A DNA stretch of 64,000 bases from Methanosarcina sp. 2.H.T.1A.6 (GCF_000979455.1 NZ_JJOY01000052.1:40001-104000), one strand, 5' to 3'; positions 1 to 64,000 are shown, counted from the stretch's first letter. Program-made: numbers and translations. Notes: generated by a model not told the origin, from the letters alone.

Positions 1-1022
1 TTCAGCAAAAGAGGGAGAGTATCATTAACGTACTCCTCATTTTCCTTTCTGGCAGCCCCTTCTATTCCGGGTTTTTGTCCCGGTAATGAAAGAAGGACAT
101 CCTCAAATGTTGAATACTCGAATTCTTTTTCAGTCAGGCTGCAGAACATGTACCATGCATCGGGATCTTCCGTCAGAGGTATCAGGTTAAAGTATGCTGC
201 CAGGCCAATATGGGCTTTTTCATAGTCATTAGTTTTAAGGGCAGCATATGCAGTATTATAGATATATTCAGGCAAGGGTTCCCTGGAGAATGCTTCTTCA
301 AAATAACTCTGGGCTTGCCGGAAAGCTTCAAGGTGAACCAGATAGCAACCTGCGTTGTAGTGAAAAACACCGATTTTCGGGTATTTTTCCGCAAATTTCA
401 ACAATTCCGTGACCAGAGAAGGTAGTGGAGAATAATTTTTGTTTTTTATGCAATTCTGGTACTGGCTGTTTATTTTATCCCATTTCTTTTTATCTTCCTG
501 CAAATGGGTTGAATCGAGGCTGTTTAATGGAAATGACATATCCGGCTCATGAAGAGTCAATTTTGCAGAGGCAACTCTTGCTTTAAAATCTCCGAGAGCC
601 TCTTCGATCCGGATTTCAATCAAATTGCAGCCATCGGCTTCGTTTTCTAATATCTCTTCTCCAGTTTCAGGATTTTGAGTTTGTCCCATCACTTCATTTG
701 CAGATTCCAGACCTGAAGATTCAGGATTTTTAGATTCAGGATTCACAGATTCCAGTATAGGTTCTATTCTCAATAGTGTAATTTCAGATCCCGGGTCCAT
801 ATAGCTTACAGGGTCTTCTAAACTCTGGTCCGGATTTGAGTCCGAGAAGATTTCCCAGGCTCCGACCATTTTATAATATATGCCGGCAGTCCCTCTTTTA
901 GTTTTGATTATGGTGAAGTCCTCGCCAAAACTTTCTATTTTTCCCTCAAACACTCCCCCATTAATCAAAGTCAGATTGACTTTATCTCCGATTGCTGCTT
1001 TTTCGGCAAACAAGCCCATCAT
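1..1022 (-). CDS. TPR-type protein with Sm/SH3-like N-terminus (3' end outside window)
   Basis: The frame is open from an ATG at 1022 (or 1019) through the left edge, so the C-terminus is missing. A GGGGAG Shine-Dalgarno lies about 6 nt before the first ATG. Residues about 1-65 (start MMGLFAEKAAIGDKVNLTL) look like a small beta-barrel of Sm or SH3 type. An acidic, Glu/Ser-rich linker follows. From about residue 200 there are helical repeats with TPR-like spacing (FHYNAGCYLVHLEAF, YIYNTAYAALKTNDYEKA). Such repeats usually mediate protein contacts. The fold is read by eye and no function is assigned. The following 700 bp (1023-1725) hold the promoter and no convincing gene; a 63-codon frame at 1170-1361 has no recognisable similarity. 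Confidence 0.7.
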   Translation of the reverse strand, partial: MMGLFAEKAAIGDKVNLTLINGGVFEGKIESFGEDFTIIKTKRGTAGIYYKMVGAWEIFSDSNPDQSLEDPVSYMDPGSEITLLRIEPILESVNPESKNPESSGLESANEVMGQTQNPETGEEILENEADGCNLIEIRIEEALGDFKARVASAKLTLHEPDMSFPLNSLDSTHLQEDKKKWDKINSQYQNCIKNKNYSPLPSLVTELLKFAEKYPKIGVFHYNAGCYLVHLEAFRQAQSYFEEAFSREPLPEYIYNTAYAALKTNDYEKAHIGLAAYFNLIPLTEDPDAWYMFCSLTEKEFEYSTFEDVLLSLPGQKPGIEGAARKENEEYVNDTLPLLL

Positions 1023-1725
1023 TGTAAACTCCCCACTTAAGCTATGCTTTCTTTCTAATAATTTTAGTTGATTTTATATGTTATATACTTTGTTAATTTG
1101 CTGTCAGGTATGGCATATTAAAAAAGAAGCCCATATAAAAGAAAAAAACTTTCCCCCTTAAACTCGACTATGGATCACGCAATTATCTCTCCCGGGAGAG
1201 GTGGGCATATATTTGCTGAAAACGCACCAAATTTATTGGCAGTGATTTTGCATAGATGTGGAATTGAGATTACTTTTGAAACAGTGATGGGCGCATATGA
1301 AAACCAAGCATTGGATTTGCATGTAAACAGAGAATGGTTTAGAGAAAAATGGTTTGAATAAATGGTAAATTGGAAAATCAGTGACGTAAGAATAAAAAAT
1401 GGTAGATTGGAAAAACAGTAATATAAGAATAAAAAAGAATCTTAACTGATGGGCAATGAATCAATATTTAACAAAAACCCCTGGTTTATACAAATAGTGA
1501 TGAAGTTTTTGAAAAAAATTTTTGAATATATTGCCAAAAAGCTAATTGGAGACACCTTCTGCTAATCTCTAAGGAGGACGAGTGGAAAATAATACTGATG
1601 CAAAACTTCAGAATTAATGTGGTATAATTTAAATTTAAAGGTTAGAAAAAATTTAATTAAAAGGTTAGAAAAAATAAGACATTTCGCTATGAATCAAAAG
1701 AAGGGGGTTACTTACAAAATGGGTA

Positions 1726-1798
1726 TAGCCCGGCACGGATTCGAACCGAGGTTGCAGGATCCAGAGTCCCGCATGATTGACCACTACACTACCGGGCT
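1726..1798 (-). tRNA. tRNA-Gln (CTG)
   Basis: A 73-nt cloverleaf on the minus strand. The acceptor stem is AGCCCGG/CCGGGCT with discriminator A. The anticodon arm is CGGGA-CTCTGGA-TCCTG, giving anticodon CTG, which reads CAG (Gln). The T-arm has GGTTCGAATCC with one U-U mismatch in the stem. CCA is not encoded and there is no intron. The gene stands alone between AT-rich spacers. Confidence 0.93.
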
Positions 1799-2000
1799 TC
1801 GATGATTTTTCGCTGTGGGGCGTGATTCTTGCGCCTTGAAGCGTATCTTCTAAAGGAAGATCTCCTATATATAACTTTCGTCTGAACGCCTCTGAATTTG
1901 TTAAAAGTTTAAGATATTGGATAGAAAATCAGAATTCTAAAAAGTTTAATTTGAAAAAAGGAATAATTATTTTGGCCGAAGGATATTACTCCTTATCGAA

Positions 2001-2402
2001 TCACAGGCTTTCTTCGGACTGGTTGAGGACAGCAGTCCACCACCAGCGGGCCATGTTTATAAGGTCTTTTGAGAACTGGCCGGAAAGCCGGTACTCCTTG
2101 TTTTTTATTGAGATAAGCCCCGCTCCGAGGAGTTTATTGCGCATTGCATAAAAAGAGGCACGGCCTATCTGGAGTTCTTCCAGAATGGTCTTCCATTCAT
2201 CAGTTCGGATGGCATTGCCTGCTGCCTGTCGCTCTTCAACCATTGACAGGAATTTCTGGCCCCGTACAGCAGTTGCGTCTTCCTGAAAAATACGCCTCAT
2301 AAGATTATAGTATGGGTCTCTTGATTGGCCTATACGGGCATTTGCATCCGATCGCACTACGATGGTAGTTGCAGTTCTTGGTGCGTTTTTCACAAGTGAC
2401 AT
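2001..2402 (-). CDS. Small winged-helix-like protein, unknown function
   Basis: 133 aa. I do not recognise the family by name. The middle (about residues 62-105: [24 protein letters not shown], then [13 protein letters not shown]) looks like a helix-turn-helix plus wing: a recognition-helix-like segment followed by a short hairpin. The C-terminus has a Trp run (ARWWWTAVL). It lies 37 bp downstream of another small wHTH-like gene on the same strand, so the two may form a regulatory pair. A DNA-binding role is inferred only from the predicted fold. Confidence 0.6.
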
Positions 2403-2439
2403 TTTCTATCAGGCAATTGGGGTTGAAGTGATAAACTGT

Positions 2440-2772
2440 TCAGGCTGCGGAATTAGTAGATTTTTTCGTGGAAGAGGCGACTATCTTCATAAGCAGGTCT
2501 ACGTACTCTTCTCTTAAAAGATAAACCATGGGGGTTTTGTAGGACTCCTTATGTGCTCTCAGAATTCCAAGTTTCGAATGAATGTATCCTACCATGGATG
2601 CTACGGTATTTCTTGATACATTATATCTACTTGAAAGCATTTCATGCAGCTCATCAATAGTTGCTTTCTTTACCCTGATGAAGATACACAGAATAGCCCT
2701 TCGATATCCACTGGAATCTACTTCAAGAAATTTCTCTAATCTGGCTTTAATTTTAGCTCGGATGGATACCAT
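2440..2772 (-). CDS. DUF2551-like winged-helix protein
   Basis: 110 aa. The sequence (VKKATIDELHEMLSSRYNVS, then RNTVASMVGYIHSKLGILRAHKES) has the helix-turn-helix and wing pattern of the archaeal DUF2551 family, which is common in Methanosarcina and uncharacterised. The tail ends in a Lys/Ser-rich segment. It heads a likely two-gene unit with the 133-aa protein downstream. TATA-like AT-rich sequence lies upstream (about 2790-2830). The DUF2551 assignment is from memory of the family pattern and is moderately sure. Confidence 0.65.
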   Translation of the reverse strand: MVSIRAKIKARLEKFLEVDSSGYRRAILCIFIRVKKATIDELHEMLSSRYNVSRNTVASMVGYIHSKLGILRAHKESYKTPMVYLLREEYVDLLMKIVASSTKKSTNSAA

Positions 2773-3616
2773 AAATTACCACCTTACTGATGTAGTAAAC
2801 TATGTCAGTTATAGCTCTATATATAGGTTTGTAAATATATTCGTCATGATGGGAATGGACATTAAAGCTCCTGCTCTTCAGGCAATTTTACTTTGCTTCA
2901 AGGTCAGTTTTGTGTATAGATATATCCTTTCTCCAATATATCGCTTTTTATGATCCATTTCCATTATATACTCTTGGACTTATCTTTAAGTCGCCCTTCA
3001 CTGATTCAGGACTTTTATACTTTTGTTTTTAACGACTCTTTTTTATAAAGCTTTTTACTCCGTTCGGGGCTAAAAGCCCTGAATTTCCTGATATAAATTT
3101 GAATACTCAAATAATATATTTAATCAACAAAATTATTACATTCTTACGAACATATATATTAAGCTTGTGTTAAATTCACTAAAATACGCTGAGTTATTTG
3201 ATTGATATAATGGAAGTATGGTTTTTCGGTTCGTTAATAATATTTGTCAGTGGTATTCCCAGGTCCCGCAATATCCCGAAAAACAGGGTGATGCGGCTGA
3301 TATCTAGTTTGATTATATAATAACGCGGCATGGTATTTTTTTCATTAAGTAATTTGATTACCTACAAGAAAGAGGTTTAAAAGTATATTGTTGAATAAAT
3401 GTGCGGCAACTTTAGTTGGAGTTATAAATGCTGGGAAAAATAAGAGTAAGGGGATAACAAAGGGGGCCTTGAACTCACAAGTTTTTATCAAAAGAGGGAT
3501 TAATATTAATAAGGTTATTACCTTAGACAGAAATCATATGGAAAATTAAGTACCCGGACCTGGATCAGAAAAAATTAACTTTCCGGGACTTCAGGCCTCA
3601 TTCAGGAGCGGATAAT
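2773..3616. other. AT-rich intergenic region
   Basis: About 840 bp between divergent genes. It contains AT-rich promoter-like sequence on both sides (for example around 2810-2830) but no frame that looks coding. A 123-codon plus-strand frame at 2582-2953 is mostly antisense to the DUF2551-like gene and is not accepted. Confidence 0.5.
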
Positions 3617-4081
3617 GTGGAATATAGGTATGACCTTAATGAGAAAACTCTTTACATCGAAGAAAACCGAATACCTGCGTATAGCCTGGAAAAAAACGAG
3701 ATTGGAAATTGCACCAGCTGTGACTCCATGCTCATGAGCCTTAGCTATCATTCCACAGGGGGGAATATCGCAGTCATAACGAAGTGCATTTCATGCGGGG
3801 CTTTCTATGCAAATATATATGATTCCGACTGGAACTGGGTAGACGAAACTCAGGTAACGCTTCTTCCCATCCCCATTCCTCTGAGTAACCCTGTGATTGA
3901 CAGCTGGAAAGAACTTGAGGCCGTCCCCATAAAAAAACTGGAAGCAGTTTTTTCAAAAGGGGAAATTGAAGCCCTTGTTGCACGGGCAAAAGATGAAAAC
4001 CCGGTCCGTCAGTACCTCTATAGAGCTCGCAAAAAGTATGAACTTTTTGAAGAAATTTTTGATTTAAAGCTGGAGTTATAA
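3617..4081 (+). CDS. Hypothetical protein with two CxxC pairs
   Basis: 154 aa, starting at GTG 3617 with AGGAG about 8 nt upstream; an overlapping ATG at 3615 is in another frame. The N-terminal half has two CxxC pairs (CTSC near residue 33 and CISC near 57) about 20 residues apart, consistent with a single zinc ribbon. The C-terminal half is helical and charged. No catalytic motif is visible, and I do not recognise the family. It is the last convincing gene before a 2.8-kb gene-free stretch. Confidence 0.65.
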   Translation: MEYRYDLNEKTLYIEENRIPAYSLEKNEIGNCTSCDSMLMSLSYHSTGGNIAVITKCISCGAFYANIYDSDWNWVDETQVTLLPIPIPLSNPVIDSWKELEAVPIKKLEAVFSKGEIEALVARAKDENPVRQYLYRARKKYELFEEIFDLKLEL

Positions 4082-6894
4082 TTTCGTTACATGAGTTTTT
4101 CTGTTTTTTAGCAAAAATGGGGAATAAATCGACTCTAAAACCTGCTTAAATATACGTAACAATATAAAGTTACTTAAAATAAGATCATCGAGTGGATATA
4201 ATAATAGGTAACAGCAACCCCATTTCAAAAATATAACTAATTACTGTAAACTTAAGCAATATACTTGCAAAAATATCTAAAAATAAAATACTAAATTATG
4301 AGCTTAAACTCTGGACATAATGTTAAATCAGAAAATGATGTGATATTAATAATTAGTTCGTGATAAAATTAATATGTCAATATGTGACTAACAAGAATTT
4401 ACTTATTATGTAACTCTATTTAATGACTTGTCCAGGTCCACAAGTCCAATACAACAAATAAACCAAGAATGGTGTATTTAGTTAAATTAAATATATAAAA
4501 AAAGTACAGGGCAATATATAATGATATTGTGTTATTCATCCTCATATATGTTTCAACCTCTTTTTAACATAATTGGTGTAGGGGATTTGGTTTAAATGTG
4601 TATATATAAATACAGTGCAATAAAATAATAAATATGTCAATAAATATATAATTACTCCCAGAAAATACATATTATGCGTCTAAGGATAAACGAATCCGCC
4701 GATATAATTGCAAACGGAATATTTATTTATTAACCAATCTTTTAACTGAAAATTAATCCCTACTATTTTTGGAGACATTTCCCTCATTTCCACATATGTG
4801 TTTTGGCCCATTTACAACCGAGTTAGTGTAGAGGATTCAAACTAAATATGAATATATAAATATAGGTATATAATATCTTAATTTGTAAACATATACATAA
4901 TTAATACATGATGAATGAATAGTGAGTCTAATAAATTTATCGAGAAAGTGACTGTAATTAAGTAAAAATGAGTTTTACTCAGAACCGGGTGTTGTATTTT
5001 ATCCCCTAAATATGAATTTTAGAACTTATTCAGTCGACAAAAGAACTGGATTCTCTCCCAAATATCTAAATGCCGCCTTTACTGAACAAAACCTATATTT
5101 TTTAATATATTTGTATCGCAATAATTACCAATCTGCATATCAGTCCTTTTTATTTTCAGGCCCTCATTTTTGAGCCAGTCTCCATATCCAATGAATATGT
5201 CTCAAATAATTCATTCCTATGGTATATAGGAACAAATTTTGCATTGAGCGTCATTTCCAGGTCAACCCCCAATTTAGTAAAGTCAATCATTACATAAACT
5301 ATAGGAATGGGGTACTTTTTGCCGACCACCGCAATATTAGATACGAAACAATATTACTGAAAAATAATTCTGAAAATAAAGACAATTGTACCCATATACT
5401 ATGTGTATAGGAGGATCTGTTGCAGAGGTTCTTTAGAAAACCATGTTTTCAAAAAAAAGACTCATACTCACAAACAATGATCAGATTTTAAGATATTTAT
5501 TAGACACGTGAGTATCCATTACGTATGTGTTTTTGAGATTATATGGGCTGTGTAGTCTACCCTATTTGGTTAAAAAAGCATATTATAAATATAACATAAT
5601 TTTAAATACACTATATATAAAATCACCACATAGGCAAAAAAATATTTAAAAGTTGTATGATGTAATAATATGAATCACGACTTCACAAAAGAAATATCTT
5701 TTCTAGAATATAAGTATATTTTTTGAGTAACTATTAAAAAGCTGCATTAGATTGCATATAACTCATATGATAACAACTAATTACACCTAATAAGTAACTT
5801 TTAATTAAATTATCTAAAAAAAGAATAATTATTAATTTATAATTAAGGAGCTAGTTTTTTTTATTAATCATTATGGTAATTACTTATATATCAATATATA
5901 TTGGATGACATTAGACATTTTTTAATCACAGATACTTAAAAACATATAGTAAAATAGGTATTTATGAAAACGTCATATTATTTAGTAGATCATGGAATCA
6001 TTTGTTAATTGTATGTGTCAGGAGATTGTAATCATAATAAGAACATCAACTTGAGTAGGTATGCATTATATGATACCCTATATATCAAGGAACCATTTGG
6101 AAAAAATCCCTGCAGAGGCCTACTATTCATATGTAGCAAAACATATATTAGTCATAATATATAATGTATGATTCACACAGTTTCCTTAAAATTAATGATG
6201 CATCTATAAAAAAGAGATATTCGATTATGTAACTTTAGATACATATAACTAATATTTGATATAAATGTAGATAAATATATTACAGAGACCACATAACATA
6301 CATCGATTGATATGACATTTATCATATATTTGATTAAAAGGGTGATGGAATAATAACCCTAATTAAAATATTGTGTATGATGCATATAATAAATAGTGCA
6401 TATTAAATGGGCGATTGCCGGATCCACCTTAAGTTTTTTTAGTAAAGTATTAGACTATATTTATAAAATAGTTTTAGATCTCGTCTGTATAGACGATTTG
6501 GGGCACATCGTATGCAATAAACATATTAGTAAGTAAAAAACCAGGTTTTAATACATATGAACGTATCTGGATAAATATATTTGAATTTTCAAAATATTTG
6601 AAGCGTATAAATATTATAAAAATTATATTTTATAGTGGATCATATGGAAAATATATATTATTTATTATAGTAGATAATTCTGGATAATATAATCCCCCTT
6701 TACATACATTACTTCTTACCTGTCTTTAGTCTCTACTTATAGTATCTACCTCAAAAATTTAAATAACTAGTTGGACATATCTATATCGTTATTATTAGGA
6801 AATAAAGACAAAACTTATACCTGCATAGTTACATAATTAATATTATTCTAAACACTTAGAAATCTGGTTTTAAAAAATAACACAGGATTCCCAC
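4082..6894. other. 2.8-kb AT-rich region without recognisable genes
   Basis: All frames are short and none looks like a protein. The DNA is visibly very AT-rich. Two related blocks share GTGTAG-G-GGATT followed by a TATATAAATA box (about 4573-4612 and 4825-4865), as if a promoter or small RNA unit had been duplicated. Short hairpins are visible at 4425-4446 (GACTTGT/ACAAGTC) and near 6488-6501 (CGTCTGTATAGACG). No tRNA, rRNA or transposase remnant was recognised. Small RNA genes cannot be excluded. Confidence 0.5.
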
Positions 6895-8409
6895 ATGCTT
6901 GAAAACGTTGATTTATCCCAGGCAATAACAAACGAAGAATATAAGATAAGTATGAAAACACTTGAGGTTAAACTCGGTGAGCTTCAACGAAGGGCATGGG
7001 AACTAAAAATACCCATTATACTTGTTTTTGAAGGCTGGCATGCATCAGGGATGGGAGAGGACATCAACCGTTTTATCCTGCCTCTGGACCCGCGAGGATT
7101 TGATTTCCACACCATGGCCAGGCCCTGTTACGAAAACCGCCTCAAACCTTTCCTTCTGCGGTTCTGGGCGCGAATTCCTGTAAAAGGAAGAATTGGAATC
7201 TTTGACCGGAGCTGGTACAGCAGAGCAGTAATAGAGCTTTTCGGAAAAGAAAAAGACGAAATAGCCCTGGAAAAGATCCTGGAAGAAATAACCTACTTTG
7301 AGCGCCAGCTTGTGGATGATGGGTACCTGATACTCAAGTTTTTCCTCCACATCAGTGAAAAAGAACAGAAAGAGCGTTTCAAGGAAATCAAAAAAAAAGA
7401 TATTCCCCTTATTCTTGATGAATATGAAGGAAAAAACGGAAAAGAACTGGATTTTATCGAACAATATGATGAACACCTGCCTGTTGTAGAAAAAATCCTT
7501 GAGAAAACAGATGTCCCCAATGCACCATGGACAATAGTCGAGGCGAATGACAGGAACTTTGCAGTCCTGAAAATCATGGTAACAGTAACTCACGCAATCG
7601 AGAAATCTATTGAAAAGATCACAAAGATTCCCGGGCAGCAGACAATCAAATATCTTGACATAGTAACTACAAATCTCCCGGTACTTAACGGTTCAGCTCT
7701 GGAAAAGGCAGACCTCTCAAAAAACCTTTCTGTGGAAGAATACAGGGAGTCTAAAAAGCTTTACCAGCACAGACTCGAAACCCTCCAGTATGAGCTTTTT
7801 AGAAAAAAACGTTCAGTTGTTATAATCTTTGAAGGCTGGGATGCTGCAGGGAAAGGAGGGGACATTCGCCGCCTTGTTGAAGAACTCAACCCCCGGCTTT
7901 ACAAGGTTGTGCCCGTGGGTTCACCGAATGATACTGAAAAAGCCCACCATTACCTCTGGCGTTTCTGTGACGCAATCCCAATGGCAGGACATATAACTAT
8001 TTTTGACCGAAGCTGGTACGGGCGTGTCCTCGTAGAAAGAATAGAAGAGTTCTGTACTGAAGAAGAATGGAGAAGAGCTTACAGGGAAATCAATGAGTTT
8101 GAAAAAATCCTTGCCGATGCAGGAGCAATTATCCTCAAATTCTGGCTTCAGATAGATAAAGAAACCCAGCTCGAGCGTTTTGAAAGCAGGCTAAATGACC
8201 CGGAAAAACGCTGGAAAATTACAGAAGACGACTGGAGAAACCGGAACAGATGGGACGATTATAAAGTTGCAGCCGAGGAGATGCTCCAGAAAACGAGTAC
8301 CACAGGTGCCCCATGGACAATTATCGAATCCAGGGACAAGCGGTATTCAAGGGCAAAAGTCCTGAAAACCGTAGCTGAAACCCTTGAAGATGAATTGAAG
8401 AAAGCTTAA
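6895..8409 (+). CDS. pap: Polyphosphate:AMP phosphotransferase (double PPK2 domain)
   Basis: 504 aa made of two PPK2 domains, the architecture of polyphosphate:AMP phosphotransferases, which use polyphosphate to make ADP from AMP. The C-terminal domain has an intact Walker A (EGWDAAGKGGD, from about residue 313), the FDRSWYGRV motif and the WKITEDDWRNRNRWDDY lid segment. The N-terminal domain keeps FDRSWYSR but its Walker A is degenerate (EGWHASGMGED, residues 46-56), matching the rule that only the second domain is active in such fusions. It stands alone, preceded by the long AT-rich gap and convergent with a two-component operon. It is likely a cytosolic energy or phosphate-stress enzyme. 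Confidence 0.9.
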   Translation: MLENVDLSQAITNEEYKISMKTLEVKLGELQRRAWELKIPIILVFEGWHASGMGEDINRFILPLDPRGFDFHTMARPCYENRLKPFLLRFWARIPVKGRIGIFDRSWYSRAVIELFGKEKDEIALEKILEEITYFERQLVDDGYLILKFFLHISEKEQKERFKEIKKKDIPLILDEYEGKNGKELDFIEQYDEHLPVVEKILEKTDVPNAPWTIVEANDRNFAVLKIMVTVTHAIEKSIEKITKIPGQQTIKYLDIVTTNLPVLNGSALEKADLSKNLSVEEYRESKKLYQHRLETLQYELFRKKRSVVIIFEGWDAAGKGGDIRRLVEELNPRLYKVVPVGSPNDTEKAHHYLWRFCDAIPMAGHITIFDRSWYGRVLVERIEEFCTEEEWRRAYREINEFEKILADAGAIILKFWLQIDKETQLERFESRLNDPEKRWKITEDDWRNRNRWDDYKVAAEEMLQKTSTTGAPWTIIESRDKRYSRAKVLKTVAETLEDELKKA

Positions 8410-8558
8410 TAAATCAAAAATTGAAAAGGTGTAAAAACTCAAATGGAGTTAAAAGATTCGAAACAAATTCAAAAATGGAACCGAGTTATCAAAAAAGAGA
8501 TGAAGAATTGAATATATAATCCAAAAAAATTGAATATATAATCCAAAAAGTCAGAGAG

Positions 8559-9098
8559 TTATTTAAAATTCAGAAGACTTTCAGTACATTCAACAGACTC
8601 AGGAAGTTTTCTGGAGCATTTTTCACACTTTTCGGAACCTTTCTCAAGCTCATCGGAACCTTTCTCAAGCTCATCGGAACCTTTTTCAGCATTATCAGAG
8701 CCTTTTTCAAGCTCATTTAGTTCCATCCTGTGCCTGCGCAGAGCCACATCAATACTTTTTTTCAGGTCCTTTTCATCAAAGGGTTTTACAATATACCCCA
8801 GGGGTCCCGTCTTCCAGGCACACTCCACTATTTTGCTGTCAGAACAGGCAGTCAGGTAAACCACAGGCACATCAAAGCGTGCTTTGATCTCTTTTGCAGC
8901 TTCTATCCCGTTCATGTCCCCTTTTAGCATTATGTCCATCAGCACAAGATCAGGAAAAGTGCTTTCGGCTTTATTTATAGCATCCTCTCCGGATGAAGCA
9001 ACGCCTACTAGTGTATACCCCAAACTCTTTAACATCCGTTTTATTCCCATTGCGACAATATGTTCATCTTCGACAATCAGAATTTTTCCTTCTGACAT
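8559..9098 (-). CDS. Receiver-domain response regulator with repetitive tail
   Basis: 179 aa. Residues 1-125 form a receiver domain: acidic pair ED near residue 11, phospho-acceptor Asp in LVLMDIML, the conserved Lys in VKPFDEKDL. There is no DNA-binding output domain. The tail contains three to four copies of an ELEKGSD-type heptad/octad, encoded by near-identical 24-bp DNA repeats (about 8633-8720), then a Cys-containing end (EKCEKCSRK). The N-terminal domain is very close to the regulator at 9664-10065, so this is a duplicate whose own kinase has decayed (9102-9360). In Methanosarcina such stand-alone receivers usually act with HisKA_2-type kinases. The tail may be a product of repeat slippage. 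Confidence 0.85.
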   Translation of the reverse strand: MSEGKILIVEDEHIVAMGIKRMLKSLGYTLVGVASSGEDAINKAESTFPDLVLMDIMLKGDMNGIEAAKEIKARFDVPVVYLTACSDSKIVECAWKTGPLGYIVKPFDEKDLKKSIDVALRRHRMELNELEKGSDNAEKGSDELEKGSDELEKGSEKCEKCSRKLPESVECTESLLNFK

Positions 9099-9101
9099 TC
9101 A

Positions 9102-9360
9102 TTACACCTTCGTTTTGCACTTCAGCTCCGGAATTATTTTTAACTCCCCTATTACCCTGCTGAAATTGTTGATTTCATAATAAACATCATTTTAATTATA
9201 TATCAACTGAATTCAAATCTTCCCTTCCCCTTCAGAAAAGGCATGCTTAAGGGCTTTTGACGCAGGCTCATTGATGGTAGTCAATATTAATCCTCGGGCA
9301 ACCCCCTTGATTACCATTATTCCATCTATCCAGAGGACTTTATTCCCGTAAAAACCACGT
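9102..9360 (-). pseudogene. Remnant of a sensor histidine kinase C-terminus
   Basis: Read on the minus strand, 9102-9141 encodes LKIIPELKCKTKV-stop, matching the FIIIFQDLKYKPRV end of the kinase at 10069-12687. About 9215-9300 encodes INEPASKALKHAFSEGE, matching that kinase's ATP-binding motif NELISNALKHAFSEGE. The rest of the domain is deleted or scrambled. The order (kinase tail, then receiver at 8559-9098) copies the intact kinase-receiver pair beside it, so a tandem duplication followed by loss of the second kinase is the simplest reading. The remainder up to 9663 shows nothing else. Confidence 0.75.
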
Positions 9361-9663
9361 GGTCAAACAAAGACTCAAACCGATAGTTTTTCCTTATGCG
9401 AAGTCTCTATATAAATGAAGCTATATAGCCTCCACTATACGGCACTGACAAAAGAGAAGAGATAATTTAAAGGCTTTATCCTGTGCCGAGAAGAAAGGTT
9501 ATGGCAAGGGGAATATGATATTTTAACGCCATTAAAAATTTTAACCTTAATAATTTTCCCCCCATGAAGAAAGTTGAATCAGGGTTGAAGAGCTGAACTC
9601 AAGAATAATCGTGCTGAAAAGTTTATAAAAGATTACCTTTCTCTACCTGCCTATCTTTCCCCT

Positions 9664-10065
9664 TCAATTCTTCTCAAGGTCTTCTTTTTCATTCCTGTGC
9701 CTGTGCAGGGCTATTTCTATATTGCTGTGCAGGTCTTTTTCGTCAAAAGGTTTTACGATATAGCCGGAGGGTCCGGTCTTTTTAACCCGCTCGAGAATAT
9801 TGCTGTCGGAATAAGCAGTAAGGAAAATCACAGGCACATCAAAGCGTGCTTTGATCTCCTTTGCAGCTTCCACGCCGTCAAGTTCTCCTTTCAGCATTAT
9901 GTCCATCAACACCAGGTCAGGAAAAGTGCTCTCAGCTTTGCTTATGGCGTCTTCTCCGGATGAAGCGACACCTGTAACCGTATATCCCAGGCCCTTCAAC
10001 ATGCGCTTAATTCCCATCGCAACGATGTGTTCATCTTCTACTATCAGAATTCGTCCTTCTGCCAT
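9664..10065 (-). CDS. Single-domain response regulator
   Basis: 133 aa, a complete receiver domain and little more: acidic pocket in LIVEDEH, phospho-acceptor Asp in LVLMDIML, Thr in VIFLTAYSD and Lys in VKPFDEKDL. It starts 3 bp after the stop of the sensor kinase at 10069-12687, so the two are co-transcribed and this is very probably its phosphorylation target. With no output domain it must act by protein contact or pass the phosphate on. Its paralogue with a repetitive tail is further downstream (8559-9098). Confidence 0.9.
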   Translation of the reverse strand: MAEGRILIVEDEHIVAMGIKRMLKGLGYTVTGVASSGEDAISKAESTFPDLVLMDIMLKGELDGVEAAKEIKARFDVPVIFLTAYSDSNILERVKKTGPSGYIVKPFDEKDLHSNIEIALHRHRNEKEDLEKN

Positions 10066-10068
10066 TCT

Positions 10069-12687
10069 TTACACCCTTGGTTTGTACTTCAGATCCTGAA
10101 AGATAATTATAAACCCGGTTCCTCTACTGGTGTCAAGTTCTATGCTCCCGTTAATCTGGTCTACAAGTGCAGTCACCAGCTGGAGCCCGAGGGAATCCGT
10201 ATTTCTGAAATCAAGGCCTTCAGGGAACCCTTTGCCATCATCTCTGACAATCAGGGTCAGCCTATCCTCTACTTTATTTAGCCCCTGTGTGCCACTAATA
10301 CCAGTACAATCAATTTTCTCGCACTTAGCCACTTGATCTTCTGTATTTTTATAATTTTCTCTAAAAGAAAGTGAATCTCTTCGGTTCCTGTGTAACTGGA
10401 TGTAGATTTCTCCGTCCTCTCCTTCCGAAAAGGCATGTTTAAGGGCGTTTGAAATAAGTTCGTTGATAATAATGCCCAGGGGAACTGCAGTATCCATTCC
10501 GAGAAAAACGTTATCAACATCAAGTCTCAGACTGATTTTTCCGCTCCCTACTGAATAGGATTGGAAGAGATAATTGGAAAGATTCTGAATGTAATCTGCA
10601 AAGTCCACACTTACCATATCTTCAGACTGGTAGAGTTTTTCATGAACAAGTGCCATTGACTTCACCCTGTGCTGACTCTCTTTGAAGGCATCCATTACCT
10701 TCCTATCTGAAAAGTTTCCGGATTCCAGGTAGAGCAGGGTTGAGATTACCTGCAGGTTATTTTTGATCCTGTGATGAATTTCCTTTTTATGGATTTCTTC
10801 GATCTGTAACAGGACCTCTTCAGCTTTTTTATGTTCGGTTATATCAAGGATGATTCCCTGAAGGTGGATCTCATTTTTCTCGTCCCTCTGAATAAAAGTC
10901 CTCTCATCCACCCAGCGGACTTCCCCGGATCTGGTGAATATTCGGTACTCCGAAGTATAGACATCACAGCCGGACTCCACATTCCGGGCAAGCTCTTCGT
11001 GCATATTTTTAAGGTCTTCCGGGTGGACGATATCTTCGTAGAAAACCTTCTTTGAGGTAAAATCCGTTACTTCATACCCTAACCGCGTAATGTTTTCCGA
11101 GACAAATTTTGCAGGCCAGCCGGGTTCATATTTCCATAAAAAAACGATTACCGGACTATTGTTGATGACTCGTTCCATTTCCTCTTTAAGCTTATTGGAA
11201 CGTTCCAGTTCCATTGCATAATCCAGCAGGGCTTTTTCTGCTGCCCTGCGCTGCGCTGTAACAAGATCAAGAGCCCTGCGGGTCTCTTCAATCCCGTTCG
11301 TAAGGAGCTTAAAGTCTCCGTGCCCATGCACAAGGATCTCTCGCTTGAAATCGTTGTGCTGGAAAGCAGTCAGAACAGCATTTGAATCATCAATGATCCT
11401 GTTGAGGGTTTCGGAAAACTTATCAAGGGTATCTCCAAGATCCCTGAACTCTCCCTGTACATCTACATTGACCCGTTCCTTCAACTCTCCTTTTGCAAGG
11501 GCGTTGGTTACCCTTATGGTTTCCCGGACAGGTACAATCACGGCCCTAAGAATTTCGTTCAGACCGCTTGGAATTTCCCGGAAATCAATTTCCACATCGG
11601 TATTTGCCCTTACATCGAGCCTCCCTTTAACCGCTTCCTGCGCAATGTTCCTGAAATCATCAACAATTTCATCGATAGGTTTTGTGATGGACCGTGCAAT
11701 CATATAAGCCAGAGCCGCCATAAAAATTATCGAGATTGCAGAGATGATAAGAAGCCGGTCCCTCAGATCAGCAACCCCGGCAAGCATTTCTTCTTTAGGG
11801 ACTACCAGCACAAATGCAGATTCACCTGTTTCAACAGGTTCGTAAAACATAATAACGGTCTTGCCTGTGGTCGGGTCCTTAACTTCAATGTGCCCTCCTA
11901 TCCCCTGCCGAATATCATCTGAGGCATTTTTAATCTCTTTTGAATCAAAATCAGAAAAGCTCTTTTTGCCGATCCAGTCTTTCCGCGTGGGATGAGAAAG
12001 GAAAACACCGGTGTTGCTTACCATGAAAGCATATCCCGTATCAAAAGTCCGGATATTGCTTGCGACCTCGTCCACATATTCAAGCGGGACATCCACACCG
12101 GCAATCCCTGCAAACTCTCCGTCTTTAAAAATAGGAGAGTCGTAACTCATCATGAATATTCCTTCGTAAAAGTAGGGTTCGGTCAGAATATCCTCACCAG
12201 TAGCTTTTGGTAGCTGGTAGTAGTCAGAAGAATCATAATGAACAAGAGGTTCAATCACCAGAGGCCCTTCAATCTTGTTGCAGTACGGGACAAACCTGCC
12301 GGTTGCATCGTGTCCGGAGGTATTAACATAGTCTCGATCCCTGCCGTCAAAGGCATTCGGCTCATAACCCAGGTAGACGCCGATTAAACTGGGGTTCCCT
12401 TCAAGGACATTTTCAAGGATGCCTATTGCCTCTTCCCTGTCAGAAGCTTCATACTCAGCCATTGTAAGCGCAAGGGTTCGTGCAACAGCCTGATTGGCCT
12501 TCATATGGGCATCGAACTGATTTGCATAGTTGTCTGCCATCTCAATGGATTTATCATAAGCAAGCTTTTCTTCCTGAGTAGTTACTGTCCCGATGATGAC
12601 TGCCATGGATACGGCAAGAACGAGAAAAATTCCGACAACAATAAGAATAACCAGCTTTGGCTTTAAGGGGACGTCTTTGAACCTCAT
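10069..12687 (-). CDS. Membrane sensor histidine kinase (Cache-HAMP-PAS-HisKA_2-HATPase)
   Basis: 872 aa from the ATG at 12687 (MRFKDVPLKPKLVIL), which has GGAG 9 nt upstream; the frame extends to 12744 but that ATG has no Shine-Dalgarno. Order of parts: TM helix, a large extracytoplasmic double-Cache-like sensor domain (motif VYLGYEPNAF, GIAGVDVPLEYV), second TM (SIIFMAALAYMIA), HAMP, PAS with PAC, HisKA_2 with the phospho-acceptor His in IHHRIKNNLQVIS, and a HATPase domain (NELISNALKHAF, DDGKGFPEG, SLGLQLV, GTGF). It probably senses a small extracellular ligand. It forms an operon with the receiver at 9664-10065. An insertion of about 45 residues in the HATPase (YKNTEDQVAKCEKIDCTG) is unusual. 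Confidence 0.9.
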   Translation of the reverse strand: MRFKDVPLKPKLVILIVVGIFLVLAVSMAVIIGTVTTQEEKLAYDKSIEMADNYANQFDAHMKANQAVARTLALTMAEYEASDREEAIGILENVLEGNPSLIGVYLGYEPNAFDGRDRDYVNTSGHDATGRFVPYCNKIEGPLVIEPLVHYDSSDYYQLPKATGEDILTEPYFYEGIFMMSYDSPIFKDGEFAGIAGVDVPLEYVDEVASNIRTFDTGYAFMVSNTGVFLSHPTRKDWIGKKSFSDFDSKEIKNASDDIRQGIGGHIEVKDPTTGKTVIMFYEPVETGESAFVLVVPKEEMLAGVADLRDRLLIISAISIIFMAALAYMIARSITKPIDEIVDDFRNIAQEAVKGRLDVRANTDVEIDFREIPSGLNEILRAVIVPVRETIRVTNALAKGELKERVNVDVQGEFRDLGDTLDKFSETLNRIIDDSNAVLTAFQHNDFKREILVHGHGDFKLLTNGIEETRRALDLVTAQRRAAEKALLDYAMELERSNKLKEEMERVINNSPVIVFLWKYEPGWPAKFVSENITRLGYEVTDFTSKKVFYEDIVHPEDLKNMHEELARNVESGCDVYTSEYRIFTRSGEVRWVDERTFIQRDEKNEIHLQGIILDITEHKKAEEVLLQIEEIHKKEIHHRIKNNLQVISTLLYLESGNFSDRKVMDAFKESQHRVKSMALVHEKLYQSEDMVSVDFADYIQNLSNYLFQSYSVGSGKISLRLDVDNVFLGMDTAVPLGIIINELISNALKHAFSEGEDGEIYIQLHRNRRDSLSFRENYKNTEDQVAKCEKIDCTGISGTQGLNKVEDRLTLIVRDDGKGFPEGLDFRNTDSLGLQLVTALVDQINGSIELDTSRGTGFIIIFQDLKYKPRV

Positions 12688-12770
12688 AGTACCAGGCTCC
12701 CATAAATTAGAGCTTTTGGGGAAAGACTCAACATGGACCGTCAACTACCGTTTTTAAAAAACAGAGGACA

Positions 12771-13556
12771 TTAAAAGTCTGTTACTTCCCGGGCGGATTT
12801 TCTGTAATGCATGAAAAGCTCTCTGCCCCAGCGAAGTGCACTTGCATCGAAGCTCATCACCTTTCGGTGGTCATATTTTCCCTGCCTGTTGAAAAGGCAG
12901 AGATACATGAAACGATCCGTAACGGCAATGGTGGGAATATTGAGACTTTCTTCACAGACCACTACAATTGTATTTTTGGAATCAAGAAAGGACCTGAGAT
13001 CGTCAGGATAGTCATTTTTGAGTCTCTCAAACACGGATTCCGTTAGCACGAGTTTCACTTCAACTTCACTCATTGCAAGCTTCGAATATAGAGAAGGATA
13101 CAGAGGGTGATAATAGGAAAGAGAACTCAGGATGCACCTGGATTTCGCAAGATTTTCCGTAAATTCCCTGGGGAGGTCAAAGAGGTGGTTCAGGTCAGGC
13201 TCAATCACCATACATTCTCCAAGTTCACCGAGGCGCATGAAAAGGTCATGGGGTATGACGCTAGTATCCCGGCTTGCCCAGTATTCCTTATTTTCTTCGA
13301 GGACCTCAAGTGTATTCAGGAGAGGAAGCATGTTCCCGACCACAAGTTTTCCTATCTCCGAAAGCTCGTAGGTGCCCCCTTTCTGGAGAATCAACTCCTG
13401 CTTTTTCAGGATCTTGATTTGAGGCATCATAGCTTTAGAATTCACATTAAGAGAAGTCTTTATTTGCTCGATGTCCCGGGGTCCTTCCATAAGTAAAAGG
13501 AGGAGGTTTTTTCTTTTTTCAGAAAGCCAGATAGTATCGCATAAAGAGGAGCTCAT
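12771..13556 (-). CDS. HTH regulator of the DUF1724 (FilR1/Msr-like) type
   Basis: 261 aa. Residues about 8-85 form a winged helix (LSEKRKNLLLLLMEGPRDIEQIKTSL; KKQELILQKGGTYELSEIGKLV). The remainder matches the DUF1724 domain pattern (ILSSLSYYHPLYPSLYSKL; VKLVLTESVFERL; IAVTDRFMYLCLF; KVMSFDASALRWGRELFMHYR). In Methanosarcina, relatives (the Msr proteins) regulate methyltransferase genes, but no methyltransferase gene is visible here, so its target is unknown. A TATA-like stretch and a GGGGG segment lie just upstream of the start. It lies upstream of the sensor kinase on the same strand. Confidence 0.85.
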   Translation of the reverse strand: MSSSLCDTIWLSEKRKNLLLLLMEGPRDIEQIKTSLNVNSKAMMPQIKILKKQELILQKGGTYELSEIGKLVVGNMLPLLNTLEVLEENKEYWASRDTSVIPHDLFMRLGELGECMVIEPDLNHLFDLPREFTENLAKSRCILSSLSYYHPLYPSLYSKLAMSEVEVKLVLTESVFERLKNDYPDDLRSFLDSKNTIVVVCEESLNIPTIAVTDRFMYLCLFNRQGKYDHRKVMSFDASALRWGRELFMHYRKSAREVTDF

Positions 13557-13922
13557 TGCTACCCCCTAATATAAATAAACTTTTATTAATATGTTATGTT
13601 TTGGTTATCTCTAATTAATCGGGAGATATTATTCCAGAATATCCGAAGATGATATCTTCATGGCCTTTTCCCCCGCACAATATACGGCTACGGTTGGCAT
13701 TCCAGCAAGGCAAAAAACGATAGAAAAACATAAATCAGTTATGGACCTTGGACAAAAGCCAGATATAGGAACTCACTGCAGTGTTTTATCTATAAAGTTT
13801 AGATTTTGGGTTAATTTTTCATATATCTCCTAAGTTTGACAGTACCCACTAATTGGTACTGAATATTTCCCTTTTTTTGGTCCGATTGGACTTGACAGGT
13901 TCTATAAATTTATAAAAATTTA
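13557..13922. other. Intergenic region
   Basis: This spacer contains the promoter of the DUF1724-type gene (TATA-like sequence about 13575-13595, minus strand) and then AT-rich sequence reaching the 3' end of the transposase remnant. No gene was recognised. Confidence 0.45.
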
Positions 13923-13931
13923 TTATATATT

Positions 13932-14969
13932 CTACGTAATCCCACTCATTTTTGCTACAATCAAGCTATTGATCTGGTCAAAATTCGCAAAAATATAGTT
14001 TTTGACCCCATTTTTCTTGAAGTTGATTGTAAGTGTCAAATTCTTCAAGCTTTTTTTGATGAATTTCGTAGACCTGTGTTTAATGTCCTCAAATTCATAT
14101 CGCATCAGCGATATGAATAACTGGGCAATAAATCCCAGGATAATAGCTCCATAAATGCTATCATCGGACTACACTCTTAACGGCTTAATTTGAATTTCAT
14201 TTTTTAACGAGTGGAATATTTTTTCAATGGAATCCTTTTTTCGGTATATTTTCAATGCCTCTTCAAGTGTCAAATCCTTGTTTGATTTGAGGCAGAAAAA
14301 TCCTTCTCTTCCATTAATCAGTGAAGCTTTTAAGAGTTCTATAGCTTCTTCATCACTAAGCTCTTCAAGCTTAGTCCTAAAAGAGTAATCAATCTCAATT
14401 AACTCGTTATTTATTCTGAACTTCTTAGGAAGCTTTTTCTTGTTTACAATGGCCTTCTGAATCTCTCTTGCTTCCTTTAATTTCCTCATAATAGCTCTTG
14501 CTTTTGCTTCCAACTGTCTTTTCTGTAAAGCTTCAGAGAAGTAGAAATATTTAATGCTACTTGGCTTGACGATTTTTATCCCATATAAACCTTTTTTGGC
14601 ATCTATCAGTTCGGCTTTTTCCGGATCAAATTTCTCAATTATTTTGTCGTCACTTGTATTCAGTTTCATGGAGGTAAGATACTCCATCTCGTCTTTCTGG
14701 TTTAACCAATTACCTGCTTCTTTGATACTAAAATTCTCGGTGAGCTTATAGCTTACCAATCCTATCAGTAAACTATTGAGATCAAGACCTTTGCTTTTAT
14801 GCTTGCTAAAAATATCGTAAAAATTAAGCTTTTCATAGTAGGATTGGACGGCAAGCATTGTTCCAATCGGAAGACATATATTTGAGGCTCTCAAATTAGA
14901 ATTTTGACTTAAAAACTTATTCTTTTTTTCACTAACTCTGATATACTTGTCTTTATTCGATAACGGCAA
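13932..14969 (-). pseudogene. IS1634-like transposase, internally deleted, with in-frame amber codon
   Basis: The frame 14969-14169 (266 aa) begins like a large DDE transposase (LPIGTMLAVQSYYEKLNFYD) and ends like one (YRKKDSIEKIFHSLKNEIQIKPLRV). It lacks the central part: the N-terminal region jumps at about residue 95 (NQKDEMEYLTSMKLN) to the C-terminal half, removing the expected catalytic Asp motifs. A TAG at 14169-14171 interrupts it; the same frame continues SDDSIYGAIILGFIAQLFIS to a second TAG at 13932, with TAA at 13923. Since family members usually run about 500 aa, this is a dead copy. The amber codon could be read as pyrrolysine in this genus, but a simple nonsense change (TGG to TAG) in a decaying copy is more likely. 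Confidence 0.8.
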
Positions 14970-14998
14970 CTTTAAACAATGCCAGATATGCCGTTCTC

Positions 14999-16105
14999 AT
15001 GTCGAAAAACAGTATGTTATATAAAGGAGTCCTCTTCGAGGACTCCCTCGATAACTATCTTAGCAGAGAAAGCACTTCAATTTGCCAATTCCTGTACTTC
15101 CTCTGCATTGACGATATTGCAAAGCACATCGAGCGTACTTTTTATACCAACAAAAGTTGGCACTTTAAATACAGTGTATCTTCTATGATAAAACTCTTTG
15201 TTGTGAAATGTTTCAGGAAACTTTCATATGATAAAGCCATTTCTTCCTTAACAGAGGAAGAAACTATCTTACTCTCTTTTTTGATGAAACCGGCCAGATA
15301 AAACTTCCTTCAAGTGGAACCCTTCATCATTTTGTAAAGTATAGGCTTGGTGAGGAGGGAATCAATGAGATAATGATGCTGTAGGTGAAAAAATTCTCAA
15401 ACTTTCTCCGGAAAAGGAAGCTAAGATCGATTCCACTCCACTCGAAGCTTCAAGATATGATACATATGCTGATTACAATCCTCATTATGAATGCAAAATG
15501 GATAGGGCGCATATTACAATGGTTGGAACTTACCCTGTTTTTATGACTCATATAAAAGGAGTTGCTGGGGACTCTCCAGAACTTATCAACCATATTAAAG
15601 CTCTTAAGAAGATGAATGCTGATCTCGAATTGTATTCTGCAGATGGAGGTTATGATTCATTCTGTAACCATTCTGATATTTGGTATCACCTGGATGCAAA
15701 ACCGATTATCTCCTACGCCTCAAATGCCGTAATCAATCAAGAAGGTGAAGAGGAAAGAATCAATCACTGGGTCAATAAAAAATGGAGAATCGGTGGAGAT
15801 GTTCATGCACCAATGGTAAACAAACTCAAATTTCTTATGAGAATGAAAGGAAAGAACAGGTAGGAATGTACCTGAGAAACCAGAACATCAGAGATGAATA
15901 TTTTGATAACCAATATAAAAAGAGAGCTGAATGTGAAAAGATACATGGACATATTAAGGGCACAGTAAAATTCGATATCAGAAGAGTGAGAAATGAGAGT
16001 AGGAAACTCTACTCTCTATTGAGTTTCATAGCATATCAACTACTGGCGCTGACAGAAATGCAAAATAAAGTTGGGAATAAAAATTCATTTGGGAAATACT
16101 TTTGA
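14999..16105 (+). pseudogene. Frameshifted DDE transposase
   Basis: At least three frames together make one transposase. 14999-15301 is the N-terminal domain (HIERTFYTNKSWHFKYSVSS). After a stop, 15302-15490 reads KLPSSGTLHHFVKYRLGEEG and, one frame over, KIDSTPLEASRYDTYADYN with the first catalytic Asp. 15498-15863 contains LYSADGGYDSF with the second Asp. 15782-16105 carries the Glu-containing end (AECEKIHGHIKGTVKF). The frame changes near 15382 and between 15782 and 15863. The element directly abuts the IS1634-like copy (14969), suggesting insertion of one IS next to the other. The IS family is not certain; it resembles IS4/IS1182-type DDE enzymes. Confidence 0.8.
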
Positions 16106-16172
16106 AGAAATGGGTATCAAATTAGATAAGAGATTTTAAGAGCTAATTTGAGAGCCTCAATTTGAGAGCCTC

Positions 16173-16292
16173 AAGGCAAAAAGCCGCAAATTTAGGAAAA
16201 TATAAAAAACATACGTTTGGATAAACATGGAGTTTTTCCGAAAAAACGATAGCAGAAAAAATTGTGAAAATTGAACGGACATCTGCGGAAAG
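16173..16292 (+). repeat. Right half of a MITE-like element
   Basis: The right part of the element seen complete at 44661-44904. It ends in GACATCTGCGGAAAG, the inverse of the left terminus CTTTCCGCAGATGTC found at 19571. Its first 47 bp are the same as 19695-19741. The left half is missing here. Confidence 0.75.
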
Positions 16293-16451
16293 CCAGTTGT
16301 ATTCATTGGACCGAATTAAACAAAACAAAGAGCACTTATTTTTATTTAACTGTCAAAGTCAGGGTATATTGAAAAATACAGGGAAGAAGTCCTTCCCTAA
16401 CTTCCTTAAACTCGCGGAAAACTCGCTCTGAAAGACCGGACGGCTGATAGG

Positions 16452-17519
16452 TTAATTTTCCGGCTTTGCCTTCTTTCCAAGCCAGATTCCGAGTGCCCCC
16501 AGCCCTACCAGCAGGGCAATAAACTGTATGAGCCCGCCAAGGTAGGGGATTTCATAAACTATTGCAAATACAACCGCTCCGGTGAGGTAATATATCATAT
16601 TCCCTGTTTCTTTTTTGAAGACCTTGGTGTAAATCATCTCTCCTGCGAGCAGTTTGACCGGTACTGTAGCAATAAGGGTTGCGAGGGTCAGGAGCAGCAT
16701 CAGCAAGATCGAAAGACTCCATCCGAAGAATGTAATTAGCAGGATAAAGGAGAGGACCGGAATGAAGACCAGGAGCAAAAAGCCCAGCAGTCCGGCTTTC
16801 AAAGCTGAGCCCCTTAAAATTTCCGCAAGTCCGGTTACAAAACCCGGGAAGGTATAGATAAGGATAAAGCCCAGGGCAAGAGATGCCAGCAGCCCTATAA
16901 TGAAGAAAAAGATGCTGAAACCTTCAACTTCACCTGCATACTGGTCTTGTTCTCTGGTTACGGGTGTGATACTCAGGTTTCCCTCTACCTTATCTTCAAG
17001 GTCAGAGGGGTAATTTTCGGCTTCAAGTTCAAGGTTCCCTTTAAGCTCAAAGTCCTCTCCTGTCTGGAGGGTCCCGGCAGAGACTGACCCGTTTCCATTG
17101 ACGATCCCGTTAAGAGTTACCCCCCCTCCGGCCAGCAGGATATCACCTTCAACTGTGCTGTCCTTCGAGAGAAAAATCTGACCTCCGGCTACTACCAGGT
17201 CTCCGCCAACATTTCCATTTACCCGAATCGAGCCTCCGGCAGCTATGATGTTTCCTGAAACATCCCCGTTAATAATTAGTTCTCCGCCGGCGCCGATGAA
17301 ATCATCTATAACGTTTCCGTTTATCTCAAGCCTGGACCCCCCAAGCACCAGATCTCCCGGGATATCCTGATCGATCTGAAGGTCATCTCCTCCACCGAAA
17401 ACGTTTCCTGAGCTCGTATATTTAAGTAAGCTCTCTTCATCAACGGCTCCTGCCGAAAAAGGCAGTGCAGCAAAAAGTACCATAAATAAAATAAGTAGTG
17501 ATGCCAGCTTCTTTTCCAT
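16452..17519 (-). CDS. Membrane protein with bactofilin-like (polymer-forming) repeat domain
   Basis: 355 aa. A signal peptide (residues 1-25, cleaved after AGA) leads into about 140 residues of short beta-helix repeats (GDLVLGGSRLEINGNV, GNIIAAGGSIRVNGNV, GDLVVAGGQIFLS), the pattern of the polymer-forming cytoskeletal/bactofilin family. After a linker come four to five membrane helices from about residue 205. The beta-helix is therefore predicted to be outside the cell, unlike cytosolic bactofilins. It is transcribed away from the IS region and precedes nothing obviously co-regulated. The role is unknown; an envelope function is inferred from topology. Confidence 0.85.
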   Translation of the reverse strand: MEKKLASLLILFMVLFAALPFSAGAVDEESLLKYTSSGNVFGGGDDLQIDQDIPGDLVLGGSRLEINGNVIDDFIGAGGELIINGDVSGNIIAAGGSIRVNGNVGGDLVVAGGQIFLSKDSTVEGDILLAGGGVTLNGIVNGNGSVSAGTLQTGEDFELKGNLELEAENYPSDLEDKVEGNLSITPVTREQDQYAGEVEGFSIFFFIIGLLASLALGFILIYTFPGFVTGLAEILRGSALKAGLLGFLLLVFIPVLSFILLITFFGWSLSILLMLLLTLATLIATVPVKLLAGEMIYTKVFKKETGNMIYYLTGAVVFAIVYEIPYLGGLIQFIALLVGLGALGIWLGKKAKPEN

Positions 17520-17764
17520 AGAATCACCTTCTTTGGTATCATTGAGTCTTTCCAGTTAACTGCTCCGGACGAATACCAGGATATTCTGGCTGGTATATTC
17601 CCACTTGTTATTATATTTCCACTTGCTGGTATATTCCCACTTAACACGATGAATATGTATGAAAATCCCTTAGAAAATTAAAAGGCACTTAAAGATTAAA
17701 AATAGGAAGAAAAAACCTCCAATCAGTTCTCCAATCTTTTCCCTAACCTGTATTCAGGGAAGCT

Positions 17765-18274
17765 TTACCAGGAATTATCATGAATTCTTGAGACTTCGTA
17801 CCTGGACCTTCCGGGTTTTTCTTCTGCCGGATAGCCAATTGCGATTGCCGAAAATGGGGTTATATGCTCAGGAATGTTAAGTAATCCCCGGATTCCGGTG
17901 ACAAGTTTTTCAGCCGGGTAAACCCCTATCCAGACCGCCCCCAGCCCCATGTCATGGGCAGCCAGTAACATGTTTTCGCTTGCAGCCGAACAGTCCTGAA
18001 CCCAGAAATCCTTGAATTTCGGGACATTCTGGTCTGCGCAGATCAGTAATGCAGCCGGAGCGTCCTTTAACATCTTTGCATAAGGGTGCATTTCCGAGAT
18101 TTTTTCAAGCAGATCACGTCTGTCAATTATAATGAAATGCCAGGGTTGTTCATCCCCTGCTGACGGTGCACTCATGCCGGCTTTCAAAATGTTCTCAATT
18201 ATATCCCTGCTAACCGGCTCTGGCAGGTATTTCCGGATGCTTCTTCTGGTGAAAATCGCGTCCATTGTTTCCAT
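17765..18274 (-). CDS. Nitroreductase-family flavoprotein
   Basis: 169 aa, the usual length for a compact nitroreductase. The FMN-binding motifs are visible: RRSIRKYLPEPV near the N-terminus, APSAGDEQPWHFIII, and GLGAVWIGVYP followed by AIAIGYPAEEKPG. The family uses FMN and NAD(P)H to reduce varied substrates; the substrate cannot be read from the sequence. It is monocistronic and followed by AT-rich sequence. Confidence 0.9.
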   Translation of the reverse strand: METMDAIFTRRSIRKYLPEPVSRDIIENILKAGMSAPSAGDEQPWHFIIIDRRDLLEKISEMHPYAKMLKDAPAALLICADQNVPKFKDFWVQDCSAASENMLLAAHDMGLGAVWIGVYPAEKLVTGIRGLLNIPEHITPFSAIAIGYPAEEKPGRSRYEVSRIHDNSW

Positions 18275-18368
18275 AAATATTATCCCCCATTTATTAATGT
18301 ATTATTATAATGGATAAAAGTATTGTTCAGATCTGAATAAATTGTAGAGCAGTTAAAAAGATCTAAAT

Positions 18369-18430
18369 CACAGAATCAGAAAAAGAATCAGAAAAAGAAT
18401 CAGAAAAAGAATCAGAAAAAGAATCAGAAA
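18369..18430. repeat. 12-bp tandem repeat
   Basis: About five copies of AGAATCAGAAAA. In a minus-strand frame (18363-18545, 60 codons) the repeat encodes SDSF units (DSFSDSFSDSFSDS), but that frame has no clear ribosome-binding site, so coding is doubtful. Confidence 0.8.
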
Positions 18431-18654
18431 GTTCAAAAGAAGAAGATGATCCGTAAAATGATCCGTAAGATGGCCCGTAATTTGGTTCTAAAAGATATGT
18501 AACTGCTAATTCATCTAACTCTAAAAAAACACAATCAATAGCCATTAATTTTAAAAAATAAAATTAGAGAAATTTGCCAATCGAATCTTAAGAAAGATGG
18601 CTATGGCAAATTTATTGAGGCTGCTTTTCTCAGTTTGAATAGTTATCACTTTAC

Positions 18655-19308
18655 TTACTCAATTACAGTGACGCGATCTATAGCTTCCTGTGAATTAGGG
18701 ACTGAAAGAATTTCTGTAGCTGAAATTATCATTCCCTCGGATCCTTTATTATTTATTTTTTTAGCAGGAACTCCTGCGATTGAAATCCCTTTTTCATAAA
18801 ATGATTTGTTTACTACAGAATTTGCCCCAATTGCAATATTATCAGCAATTTCAATGTTTCCAAAGATTTTGGCACCTGGGCCGATGTATACATCATCTCC
18901 TATTTTTGGTGCCAAAAGAACGCTACCTCTGCCAGATCCTATATTAGTACAGGCATGTATTCTGCAATTCTCTCCAACTCTGGCATCTTTATTTACAACG
19001 ATAGTTCCTCTATGGGCTATGCATAATCCAGGACCAAAAACATTTATTGGAATACTATACCCGAGATGGATACTCTTTATATGCAATCTAAAAAGTATAT
19101 ATTTGAAATATAGTTTATGAATTAAAGATTTTTTACAGTTATTATAATATTCAGCCTTTCTTAATAATCTCTGAAATTTCCATATATCATCACCAATTAA
19201 TTTAGGCCTGTTGTAATTTTTCCCTAAAGCTAATTTGTCTGCTTCAATGTATAAATCGTAATCTGCCTTTGATTTGATAATAGATATTCCCTCTTTATAT
19301 ATGATTAT
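18655..19308 (-). CDS. CysE/hexapeptide-repeat acetyltransferase, start codon not found
   Basis: Left-handed beta-helix acetyltransferase of the serine-acetyltransferase type found in polysaccharide clusters: LGYSIPINVFGPGLCIAHRG, GENCRIHACTNIG, IGDDVYIGPGAKIFGNI, IGANSVVNKSF, GVPAKKI. The first possible start codon is a TTG at 19086, but the same frame continues upstream with plausible family sequence (KSKADYDLYIEADKLAL, DDIWKFQRLLRKAEYYNNC) up to a stop at 19309, with no ATG, GTG or TTG in the extension. Either a non-canonical start after GAGGGA (about 19289-19294) is used or the start was lost. No sugar-biosynthesis neighbours are present, and the gene sits between two MITE halves, so it may be a decaying remnant. 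Confidence 0.7.
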   Translation of the reverse strand: MIIYKEGISIIKSKADYDLYIEADKLALGKNYNRPKLIGDDIWKFQRLLRKAEYYNNCKKSLIHKLYFKYILFRLHIKSIHLGYSIPINVFGPGLCIAHRGTIVVNKDARVGENCRIHACTNIGSGRGSVLLAPKIGDDVYIGPGAKIFGNIEIADNIAIGANSVVNKSFYEKGISIAGVPAKKINNKGSEGMIISATEILSVPNSQEAIDRVTVIE

Positions 19309-19882
19309 TTATATGGTTTGAGGTCTTATGCTACTGGTTTTCCAGTTTAACTGTAGAATATAATATGTAAGAAAATTAAAAATGTGAATCTATGTGTGAT
19401 ACTCACAACATTTTATTATCTTAATTATTTTGGTTATATATAACTATTTTTAGATTAATTTGTCCAAATATTACACACACATGAATATATATTTAGATAA
19501 CTGGTATGTAAATAAATTAAGCAGAATCAATTTTCCTTATCATTAATAAGTAACATGTATATGTAGCTGTCTTTCCGCAGATGTCTTCAAAAAAATAACA
19601 TTTTTCTTGCTATCGTTTTTGGAGAATTACTCTAAAATTTGCAGTTATTATCTCAACTGAAGCTTATGAAAATAGCTGCTAAAAGTTTTCAATGAAGGCA
19701 AAAAGCCGCAAATTTAGGAAAATATAAAAAACATACGTTTGAATAAAAAACGTGTGCATGAATGAAAATTTGATGTTTTTCAATCTCCCATTCACCTGTA
19801 ATTATAAATATCATCCAATTTTATAATAATCACTGGATAACTGACATACACAAACAAAAGGGGAAATGGGGGATTGAAATAA
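19309..19882. other. Intergenic region with MITE half
   Basis: AT-rich spacer between divergent genes. Apart from the MITE-like left half (19571-19746) and the upstream sequence of the secreted protein at 19883, nothing was recognised. Confidence 0.45.
19571..19746 (+). repeat. Left half of a MITE-like element
   Basis: Begins CTTTCCGCAGATGTC and runs through the middle of the element (AAGGCAAAAAGCCGC segment at 19695) but lacks the right terminus. It is complementary in content to the right half at 16173-16292; the two share a 47-bp middle segment. Confidence 0.75.
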
Positions 19883-21112
19883 ATGAAAAATAAGGATAAT
19901 TTATCCTTAACATTTTTGACTTCAGCAGTCCTGGCTTGTTTTTTAATTATCGACTCATCTGCTGCACAGGTATCTAGCGAGCAAAATGCTTCGGATAATG
20001 ACTCGGCGGCCAATAATGAATTTCCGTATCCGCGCGGTATGGTTCCGGCATACGGGATGATGGGATGGGAGACAGGCACTCAGTTTTTAACGGATAACGC
20101 CACGCTTGTCCACCTCGGATGGAGCACTTCTATAACTCCGCAGCAGTTTGTTGACAACGTAAATAGAGGCAAAGAGCTGGGGATTTCAAAATATCTGGTA
20201 GCTACCGGCGGCCCGCAGATGGAGTCTGAAAGCTTCTGGAAAGAAGTCAGGGATCTGGGGGTTACTGATGATGATTTCTATGGGGTGTATTTCCCTGACG
20301 AGGAAGGAGACCCTTCAACGCTTATCGCCATGCGCACGGGTATGAAGAAATATTTCCCCGATGCTGTTGCCGGCGATTATTTAGGGGATATGCAGACCGG
20401 GCCTGATGATGAGGAATTTATTCCGGGGCTGGACGTCTGTTATTTCACCACCTACACTAAATTTCATCCCGAACGCCCGCACGCCTGGGTATATGGGAAT
20501 CTTATTGCCAATGCCCCTGACTGGAAAAATGCAGGAAAAACAATATATGTAACAACAGAAGCATTCGGTCAGGCTCTTGAGGTGAATGATCTGGACCCGG
20601 ACCTTGATACTGAGCAAAAAGTGGCGGCACGTCATGAAAGCCAGATAGTGATGGGAATTTTGGGCGGGGCGCAGGGTGTTTTCTCATATGCTTACAAATA
20701 CGCAGAAGATACTCCAAACTATGCCGGATGGGTCAGCTTTAAGCCGAAATATGAACAGGTCTGGCCCTGGATTATGAACGACAACAGGACACTTCTTACA
20801 ACAAACGTAACCAGCGGCAGGACAAATATAACATCAGATCCGGGCGGCATAATCGATGCAGTTACAGCTTACATATTTACTGATGCAGACGATAGAAAGT
20901 TAGTTGTGTCATCAAGTATGCTTGATTTTACCGAAGCAAACGGCACGGCAAATAATGCAACAATTACCGGCGTGCCAGACGGAACGTATGATGTCTTATG
21001 GGAGAACAGAACCGTGAATGTTACTGATGGAACCATCGAAGATACCTGGCAACCATACGAGTACCACTTTTACCAGTTAGAGGCGAACGATACCAGTATC
21101 GGTACCGTATAA
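19883..21112 (+). CDS. Secreted protein with glycosidase-like barrel, function unknown
   Basis: 409 aa. An N-terminal signal peptide (FLTSAVLACFLIIDSSAAQ) is followed by a Ser/Asn/Asp-rich linker and a globular domain. Segments such as GWETGTQFLTDNATLVHLGW, GISKYLVATGGPQME, DDDFYGVYFPDEEGD and VMGILGGAQGVFSYAYKYA have the alternating strand/helix rhythm and acidic strand ends of a TIM-barrel glycoside hydrolase, but I cannot name the family. The C-terminal about 100 residues look like a beta-sandwich. There are many N-glycosylation sequons (NAT, NVT, NIT, NGT), as in Methanosarcina surface proteins. No membrane anchor is visible. The next gene also encodes a surface protein. Confidence 0.75.
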   Translation: MKNKDNLSLTFLTSAVLACFLIIDSSAAQVSSEQNASDNDSAANNEFPYPRGMVPAYGMMGWETGTQFLTDNATLVHLGWSTSITPQQFVDNVNRGKELGISKYLVATGGPQMESESFWKEVRDLGVTDDDFYGVYFPDEEGDPSTLIAMRTGMKKYFPDAVAGDYLGDMQTGPDDEEFIPGLDVCYFTTYTKFHPERPHAWVYGNLIANAPDWKNAGKTIYVTTEAFGQALEVNDLDPDLDTEQKVAARHESQIVMGILGGAQGVFSYAYKYAEDTPNYAGWVSFKPKYEQVWPWIMNDNRTLLTTNVTSGRTNITSDPGGIIDAVTAYIFTDADDRKLVVSSSMLDFTEANGTANNATITGVPDGTYDVLWENRTVNVTDGTIEDTWQPYEYHFYQLEANDTSIGTV

Positions 21113-21485
21113 GCTCTTACTGTCACCAGATAAGCTCTAAGTGTTACCAGTGGTTCCGGTTTACTGTTACCATCAGTCCGGTTCGGGTTCTTTCACCGGG
21201 GGTCGGCAGGTTACTATCTCTGCTGACTCTTCTATCTTTGCCGACTCTCCTGTCTCTGCTTACTCTCAACTCTTTCGCTTTTTCTTTTTTCCTGTTTAAT
21301 TGAGCAGAAGTTCTGGTAAAACCACTCTACTTTTCCCGGTTTTAGCTTTTAATAACAGATAATTTATCAATCCAATGATTATGCATATATTATATATTTT
21401 ATAATAGCTAAATAAATAATGTGTGCTGCAAAGCCAGGTCAAAAATATGTCTGGCTCTTTTCAATGGCACATGTGGGGATTGGAT

Positions 21486-22682
21486 ATGAAAAATAAAACT
21501 CTAGCGATATTTGTAATTTTTTTTATTTCTGTTGCACTGGTGACAGTTGCATCGGCTGGAACGGAAAATAAGCTCACACAGGATGAGAGGTTAACACTGA
21601 GAACATCAATCTATGGCAACTATGTTTTTTGGACAGAGTGTGCCGGGAATGATGTACATGCTTACGATCTAACTACCGGAAACCGGACAGATATTACAGG
21701 GAATTCGGCAGGAAGTAATCTTAATGCATATGGAGATAAGGTGGTATGGACCTCGGATAGTGAAACTGTTTATATGTATGATATTTCTACAGGCAATGAA
21801 ACCCTTATAGCATCCGGAAGGCGTATTCCTGATATTTACGGGAACTACATAGTCTATACTAATAACTATTATTATGGTGAGGATCACCAAAATGATGGGA
21901 TTTATCTTTACGATCTCAATACTCACAATGAAACCAGGATCGCTGCGGTTTACAGCTTTCCTGCCATATATGGTAAAAAAGTAGTGTGGTCGCAGGAGAA
22001 TAATAACAATACTTATGATATCTACTTATATGATATATCCACTCAACAAACAGGCAAAATAACAACTACAAATATCTCAATACCCGAATCCGAACTCGAT
22101 ATCTACGGAAATATCGTAGTCTGGACAGAATCAGGCAACGTATATATGCATGATATTGCTTCCAACAAAACGACTCAGGTTACCAGTAACGTAAGTGCAT
22201 ATCAGCCTGCAATCTACGCTAACTCAATAGTATATACGGTAGGCGATCCTTATAGTGGTGGCAATAAAGACATCTACATGTATGAGATATCTGCTGCCAG
22301 GACAACCCGCATAACTAACAGTACCCTTGCATTCAGCCCGTCTGTCTATGGTGATAAAATCGTATATGCAGATTGTCGCAATAATCCGGAATTTTGTGAA
22401 GCAAGAGATATTTATCTGTATGATCTCTCAAATACATCGAATAATCTCGCCGCAAATTTCACCGGCAATGTTAGCTCAGGAAATGCACCTTTAAACGTCT
22501 CTTTTACCGACACCGGTACAGGAACACCGGATGAATGGTACTGGGACTTCGAGGATGGAGATATTTCAAACGAACAGGACCCGGTTCATACTTATTTATC
22601 AGCAGGAAACTATACCGTCTGTCTGACAGTAAACAATGCAAACGGTACGGATTCAAAGTTAGCTACAATACATGTAAAATAA
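21486..22682 (+). CDS. Secreted beta-propeller plus PKD surface protein
   Basis: 398 aa from the ATG at 21486 (MKNKTLAIFVIFFISVALVT), chosen because a signal peptide starts there and GGGGA lies about 8 nt upstream; the frame extends to 21423. Residues about 25-310 hold repeats of the TolB/WD40-like surface propeller type (IYGNYVFWTE, AYGDKVVWTS, IYGNYIVYTN, IYGKKVVWSQ, IYGNIVVWTE, VYGDKIVYAD), each followed by a DIYLYDL-like strand. The last 85 residues are a PKD domain (WYWDFEDGDISNEQDPVHTY). Such proteins are typical of the Methanosarcina cell envelope, probably in adhesion. A TATA-like box lies about 21388-21400. Confidence 0.88.
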   Translation: MKNKTLAIFVIFFISVALVTVASAGTENKLTQDERLTLRTSIYGNYVFWTECAGNDVHAYDLTTGNRTDITGNSAGSNLNAYGDKVVWTSDSETVYMYDISTGNETLIASGRRIPDIYGNYIVYTNNYYYGEDHQNDGIYLYDLNTHNETRIAAVYSFPAIYGKKVVWSQENNNNTYDIYLYDISTQQTGKITTTNISIPESELDIYGNIVVWTESGNVYMHDIASNKTTQVTSNVSAYQPAIYANSIVYTVGDPYSGGNKDIYMYEISAARTTRITNSTLAFSPSVYGDKIVYADCRNNPEFCEARDIYLYDLSNTSNNLAANFTGNVSSGNAPLNVSFTDTGTGTPDEWYWDFEDGDISNEQDPVHTYLSAGNYTVCLTVNNANGTDSKLATIHVK

Positions 22683-23215
22683 GTATTATATAAGTGTAAA
22701 AAAAGAATTTCAGCTGTAGAAGTAGTGGAGGAAGCAGTCATAGTAGCATAGTGGGGATGCCTGCGTTTCTTGACAGATGGACAGGTTTACCCCATTAATC
22801 CATTTTTAATGTCTGCCTTTTTTCTATTCTTCTGCCAGTGTTTTTACGGAAAAGGTGGGTTTTTATGGAAAAGGTGGGTTTTTATGGAAAAGGAGTCCTG
22901 CGAACTATAATGAATTCGTTTTCGGGACAAAAAGTATTTTATCTGGAAATGCCCTTTTCAGGACATTCACAATTGTGAAATTAATTAAAAACTAAAAGTC
23001 TCTGGTGCTGGCAAACAGAATAATCAACGGTCAGTACAAACGGTCGGTATATATCCATGCAAAAAGAACATTTACATAATGCATTGATCAAAAGACTTTC
23101 AGGGAGGAGATACCTGCTTTTGCGGTTTTCCTTATATCGCCTCTGACCTTAAATCTCTGACCTTGAAGATATCTGACCTTAAAGGATACAGAAGCGGCAG
23201 CATGGATGAAATGTT
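22683..23215. other. Leader region of the desulfurase-fdhD unit
   Basis: 533 bp. Contains two to three copies of an AAAAGGTGGGTTTTTATGG-like unit at about 22850-22895, then a TATA-like sequence (about 22934-22941) and the operator palindrome at 22966-22979. The remaining 236 bp to the start codon would be a long leader unless a second promoter (GGTATATAT near 23046) is used. Confidence 0.5.
22966..22979 (+). promoter_or_regulatory. Palindromic operator, site A
   Basis: Perfect 14-bp palindrome TTCACAATTGTGAA, about 25-35 bp downstream of a TATA-like sequence. The same motif occurs at four other promoters in the window, all at sulfur or cysteine genes or at the HTH regulator. Confidence 0.75.
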
Positions 23216-24397
23216 ATGAAAATTGAAGATTGCATGGCAGATTTCCAGATACCCCGGCACCTGCATTATATGGATAACGCTGCAACCAGCCTCATCCCCG
23301 AGCCTGTCATAGCTTCCATGAACGAATACGACAGGTATTACCGCGCCAATGTGGGCAGAGGGATGCACAGGCTCACAAGGGTTGCAACGCAGAAGTATCA
23401 GGACGCACATGATTCAGTCAGCGGTTTTATTGGCGGGAAGGAAGGCACAACAGTCTTTACCAGAAACACTACGGAAGCCATCAACATGGTTGCAGCCGGA
23501 CTGGACTGGAAGCCCGGAGACCGGGTAGTTACAACAATTATGGAGCACCACTCTAACCTGCTTCCATGGCTCAGGCTGCGGCAAAAAGGTGTTGAGGTCG
23601 CGGTCGTTTACCCCGGTCGGGAAGGAGTCTTTGATATAGAGGCATTTGATGAGGCAATTACTGCTGACACAAAACTGGTTGCAGTCAACCACGCTTCAAA
23701 TGTGCTCGGTACCGTGCAGCCTGTCCGGGAGATTGCTGCTATCTGCAAAGAGCGGGGGGCCTATTTTCTTGTTGACGGGGCCCAGTCTGTCCCCCATTTT
23801 CCTGTGAATGCTCAGGAAACGGGATGTGATTTCCTTTGTTTTTCCGGGCATAAAATGCTTGGGCCGACAGGCATCGGCGTGCTCTGGATGCGGGAAGCTG
23901 TTATTTCTCCCCTTATGGTAGGGGGAGGCACTGTTGAAGATGTAACCACCAAAGGATATACCTTAACCGGAGGTTATAAGCGATATGAAGCTGGCACGCC
24001 GCATATCTCAGGAGCAATCGGCCTGGCGCGGGCGGTAAAATATCTCGAAAGCCTCGGGATGGATGCTATCTTCAGGCATGAGCAGAAGCTGACTGAGCGT
24101 CTTCTTTCAGGGCTTGCCGGGATAGATAATGTCACAATTTACGGGCCGCAGGACACAAAAAACAGGATAGGGGTTGTCTCTTTTAATGTGGGCAGGGTTC
24201 ACCCTCATGAAATAGCCTATTTGCTTGACGAAAGGGCAGCGGTTCTTGTCCGTTCGGGAGACCATTGCTGTATCCCGTTAATGAGGTATCTCGGGCTCGA
24301 AAACGGAACTGTGAGGGCAAGCCTTTATTTATACAATACTTTAGAAGAAGTTGACCTGCTTATCGAAACAATTGAAGAAATTGCACGTGTGGTGTAA
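23216..24397 (+). CDS. SufS-like cysteine desulfurase (class V aminotransferase)
   Basis: 393 aa. PLP enzyme expected to release sulfur from cysteine as an enzyme persulfide. Visible motifs: N-terminal YMDNAATSLIPEPV, EHHSNLLPW, VDGAQSVPHFPV, the PLP Lys in SGHKMLGPTGIGVLW, and the reactive Cys in RSGDHCCIPLM (C351 or C352), the class II (SufS/CsdA) form rather than the loop of IscS. The gene is followed after 16 bp by fdhD, which needs a sulfur donor, so this desulfurase is probably its dedicated partner. No SufBC or SufE is nearby. It carries operator site A upstream. A different, class I desulfurase is at 30546-31730. Confidence 0.88.
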   Translation: MKIEDCMADFQIPRHLHYMDNAATSLIPEPVIASMNEYDRYYRANVGRGMHRLTRVATQKYQDAHDSVSGFIGGKEGTTVFTRNTTEAINMVAAGLDWKPGDRVVTTIMEHHSNLLPWLRLRQKGVEVAVVYPGREGVFDIEAFDEAITADTKLVAVNHASNVLGTVQPVREIAAICKERGAYFLVDGAQSVPHFPVNAQETGCDFLCFSGHKMLGPTGIGVLWMREAVISPLMVGGGTVEDVTTKGYTLTGGYKRYEAGTPHISGAIGLARAVKYLESLGMDAIFRHEQKLTERLLSGLAGIDNVTIYGPQDTKNRIGVVSFNVGRVHPHEIAYLLDERAAVLVRSGDHCCIPLMRYLGLENGTVRASLYLYNTLEEVDLLIETIEEIARVV

Positions 24398-24413
24398 GGA
24401 GTCGGGTATAAGG

Positions 24414-25202
24414 ATGTACAGCACTGTTCCCTGTATAAAATATGATGACGGAGCAATGGTCCCGTCATCGCATGACGTTGTAATGGAAGCGCCTCTTGCA
24501 GTTTTTGTCAACGGGCGCCACGCTCTGACCGCAATGATAAGCCCGGCGATGCTTGAAGAGTTTGTAACAGGGTTTTTATACACAGAAAAGATTATCCGCA
24601 AACCCGAGGATATCGAATCGTTGCGCATAGAAGAAAAAATAAATGAAAAAGGTGCCGGTACCATGAGTGCCAGCGTACTGACAAAAGATCCGTTTTCGAT
24701 CATGCTTTCAGGCAAAACAGTTCTTTCGGGATGCGGAGGAGATGCTTCATACCTGGACGCTGACAGGCTTCCGAAAATACAATCGGATATGGTCATTGAT
24801 GTTTCAACTATAAAGGACATAATGAAAGAAACGCTGGTTTCGGACCTTCACACCAGAACAGGTGGCATACATATTGTAGGGCTTTTCGGGCCGGACAGAA
24901 AAATCTGCGTAATGGAAGATATCGGCAGGCACAACGCTCTTGACAAGGCAATAGGTTATGGGCTGAAACACGGTGTGGACTTTTCCCAGACAATCGTAGC
25001 ATGCTCGGGAAGGCTTTCCTCCGAGATGGCAAGGAAATGTCTTATGGCTAATATACCTGTTATCGTATCCAGAGGCGCAACCACCACACTTGCCATAAGT
25101 ATGGGAGAGCGAGCAGGTCTTACTATAATTGGCTTTGTCCGGAGCCATAAAATGAACATCTATACAGGTACGGAAAGGATCAAAAATCAAGAGCTTTCTT
25201 AA
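24414..25202 (+). CDS. fdhD: FdhD-family sulfurtransferase
   Basis: 262 aa from the ATG at 24414 (MYSTVPCIKYDDGAM), with GGAG of the preceding gene's end about 10 nt upstream; the frame extends to 24351 inside the desulfurase gene. FdhD moves sulfur from a desulfurase to the Mo/W-pterin cofactor of formate dehydrogenase-type enzymes. Motifs: EAPLAVFVNG, EFVTGFLYTE, VLSGCGGDAS, DLHTRTGGIHI, EDIGRHNALDK, CSGRLSSEMARK, SRGATTTLAI. The E. coli protein has a Cys-x-x-Cys loop; here only the first Cys (GCGG) is kept. No formate dehydrogenase gene is in the window; formylmethanofuran dehydrogenase, which is related, is a possible client. Confidence 0.9.
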   Translation: MYSTVPCIKYDDGAMVPSSHDVVMEAPLAVFVNGRHALTAMISPAMLEEFVTGFLYTEKIIRKPEDIESLRIEEKINEKGAGTMSASVLTKDPFSIMLSGKTVLSGCGGDASYLDADRLPKIQSDMVIDVSTIKDIMKETLVSDLHTRTGGIHIVGLFGPDRKICVMEDIGRHNALDKAIGYGLKHGVDFSQTIVACSGRLSSEMARKCLMANIPVIVSRGATTTLAISMGERAGLTIIGFVRSHKMNIYTGTERIKNQELS

Positions 25203-25263
25203 TTACAGGCCCTTAATGCTTAACTACGGGTCCTGACCATTATCTACACACATATCCTGCTAA

Positions 25264-25317
25264 TGCTTACAAACCACGTACAATTAAAACTGCTTACAAA
25301 CCACATACAATTTAAAA
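25264..25317 (+). repeat. Two 27-bp direct repeats upstream of thiM
   Basis: GCTTACAAACCACGTACAAT and a near-identical second unit stand in tandem, ending about 20 bp before the thiM start. They could be regulator sites or slippage. I looked for a TPP riboswitch fold and saw none. Confidence 0.6.
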
Positions 25318-25336
25318 CGTCTATTGAGGAATACTG

Positions 25337-26122
25337 ATGAATGAGCCACTAAAAACAATAAGGGAAACAAAACCCCTGATTCATCACATCACGAACTGGG
25401 TAACTATTTACGACTGCGCAAATATGACAAGAGCTTTTGGTGCGCTCCCTGTAATGGCGCATGCTCCTGAAGAATGTGCTGACATGACAAAGATCTCGTC
25501 GGCTCTTGTGCTGAATATCGGAACCCTGACATCCGAAATCATAGATTCCATGCTGCTCTCAGCTGCCGCTGCAAACGAAAAGAAAATCCCGGTGGTACTT
25601 GATGCAGTCGGCGTTGGAGCTACGAAATTCAGGGATGAAATGGCTGCAAAAATCCTTGGTTTGGTCCACATTGACATCATCAAAGGCAATTACTCAGAAA
25701 TTGCAAAACTGGCAGGCGAAAAAGCTGAAACAAAAGGCGTAGAAGCAACCGCAATTAATGCCGATCCCGAAAAAGTTGCAAAAGCATTCGCAAAAGCAGA
25801 ATCCTGCATCGTAGTAATGACAGGAAAAGAAGACATAATAAGTGACGGAAATAAGACATTTATTGTGAAGAACGGGCATGAACTAATGGGGTCAATTGTC
25901 GGGACCGGCTGCATGGCTGCTTCAATAATCGGCTCATTTGCTTCAGTCAATCCGGATTATTGTGATGCCGCCAAAGATGCTTTATGCTACTTTGGAGTTG
26001 CAGGAGAACTTGCAGCTGAAAAGTCAAGCGGGCCCGGAAGTTTTAAGGTTCACCTGTATGACGAAGTGTTCAACCTGTCAGATGAGAAAGTAAAGGACAT
26101 GATGAAAGTCGAAGAAAAATGA
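25337..26122 (+). CDS. thiM: Hydroxyethylthiazole kinase
   Basis: 261 aa, normal length. Phosphorylates the thiazole alcohol for thiamine salvage. Motifs of the ribokinase-like ThiM family: [15 protein letters not shown] at the N-terminus, substrate loop [39 protein letters not shown], and the C-terminal anion hole/catalytic Cys segment [14 protein letters not shown]. Start ATG 25337 follows GAGGAAT. Together with thiE (315 bp further on) it supplies thiamine phosphate from salvaged precursors. It follows fdhD after a 134-bp spacer with direct repeats. Confidence 0.94.
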
Positions 26123-26436
26123 ATCCGAAAAAGGGGACTTTCCGGCGGTTTGCTTAATTGGTCTGGATACTGTTCCGGGGTGCTCTGCCAGTGCACCCTT
26201 GCTAGTACACCTTGCCATGCCATCCCGAATGGCATCTTCCAATCATCTCTGTCCCGCGCCCAGGCGACCGGGCCGCCGCCTTTGAAGAAACGAATATCTA
26301 AATATCAGGCACAGAAAAACCGATTATCACAATATCAACAATTTACAAGCTGGCTACCTTATTATTAGTATAATTATTATAACCAGCTGGATTCTAATTA
26401 TTTTTAAAACACGTATGCTGAATGGGTTGAAGCATT
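26123..26436. other. Intergenic spacer between thiM and thiE
   Basis: 314 bp. AT-rich near the end (26360-26405), where the thiE promoter probably lies; a GC-rich patch at 26245-26285 is unexplained. No gene is seen. Confidence 0.4.
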
Positions 26437-27135
26437 ATGGACCAGGAAAATTCCACTCAAACAAATTTCAATCAGACACATTTCAACCAGAAAATTTCCC
26501 TATTAAAAGAGATTGACTTTTACCTTGTAACAGACTCCGGACTCTCAAAGAAAGGGACTTTATCCGATGTAAAGGAAGCAGTTGAAGCAGGCTGTAAGAT
26601 TATCCAGTACCGGGAGAAAAACAAGAGTACAAAAGAGATGGTCAACGAAGCATCCGAAATCAAAAGAATATGCGGTGAGAGGGCAATCTTTCTTGTAAAT
26701 GACAGAATTGACGTTGCTCTGGCAGTTGATGCGGATGGCGTTCACATCGGCCAGGACGACATGCAAATTGAAACCGCAAGAAAGCTTCTGGGCGCAGATA
26801 AGATAATCGGCCTTACTGTCCACAACGTTGAGGAAGCAATCGAAGCAGAAAAAAGTAGCGCTGATTATTTAGGCCTGGGATCCATATTCGATACTTCCAC
26901 TAAAAAAGATGCAGGAAAGGGAATTGGTCCTGCCAGAATAAGAGAAGTTAAAAATGCGATAAAAATCCCGGTAGCTGCTATTGGGGGAATAAATAAAGAA
27001 AACTGCAAAATTGTAGTTGAAAATGGAGCTGACAGCCTTGTTGCAATTTCTGCAGTCGTTTGCAGCGACGATGTGAAAAGGGAAACCGAATATTTCATAG
27101 ATATAATTCAAAAAATGAAAAACAGAAGCGTATAA
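26437..27135 (+). CDS. thiE: Thiamine-phosphate synthase
   Basis: 232 aa. Joins hydroxymethylpyrimidine diphosphate and thiazole phosphate. The (beta/alpha)8 barrel motifs are present: [91 protein letters not shown] and VAISAVV. The first 20 residues (Asn/Gln/Thr-rich, three NQT/NFN-type units) are an extra extension before the barrel. It is a partner of thiM upstream and convergent with the cysE-DUF59 gene. Confidence 0.94.
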
Positions 27136-27241
27136 GTGCACTTTTCAGGCCGGACTTAATTCTGTCCTGATTACATCCTCACAGACTTTTTATGGCACTT
27201 TTCCTTTCTTGCTTTTCCTTTCTCTTTTTACGCTTTTTTGG

Positions 27242-27280
27242 GAAAGACCGCTCTCCTGCGTCGAGCGTAACAGGAACGAC
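27242..27280 (-). repeat. 39-bp dispersed hairpin element, copy 1
   Basis: Nearly the same 39 bp recur at 38196-38234 and 55618-55656 (those two in opposite orientation to this one). The core CGCTC-(9 nt)-GAGCG can form a stem-loop. This copy lies between the convergent thiE and cysE genes. Confidence 0.8.
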
Positions 27281-27353
27281 CCGGTATGGCAAATACGGTT
27301 GTACGGTCGAAAGATTTGTAATTTAGTCCTCTTAAAACTTCATGGTACAGGGC

Positions 27354-28325
27354 TTAATGGAATGCCTTTCTGTTGACCTGCCCCCATTTCCAGGGCTCGT
27401 CAAGAATATTGACAGTAACCTTTTCTATCCCGTTGACACTCAGAACTTTTCGCCTGACCTGGTCCTTAAGGTATTCGATCATGGGACAGGCACTTGTTGT
27501 CAATACAAGGTTTACGTTCACACTTGTTCCCTCCACGATAACTTCCTTGACCAGGCCAAGGTTGACGATATCTATTCCAACCTCAGGGTCGATCACGTCT
27601 TTTAGCAGGGAATAAATTTGCTCATCTTCGTTGAGCACGGTTTTTTGCGAGGTTATTGCAGATATGGGCGCGGATATGGGTGAAGATTCCCCATGAATTT
27701 GAAACCGTTCTTCTAACCTGCTTAACCGGTCAAGCATCTGGCTTACCACAGTAAGCACAGGGTCCGACAACTTATCGTGATTCAGCTGCCCCACGAGCCC
27801 GGAGGATTGCGGCCCTGCAATCCTGGCAGGAACGCCCACCACGGTAGCTTCGGCTGGGACTGACCGGATCACAACCGAACCCGCGCCTACTTTAGCACCT
27901 TTTCCAATAGTAATTGGCCCGAGCACGATTGAACCTGAACCCAGAACCACCTCATTTTCAACAGTAGGATGGCGTTTTGTCCTTTCCAGGGCTGTCCCTC
28001 CCAGCACAACTCCCATGTATATGAGAACGTCATCACCTACTTCAGCAGTTTCTCCGATTACAACTCCGGACCCGTGGTCAATGAATACCCGCTTCCCGAG
28101 CTTTGCTCCGGGATGGATCTCAATGCCTGTGAGCATCCTTGAGATATGAGATGTCAACCGGGCAAGGAAATAGAAGTGTTTGTTCCAGAGAGAGTGCGCT
28201 ACCCGGTGCATCCAGATAGCGTGCAGCCCCGGATAGCAGCAGAGTACCTCAAGCCTGGATCTTGCGGCCGGGTCTTTTTCAAAAACTGTCCTGATATCTT
28301 CTCTGATATCTTCCCAGATTCCCAT
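27354..28325 (-). CDS. cysE: Serine O-acetyltransferase fused to a DUF59/MIP18 domain
   Basis: 323 aa. Residues about 1-190 are serine acetyltransferase, making O-acetylserine from serine and acetyl-CoA: helical N-terminus, then hexapeptide repeats (IEIHPGAKLGKRVFIDHGSG, GVVLGGTALERTKRHP, VGAGSVVIRSVPAEATVVG). After a Ser/Pro/Ile-rich linker, residues about 228-323 form a DUF59 (MIP18/SufT/PaaD-like) domain: DPEVGIDIVNLGLV, VLTTSACPMIEYLKDQV, VNILDEPWKWGQ. DUF59 proteins act in Fe-S cluster maturation, so the fusion links cysteine synthesis to Fe-S assembly. It is the second gene after cysK (167-bp spacer with tandem repeats) and its product should feed cysK. Confidence 0.92.
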   Translation of the reverse strand: MGIWEDIREDIRTVFEKDPAARSRLEVLCCYPGLHAIWMHRVAHSLWNKHFYFLARLTSHISRMLTGIEIHPGAKLGKRVFIDHGSGVVIGETAEVGDDVLIYMGVVLGGTALERTKRHPTVENEVVLGSGSIVLGPITIGKGAKVGAGSVVIRSVPAEATVVGVPARIAGPQSSGLVGQLNHDKLSDPVLTVVSQMLDRLSRLEERFQIHGESSPISAPISAITSQKTVLNEDEQIYSLLKDVIDPEVGIDIVNLGLVKEVIVEGTSVNVNLVLTTSACPMIEYLKDQVRRKVLSVNGIEKVTVNILDEPWKWGQVNRKAFH

Positions 28326-28371
28326 TGAAATCTTCCAGCATTAATTGTCAAATAAATTAGTTAAAATTGTC

Positions 28372-28500
28372 AAAAAGATCAATCAAAAAGATCAATCAAA
28401 AAGATCAATCAAAATTGTCAAATGGATCAGTCATAATTGTCAAATGGCTCAGTCATAATTGTCAAATGGATCAATCATAATTGTCAAATGGATCAGTCAA
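28372..28500. repeat. Two adjoining tandem repeats between cysK and cysE
   Basis: First about three copies of a 13-bp unit (AAAAAGATCAATC), then about four copies of a 22-bp unit (ATAATTGTCAAATGGATCAG plus TC). The last unit overlaps the cysK stop codon. The AATTGTCA core is not the operator motif (ATTGTGA). Confidence 0.85.
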
Positions 28501-29419
28501 ATAAATCGGTGCTCAGATAACGCTCCCCTGTGTCCGGCAGGATAACAACAATCATTTTCCCGCTCATTTCCTTCCTGGATGCTACCTGCAGGGCTGCGTA
28601 TACAGCTGCCCCTGAAGATATCCCTGCAAGGATACCTTCTTCCTTAGCCAGCCTTCTCGCTGTGGCAGTGGCATCATCTGCAGTTACCCTGACAATTTCA
28701 TCGACAAGGTCAAGCCGGAGTACATCCGGAATGAAACCTGCACCTATTCCCTGGATCCTGTGCGGGCCTGGCTTTCCGCCGCTTAGTACGGGAGATTCGG
28801 CAGGTTCGACAGCAACCGCCTTGAAAGCAGGGTTCCTTTTTTTGAGAACACTGGCAATCCCTGTGATTGTCCCTCCTGTTCCCACGCCTGCTACAATCAC
28901 ATCCGCTTTTCCATCCGTATCTCGCCATATTTCCTCGGCAGTTGTCCTGCGGTGGACTTCAGGATTTGCAGGGTTCTGGAATTGCTGGGGTATATAGTAA
29001 AGAGCAGGATCTTCTGCAGCCATCTGTTCTGCTTTGTTGACCGCCCCTTTCATCCCTTCAGGCCCGGGGGTCAGGAAAAGCTCTGCTCCCAGGGCCTTCA
29101 GCAGTTTTCTTCGTTCTACAGTCATTGTCTCAGGCATGACAAGGATGAGCTTATAGCCGCGGGCAGCGCATACACCTGCAAGAGCAATGCCGGTGTTGCC
29201 ACTGGTAGCTTCAACAATGGTGGTACCCTCTTTGATTTTCCCCTCACATTCGGCTTCTTCGATCATTGCCAATCCGATTCTGTCCTTTACACTTCCCATC
29301 GGGTTAAAGGACTCCATTTTTACCACCACATCCGCATGAAGACCTTTAGTAATGTGATTTAACCGAACAAGCGGCGTGTTACCGATTGTCCGGGTTATGT
29401 CTGAGTATATTCGCTCCAT
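28493..29419 (-). CDS. cysK: O-acetylserine sulfhydrylase (cysteine synthase)
   Basis: 308 aa from the ATG at 29419 ([20 protein letters not shown]), with AGGCGG 5-6 nt upstream. The frame extends to 29536, but that extension reaches the predicted transcription start and has no family match. PLP Lys in [17 protein letters not shown], substrate loop [11 protein letters not shown], phosphate loop [10 protein letters not shown] and [12 protein letters not shown] are all present. It makes cysteine from O-acetylserine and sulfide. First gene of the cysK-cysE unit, with operator site B at the promoter. Bacterial-type cysteine synthesis beside the tRNA-dependent route fits Methanosarcina. Confidence 0.95.
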
Positions 29420-29531
29420 ATTATCCGCCTTTTTCTGCAGTTTTTTTCCTGAAACTTGCCGTTCTCCATAGTTCATACCGGCTTGAATTGGACCCTCAAT
29501 CATACGCTGTAATAAGGAGTATGCAGAGAGA

Positions 29532-29569
29532 TTCACAATTGTGAACTACGTGTGGTCTTAAATATAAAG
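29532..29569 (-). promoter_or_regulatory. cysK promoter with operator site B
   Basis: On the minus strand a TATA box (CTTTATATTTA, 29561-29569) is followed 20-30 bp downstream by a perfect palindrome TTCACAATTGTGAA (29532-29545), at the expected transcription start. This is the geometry of a repressor site. Confidence 0.75.
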
Positions 29570-29705
29570 TTATCGAGCAGACAGTGTACTGTAATGAACT
29601 GCAAAGGAAAAACTAAGAGTCTAAAAAGACATCATAGGCGTGATTATAGAAGATGAATATGGAAGAGTCAGTAAGGTGGATGCCAGAATGAGATAAAAGT
29701 TTTAA

Positions 29706-29836
29706 AATAGACTGATTAAATAGACTGATTAAATAGACTGATTAAATAGACTGATTAAATAGACTGATTAAATAGACTGATTAAATAAACTGATTAAATA
29801 GACTGATTAAATAGACTGATTAAATAGACTGATTTA
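29706..29836. repeat. 13-bp tandem repeat, about ten copies
   Basis: Unit ATAGACTGATTAA, near perfect, one copy with an A for G change. There are no spacers, so it is not a CRISPR. It lies between the cysK promoter and the HTH gene terminus. Confidence 0.92.
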
Positions 29837-29870
29837 AAGTGAACTTATTAAATATCAGAGTATGTCATTT

Positions 29871-29940
29871 CTTTCAGTTCACTTTTTGTTTTCAGTTCAC
29901 TTTTTGTTTTCAGTTCACTTTTTGTTTTCAGTTCACTTTT
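29871..29940. repeat. 18-bp tandem repeat, about four copies
   Basis: Unit TTTTCAGTTCACTTTTTG, four times, just at and beyond the stop codon of the HTH regulator (stop at 29933-29935). Confidence 0.9.
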
Positions 29941-30301
29941 TAGCTTTCTTCTTTTTAACTGCCGGTTCTTCCGTAACACAGGTGCTACTGCAGTCGCTCT
30001 CAATTCCTCTTGCACTTGTACATATCTTGCAGATCCTTGGTACAAAATCGTCGACTTTATTGTCGATTAAGTCCTGAGCAAGTTTTTCAATCAATTCTTT
30101 CGTCTCGCCCTGGAACTCGATCCTGTATCCTCTTTTTCCCGAAATATACTGGGAAACTGCCGAGGGAGCAATCCCCAGCAGCTTTGCGGAAGCTGCCTGT
30201 GACTGTCCTTTATTTACAAGTTCGATTGCAAGACTGGCCCTTATTGCGGGGACCAGATCCCACACAATCTTCTGACACGGAGTTTCCATGATTATCATCA
30301 C
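29933..30301 (-). CDS. HTH regulator with C-terminal four-cysteine cluster (candidate sulfur/cysteine repressor)
   Basis: 122 aa from GTG 30301; ATG 30298 or 30289 (METPCQKIVWDL) are possible starts. An Xre-type helix-turn-helix covers about residues 31-58 (GQSQAASAKLLGIAPSAVSQYISGKRG), like COG2522-type archaeal regulators. Beyond it lies C91-x2-C94-x9-C104-x3-C108 (CKICTSARG, DCSSTC), suited to binding an Fe-S cluster or metal, then a Lys-rich tail. Its own promoter has a variant of the TTCACAATTGTGAA palindrome and it sits between cysK-cysE and nifS-iscU-nadA, both of which carry the motif. I infer that it represses these genes and itself; no direct evidence links it to the motif. Sensing of Fe-S status, sulfide or cysteine is possible. 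Confidence 0.8.
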   Translation of the reverse strand: MMIIMETPCQKIVWDLVPAIRASLAIELVNKGQSQAASAKLLGIAPSAVSQYISGKRGYRIEFQGETKELIEKLAQDLIDNKVDDFVPRICKICTSARGIESDCSSTCVTEEPAVKKKKAKK

Positions 30302-30311
30302 TTCTTTAGGT

Positions 30312-30352
30312 TTTACAATTGAGAACGAATATATCTGATATACATATATATT
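30312..30352 (-). promoter_or_regulatory. Promoter of the HTH regulator with operator site C
   Basis: TATA-like AAATATATAT on the minus strand (about 30343-30352) and, downstream, TTTACAATTGAGAA (30312-30325, plus-strand reading), an imperfect copy of the palindrome. It suggests weak autoregulation. Confidence 0.6.
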
Positions 30353-30467
30353 TATTTTCAGTGTTAAAAATAATAATAAGATTTACCTGCGAAGCAATAT
30401 TCTCAAGGGGACTGCTGAATTTCAGCTGTTTCATCGTTTCTATCAGGGAAATTTTCCAGGATAAAAC

Positions 30468-30536
30468 TTATATAGTCACAATTGTTATGTTTATTCACAA
30501 TTGTTATCATCAGTTATCATCACTCACAATTGTAAA
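30468..30536 (+). promoter_or_regulatory. nifS promoter with three operator copies (site D1-D3)
   Basis: TATA-like CTTATATA (30468-30474) is followed by GTCACAATTGTTAT (30475-30488), TTCACAATTGTTAT (30494-30507) and CTCACAATTGTAAA (30523-30536). Centres are 19 and 29 bp apart, close to two and three helical turns. The last copy runs up to the ribosome-binding site. Confidence 0.78.
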
Positions 30537-30545
30537 GGTGCAAAT

Positions 30546-31730
30546 GTGACAGTTGAAAACAGGACCATTTACATGGATAACTCTGCTACAACTCCTGCAA
30601 GAAAAGAAGTTGTTGAGGAGATGCTTCCCTACCTGACAGAAAACTTCGGAAATCCTTCTTCTATCTATGATCCGGGAAAAATCTCAAAACGTGCAACAGA
30701 AAAAGCAAGACAAAAGGTCGCCGATGCCATCGGGGCTGAAGAAAATGAGATCTATTTCACATCCGGAGGCACCGAATCCGATAACTGGGCATTAAAGGGG
30801 ATAGCCTTTGCAAACAGGAATAAAGGAAATCACATAATCACTTCTTCTATTGAACACCATGCAGTCCTTCACACCTGTATCTGGCTGGAAGGGCAGGGAT
30901 TTGAGGTAACGTACCTGCCGGTGGATAAATATGGAAGAGTGTCCCCTGAGGAGCTGAAAAATGCTATCCGAGCCGACACAATACTCATTTCCATAATGCT
31001 TGCGAACAATGAGATAGGGACAATTCAGCCTGTAGAAGAAATCGGAAAAATCGCAAGAGAGAACAGGATATATTTCCACACGGATGCGGTCCAGGCAATA
31101 GGCCATGTCCCTATAGATGTCAAAAAAATGAATATTGACCTCCTATCCCTTTCAGGGCACAAGTTCGAAGGGCCAAAGGGTTGTGGAGCCCTCTACATAC
31201 GAAAAGGGACAAAAATAGAACCTCTTCTCCACGGCGGAGCTCAGGAAAGAAAACGCAGGGCGGGAACCGAGAATGTCCCTGCCATCGTGGGCCTTGGAAA
31301 GGCTATAGAGCTTGCAGCAGGCGAGATTGAAGAAACGAATAAAACCCTGCTGGAAATGAGAGAGCACCTGATTAAAGGGCTTCTGAAACTCCCGAAAACC
31401 CACCTCAACGGCCATCCCACAGAGCGGCTTACAAACAACGTAAATGTCACTTTTGAATACATAGAAGGTGAATCCCTCCTGCTTCTGTTAAATGCTAAAG
31501 GAATTTTTGCATCCACGGGAAGTGCATGCAACTCTACATCCCTTGAACCCTCGCATGTGCTTACAGCCTGCGGAGTTCCGCACGAGATAGTTCACGGTTC
31601 TCTGAGGTTGAGCCTTGGAAGAATGAATACCCGGGAAGATGTGGACAGGGTACTTGAGGTCCTGCCTGATATAGTGCAGAGACTCAGAAATATGTCTCCA
31701 TTGACCCCTCAGAATTACAGGACTCTTTGA
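30546..31730 (+). CDS. iscS: Cysteine desulfurase, NifS/IscS type
   Basis: 394 aa from GTG 30546 with AAAGGTG 5 nt before; the frame extends to 30501 but that would lie in the operator region. Class I desulfurase: MDNSATTPARKEV, HHAVLHTCIW, HTDAVQAIGHVPID, PLP Lys in SLSGHKFEGPKGCGALY, RAGTENVPAIVGLGKA, and the mobile loop with reactive Cys STGSACNSTSLEPSHVL. It supplies persulfide sulfur to the scaffold IscU encoded 105 bp downstream. First gene of iscS-iscU-nadA under operators D1-D3. Confidence 0.94.
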   Translation: MTVENRTIYMDNSATTPARKEVVEEMLPYLTENFGNPSSIYDPGKISKRATEKARQKVADAIGAEENEIYFTSGGTESDNWALKGIAFANRNKGNHIITSSIEHHAVLHTCIWLEGQGFEVTYLPVDKYGRVSPEELKNAIRADTILISIMLANNEIGTIQPVEEIGKIARENRIYFHTDAVQAIGHVPIDVKKMNIDLLSLSGHKFEGPKGCGALYIRKGTKIEPLLHGGAQERKRRAGTENVPAIVGLGKAIELAAGEIEETNKTLLEMREHLIKGLLKLPKTHLNGHPTERLTNNVNVTFEYIEGESLLLLLNAKGIFASTGSACNSTSLEPSHVLTACGVPHEIVHGSLRLSLGRMNTREDVDRVLEVLPDIVQRLRNMSPLTPQNYRTL

Positions 31731-31835
31731 GAGGCACCTGCAGACTGGTGAGGAAAAACTGCAGGATAATTTGGGTAAAAAGAACCTGACTTTGGAATAA
31801 TTTGAAAATTGGAAACTAATGTTTGAGGACAAATC

Positions 31836-32225
31836 ATGGATTACAGCGCTAAAGTGATGGACCATTTTTCAAACCCCAGAAATATGGGAAGCATTGAGAA
31901 CTGCGACGGTGTAGGAGAGGTGGGGAACGCAAAGTGCGGAGACATAATGAAGATCTTCCTTAAAGTCGAAGATGACCGGATTGCGGATGTGAAGTTCCAG
32001 ACCTTTGGATGCGGGGCTGCAATTGCATCAAGCAGTATGGCAACCGAACTTATCAAAGGAAAGACCCTGAAAGAAGCCTGGAAACTTTCAAACAAAGCAG
32101 TTGCAGAGGCCCTTGACGGGCTCCCTCCGATAAAAATGCACTGTTCAATGCTTGCAGAAGAAGCAATCCATGAGGCAATTAACGATCATCTCAAGAATAA
32201 AGGACTTGAGCCGTGGACAGAATGA
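31836..32225 (+). CDS. iscU: Iron-sulfur cluster scaffold, IscU/NifU-N type
   Basis: 129 aa, normal IscU length. Cluster ligands are in place: Cys in GNAKCGD (about residue 34) with its Asp, Cys in FGCGAAIASSS (about 59), and Cys in KMHCSMLAEEAI (about 104). The LPPIKMHCS segment replaces the bacterial chaperone-binding LPPVK motif almost exactly. It builds [2Fe-2S] or [4Fe-4S] clusters on the sulfur from iscS. No hscA, hscB, iscA or fdx is adjacent. The Fe-S enzyme gene nadA follows. Confidence 0.95.
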   Translation: MDYSAKVMDHFSNPRNMGSIENCDGVGEVGNAKCGDIMKIFLKVEDDRIADVKFQTFGCGAAIASSSMATELIKGKTLKEAWKLSNKAVAEALDGLPPIKMHCSMLAEEAIHEAINDHLKNKGLEPWTE

Positions 32226-32255
32226 GCCGCAGCATGTTTGAAATTTAAGTTGCTT

Positions 32256-32353
32256 TGAAAACGGAATTAATTTGAAAACGGAATTAATTTGAAAATGAAA
32301 TCACTTTGAAAATGAAATCACTTTGAAAATGAAATCACTTTGAAAACGGAATT
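32256..32353. repeat. 17-bp tandem repeat between iscU and nadA
   Basis: About six copies of TTGAAAAYGRAATYAMT-like units (TTGAAAACGGAATTAAT, TTGAAAATGAAATCACT), ending just before the nadA start codon; the last unit supplies the sequence in front of the ATG. Confidence 0.88.
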
Positions 32354-32356
32354 ACT

Positions 32357-33289
32357 ATGGAAAATGGAATTATTATGGAAGATCAGTTAATTGCAGAGGA
32401 AATAAAAAAACTCAAAAAGGAAAGGAATGCCATAATCCTTGCCCACTTTTACACCCGCAGGGAAGTGCGGGAAGTTGCAGATTTTGTTGGGGATTCCCTT
32501 TCCCTCTGCAGGGAAGCAGTGAATTCAAAAGCTGAGGTTATAGTTTTTGCAGGCGTCCATTTCATGGCAGAATCAGCATCAATTCTTTCCCCGGAAAAGT
32601 TAGTCCTTTTGCCTGTCCCGGATGCGGGTTGCCCGATGGCGGATATGGTCACTGTAAAGGCCCTCCGGGAAGAAAAAGAAAAATATCCGGAAGCAGCTGT
32701 TGTATGCTATGTAAACAGTTCAGCCGCAGTAAAAGCCGAATCCGATATCTGCTGCACATCTGCAAATGCAATAAATGTGGTAAATTCAGTCGAAAACAGG
32801 GAGATTATTTTTGTCCCGGACAAAAACCTTGGCGCATTTGTAGCTCTTCATACCGATAAAAAGATACATCTCTGGCCCGGATTCTGCCATGTTCACGAGA
32901 ACATCGGGGATGAGGAGATAAAAGAATTAAAAAAAATGCACCCTGGTGCAGAATTTCTTGCACACCCCGAGTGCAGGCCTGAGGTCCTTAACCTTGCTGA
33001 CCACATTCTCAGTACCTCAGGGATTATAAAAGAGGCGGAAAAATCAGATTCAACGGAATTCATAATAGGAACTGAAAAGGAAATTGTTAAAAACCTGAAC
33101 CGAAAATACCCGGATAAAAAATTTTATCCTGCTTCGGAGAAGGCTTTTTGCTATAATATGAAAAAAATCACCCTCGAGTCCATTCTCAACAGCCTCCAGA
33201 ATATGGAATACGAAGTCCATGTTCCGGAGCATATAAGAGTAAAAGCAAAAAAAGCGCTGGACAGGATGCTTGAGATCCGGGGAAATTGA
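32357..33289 (+). CDS. nadA: Quinolinate synthase (4Fe-4S)
   Basis: 310 aa. Condenses iminoaspartate and dihydroxyacetone phosphate to quinolinate for NAD. Three domain-end cysteines that hold the [4Fe-4S] cluster are visible: [17 protein letters not shown], and HPECRPEV. Other motifs are [38 protein letters not shown] and WPGFCHVHE. Start ATG 32357 has only a weak ribosome-binding site; ATG 32375 is an alternative. Placement behind iscS-iscU suggests co-supply of the cluster. No nadB or nadC is seen in the window. Confidence 0.94.
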
Positions 33290-33428
33290 GTCTAAAAGAA
33301 AGGACTGCAGGGTTAGAAAGGACTGCAGTTTCCTTTCCCTGACTTTTTTGCGAAATATCTTTTCCTAAAGGATCTGTCCCGTATCATATTTTACCCGGTT
33401 CATTTTTTTTCTTATTGACGGAAAATTA

Positions 33429-33473
33429 TTTATACTTACATCACAATTGTGATTATGTCTTCACAATTGTGAT
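33429..33473 (+). promoter_or_regulatory. tRNA-Cys/SepCysS promoter with two operators (E1, E2)
   Basis: TATA-like TTTATACTT (33429-33437), then the perfect palindrome ATCACAATTGTGAT (33440-33453) and TTCACAATTGTGAT (33460-33473), 20 bp apart, the second at the expected transcription start. The tRNA begins 23 bp later. Confidence 0.8.
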
Positions 33474-33495
33474 GATATGTAAAAAGCAAATGTAT

Positions 33496-33567
33496 GTCAG
33501 AATGGCAGAGTGGCTATGCCTCCGGCTGCAACCCGGAGATACGTGAGTTCGATTCTCACTTCTGACT
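33496..33567 (+). tRNA. tRNA-Cys (GCA)
   Basis: 72 nt. Acceptor stem GTCAGAA/TTCTGAC with discriminator U73, the tRNA-Cys identity base. Anticodon arm TCCGG-CTGCAAC-CCGGA gives anticodon GCA. T-arm GTGAG-TTCGATT-CTCAC. CCA is not encoded. It lies 34 bp upstream of SepCysS with no promoter between, so the tRNA and its modifying enzyme are likely on one transcript. Confidence 0.96.
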
Positions 33568-33601
33568 TTGAATAACAGCTGAAAAAGAGGTAGAAGAGAA
33601 A

Positions 33602-36359
<2,758 letters not shown>

Positions 36360-36365
36360 GCGAGC

Positions 36366-37976
36366 ATGGCAGTTTCCGGGAGTTCTTCGAAATCTAAATC
36401 TAAAAAACTGTTTTCGGAAAAAAAAGGCCAGAGCATCGGGATAGTCCGCTCAATGAACTATAAAATCCCGGGACCCTTCAGCCTGGAGAGCGGAAAAACC
36501 CTTTCCGGCGTCAGGATAGAGTACGAAATGTACGGGAAGCAGAATGCCGATAAGAGCAACGTTATCCTGATCTGCCACGCCCTTACGGGAGATGCCCATG
36601 CTGCCGGGTTCCATACAGGCGACAGAAAACCCGGCTGGTGGGACATTGTAATCGGCCCCAATAAAGCGTTTGACACTGAAAAATACTGCGTCATCTGCTC
36701 AAACATACTGGGCGGCTGTAAGGGCTCTACAGGCCCTTCTTCCATAGACCCCGAAACCGGAAAACACTACGGCATCTCCTTTCCCGTAATTACCATCGCA
36801 GACATGGTAAAGGCCCAGAAAAAGCTTGTCGAGCACCTCGGAGTAAAACAGCTTTTTGCGGTTGTGGGCGGCTCAATGGGCGGAATGCAGGTGCTCCAGT
36901 GGACGGTCAGCTACCCCGAGATGGTAAAAAAAGCAATTGCAATAGCGACCACAGCCTCCACAACCCCGCAGCAAATAGCATTCGGAGCAATCGGAAGGAA
37001 AGCCGTAACCGATGACCCGAAATGGAACGGGGGAAACTACTACGGGAAAGAAATCCCTGCACAGGGCCTGGCCCTTGCCCGGATGATCGGGCATATTACA
37101 TACCTCAGCGACGCTTCAATGCAAAAGAAGTTCGGAAGGCTTCAGCAGGATGCGGATGCAGCAGGCATAACAGGCACGGTGGGCACGACAAACACGAATT
37201 TGTCCGAACTCTCCCCGGATGCCTCCCCTAACGCCTCACATGACGCCTCACATGATCTCGCCCCAAACTTCCAGGTTGAGAGCTACCTGAACTACCAGGG
37301 AGATAATTTCACGAAGCGTTTTGATGCCAATTCCTACCTGTATATTACAAAAGCCGTGGACTACTTCGACCTTTCAAGGAACGGCTCCCTTATAGAGGGC
37401 TTTTCCGGAGTTACTGCAAAGTACCTTGTAATTTCCATATCCTCGGACTGGCTCTATCCCCCTTACCAGGCTCAGGATATCGTATCGGCTCTTACTGCAA
37501 ACGGAGTTGATGCCAGGTACGAAGAGATCAGGTCTCAATACGGACACGACGCTTTCCTGCTTGAAGAGGGACAGCTGAACTACCTGATAAGGAGCTTCCT
37601 CTCGCAGATCCTCGTAAGCGACGTTATGAACCGGAATTTCTATTCGGTCTCGCGAGACGAAACAATCGAGCACGCCTCAAGGCTCATGGTAAAAGAACGT
37701 GTAAGCCACCTGCCAGTCATTTCAGAGGACGGAAAGCTTGAAGGCATCGTCACCTCCTGGGACATTACAAAAGCAGTAGCCTGCAAAATCAACGAGCTGG
37801 ACGAAATTATCACCCGGGATGTCAGGTACGTATATGAAGACGAAAGGATTGAGAAAGCGTCCTCAATAATGGAAGATTACTCAATTTCCGCACTTCCGGT
37901 CATAGATTCCGAGCACCGCGTAATAGGCCTTGTTACAAGCGAAAGCATAAGTGCCCTTATCGGCAGATTCGGTTAA
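36366..37976 (+). CDS. metX: Homoserine O-acetyltransferase with C-terminal CBS pair
   Basis: 536 aa. Residues about 30-410 are the alpha/beta hydrolase MetX, which makes O-acetylhomoserine for metY upstream. Nucleophile Ser lies in VVGGSMGGMQVLQWTVSYP; the catalytic His is in YGHDAFLLEEGQ and the Asp in SSDWLYPP. A Ser/Thr/Asp-rich insertion of about 45 residues (DASPNASHDASHD) interrupts the lid region. Residues about 418-536 are two CBS domains (DVMNRNFYSVSRDETIEHAS; RDVRYVYEDERIEKASS), suggesting allosteric control by an adenosyl ligand such as SAM or ATP. The N-terminal 28 residues are Ser/Lys-rich and may be trimmed if translation starts at ATG 36450. Last gene of the unit. Confidence 0.93.
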   Translation: MAVSGSSSKSKSKKLFSEKKGQSIGIVRSMNYKIPGPFSLESGKTLSGVRIEYEMYGKQNADKSNVILICHALTGDAHAAGFHTGDRKPGWWDIVIGPNKAFDTEKYCVICSNILGGCKGSTGPSSIDPETGKHYGISFPVITIADMVKAQKKLVEHLGVKQLFAVVGGSMGGMQVLQWTVSYPEMVKKAIAIATTASTTPQQIAFGAIGRKAVTDDPKWNGGNYYGKEIPAQGLALARMIGHITYLSDASMQKKFGRLQQDADAAGITGTVGTTNTNLSELSPDASPNASHDASHDLAPNFQVESYLNYQGDNFTKRFDANSYLYITKAVDYFDLSRNGSLIEGFSGVTAKYLVISISSDWLYPPYQAQDIVSALTANGVDARYEEIRSQYGHDAFLLEEGQLNYLIRSFLSQILVSDVMNRNFYSVSRDETIEHASRLMVKERVSHLPVISEDGKLEGIVTSWDITKAVACKINELDEIITRDVRYVYEDERIEKASSIMEDYSISALPVIDSEHRVIGLVTSESISALIGRFG

Positions 37977-38918
37977 CTAACCGGGAGATTCTAGTCCGGG
38001 GCGGCCTGAATAAGAACTTCCGCTTATTCCTGTCCCGTGCCCGGGTGCGGATGAGGTCGGCCGGCTTAGAGTAATGAAAATTAAAACGCAGGCAGCGCTC
38101 CCGGTTGATTTTTAGAGCAAAAATACTGCTGGCCTGGCTGGCTTGAAATTCTGAATCTTGAAATCTGCCCCTTACAACTCTACTCTCTATCTCACGTCGT
38201 TTTTGTCACGCTCGACGCAGGAGAGCGGTCTTTCAAAAAAGTGAAAAAAGACCAGAATAAATCCTTGATTTTGTCCTGATCAGAATGAAAATCGTATCCT
38301 CTTCAAATTGTATGGGTAAAAGTAAATTTCACATATTTACTGAAAACTTAATTATTTAACTATGTTTAAAAACCAGCATCTTGAGATGCATTCAACTTTA
38401 GAACTGTATGACAGAATTATTTCATATTTTTCTGGCTGGAAAATTCTCCCTTGAATTTGAAGAGGATACTGAAAATCTTTTAAAAACCTTTCCCCACGAG
38501 GTCGCTTGTGGTTTATTTTGAAAAATTAAAAAAAATATACAGGCAAGTAAAATGTTGATTAAAAAAGCGATTTTGAAATAATCGGCAAATGTTAGAAAAT
38601 TGAACTAATTATAAGCCCCTGACTTGAATCTATGCTAAAAATGAGTATGTTAGCTTAAATAAGAATTCTTGTGGTTCTAAAGCGAAAATAAGAAGTGTAG
38701 CGGGGAAAATATGGCGTGAGTCGGGCTATTTCTGAGAAGAATTTAACAATCGCCTGTTTTTTAGTTGTTGCAACGAATTGGGCTATTGTTCTCTTTTATT
38801 CATATGATTCTTTTGAGCATATTCCATCTTCAGAAGGTTAATTTCATTGTAGTAATCTCAGATATTTGAATCATTTATTTCATTAAGATTTATATACTTG
38901 CTTAAGTTCCTTGTAAGT
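37977..38918. other. Intergenic region downstream of metX
   Basis: About 940 bp. Contains the 39-bp dispersed element copy 2 (38196-38234) and, further on, AT-rich sequence without recognisable genes, ending in the promoter (TATATACTT, about 38890-38898) of the next gene. This is the left border of the accessory island. Confidence 0.5.
38196..38234 (+). repeat. 39-bp dispersed hairpin element, copy 2
   Basis: Matches 27242-27280 (inverted) and 55618-55656 at nearly all positions. Lies about 220 bp beyond the metX stop. Core CGCTC/GAGCG stem. Confidence 0.8.
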
Positions 38919-40304
38919 ATGGTAAAAAAAGTATTTTCAGTTGGGTATCCTTTTCCTGGAGATGTTGTAGATACTCTATCTCTTAAATCAACACAATCTT
39001 TGTTAGATGCAGACATTATTTTGTTTATGCCTACATTCTCAGATTACTCTAACAGCTATCAGGCTTACAATGGTAAACCTAAAATAACAGAATCCGATTC
39101 TCAGAGATTAATCGAGGATCTAAAACGTTGGAGATATGAACTAAAGGTAGCTTTTGAGCATGGAAAAACCATATTTATATTTTTAGCTAAGTTTGAAGAA
39201 GTATATGTATACACTGGCAAAAATGAGGTATCAGGAACAGGCCGTAATCAAAAAACAATAAATTATGTAGACCTAGTGAACAACTATTCCTTTTTGCCAA
39301 TAAATTTAGGAAAGATTATTTCATCCTCTGGTTCAGAGATTAAAATTTCAAAAGAATTAGGAGTTCTTTCAACTTATTGGGATCAGTTTGGAGCATATTC
39401 ATCTTATGAAGTATATTTAGAAAACTCGGAATTGAAACCCCTTTTGACTACAAAAGTCGGAAATAAATTGGTAGGAACTCTCATAAAGAAAGAAGAAGGG
39501 ACTCTTATACTACTCCCACCTATAAATAATACTGAAAAGCTTACTAGGATTAATGCTTATGGTGAGGATGTTTGGACAAAAAAAGGTAGAGAATTTGGTG
39601 CTAAGGTAGAATATATTATCCTTGGAATTGACAAAGCTTTAAATTACAGGCAATCTTTAACTCCAGCACCGAAATGGACTTGTGAAAATACATATAAATT
39701 AGCCACTGAGTACAAAATTACCTCTGATATTGAACAAATCTTAAAAGAAATTTCTTTACTAGAAGAAAAAAAGAAATTATTAGAGATAGATTTGAAGGAA
39801 GAAAGCTTATTACGTAACTTACTTTTTGAGACTGGGAAACCTTTGGAAAAGGCTATTATAAAGGCTTTAAAGATAATGGGCTTTGACGCTGAAGGATATC
39901 AGGACTCAGATTCTGAATTTGATGCTATTTTTAGTAGTAAAGAAGGACGCTTTCTAGGCGAGGCTGAAGGAAAGGATAATAAACCGATAAACATCGAGAA
40001 ACTTAGTCAGCTAGAAAGGAATATTCATGAAGACTTCGAAAGAGAAGGTGTTGAAGATTACGCAAAGGGTGTACTCTTTGGTAATGCTTATAGGTTTACT
40101 GAAATTGAAAAAAGGAGTGAGTATTTCACTCAAAAGTGCAGTACAGGAGCCATACGAGCAAAAGTTGCGTTAGTCCGAACACCTGATCTATTTTTTGTTG
40201 CAAAATATTTACGGGAAAATGATGATCAAATGTATGCGGAGCTGTGTAGGAAAGCAATTTTTGAAGCTGAAGGCAAGATCGTTGATTTTCCAGAACTTTC
40301 TTAA
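38919..40304 (+). CDS. Two-part protein with C-terminal PD-(D/E)XK-like domain (candidate defence effector)
   Basis: 461 aa from ATG 38919; a TATA box about 25 bp upstream implies a leaderless mRNA. The N-terminal half (FSVGYPFPGDVVDTLSLKS; SLLDADIILFMP; FEHGKTIFIFLAK) reads like a Rossmann-type or ThuA/flavodoxin-like domain. After a coiled-coil segment (about residues 285-310, LLEEKKKLLEIDLKEE) comes LEKAIIKALKIMGFDAEGYQ, then DSEFDAIFSSKEGRFLGEAEGK, resembling the D...E-x-K core of restriction-type nucleases, with REN-like helices after it. I cannot name the family. Island position beside an Mrr-like nuclease and recombinase remnants supports a defence or mobile-element role; this is inference. 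Confidence 0.7.
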   Translation: MVKKVFSVGYPFPGDVVDTLSLKSTQSLLDADIILFMPTFSDYSNSYQAYNGKPKITESDSQRLIEDLKRWRYELKVAFEHGKTIFIFLAKFEEVYVYTGKNEVSGTGRNQKTINYVDLVNNYSFLPINLGKIISSSGSEIKISKELGVLSTYWDQFGAYSSYEVYLENSELKPLLTTKVGNKLVGTLIKKEEGTLILLPPINNTEKLTRINAYGEDVWTKKGREFGAKVEYIILGIDKALNYRQSLTPAPKWTCENTYKLATEYKITSDIEQILKEISLLEEKKKLLEIDLKEESLLRNLLFETGKPLEKAIIKALKIMGFDAEGYQDSDSEFDAIFSSKEGRFLGEAEGKDNKPINIEKLSQLERNIHEDFEREGVEDYAKGVLFGNAYRFTEIEKRSEYFTQKCSTGAIRAKVALVRTPDLFFVAKYLRENDDQMYAELCRKAIFEAEGKIVDFPELS

Positions 40305-40344
40305 CCTAAGTGGAATAATAAATTTTCCATTTTTACTTATTAGC

Positions 40345-40620
40345 CGGTATTCGGCAGGTCGACATTTAATTTTTGATAATTATTACTGATGGTGATTTTG
40401 GGATTATGCCCCATAATTATATTTAGTTATTAGGTTAACATATGGTCCAAACATGATATCTCATACTAAGCTTGAATGAAAAAATGGTTCAGTGTTTATA
40501 TGCGTCGAGGGAGTTTAGACACAAGTTAACCAGCTTTGAACATAACATATAGTCAGCTAATGTTCTAAAACGGCATTGGAAAAAATATTTTAATTTTTAA
40601 TGTCGACCTGCCGAAAGCAG
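40345..40620. repeat. Element with inverted terminal repeats
   Basis: TTCGGCAGGTCGACATT at 40350-40366 reappears inverted at about 40599-40616 (AATGTCGACCTGCCGAA). The 276-bp segment holds no frame. It looks like a small non-autonomous transposon (MITE) of a second type. Confidence 0.6.
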
Positions 40621-40988
40621 GTTATTAGAACTTATGCATAGGAGTAGCAAATGAAGCTAACTCTATCTTAAATACTACAAATTATATTTTTGAACTTTAA
40701 TTCTTAATATAAATCATGGCTTAATTTTGTATTAATAACAAAACAATGGACTCAGTTCCAAAATCCAGTGATTGGTGTAAACTAAAAAATCACTGGATTT
40801 CGAAATTGGTTATAATTTTTTGAACACGTAATCGGGATTGAATTCTTTATATGTCGAATATTGAGTTTAGTCGAAGTCTGAATTCTTCCTGCAAATTCAG
40901 TGTTTCAATCAAAAAATGCAAAAATCACTGGATTTTGGACCAAAGTCAATAAGAGTATAAAACAATAATAAAGTTGTTGGGGATTAAT
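40621..40988. promoter_or_regulatory. Upstream region with three AAATCCAGTGATT motifs
   Basis: The 13-mer AAATCCAGTGATT occurs at about 40761, inverted at about 40788 and again inverted at about 40924. The first two form a hairpin with a loop of about 14 nt. A TATA-like GTATAAAA lies at about 40954. Possible operator or RNA hairpin for the gene at 40989. Confidence 0.45.
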
Positions 40989-41738
40989 GTGACAAATGAA
41001 CTAATACAAAAAGTTGCTAGTTATAGCGATGAGTATGTGAAAGAAAATCTTAACGATAAATACGACAAACACATCTTGTTAACAAATTGGCAAGAGAGCT
41101 TGAGTTTTCATTTTGGTCATTCTTTTTATCAAGGCAGAAGAGATAAAATTTCACAGAAAATTGAAAAACGTGCAAAAGATATCCTTGAGAAATACATTAA
41201 TGAAAACAATGGTATCCCAGAAGTTATTTTAAATAAAGAGAATTTTCCCGAAATTAGGTCTCGATTGATGGAAGGTATCGGAAAGGGAAAAATAGGTAGA
41301 AGTCGAGACATTGAGATGATAATCTCAATCTTGGGATTTATTTCTGAAAATAGTGAGCGAAATATCGTAAACTATTCTCTCTCTAGAATTCAGAATGGAG
41401 AAACAGCAGATCATTTTAAGGAGCTTCAGAAAATACATTCAATTGGACCAAAATGCAGTTCTTTTTATCTAAGGGATTTGGTAAGTTTTTACTCACTTGA
41501 ACCAAAAATAAAAAAGAGAGAAGATTTAGTTTGCCTACAACCTGTTGATACATGGGTTAGAAAAGTTGCATATGAGGTAGGAATTATTAATAAACTAGAT
41601 GAAAGGGATGAAAATGTAAGAGAAAAAATTGTTGATGCCTGTTCAGAATTAGGTGTTTCAACAATAGAATTTAATCAGGGAGCTTGGTATTTAGGTTATA
41701 ATTCTTTTAAATTACTGATAAAAAAATTGAAAGAATAA
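40989..41738 (+). CDS. HhH-GPD-like DNA glycosylase-related protein
   Basis: 249 aa from GTG 40989 (GGGG about 6 nt upstream; a TTG at 40974 is possible). The middle segment FKELQKIHSIGPKCSSFYLRDLVSFY has the helix-hairpin-helix (IHSIGPK) and the following LRD of the HhH-GPD glycosylase superfamily, and LQPVDTWVRKVAYEVGI carries the conserved Asp (PVDTWVRK), as in base-excision enzymes of the Ogg/AGOG type. Residues 1-90 are charged and helical and have no match I know. Lower GC than the sulfur block, within an island. Base-damage repair or recognition of modified (for example phage) DNA are possibilities. Confidence 0.65.
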   Translation: MTNELIQKVASYSDEYVKENLNDKYDKHILLTNWQESLSFHFGHSFYQGRRDKISQKIEKRAKDILEKYINENNGIPEVILNKENFPEIRSRLMEGIGKGKIGRSRDIEMIISILGFISENSERNIVNYSLSRIQNGETADHFKELQKIHSIGPKCSSFYLRDLVSFYSLEPKIKKREDLVCLQPVDTWVRKVAYEVGIINKLDERDENVREKIVDACSELGVSTIEFNQGAWYLGYNSFKLLIKKLKE

Positions 41739-41871
41739 AAATATATAATCAGATATCAATTTGTTGTTGTCAATTCTTTTATTTAATAAAAAGAGAAACT
41801 AATTTCTTTACTTCATTAGTATTCAGGTTGATTTTTCCATCTCTTAAAGTTCTATCCTTTATCTTTTTTAA

Positions 41872-42224
41872 TGACCCTGCCTACGGTATATGCTATATTC
41901 AGGAATTTCACATTTCAACATCCAGGACTCAATTGTTTTTCTTGGAGTTTTATTCCCGACTTTCGGGCTTATCTCTGCTTTTTGCGACCATCTGGACAAG
42001 TCCCTATTCCAGGAGTTTCTTTCAGGTAGTCTTTTTCCATCTAAGAATTGCTTAAATATATAATGAAATGTTGAAGACACTTCGAGGATGAAACACTTAC
42101 AGAATTGTTTAAAGGCAGAGTTGTCACGCCTACAGTACGCAATGATGTTACAGTAAAAGAAAATGTTATTCAAAGCAAAGAGCCCGCAATCAAAATCCTA
42201 AACCCCTTAGAAGGGTTATCAGAG
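41872..42224. repeat. 353-bp direct repeat, left copy
   Basis: Aligns with 43745-44097 without any gap (constant offset 1873 bp) and only scattered mismatches. On the minus strand it encodes part of a tyrosine recombinase C-terminus (WNRDLSRWSQKAEISPKVGN, TPRKTIESWMLKCEIPEYSIY-RQGH), cut at the Gly-His; on the plus strand it carries a short open segment (GRVVTPTVRNDVTVKENV). Confidence 0.88.
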
Positions 42225-42437
42225 ATTATATCCAACGATAATGGAAATACGTTATTAAAAATTTGGATAAATAAGGTTGCCAAGATTGCATAAAGGCTTT
42301 TTAGCTTCTATAACTTCAAATGTTTCCAATAATTATTATAATTGATAATATATATAAATGCTGAATTTTAAAAAGGAAAAGCTTTTTAAATTATTCTCTA
42401 TTTTTATTATTATATTTTATAAAGAGGACCGAAAAAA

Positions 42438-43535
42438 ATGGAAGATTCTTCGTCAGTTGTAGATAAAAGTACTCTAACAACCCCCTCAGATGTAAGTGCA
42501 GTACCAATTTCATTAGAAGATAATACTCTAGCAGATAATCCAACAGTTAGTACTCCCGCACCCCCACAAAAACTAAAGTTTTCAAATTTACCCCGAAAAG
42601 TAGCTTATTTTATATTAGGCTCAATTTTTATATTTATGGGCTTGAGCATGTTGTCACAGAGTTTGATAGGGGGAAGTTTCGTTTGCATTTCAATTGCAAT
42701 TATTATTTTTAAATATGAAGTTAGCACTCTAATAGCCCCTGCAAAACCAAAATTTTCACACGTTGTCCTGTATATAACTTATTTTATAGTAGCATCGATT
42801 AGTTTAATCTTTGGGTTATTGATCACAGTAAGCTTGCCGGTAGCAGGCATATTTTTCCTCTTGATGACAATTATATTTTTAAATTTTGCTTTTTTATGGA
42901 ATCCCGAAGAACAAATAATTCGTTCAAAGGTCGCCTGGAAGAATTTGTTGAAAACTTCAGAAAAAAGGTCAGAACAAAAAAGACCGGAAAGAAACAGATT
43001 AACAGATATAAATGTAGCTAAGATAGATGGGCGGCAAGGGTACGAATTAGAAGGTTTTCTAAAGACTATTCTTAAAAGTTTAGGATATTTATGGAAGAAT
43101 TTGTTGAAAGCTTTAGAAAAAAGGGCAGAACAAAAAAGATTAAAAAGAAACAGATTAACTGATATAAATGTAATATTAGCTCAGATAGATGGGATGGAAG
43201 GATATGAGTTTGAAGTGTTTATGGAACATGTTTGTGAACAGTTGGGATATTCAGTCTATCGTACTAAATCATCAGGTGATCAAGGTGCAGATCTTATTCT
43301 AACATCAAAAAACAGAATAAAAACCGCTGTCCAGATCAAACGATACTCGGGTAAGGTCTCAAATGGTGCAGTACAGGAAGTTGTAGCTTCAAAAGGTTTT
43401 TATAAATGTACAGAGGGTATGGTAGTTACAAATAGTTATTTTACAAATTCTGCCAAACAATTAGCTGAAGCCAATGATATTGATTTAATTGACAGAGATG
43501 AACTTATAAAAATGATTAAGAAGGTATATCACTAA
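42438..43535 (+). CDS. Membrane-anchored Mrr-like endonuclease
   Basis: 365 aa. After a Ser/Thr-rich start there are four membrane helices (about residues 54-70, 72-90, 110-130, 135-155). Then a linker contains an internal duplication of about 50 residues (WKNLLK...EKR-EQKR..RNRLTDIN twice). The C-terminal 125 residues are a restriction-endonuclease Mrr/RecB-like domain: YEFEVFMEHVCEQLGY, SGDQGADLIL (catalytic Asp), VQIKRYSGKVSNGAVQEVV (QIK in place of E-x-K, usual in Mrr), and GMVVTNSYFTNSAKQLA. Mrr enzymes cut modified DNA. It lies alone between two 353-bp direct repeats, so it looks like a mobile cargo cassette. A RBS-like GAGG lies just upstream of the ATG. Confidence 0.85.
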   Translation: MEDSSSVVDKSTLTTPSDVSAVPISLEDNTLADNPTVSTPAPPQKLKFSNLPRKVAYFILGSIFIFMGLSMLSQSLIGGSFVCISIAIIIFKYEVSTLIAPAKPKFSHVVLYITYFIVASISLIFGLLITVSLPVAGIFFLLMTIIFLNFAFLWNPEEQIIRSKVAWKNLLKTSEKRSEQKRPERNRLTDINVAKIDGRQGYELEGFLKTILKSLGYLWKNLLKALEKRAEQKRLKRNRLTDINVILAQIDGMEGYEFEVFMEHVCEQLGYSVYRTKSSGDQGADLILTSKNRIKTAVQIKRYSGKVSNGAVQEVVASKGFYKCTEGMVVTNSYFTNSAKQLAEANDIDLIDRDELIKMIKKVYH

Positions 43536-43692
43536 ATAATAGTCAACATGCAGTGACGGATAGTAGCACCATATCCGCCACAATTTGTTGTTATTTTACA
43601 GTTTCTTACAAGAACTTTTCAATCTCGTTTTCAAGCTCTTATGAACTCAATATACCCCACTCTGTCAATCGCTTCTTAATATATCTCATTTC

Positions 43693-43953
43693 TTAATCGG
43701 TGAAAGAAAGACTTTGATAATGCATAAGAGATGTTTTTGGATCGTGACCCTGCCTACTGTATATGCTATACTCAGGAATTTCACATTTCAACATCCAGGA
43801 CTCAATTGTTTTTCTTGGAGTTTTATTCCCGACTTTCGGGCTGATCTCTGCTTTTTGCGACCATCTGGACAAGTCCCTATTCCAGGAGCTTCTTTCAGGT
43901 GGTCTTTTTCCATCTAAGAATTGCTTAAAGATATAATGAAATGTTGAAGACAC
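43693..43953 (-). pseudogene. Tyrosine recombinase (integrase) C-terminal fragment
   Basis: 86 codons with no start of their own. DLSRWSQKAEIS, TPRKTIESWMLKCEIPEYSIY, RQGHDPKTSLMHYQSLSFTD match the end of archaeal phage-type integrases: Arg in PRKT, Gly-His in RQGH and Tyr in MHYQ. The N-terminal three quarters are missing. The left repeat copy (41872-42224) is the same fragment without the last 20 residues. Confidence 0.75.
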
Positions 43954-44097
43954 TTCGAGGATGAAACGCTTACAGAATTATTAAAAGGCAGAGTTGTCAC
44001 GCCTACAGTACGCAATGATGTTACAGTAAAAGAAAATGTTATTCAAAGCAAAAAGCCCGCAATCAAAATCCTAAACCCCTTAGAAGAGTTATCAGAG
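43745..44097. repeat. 353-bp direct repeat, right copy
   Basis: Second copy of 41872-42224. Here the frame of the recombinase fragment continues past the repeat edge to its natural end at 43693. Confidence 0.88.
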
Positions 44098-45301
44098 AAA
44101 AGAGATACAAACAGCACTCAAATTTTAACCACTTATAATGACTCTGATTTAGTCGCTGATCTGTTAGACAGAAATAAAACCTCTTGAATTTTCATCATCA
44201 AATTTGGTGGGAATCTTCAGGATATGTAATGCAAGAAGAAGCCCAGAGGCGCTGAATCTACTGTATCCCCCAATACAGTCTCTTCGAATATTATGCTCCC
44301 CCAAGCAAATTAATTCGAAGAAGAATCAGCGACCTCCAGGAGATTCTTTTATTTTGATGATACCCCTTTATTCCCCAACTCCAGTACATAATTAAGAGTA
44401 TAAATTATATTAAATTAATTATACAAAAAATTGTTTTCAAGCAAAAAATAGTTTGACGTAAAAAGTTTCAAGCTCATTATAGCTCTTTTCTTAAGTAGGA
44501 CTTACGCATTTGAAGTACAAAATCAAGCACTTTCGGCTTTGTGACTAAGTTTAATATTTTAGATAGTAAAACTTGCAGGGCAGGAGATTAAAGATCTGGT
44601 TGATAGCTAACAAAAACTTCAGATTTTTCTCAGAAATTCGAGACTGGATTGTAATCCGACCTTCCGCAGATGTCTTCAAAAAAAATAACATTTTTCTTGT
44701 TATCGTTTTTGGAGAATTATTCGAAAATCTGCAGTTATTATCTCAACTGAAGCTTCTGGAAATAAGTGCTGGAAGTTTTCAATGAAGGCAAAAGGTCGAA
44801 AATTGCGGGATATTTCAAAAACACATATTTGAATAACCTGAGTAGTTTTCAGACAAAACGATAGCAGTAAAAATTGTGGAAATTGAAAGGACATCTGCGG
44901 AAAGTGGGTGTAATAACCGTGTACATTATATCAAATGCCGTATCGTTTTCGGAAGCCGGATGGGGAGCCGATAACTATCGTATCTTTTTTTTCGATCCGA
45001 TCCAGCTTTGCCATGTACTCAGGAAACGGACAGGCACTTTTGGTGATGTAGCCAATCATATGGAATTTCATTATCCTCTTATTTTAGCTTTGTTCGTGAT
45101 TGTTTTCTTCGTTTGTGGTAATGGATAAATATAGAACCCTATACTAATTTTGAAATTTTTAATCTGAATATTTTTTTTGCTTTGAGACAATTTTTCACTT
45201 AAGTAATTTAATATAAGTTTGAAGGTATTAAATTTCATAATCGGCTATAAGCTTTTGAATATTATCTCAGAGACTGAGTTTTAACCGCAAGGAGAACCCC
45301 C
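44098..45301. other. Remnant-rich intergenic region
   Basis: Contains the complete MITE (44661-44904) and the promoter of the receiver gene. An open minus-strand stretch at about 44935-45080 (MIGYITKSACPFPEYMAKLD...) looks like a broken piece of an unknown protein. Nothing else was recognised. Confidence 0.45.
44661..44904. mobile_element. Complete MITE-like element, about 244 bp
   Basis: Ends CTTCCGCAGATGTC and GACATCTGCGGAAAG are inverted repeats; the similarity extends about 50 bp inward (CTATCGTTTT-type inner motif on both sides). No coding capacity. Partial copies occur at 16173-16292, 19571-19746 and 53902-53985. No clear target-site duplication can be read. Confidence 0.75.
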
Positions 45302-45673
45302 ATGAAAGTATTGATTGTAGATGATGATCCCTCATTTTTAGAGCTATCAAAGATATTCTTAGAAGTTTTCCACGATATACCCTCCGATACTGTGGATTCT
45401 GCAAGAGAAGCTCTCAAGATGTTAGAGAAAGACTCCTATGATGTGATAGTCTCGGACTATGATATGCCTGTTATGAATGGTATCACGTTTCTAAGGACTA
45501 TCCGTGATAAAAGAATCAACATTCCTTTTATTCTATTTACGGGAGTCGGAGAAGAACTTATGCACCAGGCAATGCAAAATGGTGCAAATTCTTTCATTCT
45601 GAAAACCAGTGACCCAAAAACTCAGTATTCAGAGTTATCAAAACGAATCTGGCAGGTTGTAAATAGCAGTTAA
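45302..45673 (+). CDS. Single receiver-domain response regulator
   Basis: 123 aa, one receiver domain with AGGAG about 8 nt upstream. Acidic residues in LIVDDDPSF, phospho-acceptor Asp in DVIVSDYDMPVMNG, Thr in ILFTGVG and Lys in ILKTSDP. There is no output domain and no kinase next door; the closest kinases are at 10 and 60 kb. Sequence is of a different subgroup from the regulators at 8.5-10 kb. Confidence 0.9.
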   Translation: MKVLIVDDDPSFLELSKIFLEVFHDIPSDTVDSAREALKMLEKDSYDVIVSDYDMPVMNGITFLRTIRDKRINIPFILFTGVGEELMHQAMQNGANSFILKTSDPKTQYSELSKRIWQVVNSS

Positions 45674-45895
45674 TCAAGCTCCTGGTAACTTTTATTGAGA
45701 AGCTGATCACCTAACACAACAGAAATCGGTTCGCAGAATACGGTCAAAAAATAGTAAATGAAAAGAAAGAAAAGTTTGTGAGCATAGATGAACTTTGATG
45801 TCCTGGTGCTTCCGGAATTATTTGGCAGGGTTCCCTCAAAGCTAAAACTAACAGTTCAAAGCGAATGTGCCCTTCAACCAGTGTTTTGTGACTTA

Positions 45896-46153
45896 TTATG
45901 CTCTTTCTCTTTTGAATATCAGGTTTAAGGCTATCAAGAAGCTGGAAACGAATATTATAGCGATTACTGCCGTATTTGTTGGGCTGCTTATACCTGAAAA
46001 ATTATTGATAAAAGGACTGGTAATAGAATAAGCAGCATTACTGGCGGAATAAGTCCTTGTATACAGTCCGTAGTAAGCCGACTCCAGAAGTACTGCTATA
46101 AGCGAGATTAAAACTGCTATAATAAAACTGCGTATTATAATGTCAAGTTTCAT
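45896..46153 (-). CDS. Small two-helix membrane protein
   Basis: 85 aa from ATG 46153 (a TTG at 46159 is possible). Two hydrophobic helices (IIIRSFIIAVLISLIAVLL and TAVIAIIFVSSFLIALNLIF) flank a Ser/Tyr/Asn-rich loop, ending in a positive FKRERA tail. Family unknown. It lies 210 bp downstream of the tubulin-GTPase operon on the same strand but is separated from it by a gap with no obvious coupling. Confidence 0.6.
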   Translation of the reverse strand: MKLDIIIRSFIIAVLISLIAVLLESAYYGLYTRTYSASNAAYSITSPFINNFSGISSPTNTAVIAIIFVSSFLIALNLIFKRERA

Positions 46154-46370
46154 TTTCAATCATCTTTTAGAAACAGTGGTATAAAATATTAACATAATAT
46201 AAACTGGAACAGGGTATCGATTTTAGATGAATTAATCGAAATAAGAGGAAGACTTGTGGTACAAAATCGATAGCTTTCAGGCAAGAATATTCCTTAACCG
46301 ATAAACGATGAATTTACTTTCATGCCCCCTCATCTGTTTCGTTTATTTATTTATGTATTTATTTATATAT

Positions 46371-48080
46371 TTAGTTATTTATCATTCCTGCTTTTTGATC
46401 ATCCTCGGAGATTATAGCATACTCTAAACTATTTATGGATTTATTATCATATACTGCATTCAAATATTCAAGAAATGTAGACGTATTTTTGATACTGGTG
46501 TCTGAGGAATTGTTCTCTCCTTCATTTCCCGTTGAATGGATATAACATACGAATAAATAAGACATAAGAATAATCATAACCAAAGCGACAGCACAAAAAA
46601 CTGTTTTGATATTTTTGTTTCTTTTCCTTTTTTTCATCCTAATTTTTGAATCCAGGTAGTGTCTGTCCAGAATATAATCCAGGTTTTCAGTATCTTCATC
46701 GCTTAGTTCCAAAATAAAGTTGTTATTGCCTTTATAATCAACAAGATCTTTTATCAGGCTTTCGAGAAGGATTTTTCCCTCAGCTTTTGGCTTTGAAGGC
46801 GATTCACTGGCAATAAATTTTAAAAAATTAACCTTGTCTGAATATTCTAAGTCGTTTAGTGCTTTTTTAACCCCTTTCTCAAAAGAATTGTACTTAGAAC
46901 CTCCTCTGGAATTATGTGCCCATTCACCTAAAGAATTTTGAGGGAAATTCTCCCGTGAAGTCTTATTAAAGAGCAAATTGAACAAATCTTTGTTATGTTT
47001 TTTATGTATAGTTAGTACAAGATCCGCAATGAGAGATTCAATAAATATATTTCGAGAAAGTAATATTTTATAAAAATCTTTCCTACATTCTGACGATTCA
47101 ATTTTGTGTGAGATATTTATGAAAACTTTTCCAATAGTAGGATCATTTACATCAGTGGTTTTTTGCACCAATCCCTTAAATATTTCAACTTTATATGTAT
47201 CATCAAACTCGTCTAAAAAGGAATTAGAAGAAATATAATAATCGGATGGTGAACTTAATATCTTTCTTACAACAGGGCTTACGGAATCTGATATAGTTTG
47301 ACTTCCTTTTGAATAAGAAGCTTCATCTTTAAAGAATTCTTCACCCAATTCTTTAAAGGAATTCCATGACCCCGCTTTAGTAAATTCTAGGAACGTTCCG
47401 TTTTCTCCGATCTCAAAATCCGGATTTGGTTTGATGAGACTAACAGAAACGTTAGATTCTGATGGATATTGAGAAACATCAAAAATAAATGTAAATCTGC
47501 GCCTTAATATGGAAATTAATTTAAGGATAAAGGAAAGCCCACTACTGAGTTCCGAAATCTTTACAGATACTTTTATGTTAGAACGAATCTTGCCTGCTGT
47601 GTATTCAAAAACTTCTTTTTCGATAGGGACCTCTTTAATATTTCTAAAATCCCCTTCCTCCCAAAATCCAACTAGCTTATATTTCTTCACGTCGAGATTT
47701 TCTACCTCAAATTTAACCCTCTCATAGAACTGCTTTAATAACTGAATATCAGAAACAATCTCGTTCTGTAATGGTAAATTTTTGTAGACCTGGATGAATA
47801 CGACTCTTTCTTCTCTTCCATTCTCAGCCTTTACACTCAAACTGCACCCAAAAATGAGTTCATTCTCTTTTGATTCCAAGTAAAAAGCACTTCTTTTTGT
47901 ATCAAGCTGCGTTGCCAGTTCAGTGTATTGTTCAAAAAGTGTATTGCCTTTTAATAGCTGGCCCGTTGAATTATATATTCCATAATCCGAGTTATGGCTG
48001 ACATTGGAGAGGGGGAAAAAAGCAAAGCTCTCTAGAGCTTGATCACGGTGATTAGAAACTGAATTTCCCAATTTCTCCAA
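46371..48080 (-). CDS. C-terminally membrane-anchored protein of the tubulin-GTPase operon
   Basis: 569 aa. TTG at 48080 or, with GGAGG at good spacing, TTG at 48071; both lie inside the end of the preceding gene (up to 29-bp overlap). No ATG is available. The large soluble part (about 1-490) is alternating alpha/beta and helical without any catalytic motif I know. A Lys/Arg-rich stretch (RMKKRKRNKNIK) precedes a single TM helix (TVFCAVALVMIILMSYLFVCY) near residue 510 and a short Ser/Asn-rich end. The bulk is thus likely cytosolic. Position beside a GTPase suggests an adaptor or GTPase-associated factor; this is inferred from context. Confidence 0.75.
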   Translation of the reverse strand: MEKLGNSVSNHRDQALESFAFFPLSNVSHNSDYGIYNSTGQLLKGNTLFEQYTELATQLDTKRSAFYLESKENELIFGCSLSVKAENGREERVVFIQVYKNLPLQNEIVSDIQLLKQFYERVKFEVENLDVKKYKLVGFWEEGDFRNIKEVPIEKEVFEYTAGKIRSNIKVSVKISELSSGLSFILKLISILRRRFTFIFDVSQYPSESNVSVSLIKPNPDFEIGENGTFLEFTKAGSWNSFKELGEEFFKDEASYSKGSQTISDSVSPVVRKILSSPSDYYISSNSFLDEFDDTYKVEIFKGLVQKTTDVNDPTIGKVFINISHKIESSECRKDFYKILLSRNIFIESLIADLVLTIHKKHNKDLFNLLFNKTSRENFPQNSLGEWAHNSRGGSKYNSFEKGVKKALNDLEYSDKVNFLKFIASESPSKPKAEGKILLESLIKDLVDYKGNNNFILELSDEDTENLDYILDRHYLDSKIRMKKRKRNKNIKTVFCAVALVMIILMSYLFVCYIHSTGNEGENNSSDTSIKNTSTFLEYLNAVYDNKSINSLEYAIISEDDQKAGMINN

Positions 48081-49506
48081 CCCTCCATGGATTTATTTTT
48101 GGATATTCCCGCTGCATTTCCGGATTCTCACTTTCCATAGTGAGAGGTTTCATGGTTGCATCCACACTGACCGTGTACATGTAGATCGGCATTTGATATG
48201 CCATATTTACAATTTCCTTGAATGTGGTAATCTCGCAGAACAGATCATATATTTCATGCTCTATATCCCTGGCTTCTTTTGAATCCTCCATAATCTTGGA
48301 AAGATCCTTAAACATGTCAGTCTTGGTCACCACAATCGCATACGATTTCTCATTCCCGAATATATTGATGATATTTGAATAGTGACCGAAGAGTTGTGTC
48401 AAATTTGTTTTGCCACCATTATGATAGTCAACGATATGATCTCCATCTACCAGGAAAATGATTTTCCCTGCACTTTCAAATCTTTTATATACATGGACAA
48501 AAGTGACTTTCTCTACAGCCTCTGCAAATTCATTTTTATGATTATCTCGCAGATTTTTTATGAAATCTATATTTCCCATATTCTGTTCCAGTGTGGGAAC
48601 GTCTATATTGAAACGTGTATTGAGTTCTGCAATTGTTGTCCCATACTGCGTCGGGTCAAAATTTTTTGTATGTTCGCCCCCGTAGTCGACAAATGTCATC
48701 CCTACAGGTTTAACTCCTTTTTTGCCTGATAACAAATATATTGCAAGATCTGTCCGGAGGTTGCTTCTTGGAAGTTCTCCCTTCTCTATATCTGCAAGCA
48801 TATTTTCAATCTTTAAACTTTCTTTGTTTTTTTCCGACACGATAATTTCTTTTCTCTGGCCCCCCAAAACAGTTACAAACTGATTGTAGAATGCAAGCAG
48901 TAACAATGTTTTTCCGGATCTTGAAGGCCCATACACAAATACATCATAAGCCTTTATACCGCGAATTGTCTTCGTCAGAAGGAAAGAAAATGTAAATAAA
49001 ATTCCTATCAAAATCATAAAGTCAAAAAGCTCGTTTGAACCACTTGACATGAACTCCGGTTCTTGAGAAGACCACATAATCTTAATCAAAGCCAGGATTA
49101 GATACAATAAGGTAAATACAACAAAAATCATGATGAATCGACGTAAATACATTGCAAGCCTGTCAAAGCGATTATTATAATAGGAATAAAAACTTAAGCA
49201 TCCACCTTCCAACATTCCAAACACAAATCCGTCAATACGTAAAAACCCGCTTACGTAAAAGACGTACACAAACGGCAAGAACACTGCAAGTAAGAAAATT
49301 CCCCCGATTCTGGAGCGAAACTCGAGAATCATCCCAATTGCACTGAAAATAAAGGATGCGACGAAAAAGCTGAAAGTGAGTTTTATGTACCATCCCGTAT
49401 CTGATAGCCAGTAGGGCATACTCATATATAAAAAAATAAGGGATAGGAGAACCCCCAATAAAACCAAAATGATTTCAAAAATCGTATGAGTTCTACTTAT
49501 TTTCAA
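48052..49506 (-). CDS. Polytopic membrane P-loop GTPase
   Basis: 484 aa. Five to six membrane helices fill residues 9-180. A P-loop domain follows: Walker A G193-PSRSGKT200, switch II-like DYGG (274-277) in MTFVDYGGEHT, strand IIFLVDGDH (349-357), and a TKTD guanine-specificity motif (394-397) in IVVTKTDMF. This order (GxxxxGKT, DxxG, [NT]KxD) is that of TRAFAC-type GTPases such as the membrane double-GTPase (DO-GTPase) groups associated with prokaryotic conflict systems. It overlaps the upstream tubulin-like gene by 14 bp, so the two are coupled. Polar membrane-linked GTPase signalling with the tubulin-like partner is the likely job. Confidence 0.82.
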   Translation of the reverse strand: MKISRTHTIFEIILVLLGVLLSLIFLYMSMPYWLSDTGWYIKLTFSFFVASFIFSAIGMILEFRSRIGGIFLLAVFLPFVYVFYVSGFLRIDGFVFGMLEGGCLSFYSYYNNRFDRLAMYLRRFIMIFVVFTLLYLILALIKIMWSSQEPEFMSSGSNELFDFMILIGILFTFSFLLTKTIRGIKAYDVFVYGPSRSGKTLLLLAFYNQFVTVLGGQRKEIIVSEKNKESLKIENMLADIEKGELPRSNLRTDLAIYLLSGKKGVKPVGMTFVDYGGEHTKNFDPTQYGTTIAELNTRFNIDVPTLEQNMGNIDFIKNLRDNHKNEFAEAVEKVTFVHVYKRFESAGKIIFLVDGDHIVDYHNGGKTNLTQLFGHYSNIINIFGNEKSYAIVVTKTDMFKDLSKIMEDSKEARDIEHEIYDLFCEITTFKEIVNMAYQMPIYMYTVSVDATMKPLTMESENPEMQREYPKINPWRVGEIGKFSF

Positions 49507-52500
49507 GCTTCAAGGCCTCCTTTAATGACTTTGTTTTGTAAAGGCTCTTGATCTCCTGGGGAATTTCCTCTATCCTTTCATTATTTGCAATCTTTCCTGC
49601 TGCTTCCGAACTTAAGAGGACGTTTCGAGTTATGTACTCTCCATCCTGAAGTTTCAGTACATGGTGCAGTATATTTTCCTTATTCCTTGCATAAATTTCC
49701 CAGTAACCTCCTCCGGCTACCAGGGGATAAATGTTGTCAAGAAAACTTGATGCGGCAAAAAAGGTCAGAGCAATCTCCCAGGGTTTTGTATGTCCATGAG
49801 GAGTAAGCAGGGAATCATTAGGTTTTTTCAAAGACAGGCTCTGATTGATATCCACGCTGATCATGCTTTTCATGAGCTCAGAACGTACATATCCGGAAGT
49901 TGATGATACAACTAAAGCAGCTTTTCCAAAAGTCCACCTTTCGGTATCGCCAATTGAAACTTTTAAAGAATTTACACCGAGTTTTCTACTTTCAAACAAA
50001 TCCTGATATGTAGATTTTGCGAGGTTTATGAGTTTATCAAGTTCTAATTTCCCGTTTTTGTCCATGTCAAGGTTGCCCATATCAGGACTGGCATTTGTAT
50101 CAGACCTGCCTTCCACAAGAGATAGTATCTGGGGGTTGACACTTCCAAATTTAGTTTTGTATATGCCTTTTTTCGTCCGTTTTCCGGCTTCTATTTTTTT
50201 ACTGATAATCTCAAAATGTTCATGGAAATACTCATAATGCAGATTGAAATTTTTTCGGCTTGAAAATGTTTCCGTGTTGGTGGCATCGACTTTAACAAGC
50301 ATATCATACTGCAGTTGCTTTTCTTCTATTTCTCCATTTATATCTTTAATATATTTATTTAACTCTTCCATACTATAGAAGTAATTAGCAGCTTCTAAAT
50401 GGAGTTCTGTCAGATTTTCTCGCAAAGACTGCCTGATTTTTACCCTGTCATCGGATGCAAATATTTTGTCAAGTTTTTCACTGTCTATATTATTTGTATT
50501 TAGATCTGCAAATATAGAATTACAGATCCTTTCTCGAAGTACTTCAACCTTTTTAATTAAATCGACAGTTAAAAAATTATCCGGAATTACGATGTTAAAG
50601 GGTGTGTCGATATGAATCGCCCAGTATTTCATATTTGATTTGATATAATCTTCTTCTTTCCCGGCATGTTCTTTATATTTTTTTATGAGTTGCTTTCTCT
50701 TCCCCAATATAAGTGCACGCAAGCCGCCCTTTTCAACTTCTTTTACCTTATATTTATAAAAATAATAACTGGTAACGGAATCAATAAACCTGCTTAAGCT
50801 TTCAAGATCACATTCGTTCTCTTTTGAGATAGCCTCAATTTCCATTCTAATATCTTTAGTGCCAGCAGATAAAAACCAGCTATTTTTATCGTTCCCTCGA
50901 ACTTTCCCGATGCTCAATTTCTCTATATATCGATCTAATGTTTCTTTCAATTTTTGTTCATTATCCGGGAGGTATTTGATATTCCGGTTGAGTTTTGCAT
51001 AGGACTCAAGGTCAAGATCAATATCATTTAATTTATCTTTGATCTTTTTATCGACCTCAATGGGCAGAGAATTTAGCTCGGCCATTTTCTGCTCGGTCGG
51101 CTTCAGCTTTGTGTTCAGAGTTTGGATTTCCTGACTCTTGGCGTTCAGTGCTCCAAGAAGAGGAGAGATATCCTTTTTCCCTTTCAGGATATTAATCATT
51201 ACAGACCTGCAATCTTCATTCTCAACCGCTGCAACCCGTTTGAATAAACTTGCATTTTTTTCAAGAGTCTCGAGAGCTTCTGGAATCAAACGGAATAATT
51301 TTTTATCGATTTCATCTTTGAGTTTCTCCTGTGCAACACCTTGAGCAAAATTATTAACTCGTGAAATATAGGATGTCAGGTCATTATAAGTTCCAATCTT
51401 TTCAAATTGAATCTCTGAAATGTTATATTTAATAAATTCCTCTATTTGTTCCACGCTGTGATAATTAAGCAGTTTTGCGATGTTGTTTGTCCACACTTTT
51501 TCAATATTTCTATACTCAGTTTTTATGAACTCAAAGACTTCCATCGTTGGAGTGGCTTCTCCACTGATGTTGAACTTAATAAGGAGACTTTCAATAATCT
51601 CGTTTACATTTTTCCTGACAGCATCGATTTCTTCCAGTTCATGAATAATCTGGCTGTACTGCTCCTTTAATTCCCTGAGCTCTTCTACGGGGTATTCGAT
51701 CACATGCGAATCGGCAAATATAAAAGAAGAATAGGATTTTCTTGCGTCACTAAGGTTAAGATCACTTCTCTCTATATGGAAGAAGTTAGTGAGAATCTGC
51801 GGGAAGACAGAATCAAATTCATCCACTTCTTCTAGCTCATACTGTCCGTTGGTATACTCCGTGGGACCTAGAGATGTAAATATTACATGATCGAAAAGTC
51901 TCTCGTCGTGAGACACGTTTAAGTATTCAAGCTCTGTAAGAGAAATGGCAGCATTAAGCTGTTCTTTTTCTCCTTCTTTTGTTGTTGGAAGCACTGCAAA
52001 GAGATAGATTGCATCATCCCGTTTTTCCTTGATATATCTTGCAAGGTCTATGAACATGCCTGAGCCAGTACCTCCCCCGATCCCTACTATGATGGCTGTG
52101 ACTCCCGGATTCGAAAAGGTCGGAAACCCATTTGCTTGTCCTTCACTCAAAACTTTATACAAAATAGCTTTTGAAACAGCTCTTCTGCGATGCACACCAC
52201 CCCCGAAATCATCCATGATGAAGTGATCAATACGTTTCAAGTCCTGGAAAGTAACTCCATTGTTTTCGGGATCATTCAACCACCACGTTTTGATTGAGCG
52301 GGATCTTTTTATGCTTGCTGAAACTTCAGCGCTGGTTAAATCGGACACATGTGTAATATTTGCAAGGTTTGGTAGATAGTAGGACTTAAATTCGATGTTC
52401 CCCGCTCCCTCCAAATTATCCACTTTCTCCATGATTTTTGTTTCCCACCGCTGATCCTCTGCAGATTCATTGGCGTCCGTATCCATCGTATAAATCTTAA

Positions 52501-52648
52501 GCCTGTTCACATCATTGGAGTAATAGTGGAGTAACCAATCGTAATTGCATATTTCACGAGCAAGTTTTTTTCCGCATCCACCCACACCCACAATTGTTAG
52601 ATTTGGAGGATACTTAAAAGATTGACTTGAGTCATCTACCCTTTTCAT
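49493..52648 (-). CDS. Large tubulin/FtsZ-superfamily GTPase (Tubulin_2-like)
   Basis: 1051 aa. The N-terminal region has the FtsZ/tubulin nucleotide motifs: T1-like TIVGVGGCGKKLAREI (G21-G26), T2-like YTMDTDANE (55-59), and the signature GIGGGTGSGMF (tubulin G-box GGGTGSG at 191-197). About 300-800 is long helical and coiled-coil sequence, rich in Lys/Glu, absent from FtsZ and CetZ. The C-terminal part (TPHGHTKPWEIALTFFAASSF) is conserved-looking but unknown. This length and layout resemble the Tubulin_2 family, whose role is not settled. It overlaps the preceding gene by 4 bp (ATGA) and the next by 14 bp. It probably polymerises or forms a GTP switch at the membrane with its neighbours. Confidence 0.82.
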   Translation of the reverse strand: MKRVDDSSQSFKYPPNLTIVGVGGCGKKLAREICNYDWLLHYYSNDVNRLKIYTMDTDANESAEDQRWETKIMEKVDNLEGAGNIEFKSYYLPNLANITHVSDLTSAEVSASIKRSRSIKTWWLNDPENNGVTFQDLKRIDHFIMDDFGGGVHRRRAVSKAILYKVLSEGQANGFPTFSNPGVTAIIVGIGGGTGSGMFIDLARYIKEKRDDAIYLFAVLPTTKEGEKEQLNAAISLTELEYLNVSHDERLFDHVIFTSLGPTEYTNGQYELEEVDEFDSVFPQILTNFFHIERSDLNLSDARKSYSSFIFADSHVIEYPVEELRELKEQYSQIIHELEEIDAVRKNVNEIIESLLIKFNISGEATPTMEVFEFIKTEYRNIEKVWTNNIAKLLNYHSVEQIEEFIKYNISEIQFEKIGTYNDLTSYISRVNNFAQGVAQEKLKDEIDKKLFRLIPEALETLEKNASLFKRVAAVENEDCRSVMINILKGKKDISPLLGALNAKSQEIQTLNTKLKPTEQKMAELNSLPIEVDKKIKDKLNDIDLDLESYAKLNRNIKYLPDNEQKLKETLDRYIEKLSIGKVRGNDKNSWFLSAGTKDIRMEIEAISKENECDLESLSRFIDSVTSYYFYKYKVKEVEKGGLRALILGKRKQLIKKYKEHAGKEEDYIKSNMKYWAIHIDTPFNIVIPDNFLTVDLIKKVEVLRERICNSIFADLNTNNIDSEKLDKIFASDDRVKIRQSLRENLTELHLEAANYFYSMEELNKYIKDINGEIEEKQLQYDMLVKVDATNTETFSSRKNFNLHYEYFHEHFEIISKKIEAGKRTKKGIYKTKFGSVNPQILSLVEGRSDTNASPDMGNLDMDKNGKLELDKLINLAKSTYQDLFESRKLGVNSLKVSIGDTERWTFGKAALVVSSTSGYVRSELMKSMISVDINQSLSLKKPNDSLLTPHGHTKPWEIALTFFAASSFLDNIYPLVAGGGYWEIYARNKENILHHVLKLQDGEYITRNVLLSSEAAGKIANNERIEEIPQEIKSLYKTKSLKEALKLENK

Positions 52649-53403
52649 TCGGTATCTTCTCCTACATCGATGTCATCCTTAGAATTGAACCTCACACCAA
52701 TTAAAAAACCGAGCAGAAGGCCTATAATTGTGCCTGGAATGAGCCACCAGTATGAAGGCCATTTATCATTTTCAGTCAAATGATCAGCGAGTGTTTTTGA
52801 TTCCTTAACAAGCCCTTTATCATGCAGATCCTGCAGATATTTTTTAAAAAAGGGATCATCGATTTGATTTATCTGTTCTCTGAATGATTCAACTTCCGGT
52901 ATTGAAATTTCGAAGGGACGGGTTTCCACGCTTTCGATCAGATTTCCTTTACTGTTTGTAAGTGTTATTCTGTCATAAGCGTAGCCCGTACTTTGTTTAT
53001 ATGTTACAAGTGTTACTCCATCATACTGTTTCTTATTGGTGATTTGTGGGATTTGTCCATTAATAGTAACAATAATTGATGTTGTGCTTTCATTAACTGG
53101 AAAATCAAATTTGTTAGCATCACTTGTAAAGTTCAAATTTGTGAAATTATATAAATGGAAATCATCAACTTTAACCAGATCAGTGTCAAAAGAGATATAA
53201 TCTGCAGCTGGTGGGATATTATTTATTGTTAATGTGTAACTTATTACCTGTCCCTCTAAAACTTTGTCTGGTGTTTGACCATTGATCTCAATGTTTGTTG
53301 CTGATACCGTACTTGCAAGAAGTAAAAGTAAGAACAGTGATAAAAATAAGTAGTTTACACCCTTGAATGATTTCATTTTTTTATTACACCACCGCTTTAA
53401 CAT
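52645..53403 (-). CDS. Secreted-domain, single-pass membrane protein heading the tubulin-GTPase operon
   Basis: 252 aa (start ATG 53403; ATG 53376, MKSFKGVNYLFLSL, fits the signal peptide better). The signal peptide ends near ASTVSA. The external part is a beta-sandwich-like domain (KVLEGQVISYTLTINNIP; SIIVTINGQIP) with N-glycosylation sequons, followed by a stretch rich in charged helix and a TM helix (WWLIPGTIIGLLLGFLIGV). A short acidic tail (DDIDVGEDTE) is cytosolic. It could be the external sensor or anchor of the operon. The stop overlaps the tubulin-like start by ATGA, showing tight coupling. Confidence 0.82.
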   Translation of the reverse strand: MLKRWCNKKMKSFKGVNYLFLSLFLLLLLASTVSATNIEINGQTPDKVLEGQVISYTLTINNIPPAADYISFDTDLVKVDDFHLYNFTNLNFTSDANKFDFPVNESTTSIIVTINGQIPQITNKKQYDGVTLVTYKQSTGYAYDRITLTNSKGNLIESVETRPFEISIPEVESFREQINQIDDPFFKKYLQDLHDKGLVKESKTLADHLTENDKWPSYWWLIPGTIIGLLLGFLIGVRFNSKDDIDVGEDTE

Positions 53404-54170
53404 TATTTAACGATACCCTCTTTGTTAAATAGTTTATACTACATATGATTTTTTAATTAAACAGCTATTTAATACCATTTAACTATACCATTATTCATTT
53501 ATTCATTTATAGTCGACGTAGAAAATATTTACACATATAAGCAAGAACGATAACTGTAAGTTCAACATTGAGAAATACAGTTAATTTTTGAGTTGAATAT
53601 AATTTCTCAGTTGGCCATAATTAAAGCGAAAAGATAAACCACTGAAAGCACGGAAAACACGGACTGAAGGAAACACGGGCACAGAGAATTCCTTACTCTC
53701 CGTGGTTATAGAGTCTGGATAGAGTTTTTCCATGCCCATCGGTGTTTTTGATTATAGAGTTTGAATTATAGTGTTTAACAGTGTATTTAATTTGTGTGTT
53801 GACTATAAATAGTTTACACTATTGAAGGACTTTTTACTACCCCACTGTTTTAACATTATTTAACTATACCATCATTAATTTGTATTGGATTTCACTCAAC
53901 ATTCCGCAGATGTTCTCAAGAAAATAACATTTCTCTTACTATCTTTTTTGGCATTACTCTAAAATCCGTAATTATCTTTATCTCATAGGGTCTTCAAAAA
54001 ATTCATCAAAAATTTTTATGTTTCTTACAGATACATTTTTTGCGTTTAATTAACAGGTGAGATTTTGCAGTCCTAATTTGCACCAGAAATTCGAGTTGAA
54101 GCCATAGTTTCGCTTCAGTTGTGGTTTAAACAAAGTGTTGAACTATTCACTTTAAATGAAAAAACAATAA
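53404..54170. promoter_or_regulatory. Promoter region of the tubulin-GTPase operon and MITE debris
   Basis: On the minus strand a TATA-like AGTATAAAC (about 53430-53440) lies about 30 bp before ATG 53403, implying a very short leader. About 430 bp further (53833-53870) the first 10 codons and their upstream ATTATTTAAC occur again (MLKQWGSKKS versus MLKRWCNKKM), so the gene start was partially duplicated. A MITE left part (53902-53985) follows. Confidence 0.55.
53902..53985 (+). repeat. MITE-like element, left end only
   Basis: TTCCGCAGATGTTCTCAAG and following sequence match the left end of 44661-44904 and 19571-19746, with more changes, so it is an older copy. Confidence 0.65.
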
Positions 54171-54180
54171 ATTGATCTTC

Positions 54181-54885
54181 ATGAAAATTCATGTCCTCCA
54201 GCACTCCGCCCTTAACACCCTCGGCACAATCGAAGAATACGCCAGAACTAACAACCACCCCCTTGAGTCAACCCGCTTTTATAAAATCACAAATCCGCCT
54301 TCGCTTGAATCTTTTGACCTGCTTGTCATTATGGGCGGTCCTATGGGAATCTATGATTACGAAGAAAACCCCTGGCTAAGAGACGAAAAAGCCTTCATAA
54401 AACAGGCAATCGAAGCAGGAAAGCCAGTTCTCGGTATCTGCCTCGGTGCCCAGTTACTTGCCGATGTACTCGGCGCGCGCGTATATGAAAACGGGCACAA
54501 GGAAATGGGCTGGTTCCCTGTAAAGTTGGTCCGGACGGAGGAAAATGAACCTGAATTTCTCAAAGGGCTGCCGGAAAAGATAACGGTTTTTCACTGGCAC
54601 TTAAGAACCTTTGACCTTCCAGCCGGGGCTGTGCATCTTTTCCGGAGCGAGGGATGTAAAAATCAGGGTTTTATTCATAACGGCAGGGTTGTAGCTCTCC
54701 AGTTTCATCCCGAAGCTACGGATGAAAGGATTAAAACCATGATAGGAAAGTCTGGTCCTATAATTGAAAACGGGCAGTTTATCCAGAAAAAAGAAGAGAT
54801 GCTCGGACAGAAAGAGTATCTGGCTGAGACAAAGAAATTCATGTTTAAAGTGCTGGACAGGTTCGAAAAAATTATGCACTCTTAA
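54181..54885 (+). CDS. Class I glutamine amidotransferase-like protein
   Basis: 234 aa from ATG 54181 (MKIHVLQHSALNTLG); the frame begins at TTG 54172 but the ATG fits the family start. GMP-synthase-like GATase fold: LLVIMGGPMGIYDYEENPWL, nucleophile Cys in VLGICLGAQLLADVLG, and the catalytic His and Glu in VALQFHPEATDER. Stand-alone members hydrolyse glutamine or gamma-glutamyl bonds; the partner is unknown and no synthase domain is present. The C-terminal 60 residues are a helical extension. Monocistronic. Confidence 0.88.
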   Translation: MKIHVLQHSALNTLGTIEEYARTNNHPLESTRFYKITNPPSLESFDLLVIMGGPMGIYDYEENPWLRDEKAFIKQAIEAGKPVLGICLGAQLLADVLGARVYENGHKEMGWFPVKLVRTEENEPEFLKGLPEKITVFHWHLRTFDLPAGAVHLFRSEGCKNQGFIHNGRVVALQFHPEATDERIKTMIGKSGPIIENGQFIQKKEEMLGQKEYLAETKKFMFKVLDRFEKIMHS

Positions 54886-54923
54886 AAGATGTCATTACAT
54901 CCTTGAAAAACGTCTTTACATCC

Positions 54924-55432
54924 TTAAAAGATGTCTTTAAAAGGATCTTTCACCCCTGAGATAAGGGTTGCAATATCTTTCAGCGCAAGGCTCTTCTTAA
55001 GCCCTGTGGGGAGAGCAATGTATTTCGGGCTCCAGACAGGGTTGAACTTTTCCTTGAAATCCCGCAGGCCTTTATAGTTATAGATATAGTCGCCGTTGGC
55101 AAAGATCAGAGATCCTACTTTATGCCAGAGAGGGGAAAACTGCCTCTTTTCAAGGCCTGAAAGAGGAGCCATTCCGAGAGAGAATCGCCTGTATCCGTTT
55201 TCTTTACCCCAGAGCATTAGTTTGATAAAAGATATTACATAGTCCTGTCAGGGGCGGTGGAACCGTAGCGCATGAGGTCAACACTGAGCTCTTCTTTCTT
55301 TCCTCCTGCCCAGATGTTTGCAAAGGCAACGATTTCTTCATCATATATGATAACCGGTAAGAGATAACTGACAAGCCTCTTTAATTTAAGGGCTTTTTCC
55401 TGTATAGTACCTTTTTCTTCCATCAGGATCAA
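54924..55432 (-). pseudogene. Truncated, frameshifted MprF/DUF2156-type gene
   Basis: Two frames together give the C-terminus of a phosphatidylglycerol lysyltransferase-type (DUF2156) protein. 55432-55235 reads IVAFANIWAGGKKEELSVDL then MRYGSTAPDRTM, and 55217-54924 reads LMLWGKENGYRRFSLGMAPL then FANGDYIYNYKGLRDFKEKF. These are the family's motifs (AFANI, SVDLMRY, LGMAPLSGL, YNYKGLRDFKEKFNP). The frame changes at about 55225-55235. The N-terminal membrane part and most of the transferase domain are missing. Confidence 0.75.
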
Positions 55433-55617
55433 ATGTCCTTTTGTTGTTGGATCTGAGTTCAGCCAAGGTTATGAATTGGAGTTAAGGATTAAAAATTTCT
55501 AATTTCGAGCCTATTCTTTTAAAGGAGATATATTTTTTGCCAGTTCGCTGCCTGTTAGCTTCTCTCATGGTTAAATAACGATTTATCTAACCCTTACAAC
55601 CTTTATCACTGCAATAT

Positions 55618-55656
55618 GTCGTTCATGTTACGCTCGACGAAGGAGAGCGGTCTTTC
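55618..55656 (+). repeat. 39-bp dispersed hairpin element, copy 3
   Basis: Third copy of the element at 27242 and 38196. A 73-codon minus-strand frame (55623-55844) with one TM helix ends inside it; its last 11 residues (RKDRSPSSSVT) come from the element, so it is not accepted as a sure gene. Confidence 0.8.
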
Positions 55657-55936
55657 CTGCGAAAAAGAATAAGAGAACATAAAAGAGAGAACATAAAAGA
55701 GAGAACATAAAAGCCAGAAAATAAAAGCTGATGAATAAGCTTTTGAGTAAGAACTATAAACCAAAAGATCAAAACGGCATAAACTTCAATCTTTATCTCT
55801 CTTTCAAATCTGCTATTGTTCTTTTTTACAGGGTCGCCAGACAAGCTGGCGGGGGTATTCTACTTTACCCTGAGATTGAAAAACTTTTTTCAGGAGATTA
55901 ATATCTGAATGGATGCCTGATCCTGTGCGGAATTTA

Positions 55937-56428
55937 TTAATCCAAACTGAATGAACTCATAAGGGCGAGAACGAAAACAAGTATTCCAGCTGTAAGAAAT
56001 ATAATCTCTTTTACAGTAAGGGGTTTTTCTTTGAGTTCGGGTGATTTTTCTTTCCAGTAAACGTTAAGGGAATTTAAAACCGGAATGAACGACAGAAAAG
56101 AGAGATGGGCAAGCAGCCAGATTGGTTCTTTCCATATGGTGGTCGTATTTATCCATATCCAGAAAATTATGAGAATTGCTGTTGGATAATTGACATGGTG
56201 ACCTTCTTTTTTAAGCATATCAGAAAACCTATCGAATAAGGAAGACATGAAATAGGGCATCAAGAGAGTTCTCCAGAAAGGAGAGACATCAAGATTATCT
56301 TTTTCTTTAAAATATTTCCAGCTTTTATAATTCCAGTATAATTCATAAAACCCCATGGATGCTACAGAAAAAAGTGCAAATTTCCAGACCGAAAGTACCC
56401 TGGAATAATTCTGTTCATTTTCAGTCAT
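55937..56428 (-). CDS. Paralogous membrane protein (copy 1)
   Basis: 163 aa. Three membrane helices (SVWKFALFSVASMGFYELYW; PTAILIIFWIWINTTTIW; IIFLTAGILVFVLALMSSF) plus a weaker one (LLAHLSFLSFIPVLNSL). Motif WNYKSWKYFKEKDNLDVSPFWR and SSLFDRFSDMLKKEG occurs almost unchanged in the neighbour upstream, so the two arose by tandem duplication. Family name not known to me, similar to small DUF4234-like proteins. Transport or envelope role cannot be inferred. Confidence 0.75.
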   Translation of the reverse strand: MTENEQNYSRVLSVWKFALFSVASMGFYELYWNYKSWKYFKEKDNLDVSPFWRTLLMPYFMSSLFDRFSDMLKKEGHHVNYPTAILIIFWIWINTTTIWKEPIWLLAHLSFLSFIPVLNSLNVYWKEKSPELKEKPLTVKEIIFLTAGILVFVLALMSSFSLD

Positions 56429-56464
56429 AATAACCCCTAACCATATTTACCCTTAGCCTGATGT

Positions 56465-56959
56465 TTATGATAGTAAAAATGTACCCAGCAGGATTATGGA
56501 AAAGAAAACTATTCCTATTATTAGCAGAGTTATCTGCCATCCTGTAAGAGGCTTTTCAGGAAGTTCAGGAGACATTTCACTCCAGTAGACGTTAAGAGAA
56601 TTTAAAACCGGAATGAACGCTATAAATGAGAGATAGATAAGCAGCAAGAGAGGACCTTCTGCATACGGGCAAACTGTATTCAGAATCATCCATATAAATA
56701 TAAGAAACGGCGTCGGATAACTTGTCTGACGGCCTTCAGCTTTAAGCATGTCAGAAAACTTGTCAAATAATGAAGACATAAAAATAGGCATAAAAAATGC
56801 TCTCCAGAAAGGAGAAACTTCAAGATTATCTTTTTCCTTAAGAAACTTCCAGCTTTTATAATTCCAGTACATTTGATAAAGTCCTAAACTTGCTATAGAA
56901 AAAAGCGCAAATTTCCATACCGGAATTACTCGGGAATAATTCTGTTTATCGTCGGGCAT
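56465..56959 (-). CDS. Paralogous membrane protein (copy 2)
   Basis: 164 aa from ATG 56959 (MPDDKQNYSRVIPVWKFAL), with GGAG 7 nt upstream; the frame extends to 57004. Same architecture as the downstream copy: VWKFALFSIASLGLYQMYWN, YKSWKFLKEKDNLEVSPFWR, SSLFDKFSDMLKAEG, then two to three more helices and a TLLIIGIVFFSIILLGTF end. The gap to copy 1 is 36 bp, so they are one operon; a MATE exporter gene lies upstream on the same strand. Confidence 0.75.
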   Translation of the reverse strand: MPDDKQNYSRVIPVWKFALFSIASLGLYQMYWNYKSWKFLKEKDNLEVSPFWRAFFMPIFMSSLFDKFSDMLKAEGRQTSYPTPFLIFIWMILNTVCPYAEGPLLLLIYLSFIAFIPVLNSLNVYWSEMSPELPEKPLTGWQITLLIIGIVFFSIILLGTFLLS

Positions 56960-57298
56960 CGATAAACTCCATTTAATTTCAGTAGTCCATAATAACAAGC
57001 TCATAGAAATGTCTGATTCTTTAAAGAATGGAACTTAAGATATACAAAGCATATAAACTATAAAAAATTATTTGATATGAAATAAAAATATGGATGGGCC
57101 CAACTACCTCATTGGATTAAATATTCCAGACAAAAAGATCAGTAGACAAAACGATCAGTAGACAAAATATCAATAAATTCCTGCTTACTTAGAACTCACA
57201 GGTTACTTTAGAGAGGATGCAGGGCATTTCTGCCCTTAGTCGAAACAGCAGGCATACATATATAAAAAAATTAAGGCATAAAAAAATTAAGGCGGGAT

Positions 57299-58774
57299 TC
57301 ACAAGGTTTCCACTTTTTCAGCGTGCCTGAAAGTAACAACCCCTTTACTCTCCTCACTCCCTGTCTTTACATTGTTTCTGGACACCGACACTACATGTTT
57401 TGTATCTGTTGGCTGCTGCCTGATCCCTGTCTTTCCGTTGTTCTTGAGGAACTTGAACTCCTTTGAAAGCATAACCAGCACCACTCCCATCATAATATAT
57501 TCTGTGACCGGCGCTGCAGACCAGACACCGTCGAGCCCGAAGAACCGGGGCAGGATGAACAGCAGGGGAAAGAGGAAAATGAATATCTTTCCGAGATGGA
57601 TGAAGAGTGCTGCTTTGATCCTGTTTATTGACTGGTAATAGATGGCAGTGAGAAGCACTGTGCCTTCAACAAGCAAAGATAACATAAAAATGTTCATTCC
57701 TCGAAGCGTAACTTCCAGAAGTTCGGAGTCATCCCGGTTGAAAATCTGTACTACGTTCTCGGAAAAGAAGTAGATAAACAGAAATCCTAATGCTCCGACG
57801 AGGATACACGAAAGCATTGTCAGTTTCAGAGTCTTCGAAACTCTTTCATAGTAGCCAGCCCCGTAATTGAAACCTATAATCGGCTGCACACCAAGGGCTA
57901 TTCCTTCAAAGAGCATGTAGAAGATTGAAAGGACATACCCTATGATACCGTAAGCTGAGACCGCAAGCTCGGAGCCGTATATGAGCAGCATGTAATTATG
58001 AACAAAGAGCACAAGAGCCAGTGAGATCTGCATTACAAAGGACGGCGTACCTGCTTTAAGGATCCGCAGCACAATTCCGGTATTTAATCTCATTGCTTTA
58101 AGCTGAAGTCTCAACTTTGCCTCGCTGCCGAAAAGGTAATACATGAGCAGCACCGCAGGCAGAGCAAAGGCAGTTACTGTTGCAATGGCAGCACCGGACA
58201 TTCCCATTCCCATACGCATGACAAAGAGGTAGTCAAGCACAACGTTTACAACGATTCCGGCAACCATTATGTTCATGCAAAGCTTCGGTTTTCCGTCATT
58301 CCTTACGAGAGGTTCGAGGGCAATATTAAGGGTCATGAAGACAGAACCCAGGAAGATAATCTGAAGATATTCGCGGGCAAAGTTAAGGGCAGTACCGCTG
58401 GCTCCAAGGAGACTGATAGAGGTTTTGCAAAATATAAGCCCGCCTATGGTAAAAATGGCTCCTGCAAGAAGGCATAAAGGAAAAGCATTGTTCACTATAT
58501 CCAGTGCTCCCTTTGTATTGCCTTTTCCAAGTTCCAGAGCTGTAAGGCTGGACGAGCCTATTCCTATAATTATGCCAGCTCCAATTATAATCAGATAAGG
58601 GGGATATGTAAGGGTAATGCCTGCAAGTCCCTGGCTTCCGACAAAATTTCCAATAAAGAAACCGTCGATTATGCCCTGGATTCCTGCAATGACAACTCCC
58701 ACAACTGCCGGAAGGGCAAACTTCAAGAACAAACTCAAAATACTCCCTGACCTCATCTCTTCGTCACTTACCAT
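57299..58774 (-). CDS. MATE-family efflux transporter
   Basis: 491 aa, 12 membrane helices in the usual 6+6 arrangement. MATE features: SLFLKFALPAVVGVVIAGIQ, IIDGFFIGNFVGSQGLAGI, PYLIIIGAGIIIGIGSSSL in the first half; EGIALGVQPIIGFNYGAGYY and RIKAALFIHLGKIFIFLFPL in the second. The family exchanges drugs or metabolites for Na+ or H+. The substrate cannot be read. It is likely transcribed alone; the spacer to the two membrane paralogues downstream is 340 bp. Confidence 0.92.
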   Translation of the reverse strand: MVSDEEMRSGSILSLFLKFALPAVVGVVIAGIQGIIDGFFIGNFVGSQGLAGITLTYPPYLIIIGAGIIIGIGSSSLTALELGKGNTKGALDIVNNAFPLCLLAGAIFTIGGLIFCKTSISLLGASGTALNFAREYLQIIFLGSVFMTLNIALEPLVRNDGKPKLCMNIMVAGIVVNVVLDYLFVMRMGMGMSGAAIATVTAFALPAVLLMYYLFGSEAKLRLQLKAMRLNTGIVLRILKAGTPSFVMQISLALVLFVHNYMLLIYGSELAVSAYGIIGYVLSIFYMLFEGIALGVQPIIGFNYGAGYYERVSKTLKLTMLSCILVGALGFLFIYFFSENVVQIFNRDDSELLEVTLRGMNIFMLSLLVEGTVLLTAIYYQSINRIKAALFIHLGKIFIFLFPLLFILPRFFGLDGVWSAAPVTEYIMMGVVLVMLSKEFKFLKNNGKTGIRQQPTDTKHVVSVSRNNVKTGSEESKGVVTFRHAEKVETL

Positions 58775-59963
58775 ATCCGGGCCTCCGCAAGCTGCAAAAC
58801 CGGTATTATGGGAGCGTGAAGCCGAATTTCCAGCCCTTCCTGATAGAGAAAAGCCAGGGCTTTTCTTAAGAAGGACCTGTTCAAAGCGAGATCGGTAACA
58901 TTATACTTTTTTGGGGTTTTGGATTCTTTTAAAAAATTGAGACAACGTCGATCAACTTTTTTGAATGGTTGCTATAAAGACATTTTTTGTTCCGGATGAA
59001 GCTTCGGAAAATATGCAAATCGAAGGTGTAGCTGTTTTTTGCAGAATTAATTTATCTGCCTGTACTAAACCAATCATTGCATACATTCTGAGGGTTGTAT
59101 TATTCTTAGGGTCATTTTGTATTACATCTCTGCAATACAATTAAATTTTTACAAAGCTTCATCATATTTTAACTGGCAAACACGGATTCAATCGAAATAG
59201 ACAATCCTTGATAGAGAATTCTAAGTAGAAATTCCGGATAGGAAATTCTGAATAGAAATATCAGATAGAAATTCTCAATAGAGATTTTATGGTAATATAA
59301 ACAAAGCAAATTAGCCAATACTCAGATATTTAGTCTGACCAACTGATATTTACGCGCCGCTAAATATTTATGCCATATTTATACATTCACATTCTCTCCT
59401 GTTTTACCAGGTTACTTATCCTGAGACCAAAAACGACTTTTGTCGGCCTCTATCTGAAAAACTATATGCAAAAAATATGAGAATCTATATATTTCCCAGA
59501 AAGTTTAAAAATATTCCAAACTTAATATGTATAACGTTTAATTTAGATATGTTTAATGATCTTACATATATATATAAGTGTTCTGTTAAAAATAATCCAT
59601 TCTCTTAAAATGTACGAACTCGATTCATAAAACTCAAAACAGTCATGTGTTTGACAAAACAGTCATGTGTTTGAATTCCCATGTTCGGAGATCGACAGAG
59701 ATATTCAAACAAATTCGGAAACTTAAAATTAGAAAACTTAAAGAGATTTGGAAACCTTTCAGGACCATATGGCTGAATAAGGACTCCCTTTCCCGTAGAA
59801 ATATGCAGAAGCAACCCTGAACTTCCTTAAAAAAAAGAGCTAGCAGATCATTGAAATCTGCTCCTGCTTCTAATAGAATTAAGGGTTGGGATTAAAGGTT
59901 GGGATTAAAGGTTAGGATTAAAGGTTAGGATTAAAGGTTAGGATTAAAGGTTAGGATTAAAGG
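58775..59963. other. Intergenic region upstream of the MATE gene
   Basis: About 1.2 kb. Short repeats of TAGAAATTCTGAATAGAAA type at 59210-59290. A 62-codon minus-strand frame at 58952-59140 (GLVQADKLILQKTATPSIC) may be the end of an unknown protein but has no support. The rest is AT-rich; tandem repeats occur at 59881. Confidence 0.45.
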
Positions 59964-59972
59964 TTAGGATGA
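59881..59972. repeat. 13-bp tandem repeat, about seven copies
   Basis: Unit GGTTAGGATTAAA (first two GGTTGGGATTAAA), ending at the stop codon of the hybrid kinase. No spacers. Confidence 0.9.
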
Positions 59973-62645
59973 AGGGTTTTTCAGCCTGCTTTTGAATTTT
60001 CCATCCTCGATCCTATCCAGTACGCTCAAAAGTATTTCCCTGCTTATGTTTCCTTTCTGCATAACATAAGAGACATTCTTGTTGAGCAGCTCCTTATCTT
60101 CAAAGCTCAGGTCTTTTGCGGTACATACGATGATAGGAATATCTACAGTCTCCGGATTTTCTTTAAGAGCCTTGATGACGTCAAAACCCGTAAACTTCGG
60201 CATCATCAGGTCAAGGAGAATTGCATCAGGACGACTGATTACGGTTTTATCGATTGCTTCCCTACCCCCGTATGCGCAGACTGACTCATATCCTTCCTTC
60301 TCTATAATGGAACTGAGGAGCTCGACTATAGCCGGATCATCATCTACAATTAGAATTTGAGGAGAGGATGTTGTAGCCCCTGTTACTTTTACTCTCCGCA
60401 GGCTGGAAAGGAGATGGCCTTTTTCCACAGGCTTAATCAGATGGTCAAATGCACCACATAGAATACTGCAGTTTTTATCGTCATTCATGGAAATGACCAG
60501 GATAGGAATGCTGGCTGTTGCAGAGTCTTCTTTCAGGTTTTTCAGGATATCCCAGCCATTGATCCCTGGCAGCATTATGTCAAGAGTAATTACAGAAGGC
60601 TTCAGTTTACGGGCGAGCAATAGAGCCTCCTTCCCGCTGGAAACCGAAGCAACCCTGTATCCGGCCTCCGAAAGAGTAATAATTAGAAGCTCCCTTGCCA
60701 TTTCATCGTCTTCAACAACCAGCACAAGAGATTCGTCTCCTGTGGCTCCGGAAGGCTCTATAATTACCGGAGCCATTGCCGGAATCCCAGTTTCATCATT
60801 TGTTTCTGGCTTTAAGGTTTCTGGCTTTAAGGCTTCTTCCTTTTCGGCTGTCAGTGGAACAGTTTTATTAGAAATGCCTGAACCGTTTATGCTTGTTTCG
60901 GGAATTTTCCTGTATTTCAAAGGTAGTTCAAATGTAAAAGTCGAGCCTTTTCCAGTTTCGCTCTCAACCCAGACCCTGCCCCCGTGGAGTTCTACGAACT
61001 TCCTGACCAGAGCCAGCCCGAGACCTGTACCGTCATACTGACGGTTGATACTGGAATCTACCTGCCTGAAGGGCTGGAAAAGGAGTTTCTGGTTTTCCTC
61101 TGAGATTCCTATTCCGGTATCCGAAACACTGACCCTGACAGAGTCTCCTGTTTTTGCGACAGAAACGTCTACTGATCCACCTTTTGGTGTAAATTTTATT
61201 GCATTGCTCATAAGGTTGTAGATTACCTGTTTAAAACGTATCCTGTCAGCATAGATTGAAATTTCAGGCTCCACATTAAATTTCATTGAGATATCCTTTT
61301 TCAGGGCAAGAGCCGATGTTACAGCCCTGGTATCATTAAATACCTCATGCACTGAAAACATCTCCAGCTCCAGTTCCATCTTGCCGGCTTCAATTTTGGA
61401 AAGGTCAAGAATGTTATTTATGAGGGTCAGGAGGTGTTTTCCACTGTTAGCTATGTTGTTGAGAAACTTTTTATTCTGCTCATTGAATTCTCCACTCATT
61501 CCACCGAGCATCACATCCGAAAATCCAATGATCGCGGTAAGAGGAGTCCGCAGTTCATGGCTCATGTTTGTCAGGAACTCGCTCTTGGAACGGTTGGCAC
61601 TTTCAGCAGCAAGCTTTGCCTGCAATAGCTCCTGCTCGGCCTTTTTGCGTTCGGAGAGGTCGATGAAGCTCTCTATAAGGAATTCTTTCTCTCCAATTTT
61701 TACAGGTACCACACTTTTCAGGACAGGTAAATGTTCGTCTCTTCCATTGCTGAGCAGTACTCTTTCAGACCTTTCGACAGTCTGCCCCAGATCAGTTATC
61801 GGACATTTATTTACCTCAGCAGGACAGATGAATTTATGACAAACATTTCCGATTAGTTTGTCTTTCGGAAGTCCTATCACTTCTTCAGCTGCCTGATTTA
61901 CTTCCACAATTTCGTGTGTGGAGGCGTCTACCAGCAAAATCCCGCAGAGGGTATTGTCAATTAGTTTTTTCAACCTCTCTTTGTTTTCCCGCTCCATTTT
62001 TTCGGATTTTTTACGTGAAGTTATGTCTCGGACAACAAACTGGACTTCCCTGTCCTCAAGGCTCAGGAAAGAAGAGCTGACCTCCACATCAATAATATCC
62101 CCGTCCTGTTTCCTAAATTGAATTTCAAAACGTGCAGCCCCGTTTTCAAGAGTTTCTTTCAGGGCTTTCCGGGCTGTCGGCAGATATTCTTCGGATACCA
62201 GAGAGCTCAGCGAGACATTCTCAAGCTCTCCGTCGCCTATCCCGAGAGCTGTGCGGCCTTTTTTATTGAGGTCAAGGACTTTTTCCTCGTTCAAAATCAC
62301 GATCGCGTCATTTGACTGTTCAAACAGAGCCCTGTATTTTTCCTCTTTCTCCCTGAGAATCTCTTTTGCCTGTTCCTGGAGCACCAGGGCATTTTCAAGT
62401 TCCATCCAGCGCCGCAGAGAGAAAATCCCGAGAGCAAAAGTGAGATAGACCGAAAGAGTAAGCAGCCCCCCGAGTTTCCAGGGATTGTATTCTTCAACAA
62501 ATAAAACTATGGATTCAAAAAGGCCAAAGTAAGAGGCAAAGAATGTGAAGAAAAGGCCCACGGCTAAAATAATCAACAACTCGTCCGATTTTCTCCCAAA
62601 CGTACGTCTGAAAAAATCTGATATATTATGGTCCACATGAAACAA
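59964..62645 (-). CDS. Hybrid sensor histidine kinase with two receiver domains
   Basis: 893 aa. Order: two membrane helices (about residues 24-44 and 58-78), two PAS domains (EKYRALFEQSNDAIVILNEE; LKKLIDNTLCGILLVDA), HisKA with phospho-acceptor His in NMSHELRTPLTAIIGFSD, HATPase (NLMSNAIKFTPKGG, DTGIGISEEN, GTGLGLALV), then REC1 (VITLDIMLPGINGWDIL) and REC2 (AILLDLMMPKFTGFDVI). Both receivers keep the Asp. Little of the protein lies outside the membrane, so the PAS domains probably sense internal or membrane signals. A stand-alone receiver is encoded just upstream (30-bp gap), a probable phosphorelay partner. Confidence 0.93.
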   Translation of the reverse strand: MFHVDHNISDFFRRTFGRKSDELLIILAVGLFFTFFASYFGLFESIVLFVEEYNPWKLGGLLTLSVYLTFALGIFSLRRWMELENALVLQEQAKEILREKEEKYRALFEQSNDAIVILNEEKVLDLNKKGRTALGIGDGELENVSLSSLVSEEYLPTARKALKETLENGAARFEIQFRKQDGDIIDVEVSSSFLSLEDREVQFVVRDITSRKKSEKMERENKERLKKLIDNTLCGILLVDASTHEIVEVNQAAEEVIGLPKDKLIGNVCHKFICPAEVNKCPITDLGQTVERSERVLLSNGRDEHLPVLKSVVPVKIGEKEFLIESFIDLSERKKAEQELLQAKLAAESANRSKSEFLTNMSHELRTPLTAIIGFSDVMLGGMSGEFNEQNKKFLNNIANSGKHLLTLINNILDLSKIEAGKMELELEMFSVHEVFNDTRAVTSALALKKDISMKFNVEPEISIYADRIRFKQVIYNLMSNAIKFTPKGGSVDVSVAKTGDSVRVSVSDTGIGISEENQKLLFQPFRQVDSSINRQYDGTGLGLALVRKFVELHGGRVWVESETGKGSTFTFELPLKYRKIPETSINGSGISNKTVPLTAEKEEALKPETLKPETNDETGIPAMAPVIIEPSGATGDESLVLVVEDDEMARELLIITLSEAGYRVASVSSGKEALLLARKLKPSVITLDIMLPGINGWDILKNLKEDSATASIPILVISMNDDKNCSILCGAFDHLIKPVEKGHLLSSLRRVKVTGATTSSPQILIVDDDPAIVELLSSIIEKEGYESVCAYGGREAIDKTVISRPDAILLDLMMPKFTGFDVIKALKENPETVDIPIIVCTAKDLSFEDKELLNKNVSYVMQKGNISREILLSVLDRIEDGKFKSRLKNPSS

Positions 62646-62674
62646 AAATAATACCCCAACTCTCTGTTTTCACT

Positions 62675-63037
62675 TCATGCAATGAACTCTGCTATGATAG
62701 ATCTGAACCTCTGAATGTCGATAGGCTTGGAAACATAACCGCTGCACCCCGCTTTCAGAAATTTTTCTTCATCTCCGCGCATGGCATGGGCTGTAAGAGC
62801 AATAACCGGGATCTCACACGTGGCAGGATCTTCTTTTAATATTTTTAATACTTCAGTCCCATCAATCCCGGGCAACTGTATATCTAATAATATAATGTCA
62901 AACTTATTTTTTTTACTAAGTTCAATAGCCATATTTCCATCCACTGCCTCTATTGGCTCATATCCAAATGAAACCAATAGAGTCCTGACAAGTTCCATTA
63001 TTAAAGGATTGTCTTCCACGACAAGTATAGTTTTCAT
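62675..63037 (-). CDS. Single-domain response regulator
   Basis: 120 aa from ATG 63037 (MKTILVVEDNPLIMELV), with GGAGG 9 nt before; the frame extends to 63058. Receiver motifs: VVEDNP, phospho-acceptor Asp in ILLDIQLPGIDGTEVL, Thr in VIALTAHAMRGDEEKF, Lys in YVSKPIDIQRF. It precedes the hybrid kinase gene by 29 bp, so is co-transcribed with it; CheY-like or Spo0F-like relay function is likely. TATA sequence probably lies in 63100-63200, which is AT-rich. Confidence 0.93.
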   Translation of the reverse strand: MKTILVVEDNPLIMELVRTLLVSFGYEPIEAVDGNMAIELSKKNKFDIILLDIQLPGIDGTEVLKILKEDPATCEIPVIALTAHAMRGDEEKFLKAGCSGYVSKPIDIQRFRSIIAEFIA

Positions 63038-63058
63038 AGGCAACAACCTCCAAACCAT

Positions 63059-63507
63059 TTTATTCCCATTACTTTCTTAGCCTTACATGTATAGTCTCAT
63101 TGACCTGAAAATGCATTTTCCAAAAAATAAAGAAGTTTTCCAATAATACGAAGAATTGGTAGTATATCTAACTTATTTATTTAAATAAGTTTCAGTATAT
63201 ATCTAAGTAAATAAATTAATAAAGTTATAAGGAGGGGAAACATTAAAACCGACACATATCAGAAAAACCCCCATGAAAACAAGCTAACAAAAAGGTGTAA
63301 GTCGTAGGGAAATATTAGCAAAACAATTAACTTCAAGGCTGTTATGCCAAATCAGTCGAGTGCCTATATTGTAAACGACCCTATAACGCAATACCCACAG
63401 TACAAATTCGTACTTGTAGGTATTGCCATTATCAGAATTAGAAAAATTTTGCTGATCAGATTACTTATAGTGAGCAAAAGGTTGTATGCCCGTTATCCGT
63501 AGTATTT
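63059..63507. other. Intergenic region
   Basis: About 450 bp, AT-rich, includes the promoter of the kinase-receiver unit. No gene seen. Confidence 0.45.
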
Positions 63508-63948
63508 TTACTCATCAACATTTTTACCTTCTTTTCTTTCCTGTACCGCTTTCACGACCATAGCTAAGACAATAAAAATGTAGGTCAGTATCAGAATCGG
63601 GAATGAGACATCATCAGAGAGCATTCCGTTCTCAATAATATTTAATGTCCCGGAAAATATAGACTGAGCGAAAATTATGATGCCAAAAGCACATATTGCA
63701 CCAAATCCCCAAATTTCTTTTTTTATCTTGGTTCCCATTACAAAATAAGCATTCTTCATAATCGCTCTCGTTGTAAAGAACACTGTGGGTATACTTAATA
63801 ATACCAATGCTTCAACCATTGGGGTGGCCCAAATATAAAAAGTCTTTACAAAACCATCAACAAAAATTAACGCCAATGTAAAAATCAATGTCTGAAAAGC
63901 GATTTTTTGTCTGTTTAGCATTTGAAGTTCATCAAATTTCGGATTCAT
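63508..63948 (-). CDS. Four-helix membrane protein
   Basis: 146 aa. Four membrane helices: FQTLIFTLALIFVDGFVKTF, EALVLLSIPTVFFTTRAIM, IWGFGAICAFGIIIFAQSI and FPILILTYIFIVLAMVVKAV. It resembles the membrane proteins that travel with small Xre regulators (DUF6773/DUF3796-like), and its ATG is 3 bp after the stop of such a regulator (63952-64000). The physiological role of these pairs is unclear. Confidence 0.8.
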   Translation of the reverse strand: MNPKFDELQMLNRQKIAFQTLIFTLALIFVDGFVKTFYIWATPMVEALVLLSIPTVFFTTRAIMKNAYFVMGTKIKKEIWGFGAICAFGIIIFAQSIFSGTLNIIENGMLSDDVSFPILILTYIFIVLAMVVKAVQERKEGKNVDE

Positions 63949-63951
63949 ATC

Positions 63952-64000
63952 TTAGTCTTCCCAAAACAATTCATCTAATGTTTTTCCTAATACTTTGCAT
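63952..64000 (-). CDS. Xre-type HTH regulator, C-terminal end only
   Basis: The last 15 codons before a TAA stop (63952-63954) read CKVLGKTLDELFWED. This is the usual ending of short (about 65-70 aa) Xre-family repressors (KVLGKTIDELF). The helix-turn-helix itself lies outside the window. Stop and the next start are 3 bp apart, so it is an operon with the membrane protein at 63508-63948. Confidence 0.7.
   Translation of the reverse strand, partial: CKVLGKTLDELFWED

Follow-up and report, generated by a model that had tools for sequence, protein, structure and literature searches.

The closest described relatives of the system examined here are the FtsZ-like-1 (FtsZl1) operons of Makarova and Koonin (2010, PMC2875224), a family that already included a member from M. 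acetivorans. In that study the P-loop GTPase neighbors of FtsZl1 were said to be membrane-associated in archaea, a vWA-domain protein was found in the majority of the operons, and membrane remodelling was proposed as their role; filament formation was doubted for a T7-type reason, and a reviewer of the paper questioned the membrane-bending idea and suggested transport or signalling instead. A conflict function was later proposed for bacterial tubulin-bearing DO-GTPase systems by Kaur et al. (2020, PMC7159879), with Hsp70, GrpE, and vWA as themes. In the literature searched, we found no experimental study of any FtsZl1 protein or operon. Pairs of a small GTPase with a longin/roadblock protein are exemplified by MglA-MglB and Rag-GATOR1.

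Here we characterize a four-gene operon (Table 1) in a 64,000-nucleotide stretch of Methanosarcina sp. 2.H.T.1A.6 DNA (NZ_JJOY01000052.1:40001-104000; hereafter the window), which had been read from sequence as one translational unit encoding an external anchored protein (A), a tubulin-like GTPase (B), a membrane GTPase (C), and a tail-anchored protein (D). The coordinates confirm overlaps of 4, 14, and 29 bp at the A/B, B/C, and C/D junctions; identical or similar overlaps are seen again in relatives, a recurrence not expected by chance, which supports the single unit. C and D would use TTG as their start codon, and the true start of A may be an ATG nine codons further in (at 53376, giving 243 aa), since most homologues begin with MKSF or MKL. 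The operon span had been started at 45896, which takes in a neighboring 87-aa ORF (45896-46159) that does not belong to the system: we rejected it as a fifth operon gene because it is present in 28 of 31 genus members, many of them operon-less, and the empty site between the flanking genes of operon-less relatives likewise identifies it as a neighbor. A sigma-70-type promoter scan upstream of the operon, with a model unsuited to archaea, gave nothing above chance.

Table 1. Genes and mapped features of the operon (window coordinates)
Feature	Position	Strand	Description
Gene A	52645..53403	-	252 aa, secreted/membrane-anchored surface protein: signal peptide and ~180-aa external domain, then one TM segment and a short acidic tail inside
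Gene B	49493..52648	-	1051 aa, FtsZl1/Tubulin_2: N-terminal GTP-binding domain, helical/coiled-coil ~320-820, C-terminal alpha/beta domain
B T4 loop GGGTGSG	52058..52078	-	residues 191-197
Gene C	48052..49506	-	484 aa, polytopic membrane GTPase, DO-GTPase2-like
C G1/P-loop GPSRSGKT	48907..48930	-	residues 193-200
C G3 DYGG	48676..48687	-	residues 274-277
C G4 TKTD	48316..48327	-	residues 394-397
Gene D	46371..48080	-	569 aa: cytosolic alpha/beta N-domain, helical middle, C-terminal TM anchor, short external N/S-rich tail
D N-domain first unit, beta-beta-alpha-beta-beta-beta-alpha	47700..47990	-	residues 31-127; weak structural resemblance to longin domains; G40 and R89 near-invariant
D transmembrane anchor	46545..46601	-	residues 494-512

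Pfam comparison assigns B to Tubulin_2 (PF13809; 45.5 bits, cut-off 27, E 8e-12), with a further match to Tubulin (PF00091) at 36.5 bits (cut-off 33). The tubulin/FtsZ G-box with T1- and T2-like motifs, first noticed in the 1051-aa protein itself, is conserved in homologues, among which the T1 (VGGCGKK), T2 (DTD), T4, and T5 (TxEG) loops are kept. An AlphaFold model of B, built from 24 sequences (mean pLDDT 77), places an alpha/beta part on either side of the long helical stretch, and Foldseek matches it at a probability of 1.00 to CetZ2, TubZ, CetZ1, tubulin, and FtsZ; the best match is CetZ2 (4b45) with an E-value of 3.5e-5, which, like all our structure-search E-values, comes from a predicted model rather than a solved structure, and the TM-scores normalised to the target are ≤0.5. 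The structure-prediction check proposed for this protein therefore came out in favor of a tubulin fold, which B is predicted to have. B shares this predicted fold and the GTP-binding loops with CetZ, TubZ, and FtsZ, but differs from them in its ~500-residue helical insert and in the T7-like NxD motif, which we looked for among the homologues and did not find conserved. Because conservation of this catalytic motif is not seen, GTP hydrolysis by B is probably not quite FtsZ-like. The above-cut-off Tubulin_2 match, the GGGTG(S/T)G loop, the unrecognisable T6-H7/T7 region, and the succession of FtsZ-like N-domain, coiled coil, and C-terminal domain are all features of FtsZl1 (PMC2875224), and B has the same length as Huta_2051. 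No B was found in phages or viral contigs. One metagenome-assembled genome, ERenArc_MAG2, carries three B copies on separate contigs (L033, L034, L036) that are 94% identical to the query, and these may be strains mixed in the assembly.

The GTPase motifs that had marked C as a polytopic P-loop GTPase are preceded by ~5 hydrophobic segments; 21 homologues conserve G1, G3, and G4, and C also has a G5-like SVDA motif, G5 being kept in most of them. C thus supplies the diverged P-loop GTPase of FtsZl1 multicomponent systems. Its own match to DO-GTPase2 (14.1 bits) lies below the cut-off of 27; all 21 homologues match this family, the best at E 1.8e-6. The resemblance of C to the DO-GTPases of Kaur et al. 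is new relative to the earlier FtsZl1 description, although C differs from those proteins by its N-terminal polytopic membrane domain.

The topology of A, C, and D was read from hydropathy alone. In D, one transmembrane segment is preceded by a +7 flank and followed by a 57-aa tail carrying N-x-S/T sites; together, the three membrane proteins show consistent inside/outside signs, in agreement with the earlier proposal that the partners flanking the two GTPases place one domain outside the cell and another at the inner face. Neither D nor its N-domain matches a Pfam family, yet the N-domain can be recognised in proteins encoded after C in divergent relatives, haloarchaea among them; its two near-invariant residues come from an alignment of these relatives. 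Conservation of the first residues of D (KLxNSAS) may reflect the overlapping C-terminus of C. The strand and helix order of the N-domain is predicted at a pLDDT of ~84-94, and its top PDB match is TagF, reported to be longin-like (PMC3325213), with DENND10, SEA complex, and GATOR1 chains lower. All of these matches are weak (best E 0.025, probability 0.75, TM <0.3), and sequence profiles give no support for a longin domain in D. Since every structural E-value exceeds 0.02 and PAS-like folds are mixed in, we treat a longin-like N-domain that regulates C as a lead and not a finding. The domain itself, with its near-invariant arginine and its place beside C, is a new observation and weakly longin-like in the predicted model. 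By analogy, a GTPase with an adjacent, possibly longin-like partner recalls MglA-MglB and Rag-GATOR1; the likeness goes no further than analogy, since D has a weak fold match and the sequence of C does not place it in the Ras/Rag family.

D was also considered as a GAP1 protein and rejected: it has no GAP1 match in Pfam, hhalign against three GAP1 proteins, with a thin profile, gave a probability below 1%, and GAP1-N2 was not found in the same genome. Nor did D, considered as a virus-like protein, give a convincing match. At one locus (L041:13030-15495) D is 821 aa long with its N-domain duplicated in tandem, and at two others small proteins of 173-180 aa follow C where D is absent (L124:10938-11459, L125:11257-11799); the one compared with Pfam has no match.

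Gene A agrees with its earlier description as an external anchored protein, having a signal peptide, an external domain without a Pfam family above cut-off, one transmembrane segment, and a mostly acidic inner tail. Haloarchaea are among the lineages that lack A, and the external partners differ by lineage, with PEGA, CARDB, and PQQ propeller domains represented, a variability that fits a surface role. In several loci of f27 and its relations (L128-L141), the gene after D encodes a surface protein with a PEGA domain or of similar type. Degenerate direct repeats of the leader region lie upstream of A (window 53378-53423, 53450-53495, and 53831-53876) and occur also in L152 (G073); they look like duplicated starts of A.

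Conservation of gene order elsewhere, on which the sequence-only reading had been made to depend, was examined at 59 archaeal loci from several families of one phylum (some redundant, since loci overlap between searches). All four genes occur together, in the order A-B-C-D, at 43 of these loci; A precedes B in 50, C follows B in 55, and D follows C in 50. At four f26 loci, no D was detected downstream of C. Pairwise divergences of A, B, C, and the D N-domain correlate with r of 0.92-0.97 across 36-44 loci, and none of 500 permutations reached as high a value; as a sequence-level signal this shows co-inheritance rather than contact. One locus (L091, 6692-9776) holds a C-D pair close to the window type without A or B, in a genome without full-length B, so C and D form a unit. 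Among the genomes listed, full-length B is present in 9 of 11 in f27 and 6 of 8 in f26.

Within Methanosarcina, the operon lies between the 87-aa gene and an amidotransferase gene (54172-54885). In several operon-less relatives (e.g., G061, G083, G115, G077, G478, G129, G105, G124, and G480) these flanking genes are ~0.2-1.0 kb apart and blastn detects no operon sequence in the gap, whereas in the window, G073, G118, and G479 they are separated by a gap of ~8 kb that holds the operon. Because the operon-less relatives have this compact empty site, the operon is dispensable in nature. The window and G118 are as similar in B as in the flanking amidotransferase (74% each), which fits repeated loss from common descent, with gain at one site as the alternative. 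A second B type, ~49% identical, occurs in different surroundings in other Methanosarcina, and some of these genomes also have the compact site. In G133 (L158, L159) transposase-like ORFs separate the operon from the amidotransferase gene and part of the 87-aa gene lies beyond the operon's other end, an arrangement that by sequence is a rearranged version of the insertion site. The other strand encodes, ~2.8 kb from the operon, a Mrr-type restriction nuclease that has hydrophobic segments at its N-terminus (window 42438-43535). Among 96 flanking proteins, 25 PADLOC models found matches (1-3 members each); these matches, which have no background rate to be set against, are not counted for defence. 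The MADS defence models mad3, mad6, and mad8 each matched one flanking protein.

The operon as a whole can be set against both described groups. It shares a P-loop GTPase neighbor with the FtsZl1 operons (PMC2875224), but their vWA, OmpA, and protein kinase genes are absent from A-D; no VWA match was found in the window ORFs scanned, and of 18 D homologues a single one gave a VWA match, a weak one (E 0.022). With the DO-GTPase/GAP1 systems (PMC7159879) it has in common a DO-GTPase2 match that is weak yet universal among the C homologues compared, a tubulin gene, a large dedicated protein directly after the GTPase, and extracellular modules; GAP1 homology in D, an FNIII/GASH protein, and an effector were, unlike there, not detected in the operon. 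For want of these three hallmarks we do not file it with the DO-GTPase conflict systems, although its mode of action may be similar. The suggested link to Tubulin_2 and double-GTPase families holds at the family level for B and C, but GAP1, by which double-GTPase conflict systems are defined, was not detected in D. The remark that this exact set has no described function stands for the literature searched and needs the qualification that FtsZl1 with archaeal membrane GTPases had already been described (PMC2875224).

Our best explanation, held tentatively and at slightly below even confidence, is that the four genes specify a cytoskeletal accessory of the FtsZl1 kind that is tethered to the membrane, a GTPase switch from the surface to the cytoskeleton. 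A would face the surface with its short tail inside, C would be the membrane GTPase switch, and D its dedicated inner-face partner, probably regulating GTP hydrolysis or exchange through the longin-like domain. An external cue, received via A and the external tail of D, would set the nucleotide state of C, and this state would let B, the GTP-binding tubulin relative, assemble at the inner membrane face or release under C-D control, with local envelope rearrangement as the result. The physical contacts, the regulation of C by D, the assembly of B, and the output are the parts of this model that we infer. An envelope-linked switch is favored by the regular presence in f26 and f27, the lineage-variable surface partners, and an operon in which no effector was found. 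A bolder proposal, to which we give a low probability, is that a longin-domain D serves as GAP or exchange partner of a DO-type C, the pair using input from A to gate assembly of B, a giant coiled-coil tubulin; if true, this would place a tubulin under small-GTPase-style control in a prokaryotic transmembrane signalling machine.

Conflict with viruses or other elements is a serious competitor, although we consider it somewhat unlikely: A or D would sense infection at the envelope, C would act as a threshold switch, and a B multimer would block or kill. B and C are members of, or similar to, families used in the DO-GTPase/tubulin systems (PMC7159879), haloarchaeal plasmid relatives adjoin Hsp70, GrpE, and vWA genes, presence in Methanosarcina is patchy with a clean empty site, a Mrr-type nuclease gene lies ~3 kb away, and some flanks match PADLOC models. 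On the other hand, A-D themselves have no PADLOC match, most of the flank matches look like generic kinases, the operon yielded no effector such as a nuclease, TIR, or protease, GAP1 is not detectable, and B is too regular in f27 and f26 for a typical defence island. Of the earlier proposal of a membrane machine or a conflict/defence system, the single unit, the tubulin fold, the polytopic GTPase, the topology, and the gene order are upheld, and GAP1 was looked for in D without being detected. Direct vesicle formation or membrane remodelling, in which B polymers, driven by C, would curve the membrane or act as its scaffold, continues the 2010 proposal for the family and suits membrane-bound C and D and the tubulin fold of B; we rate it decidedly unlikely, given that the operon proteins carry no sequence sign of membrane bending and that the idea was questioned at review. 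A DNA-segregation module like TubZR is very improbable: B has TubZ as one of its top structural matches and some relatives are plasmid-borne, but no DNA-binding adaptor is seen in the operon, three of its proteins are membrane proteins, and the loci are mostly chromosomal. FtsZl1 proteins occur widely among bacteria and archaea, and the present operon is compact, complete, and dispensable; since Methanosarcina is genetically manipulable, the 2010 (membrane remodelling) and 2020 (conflict) proposals can be tested against each other.

In plasmids searched by tblastn, bacterial GAP1 gave no match, and a DO-GTPase query found two Rhodococcus plasmids. Two archaeal loci (L087, L088) encode Hsp70-like proteins together with DO-GTPase2 and GAP1-N2, and are candidate GAP1-type systems in archaea.
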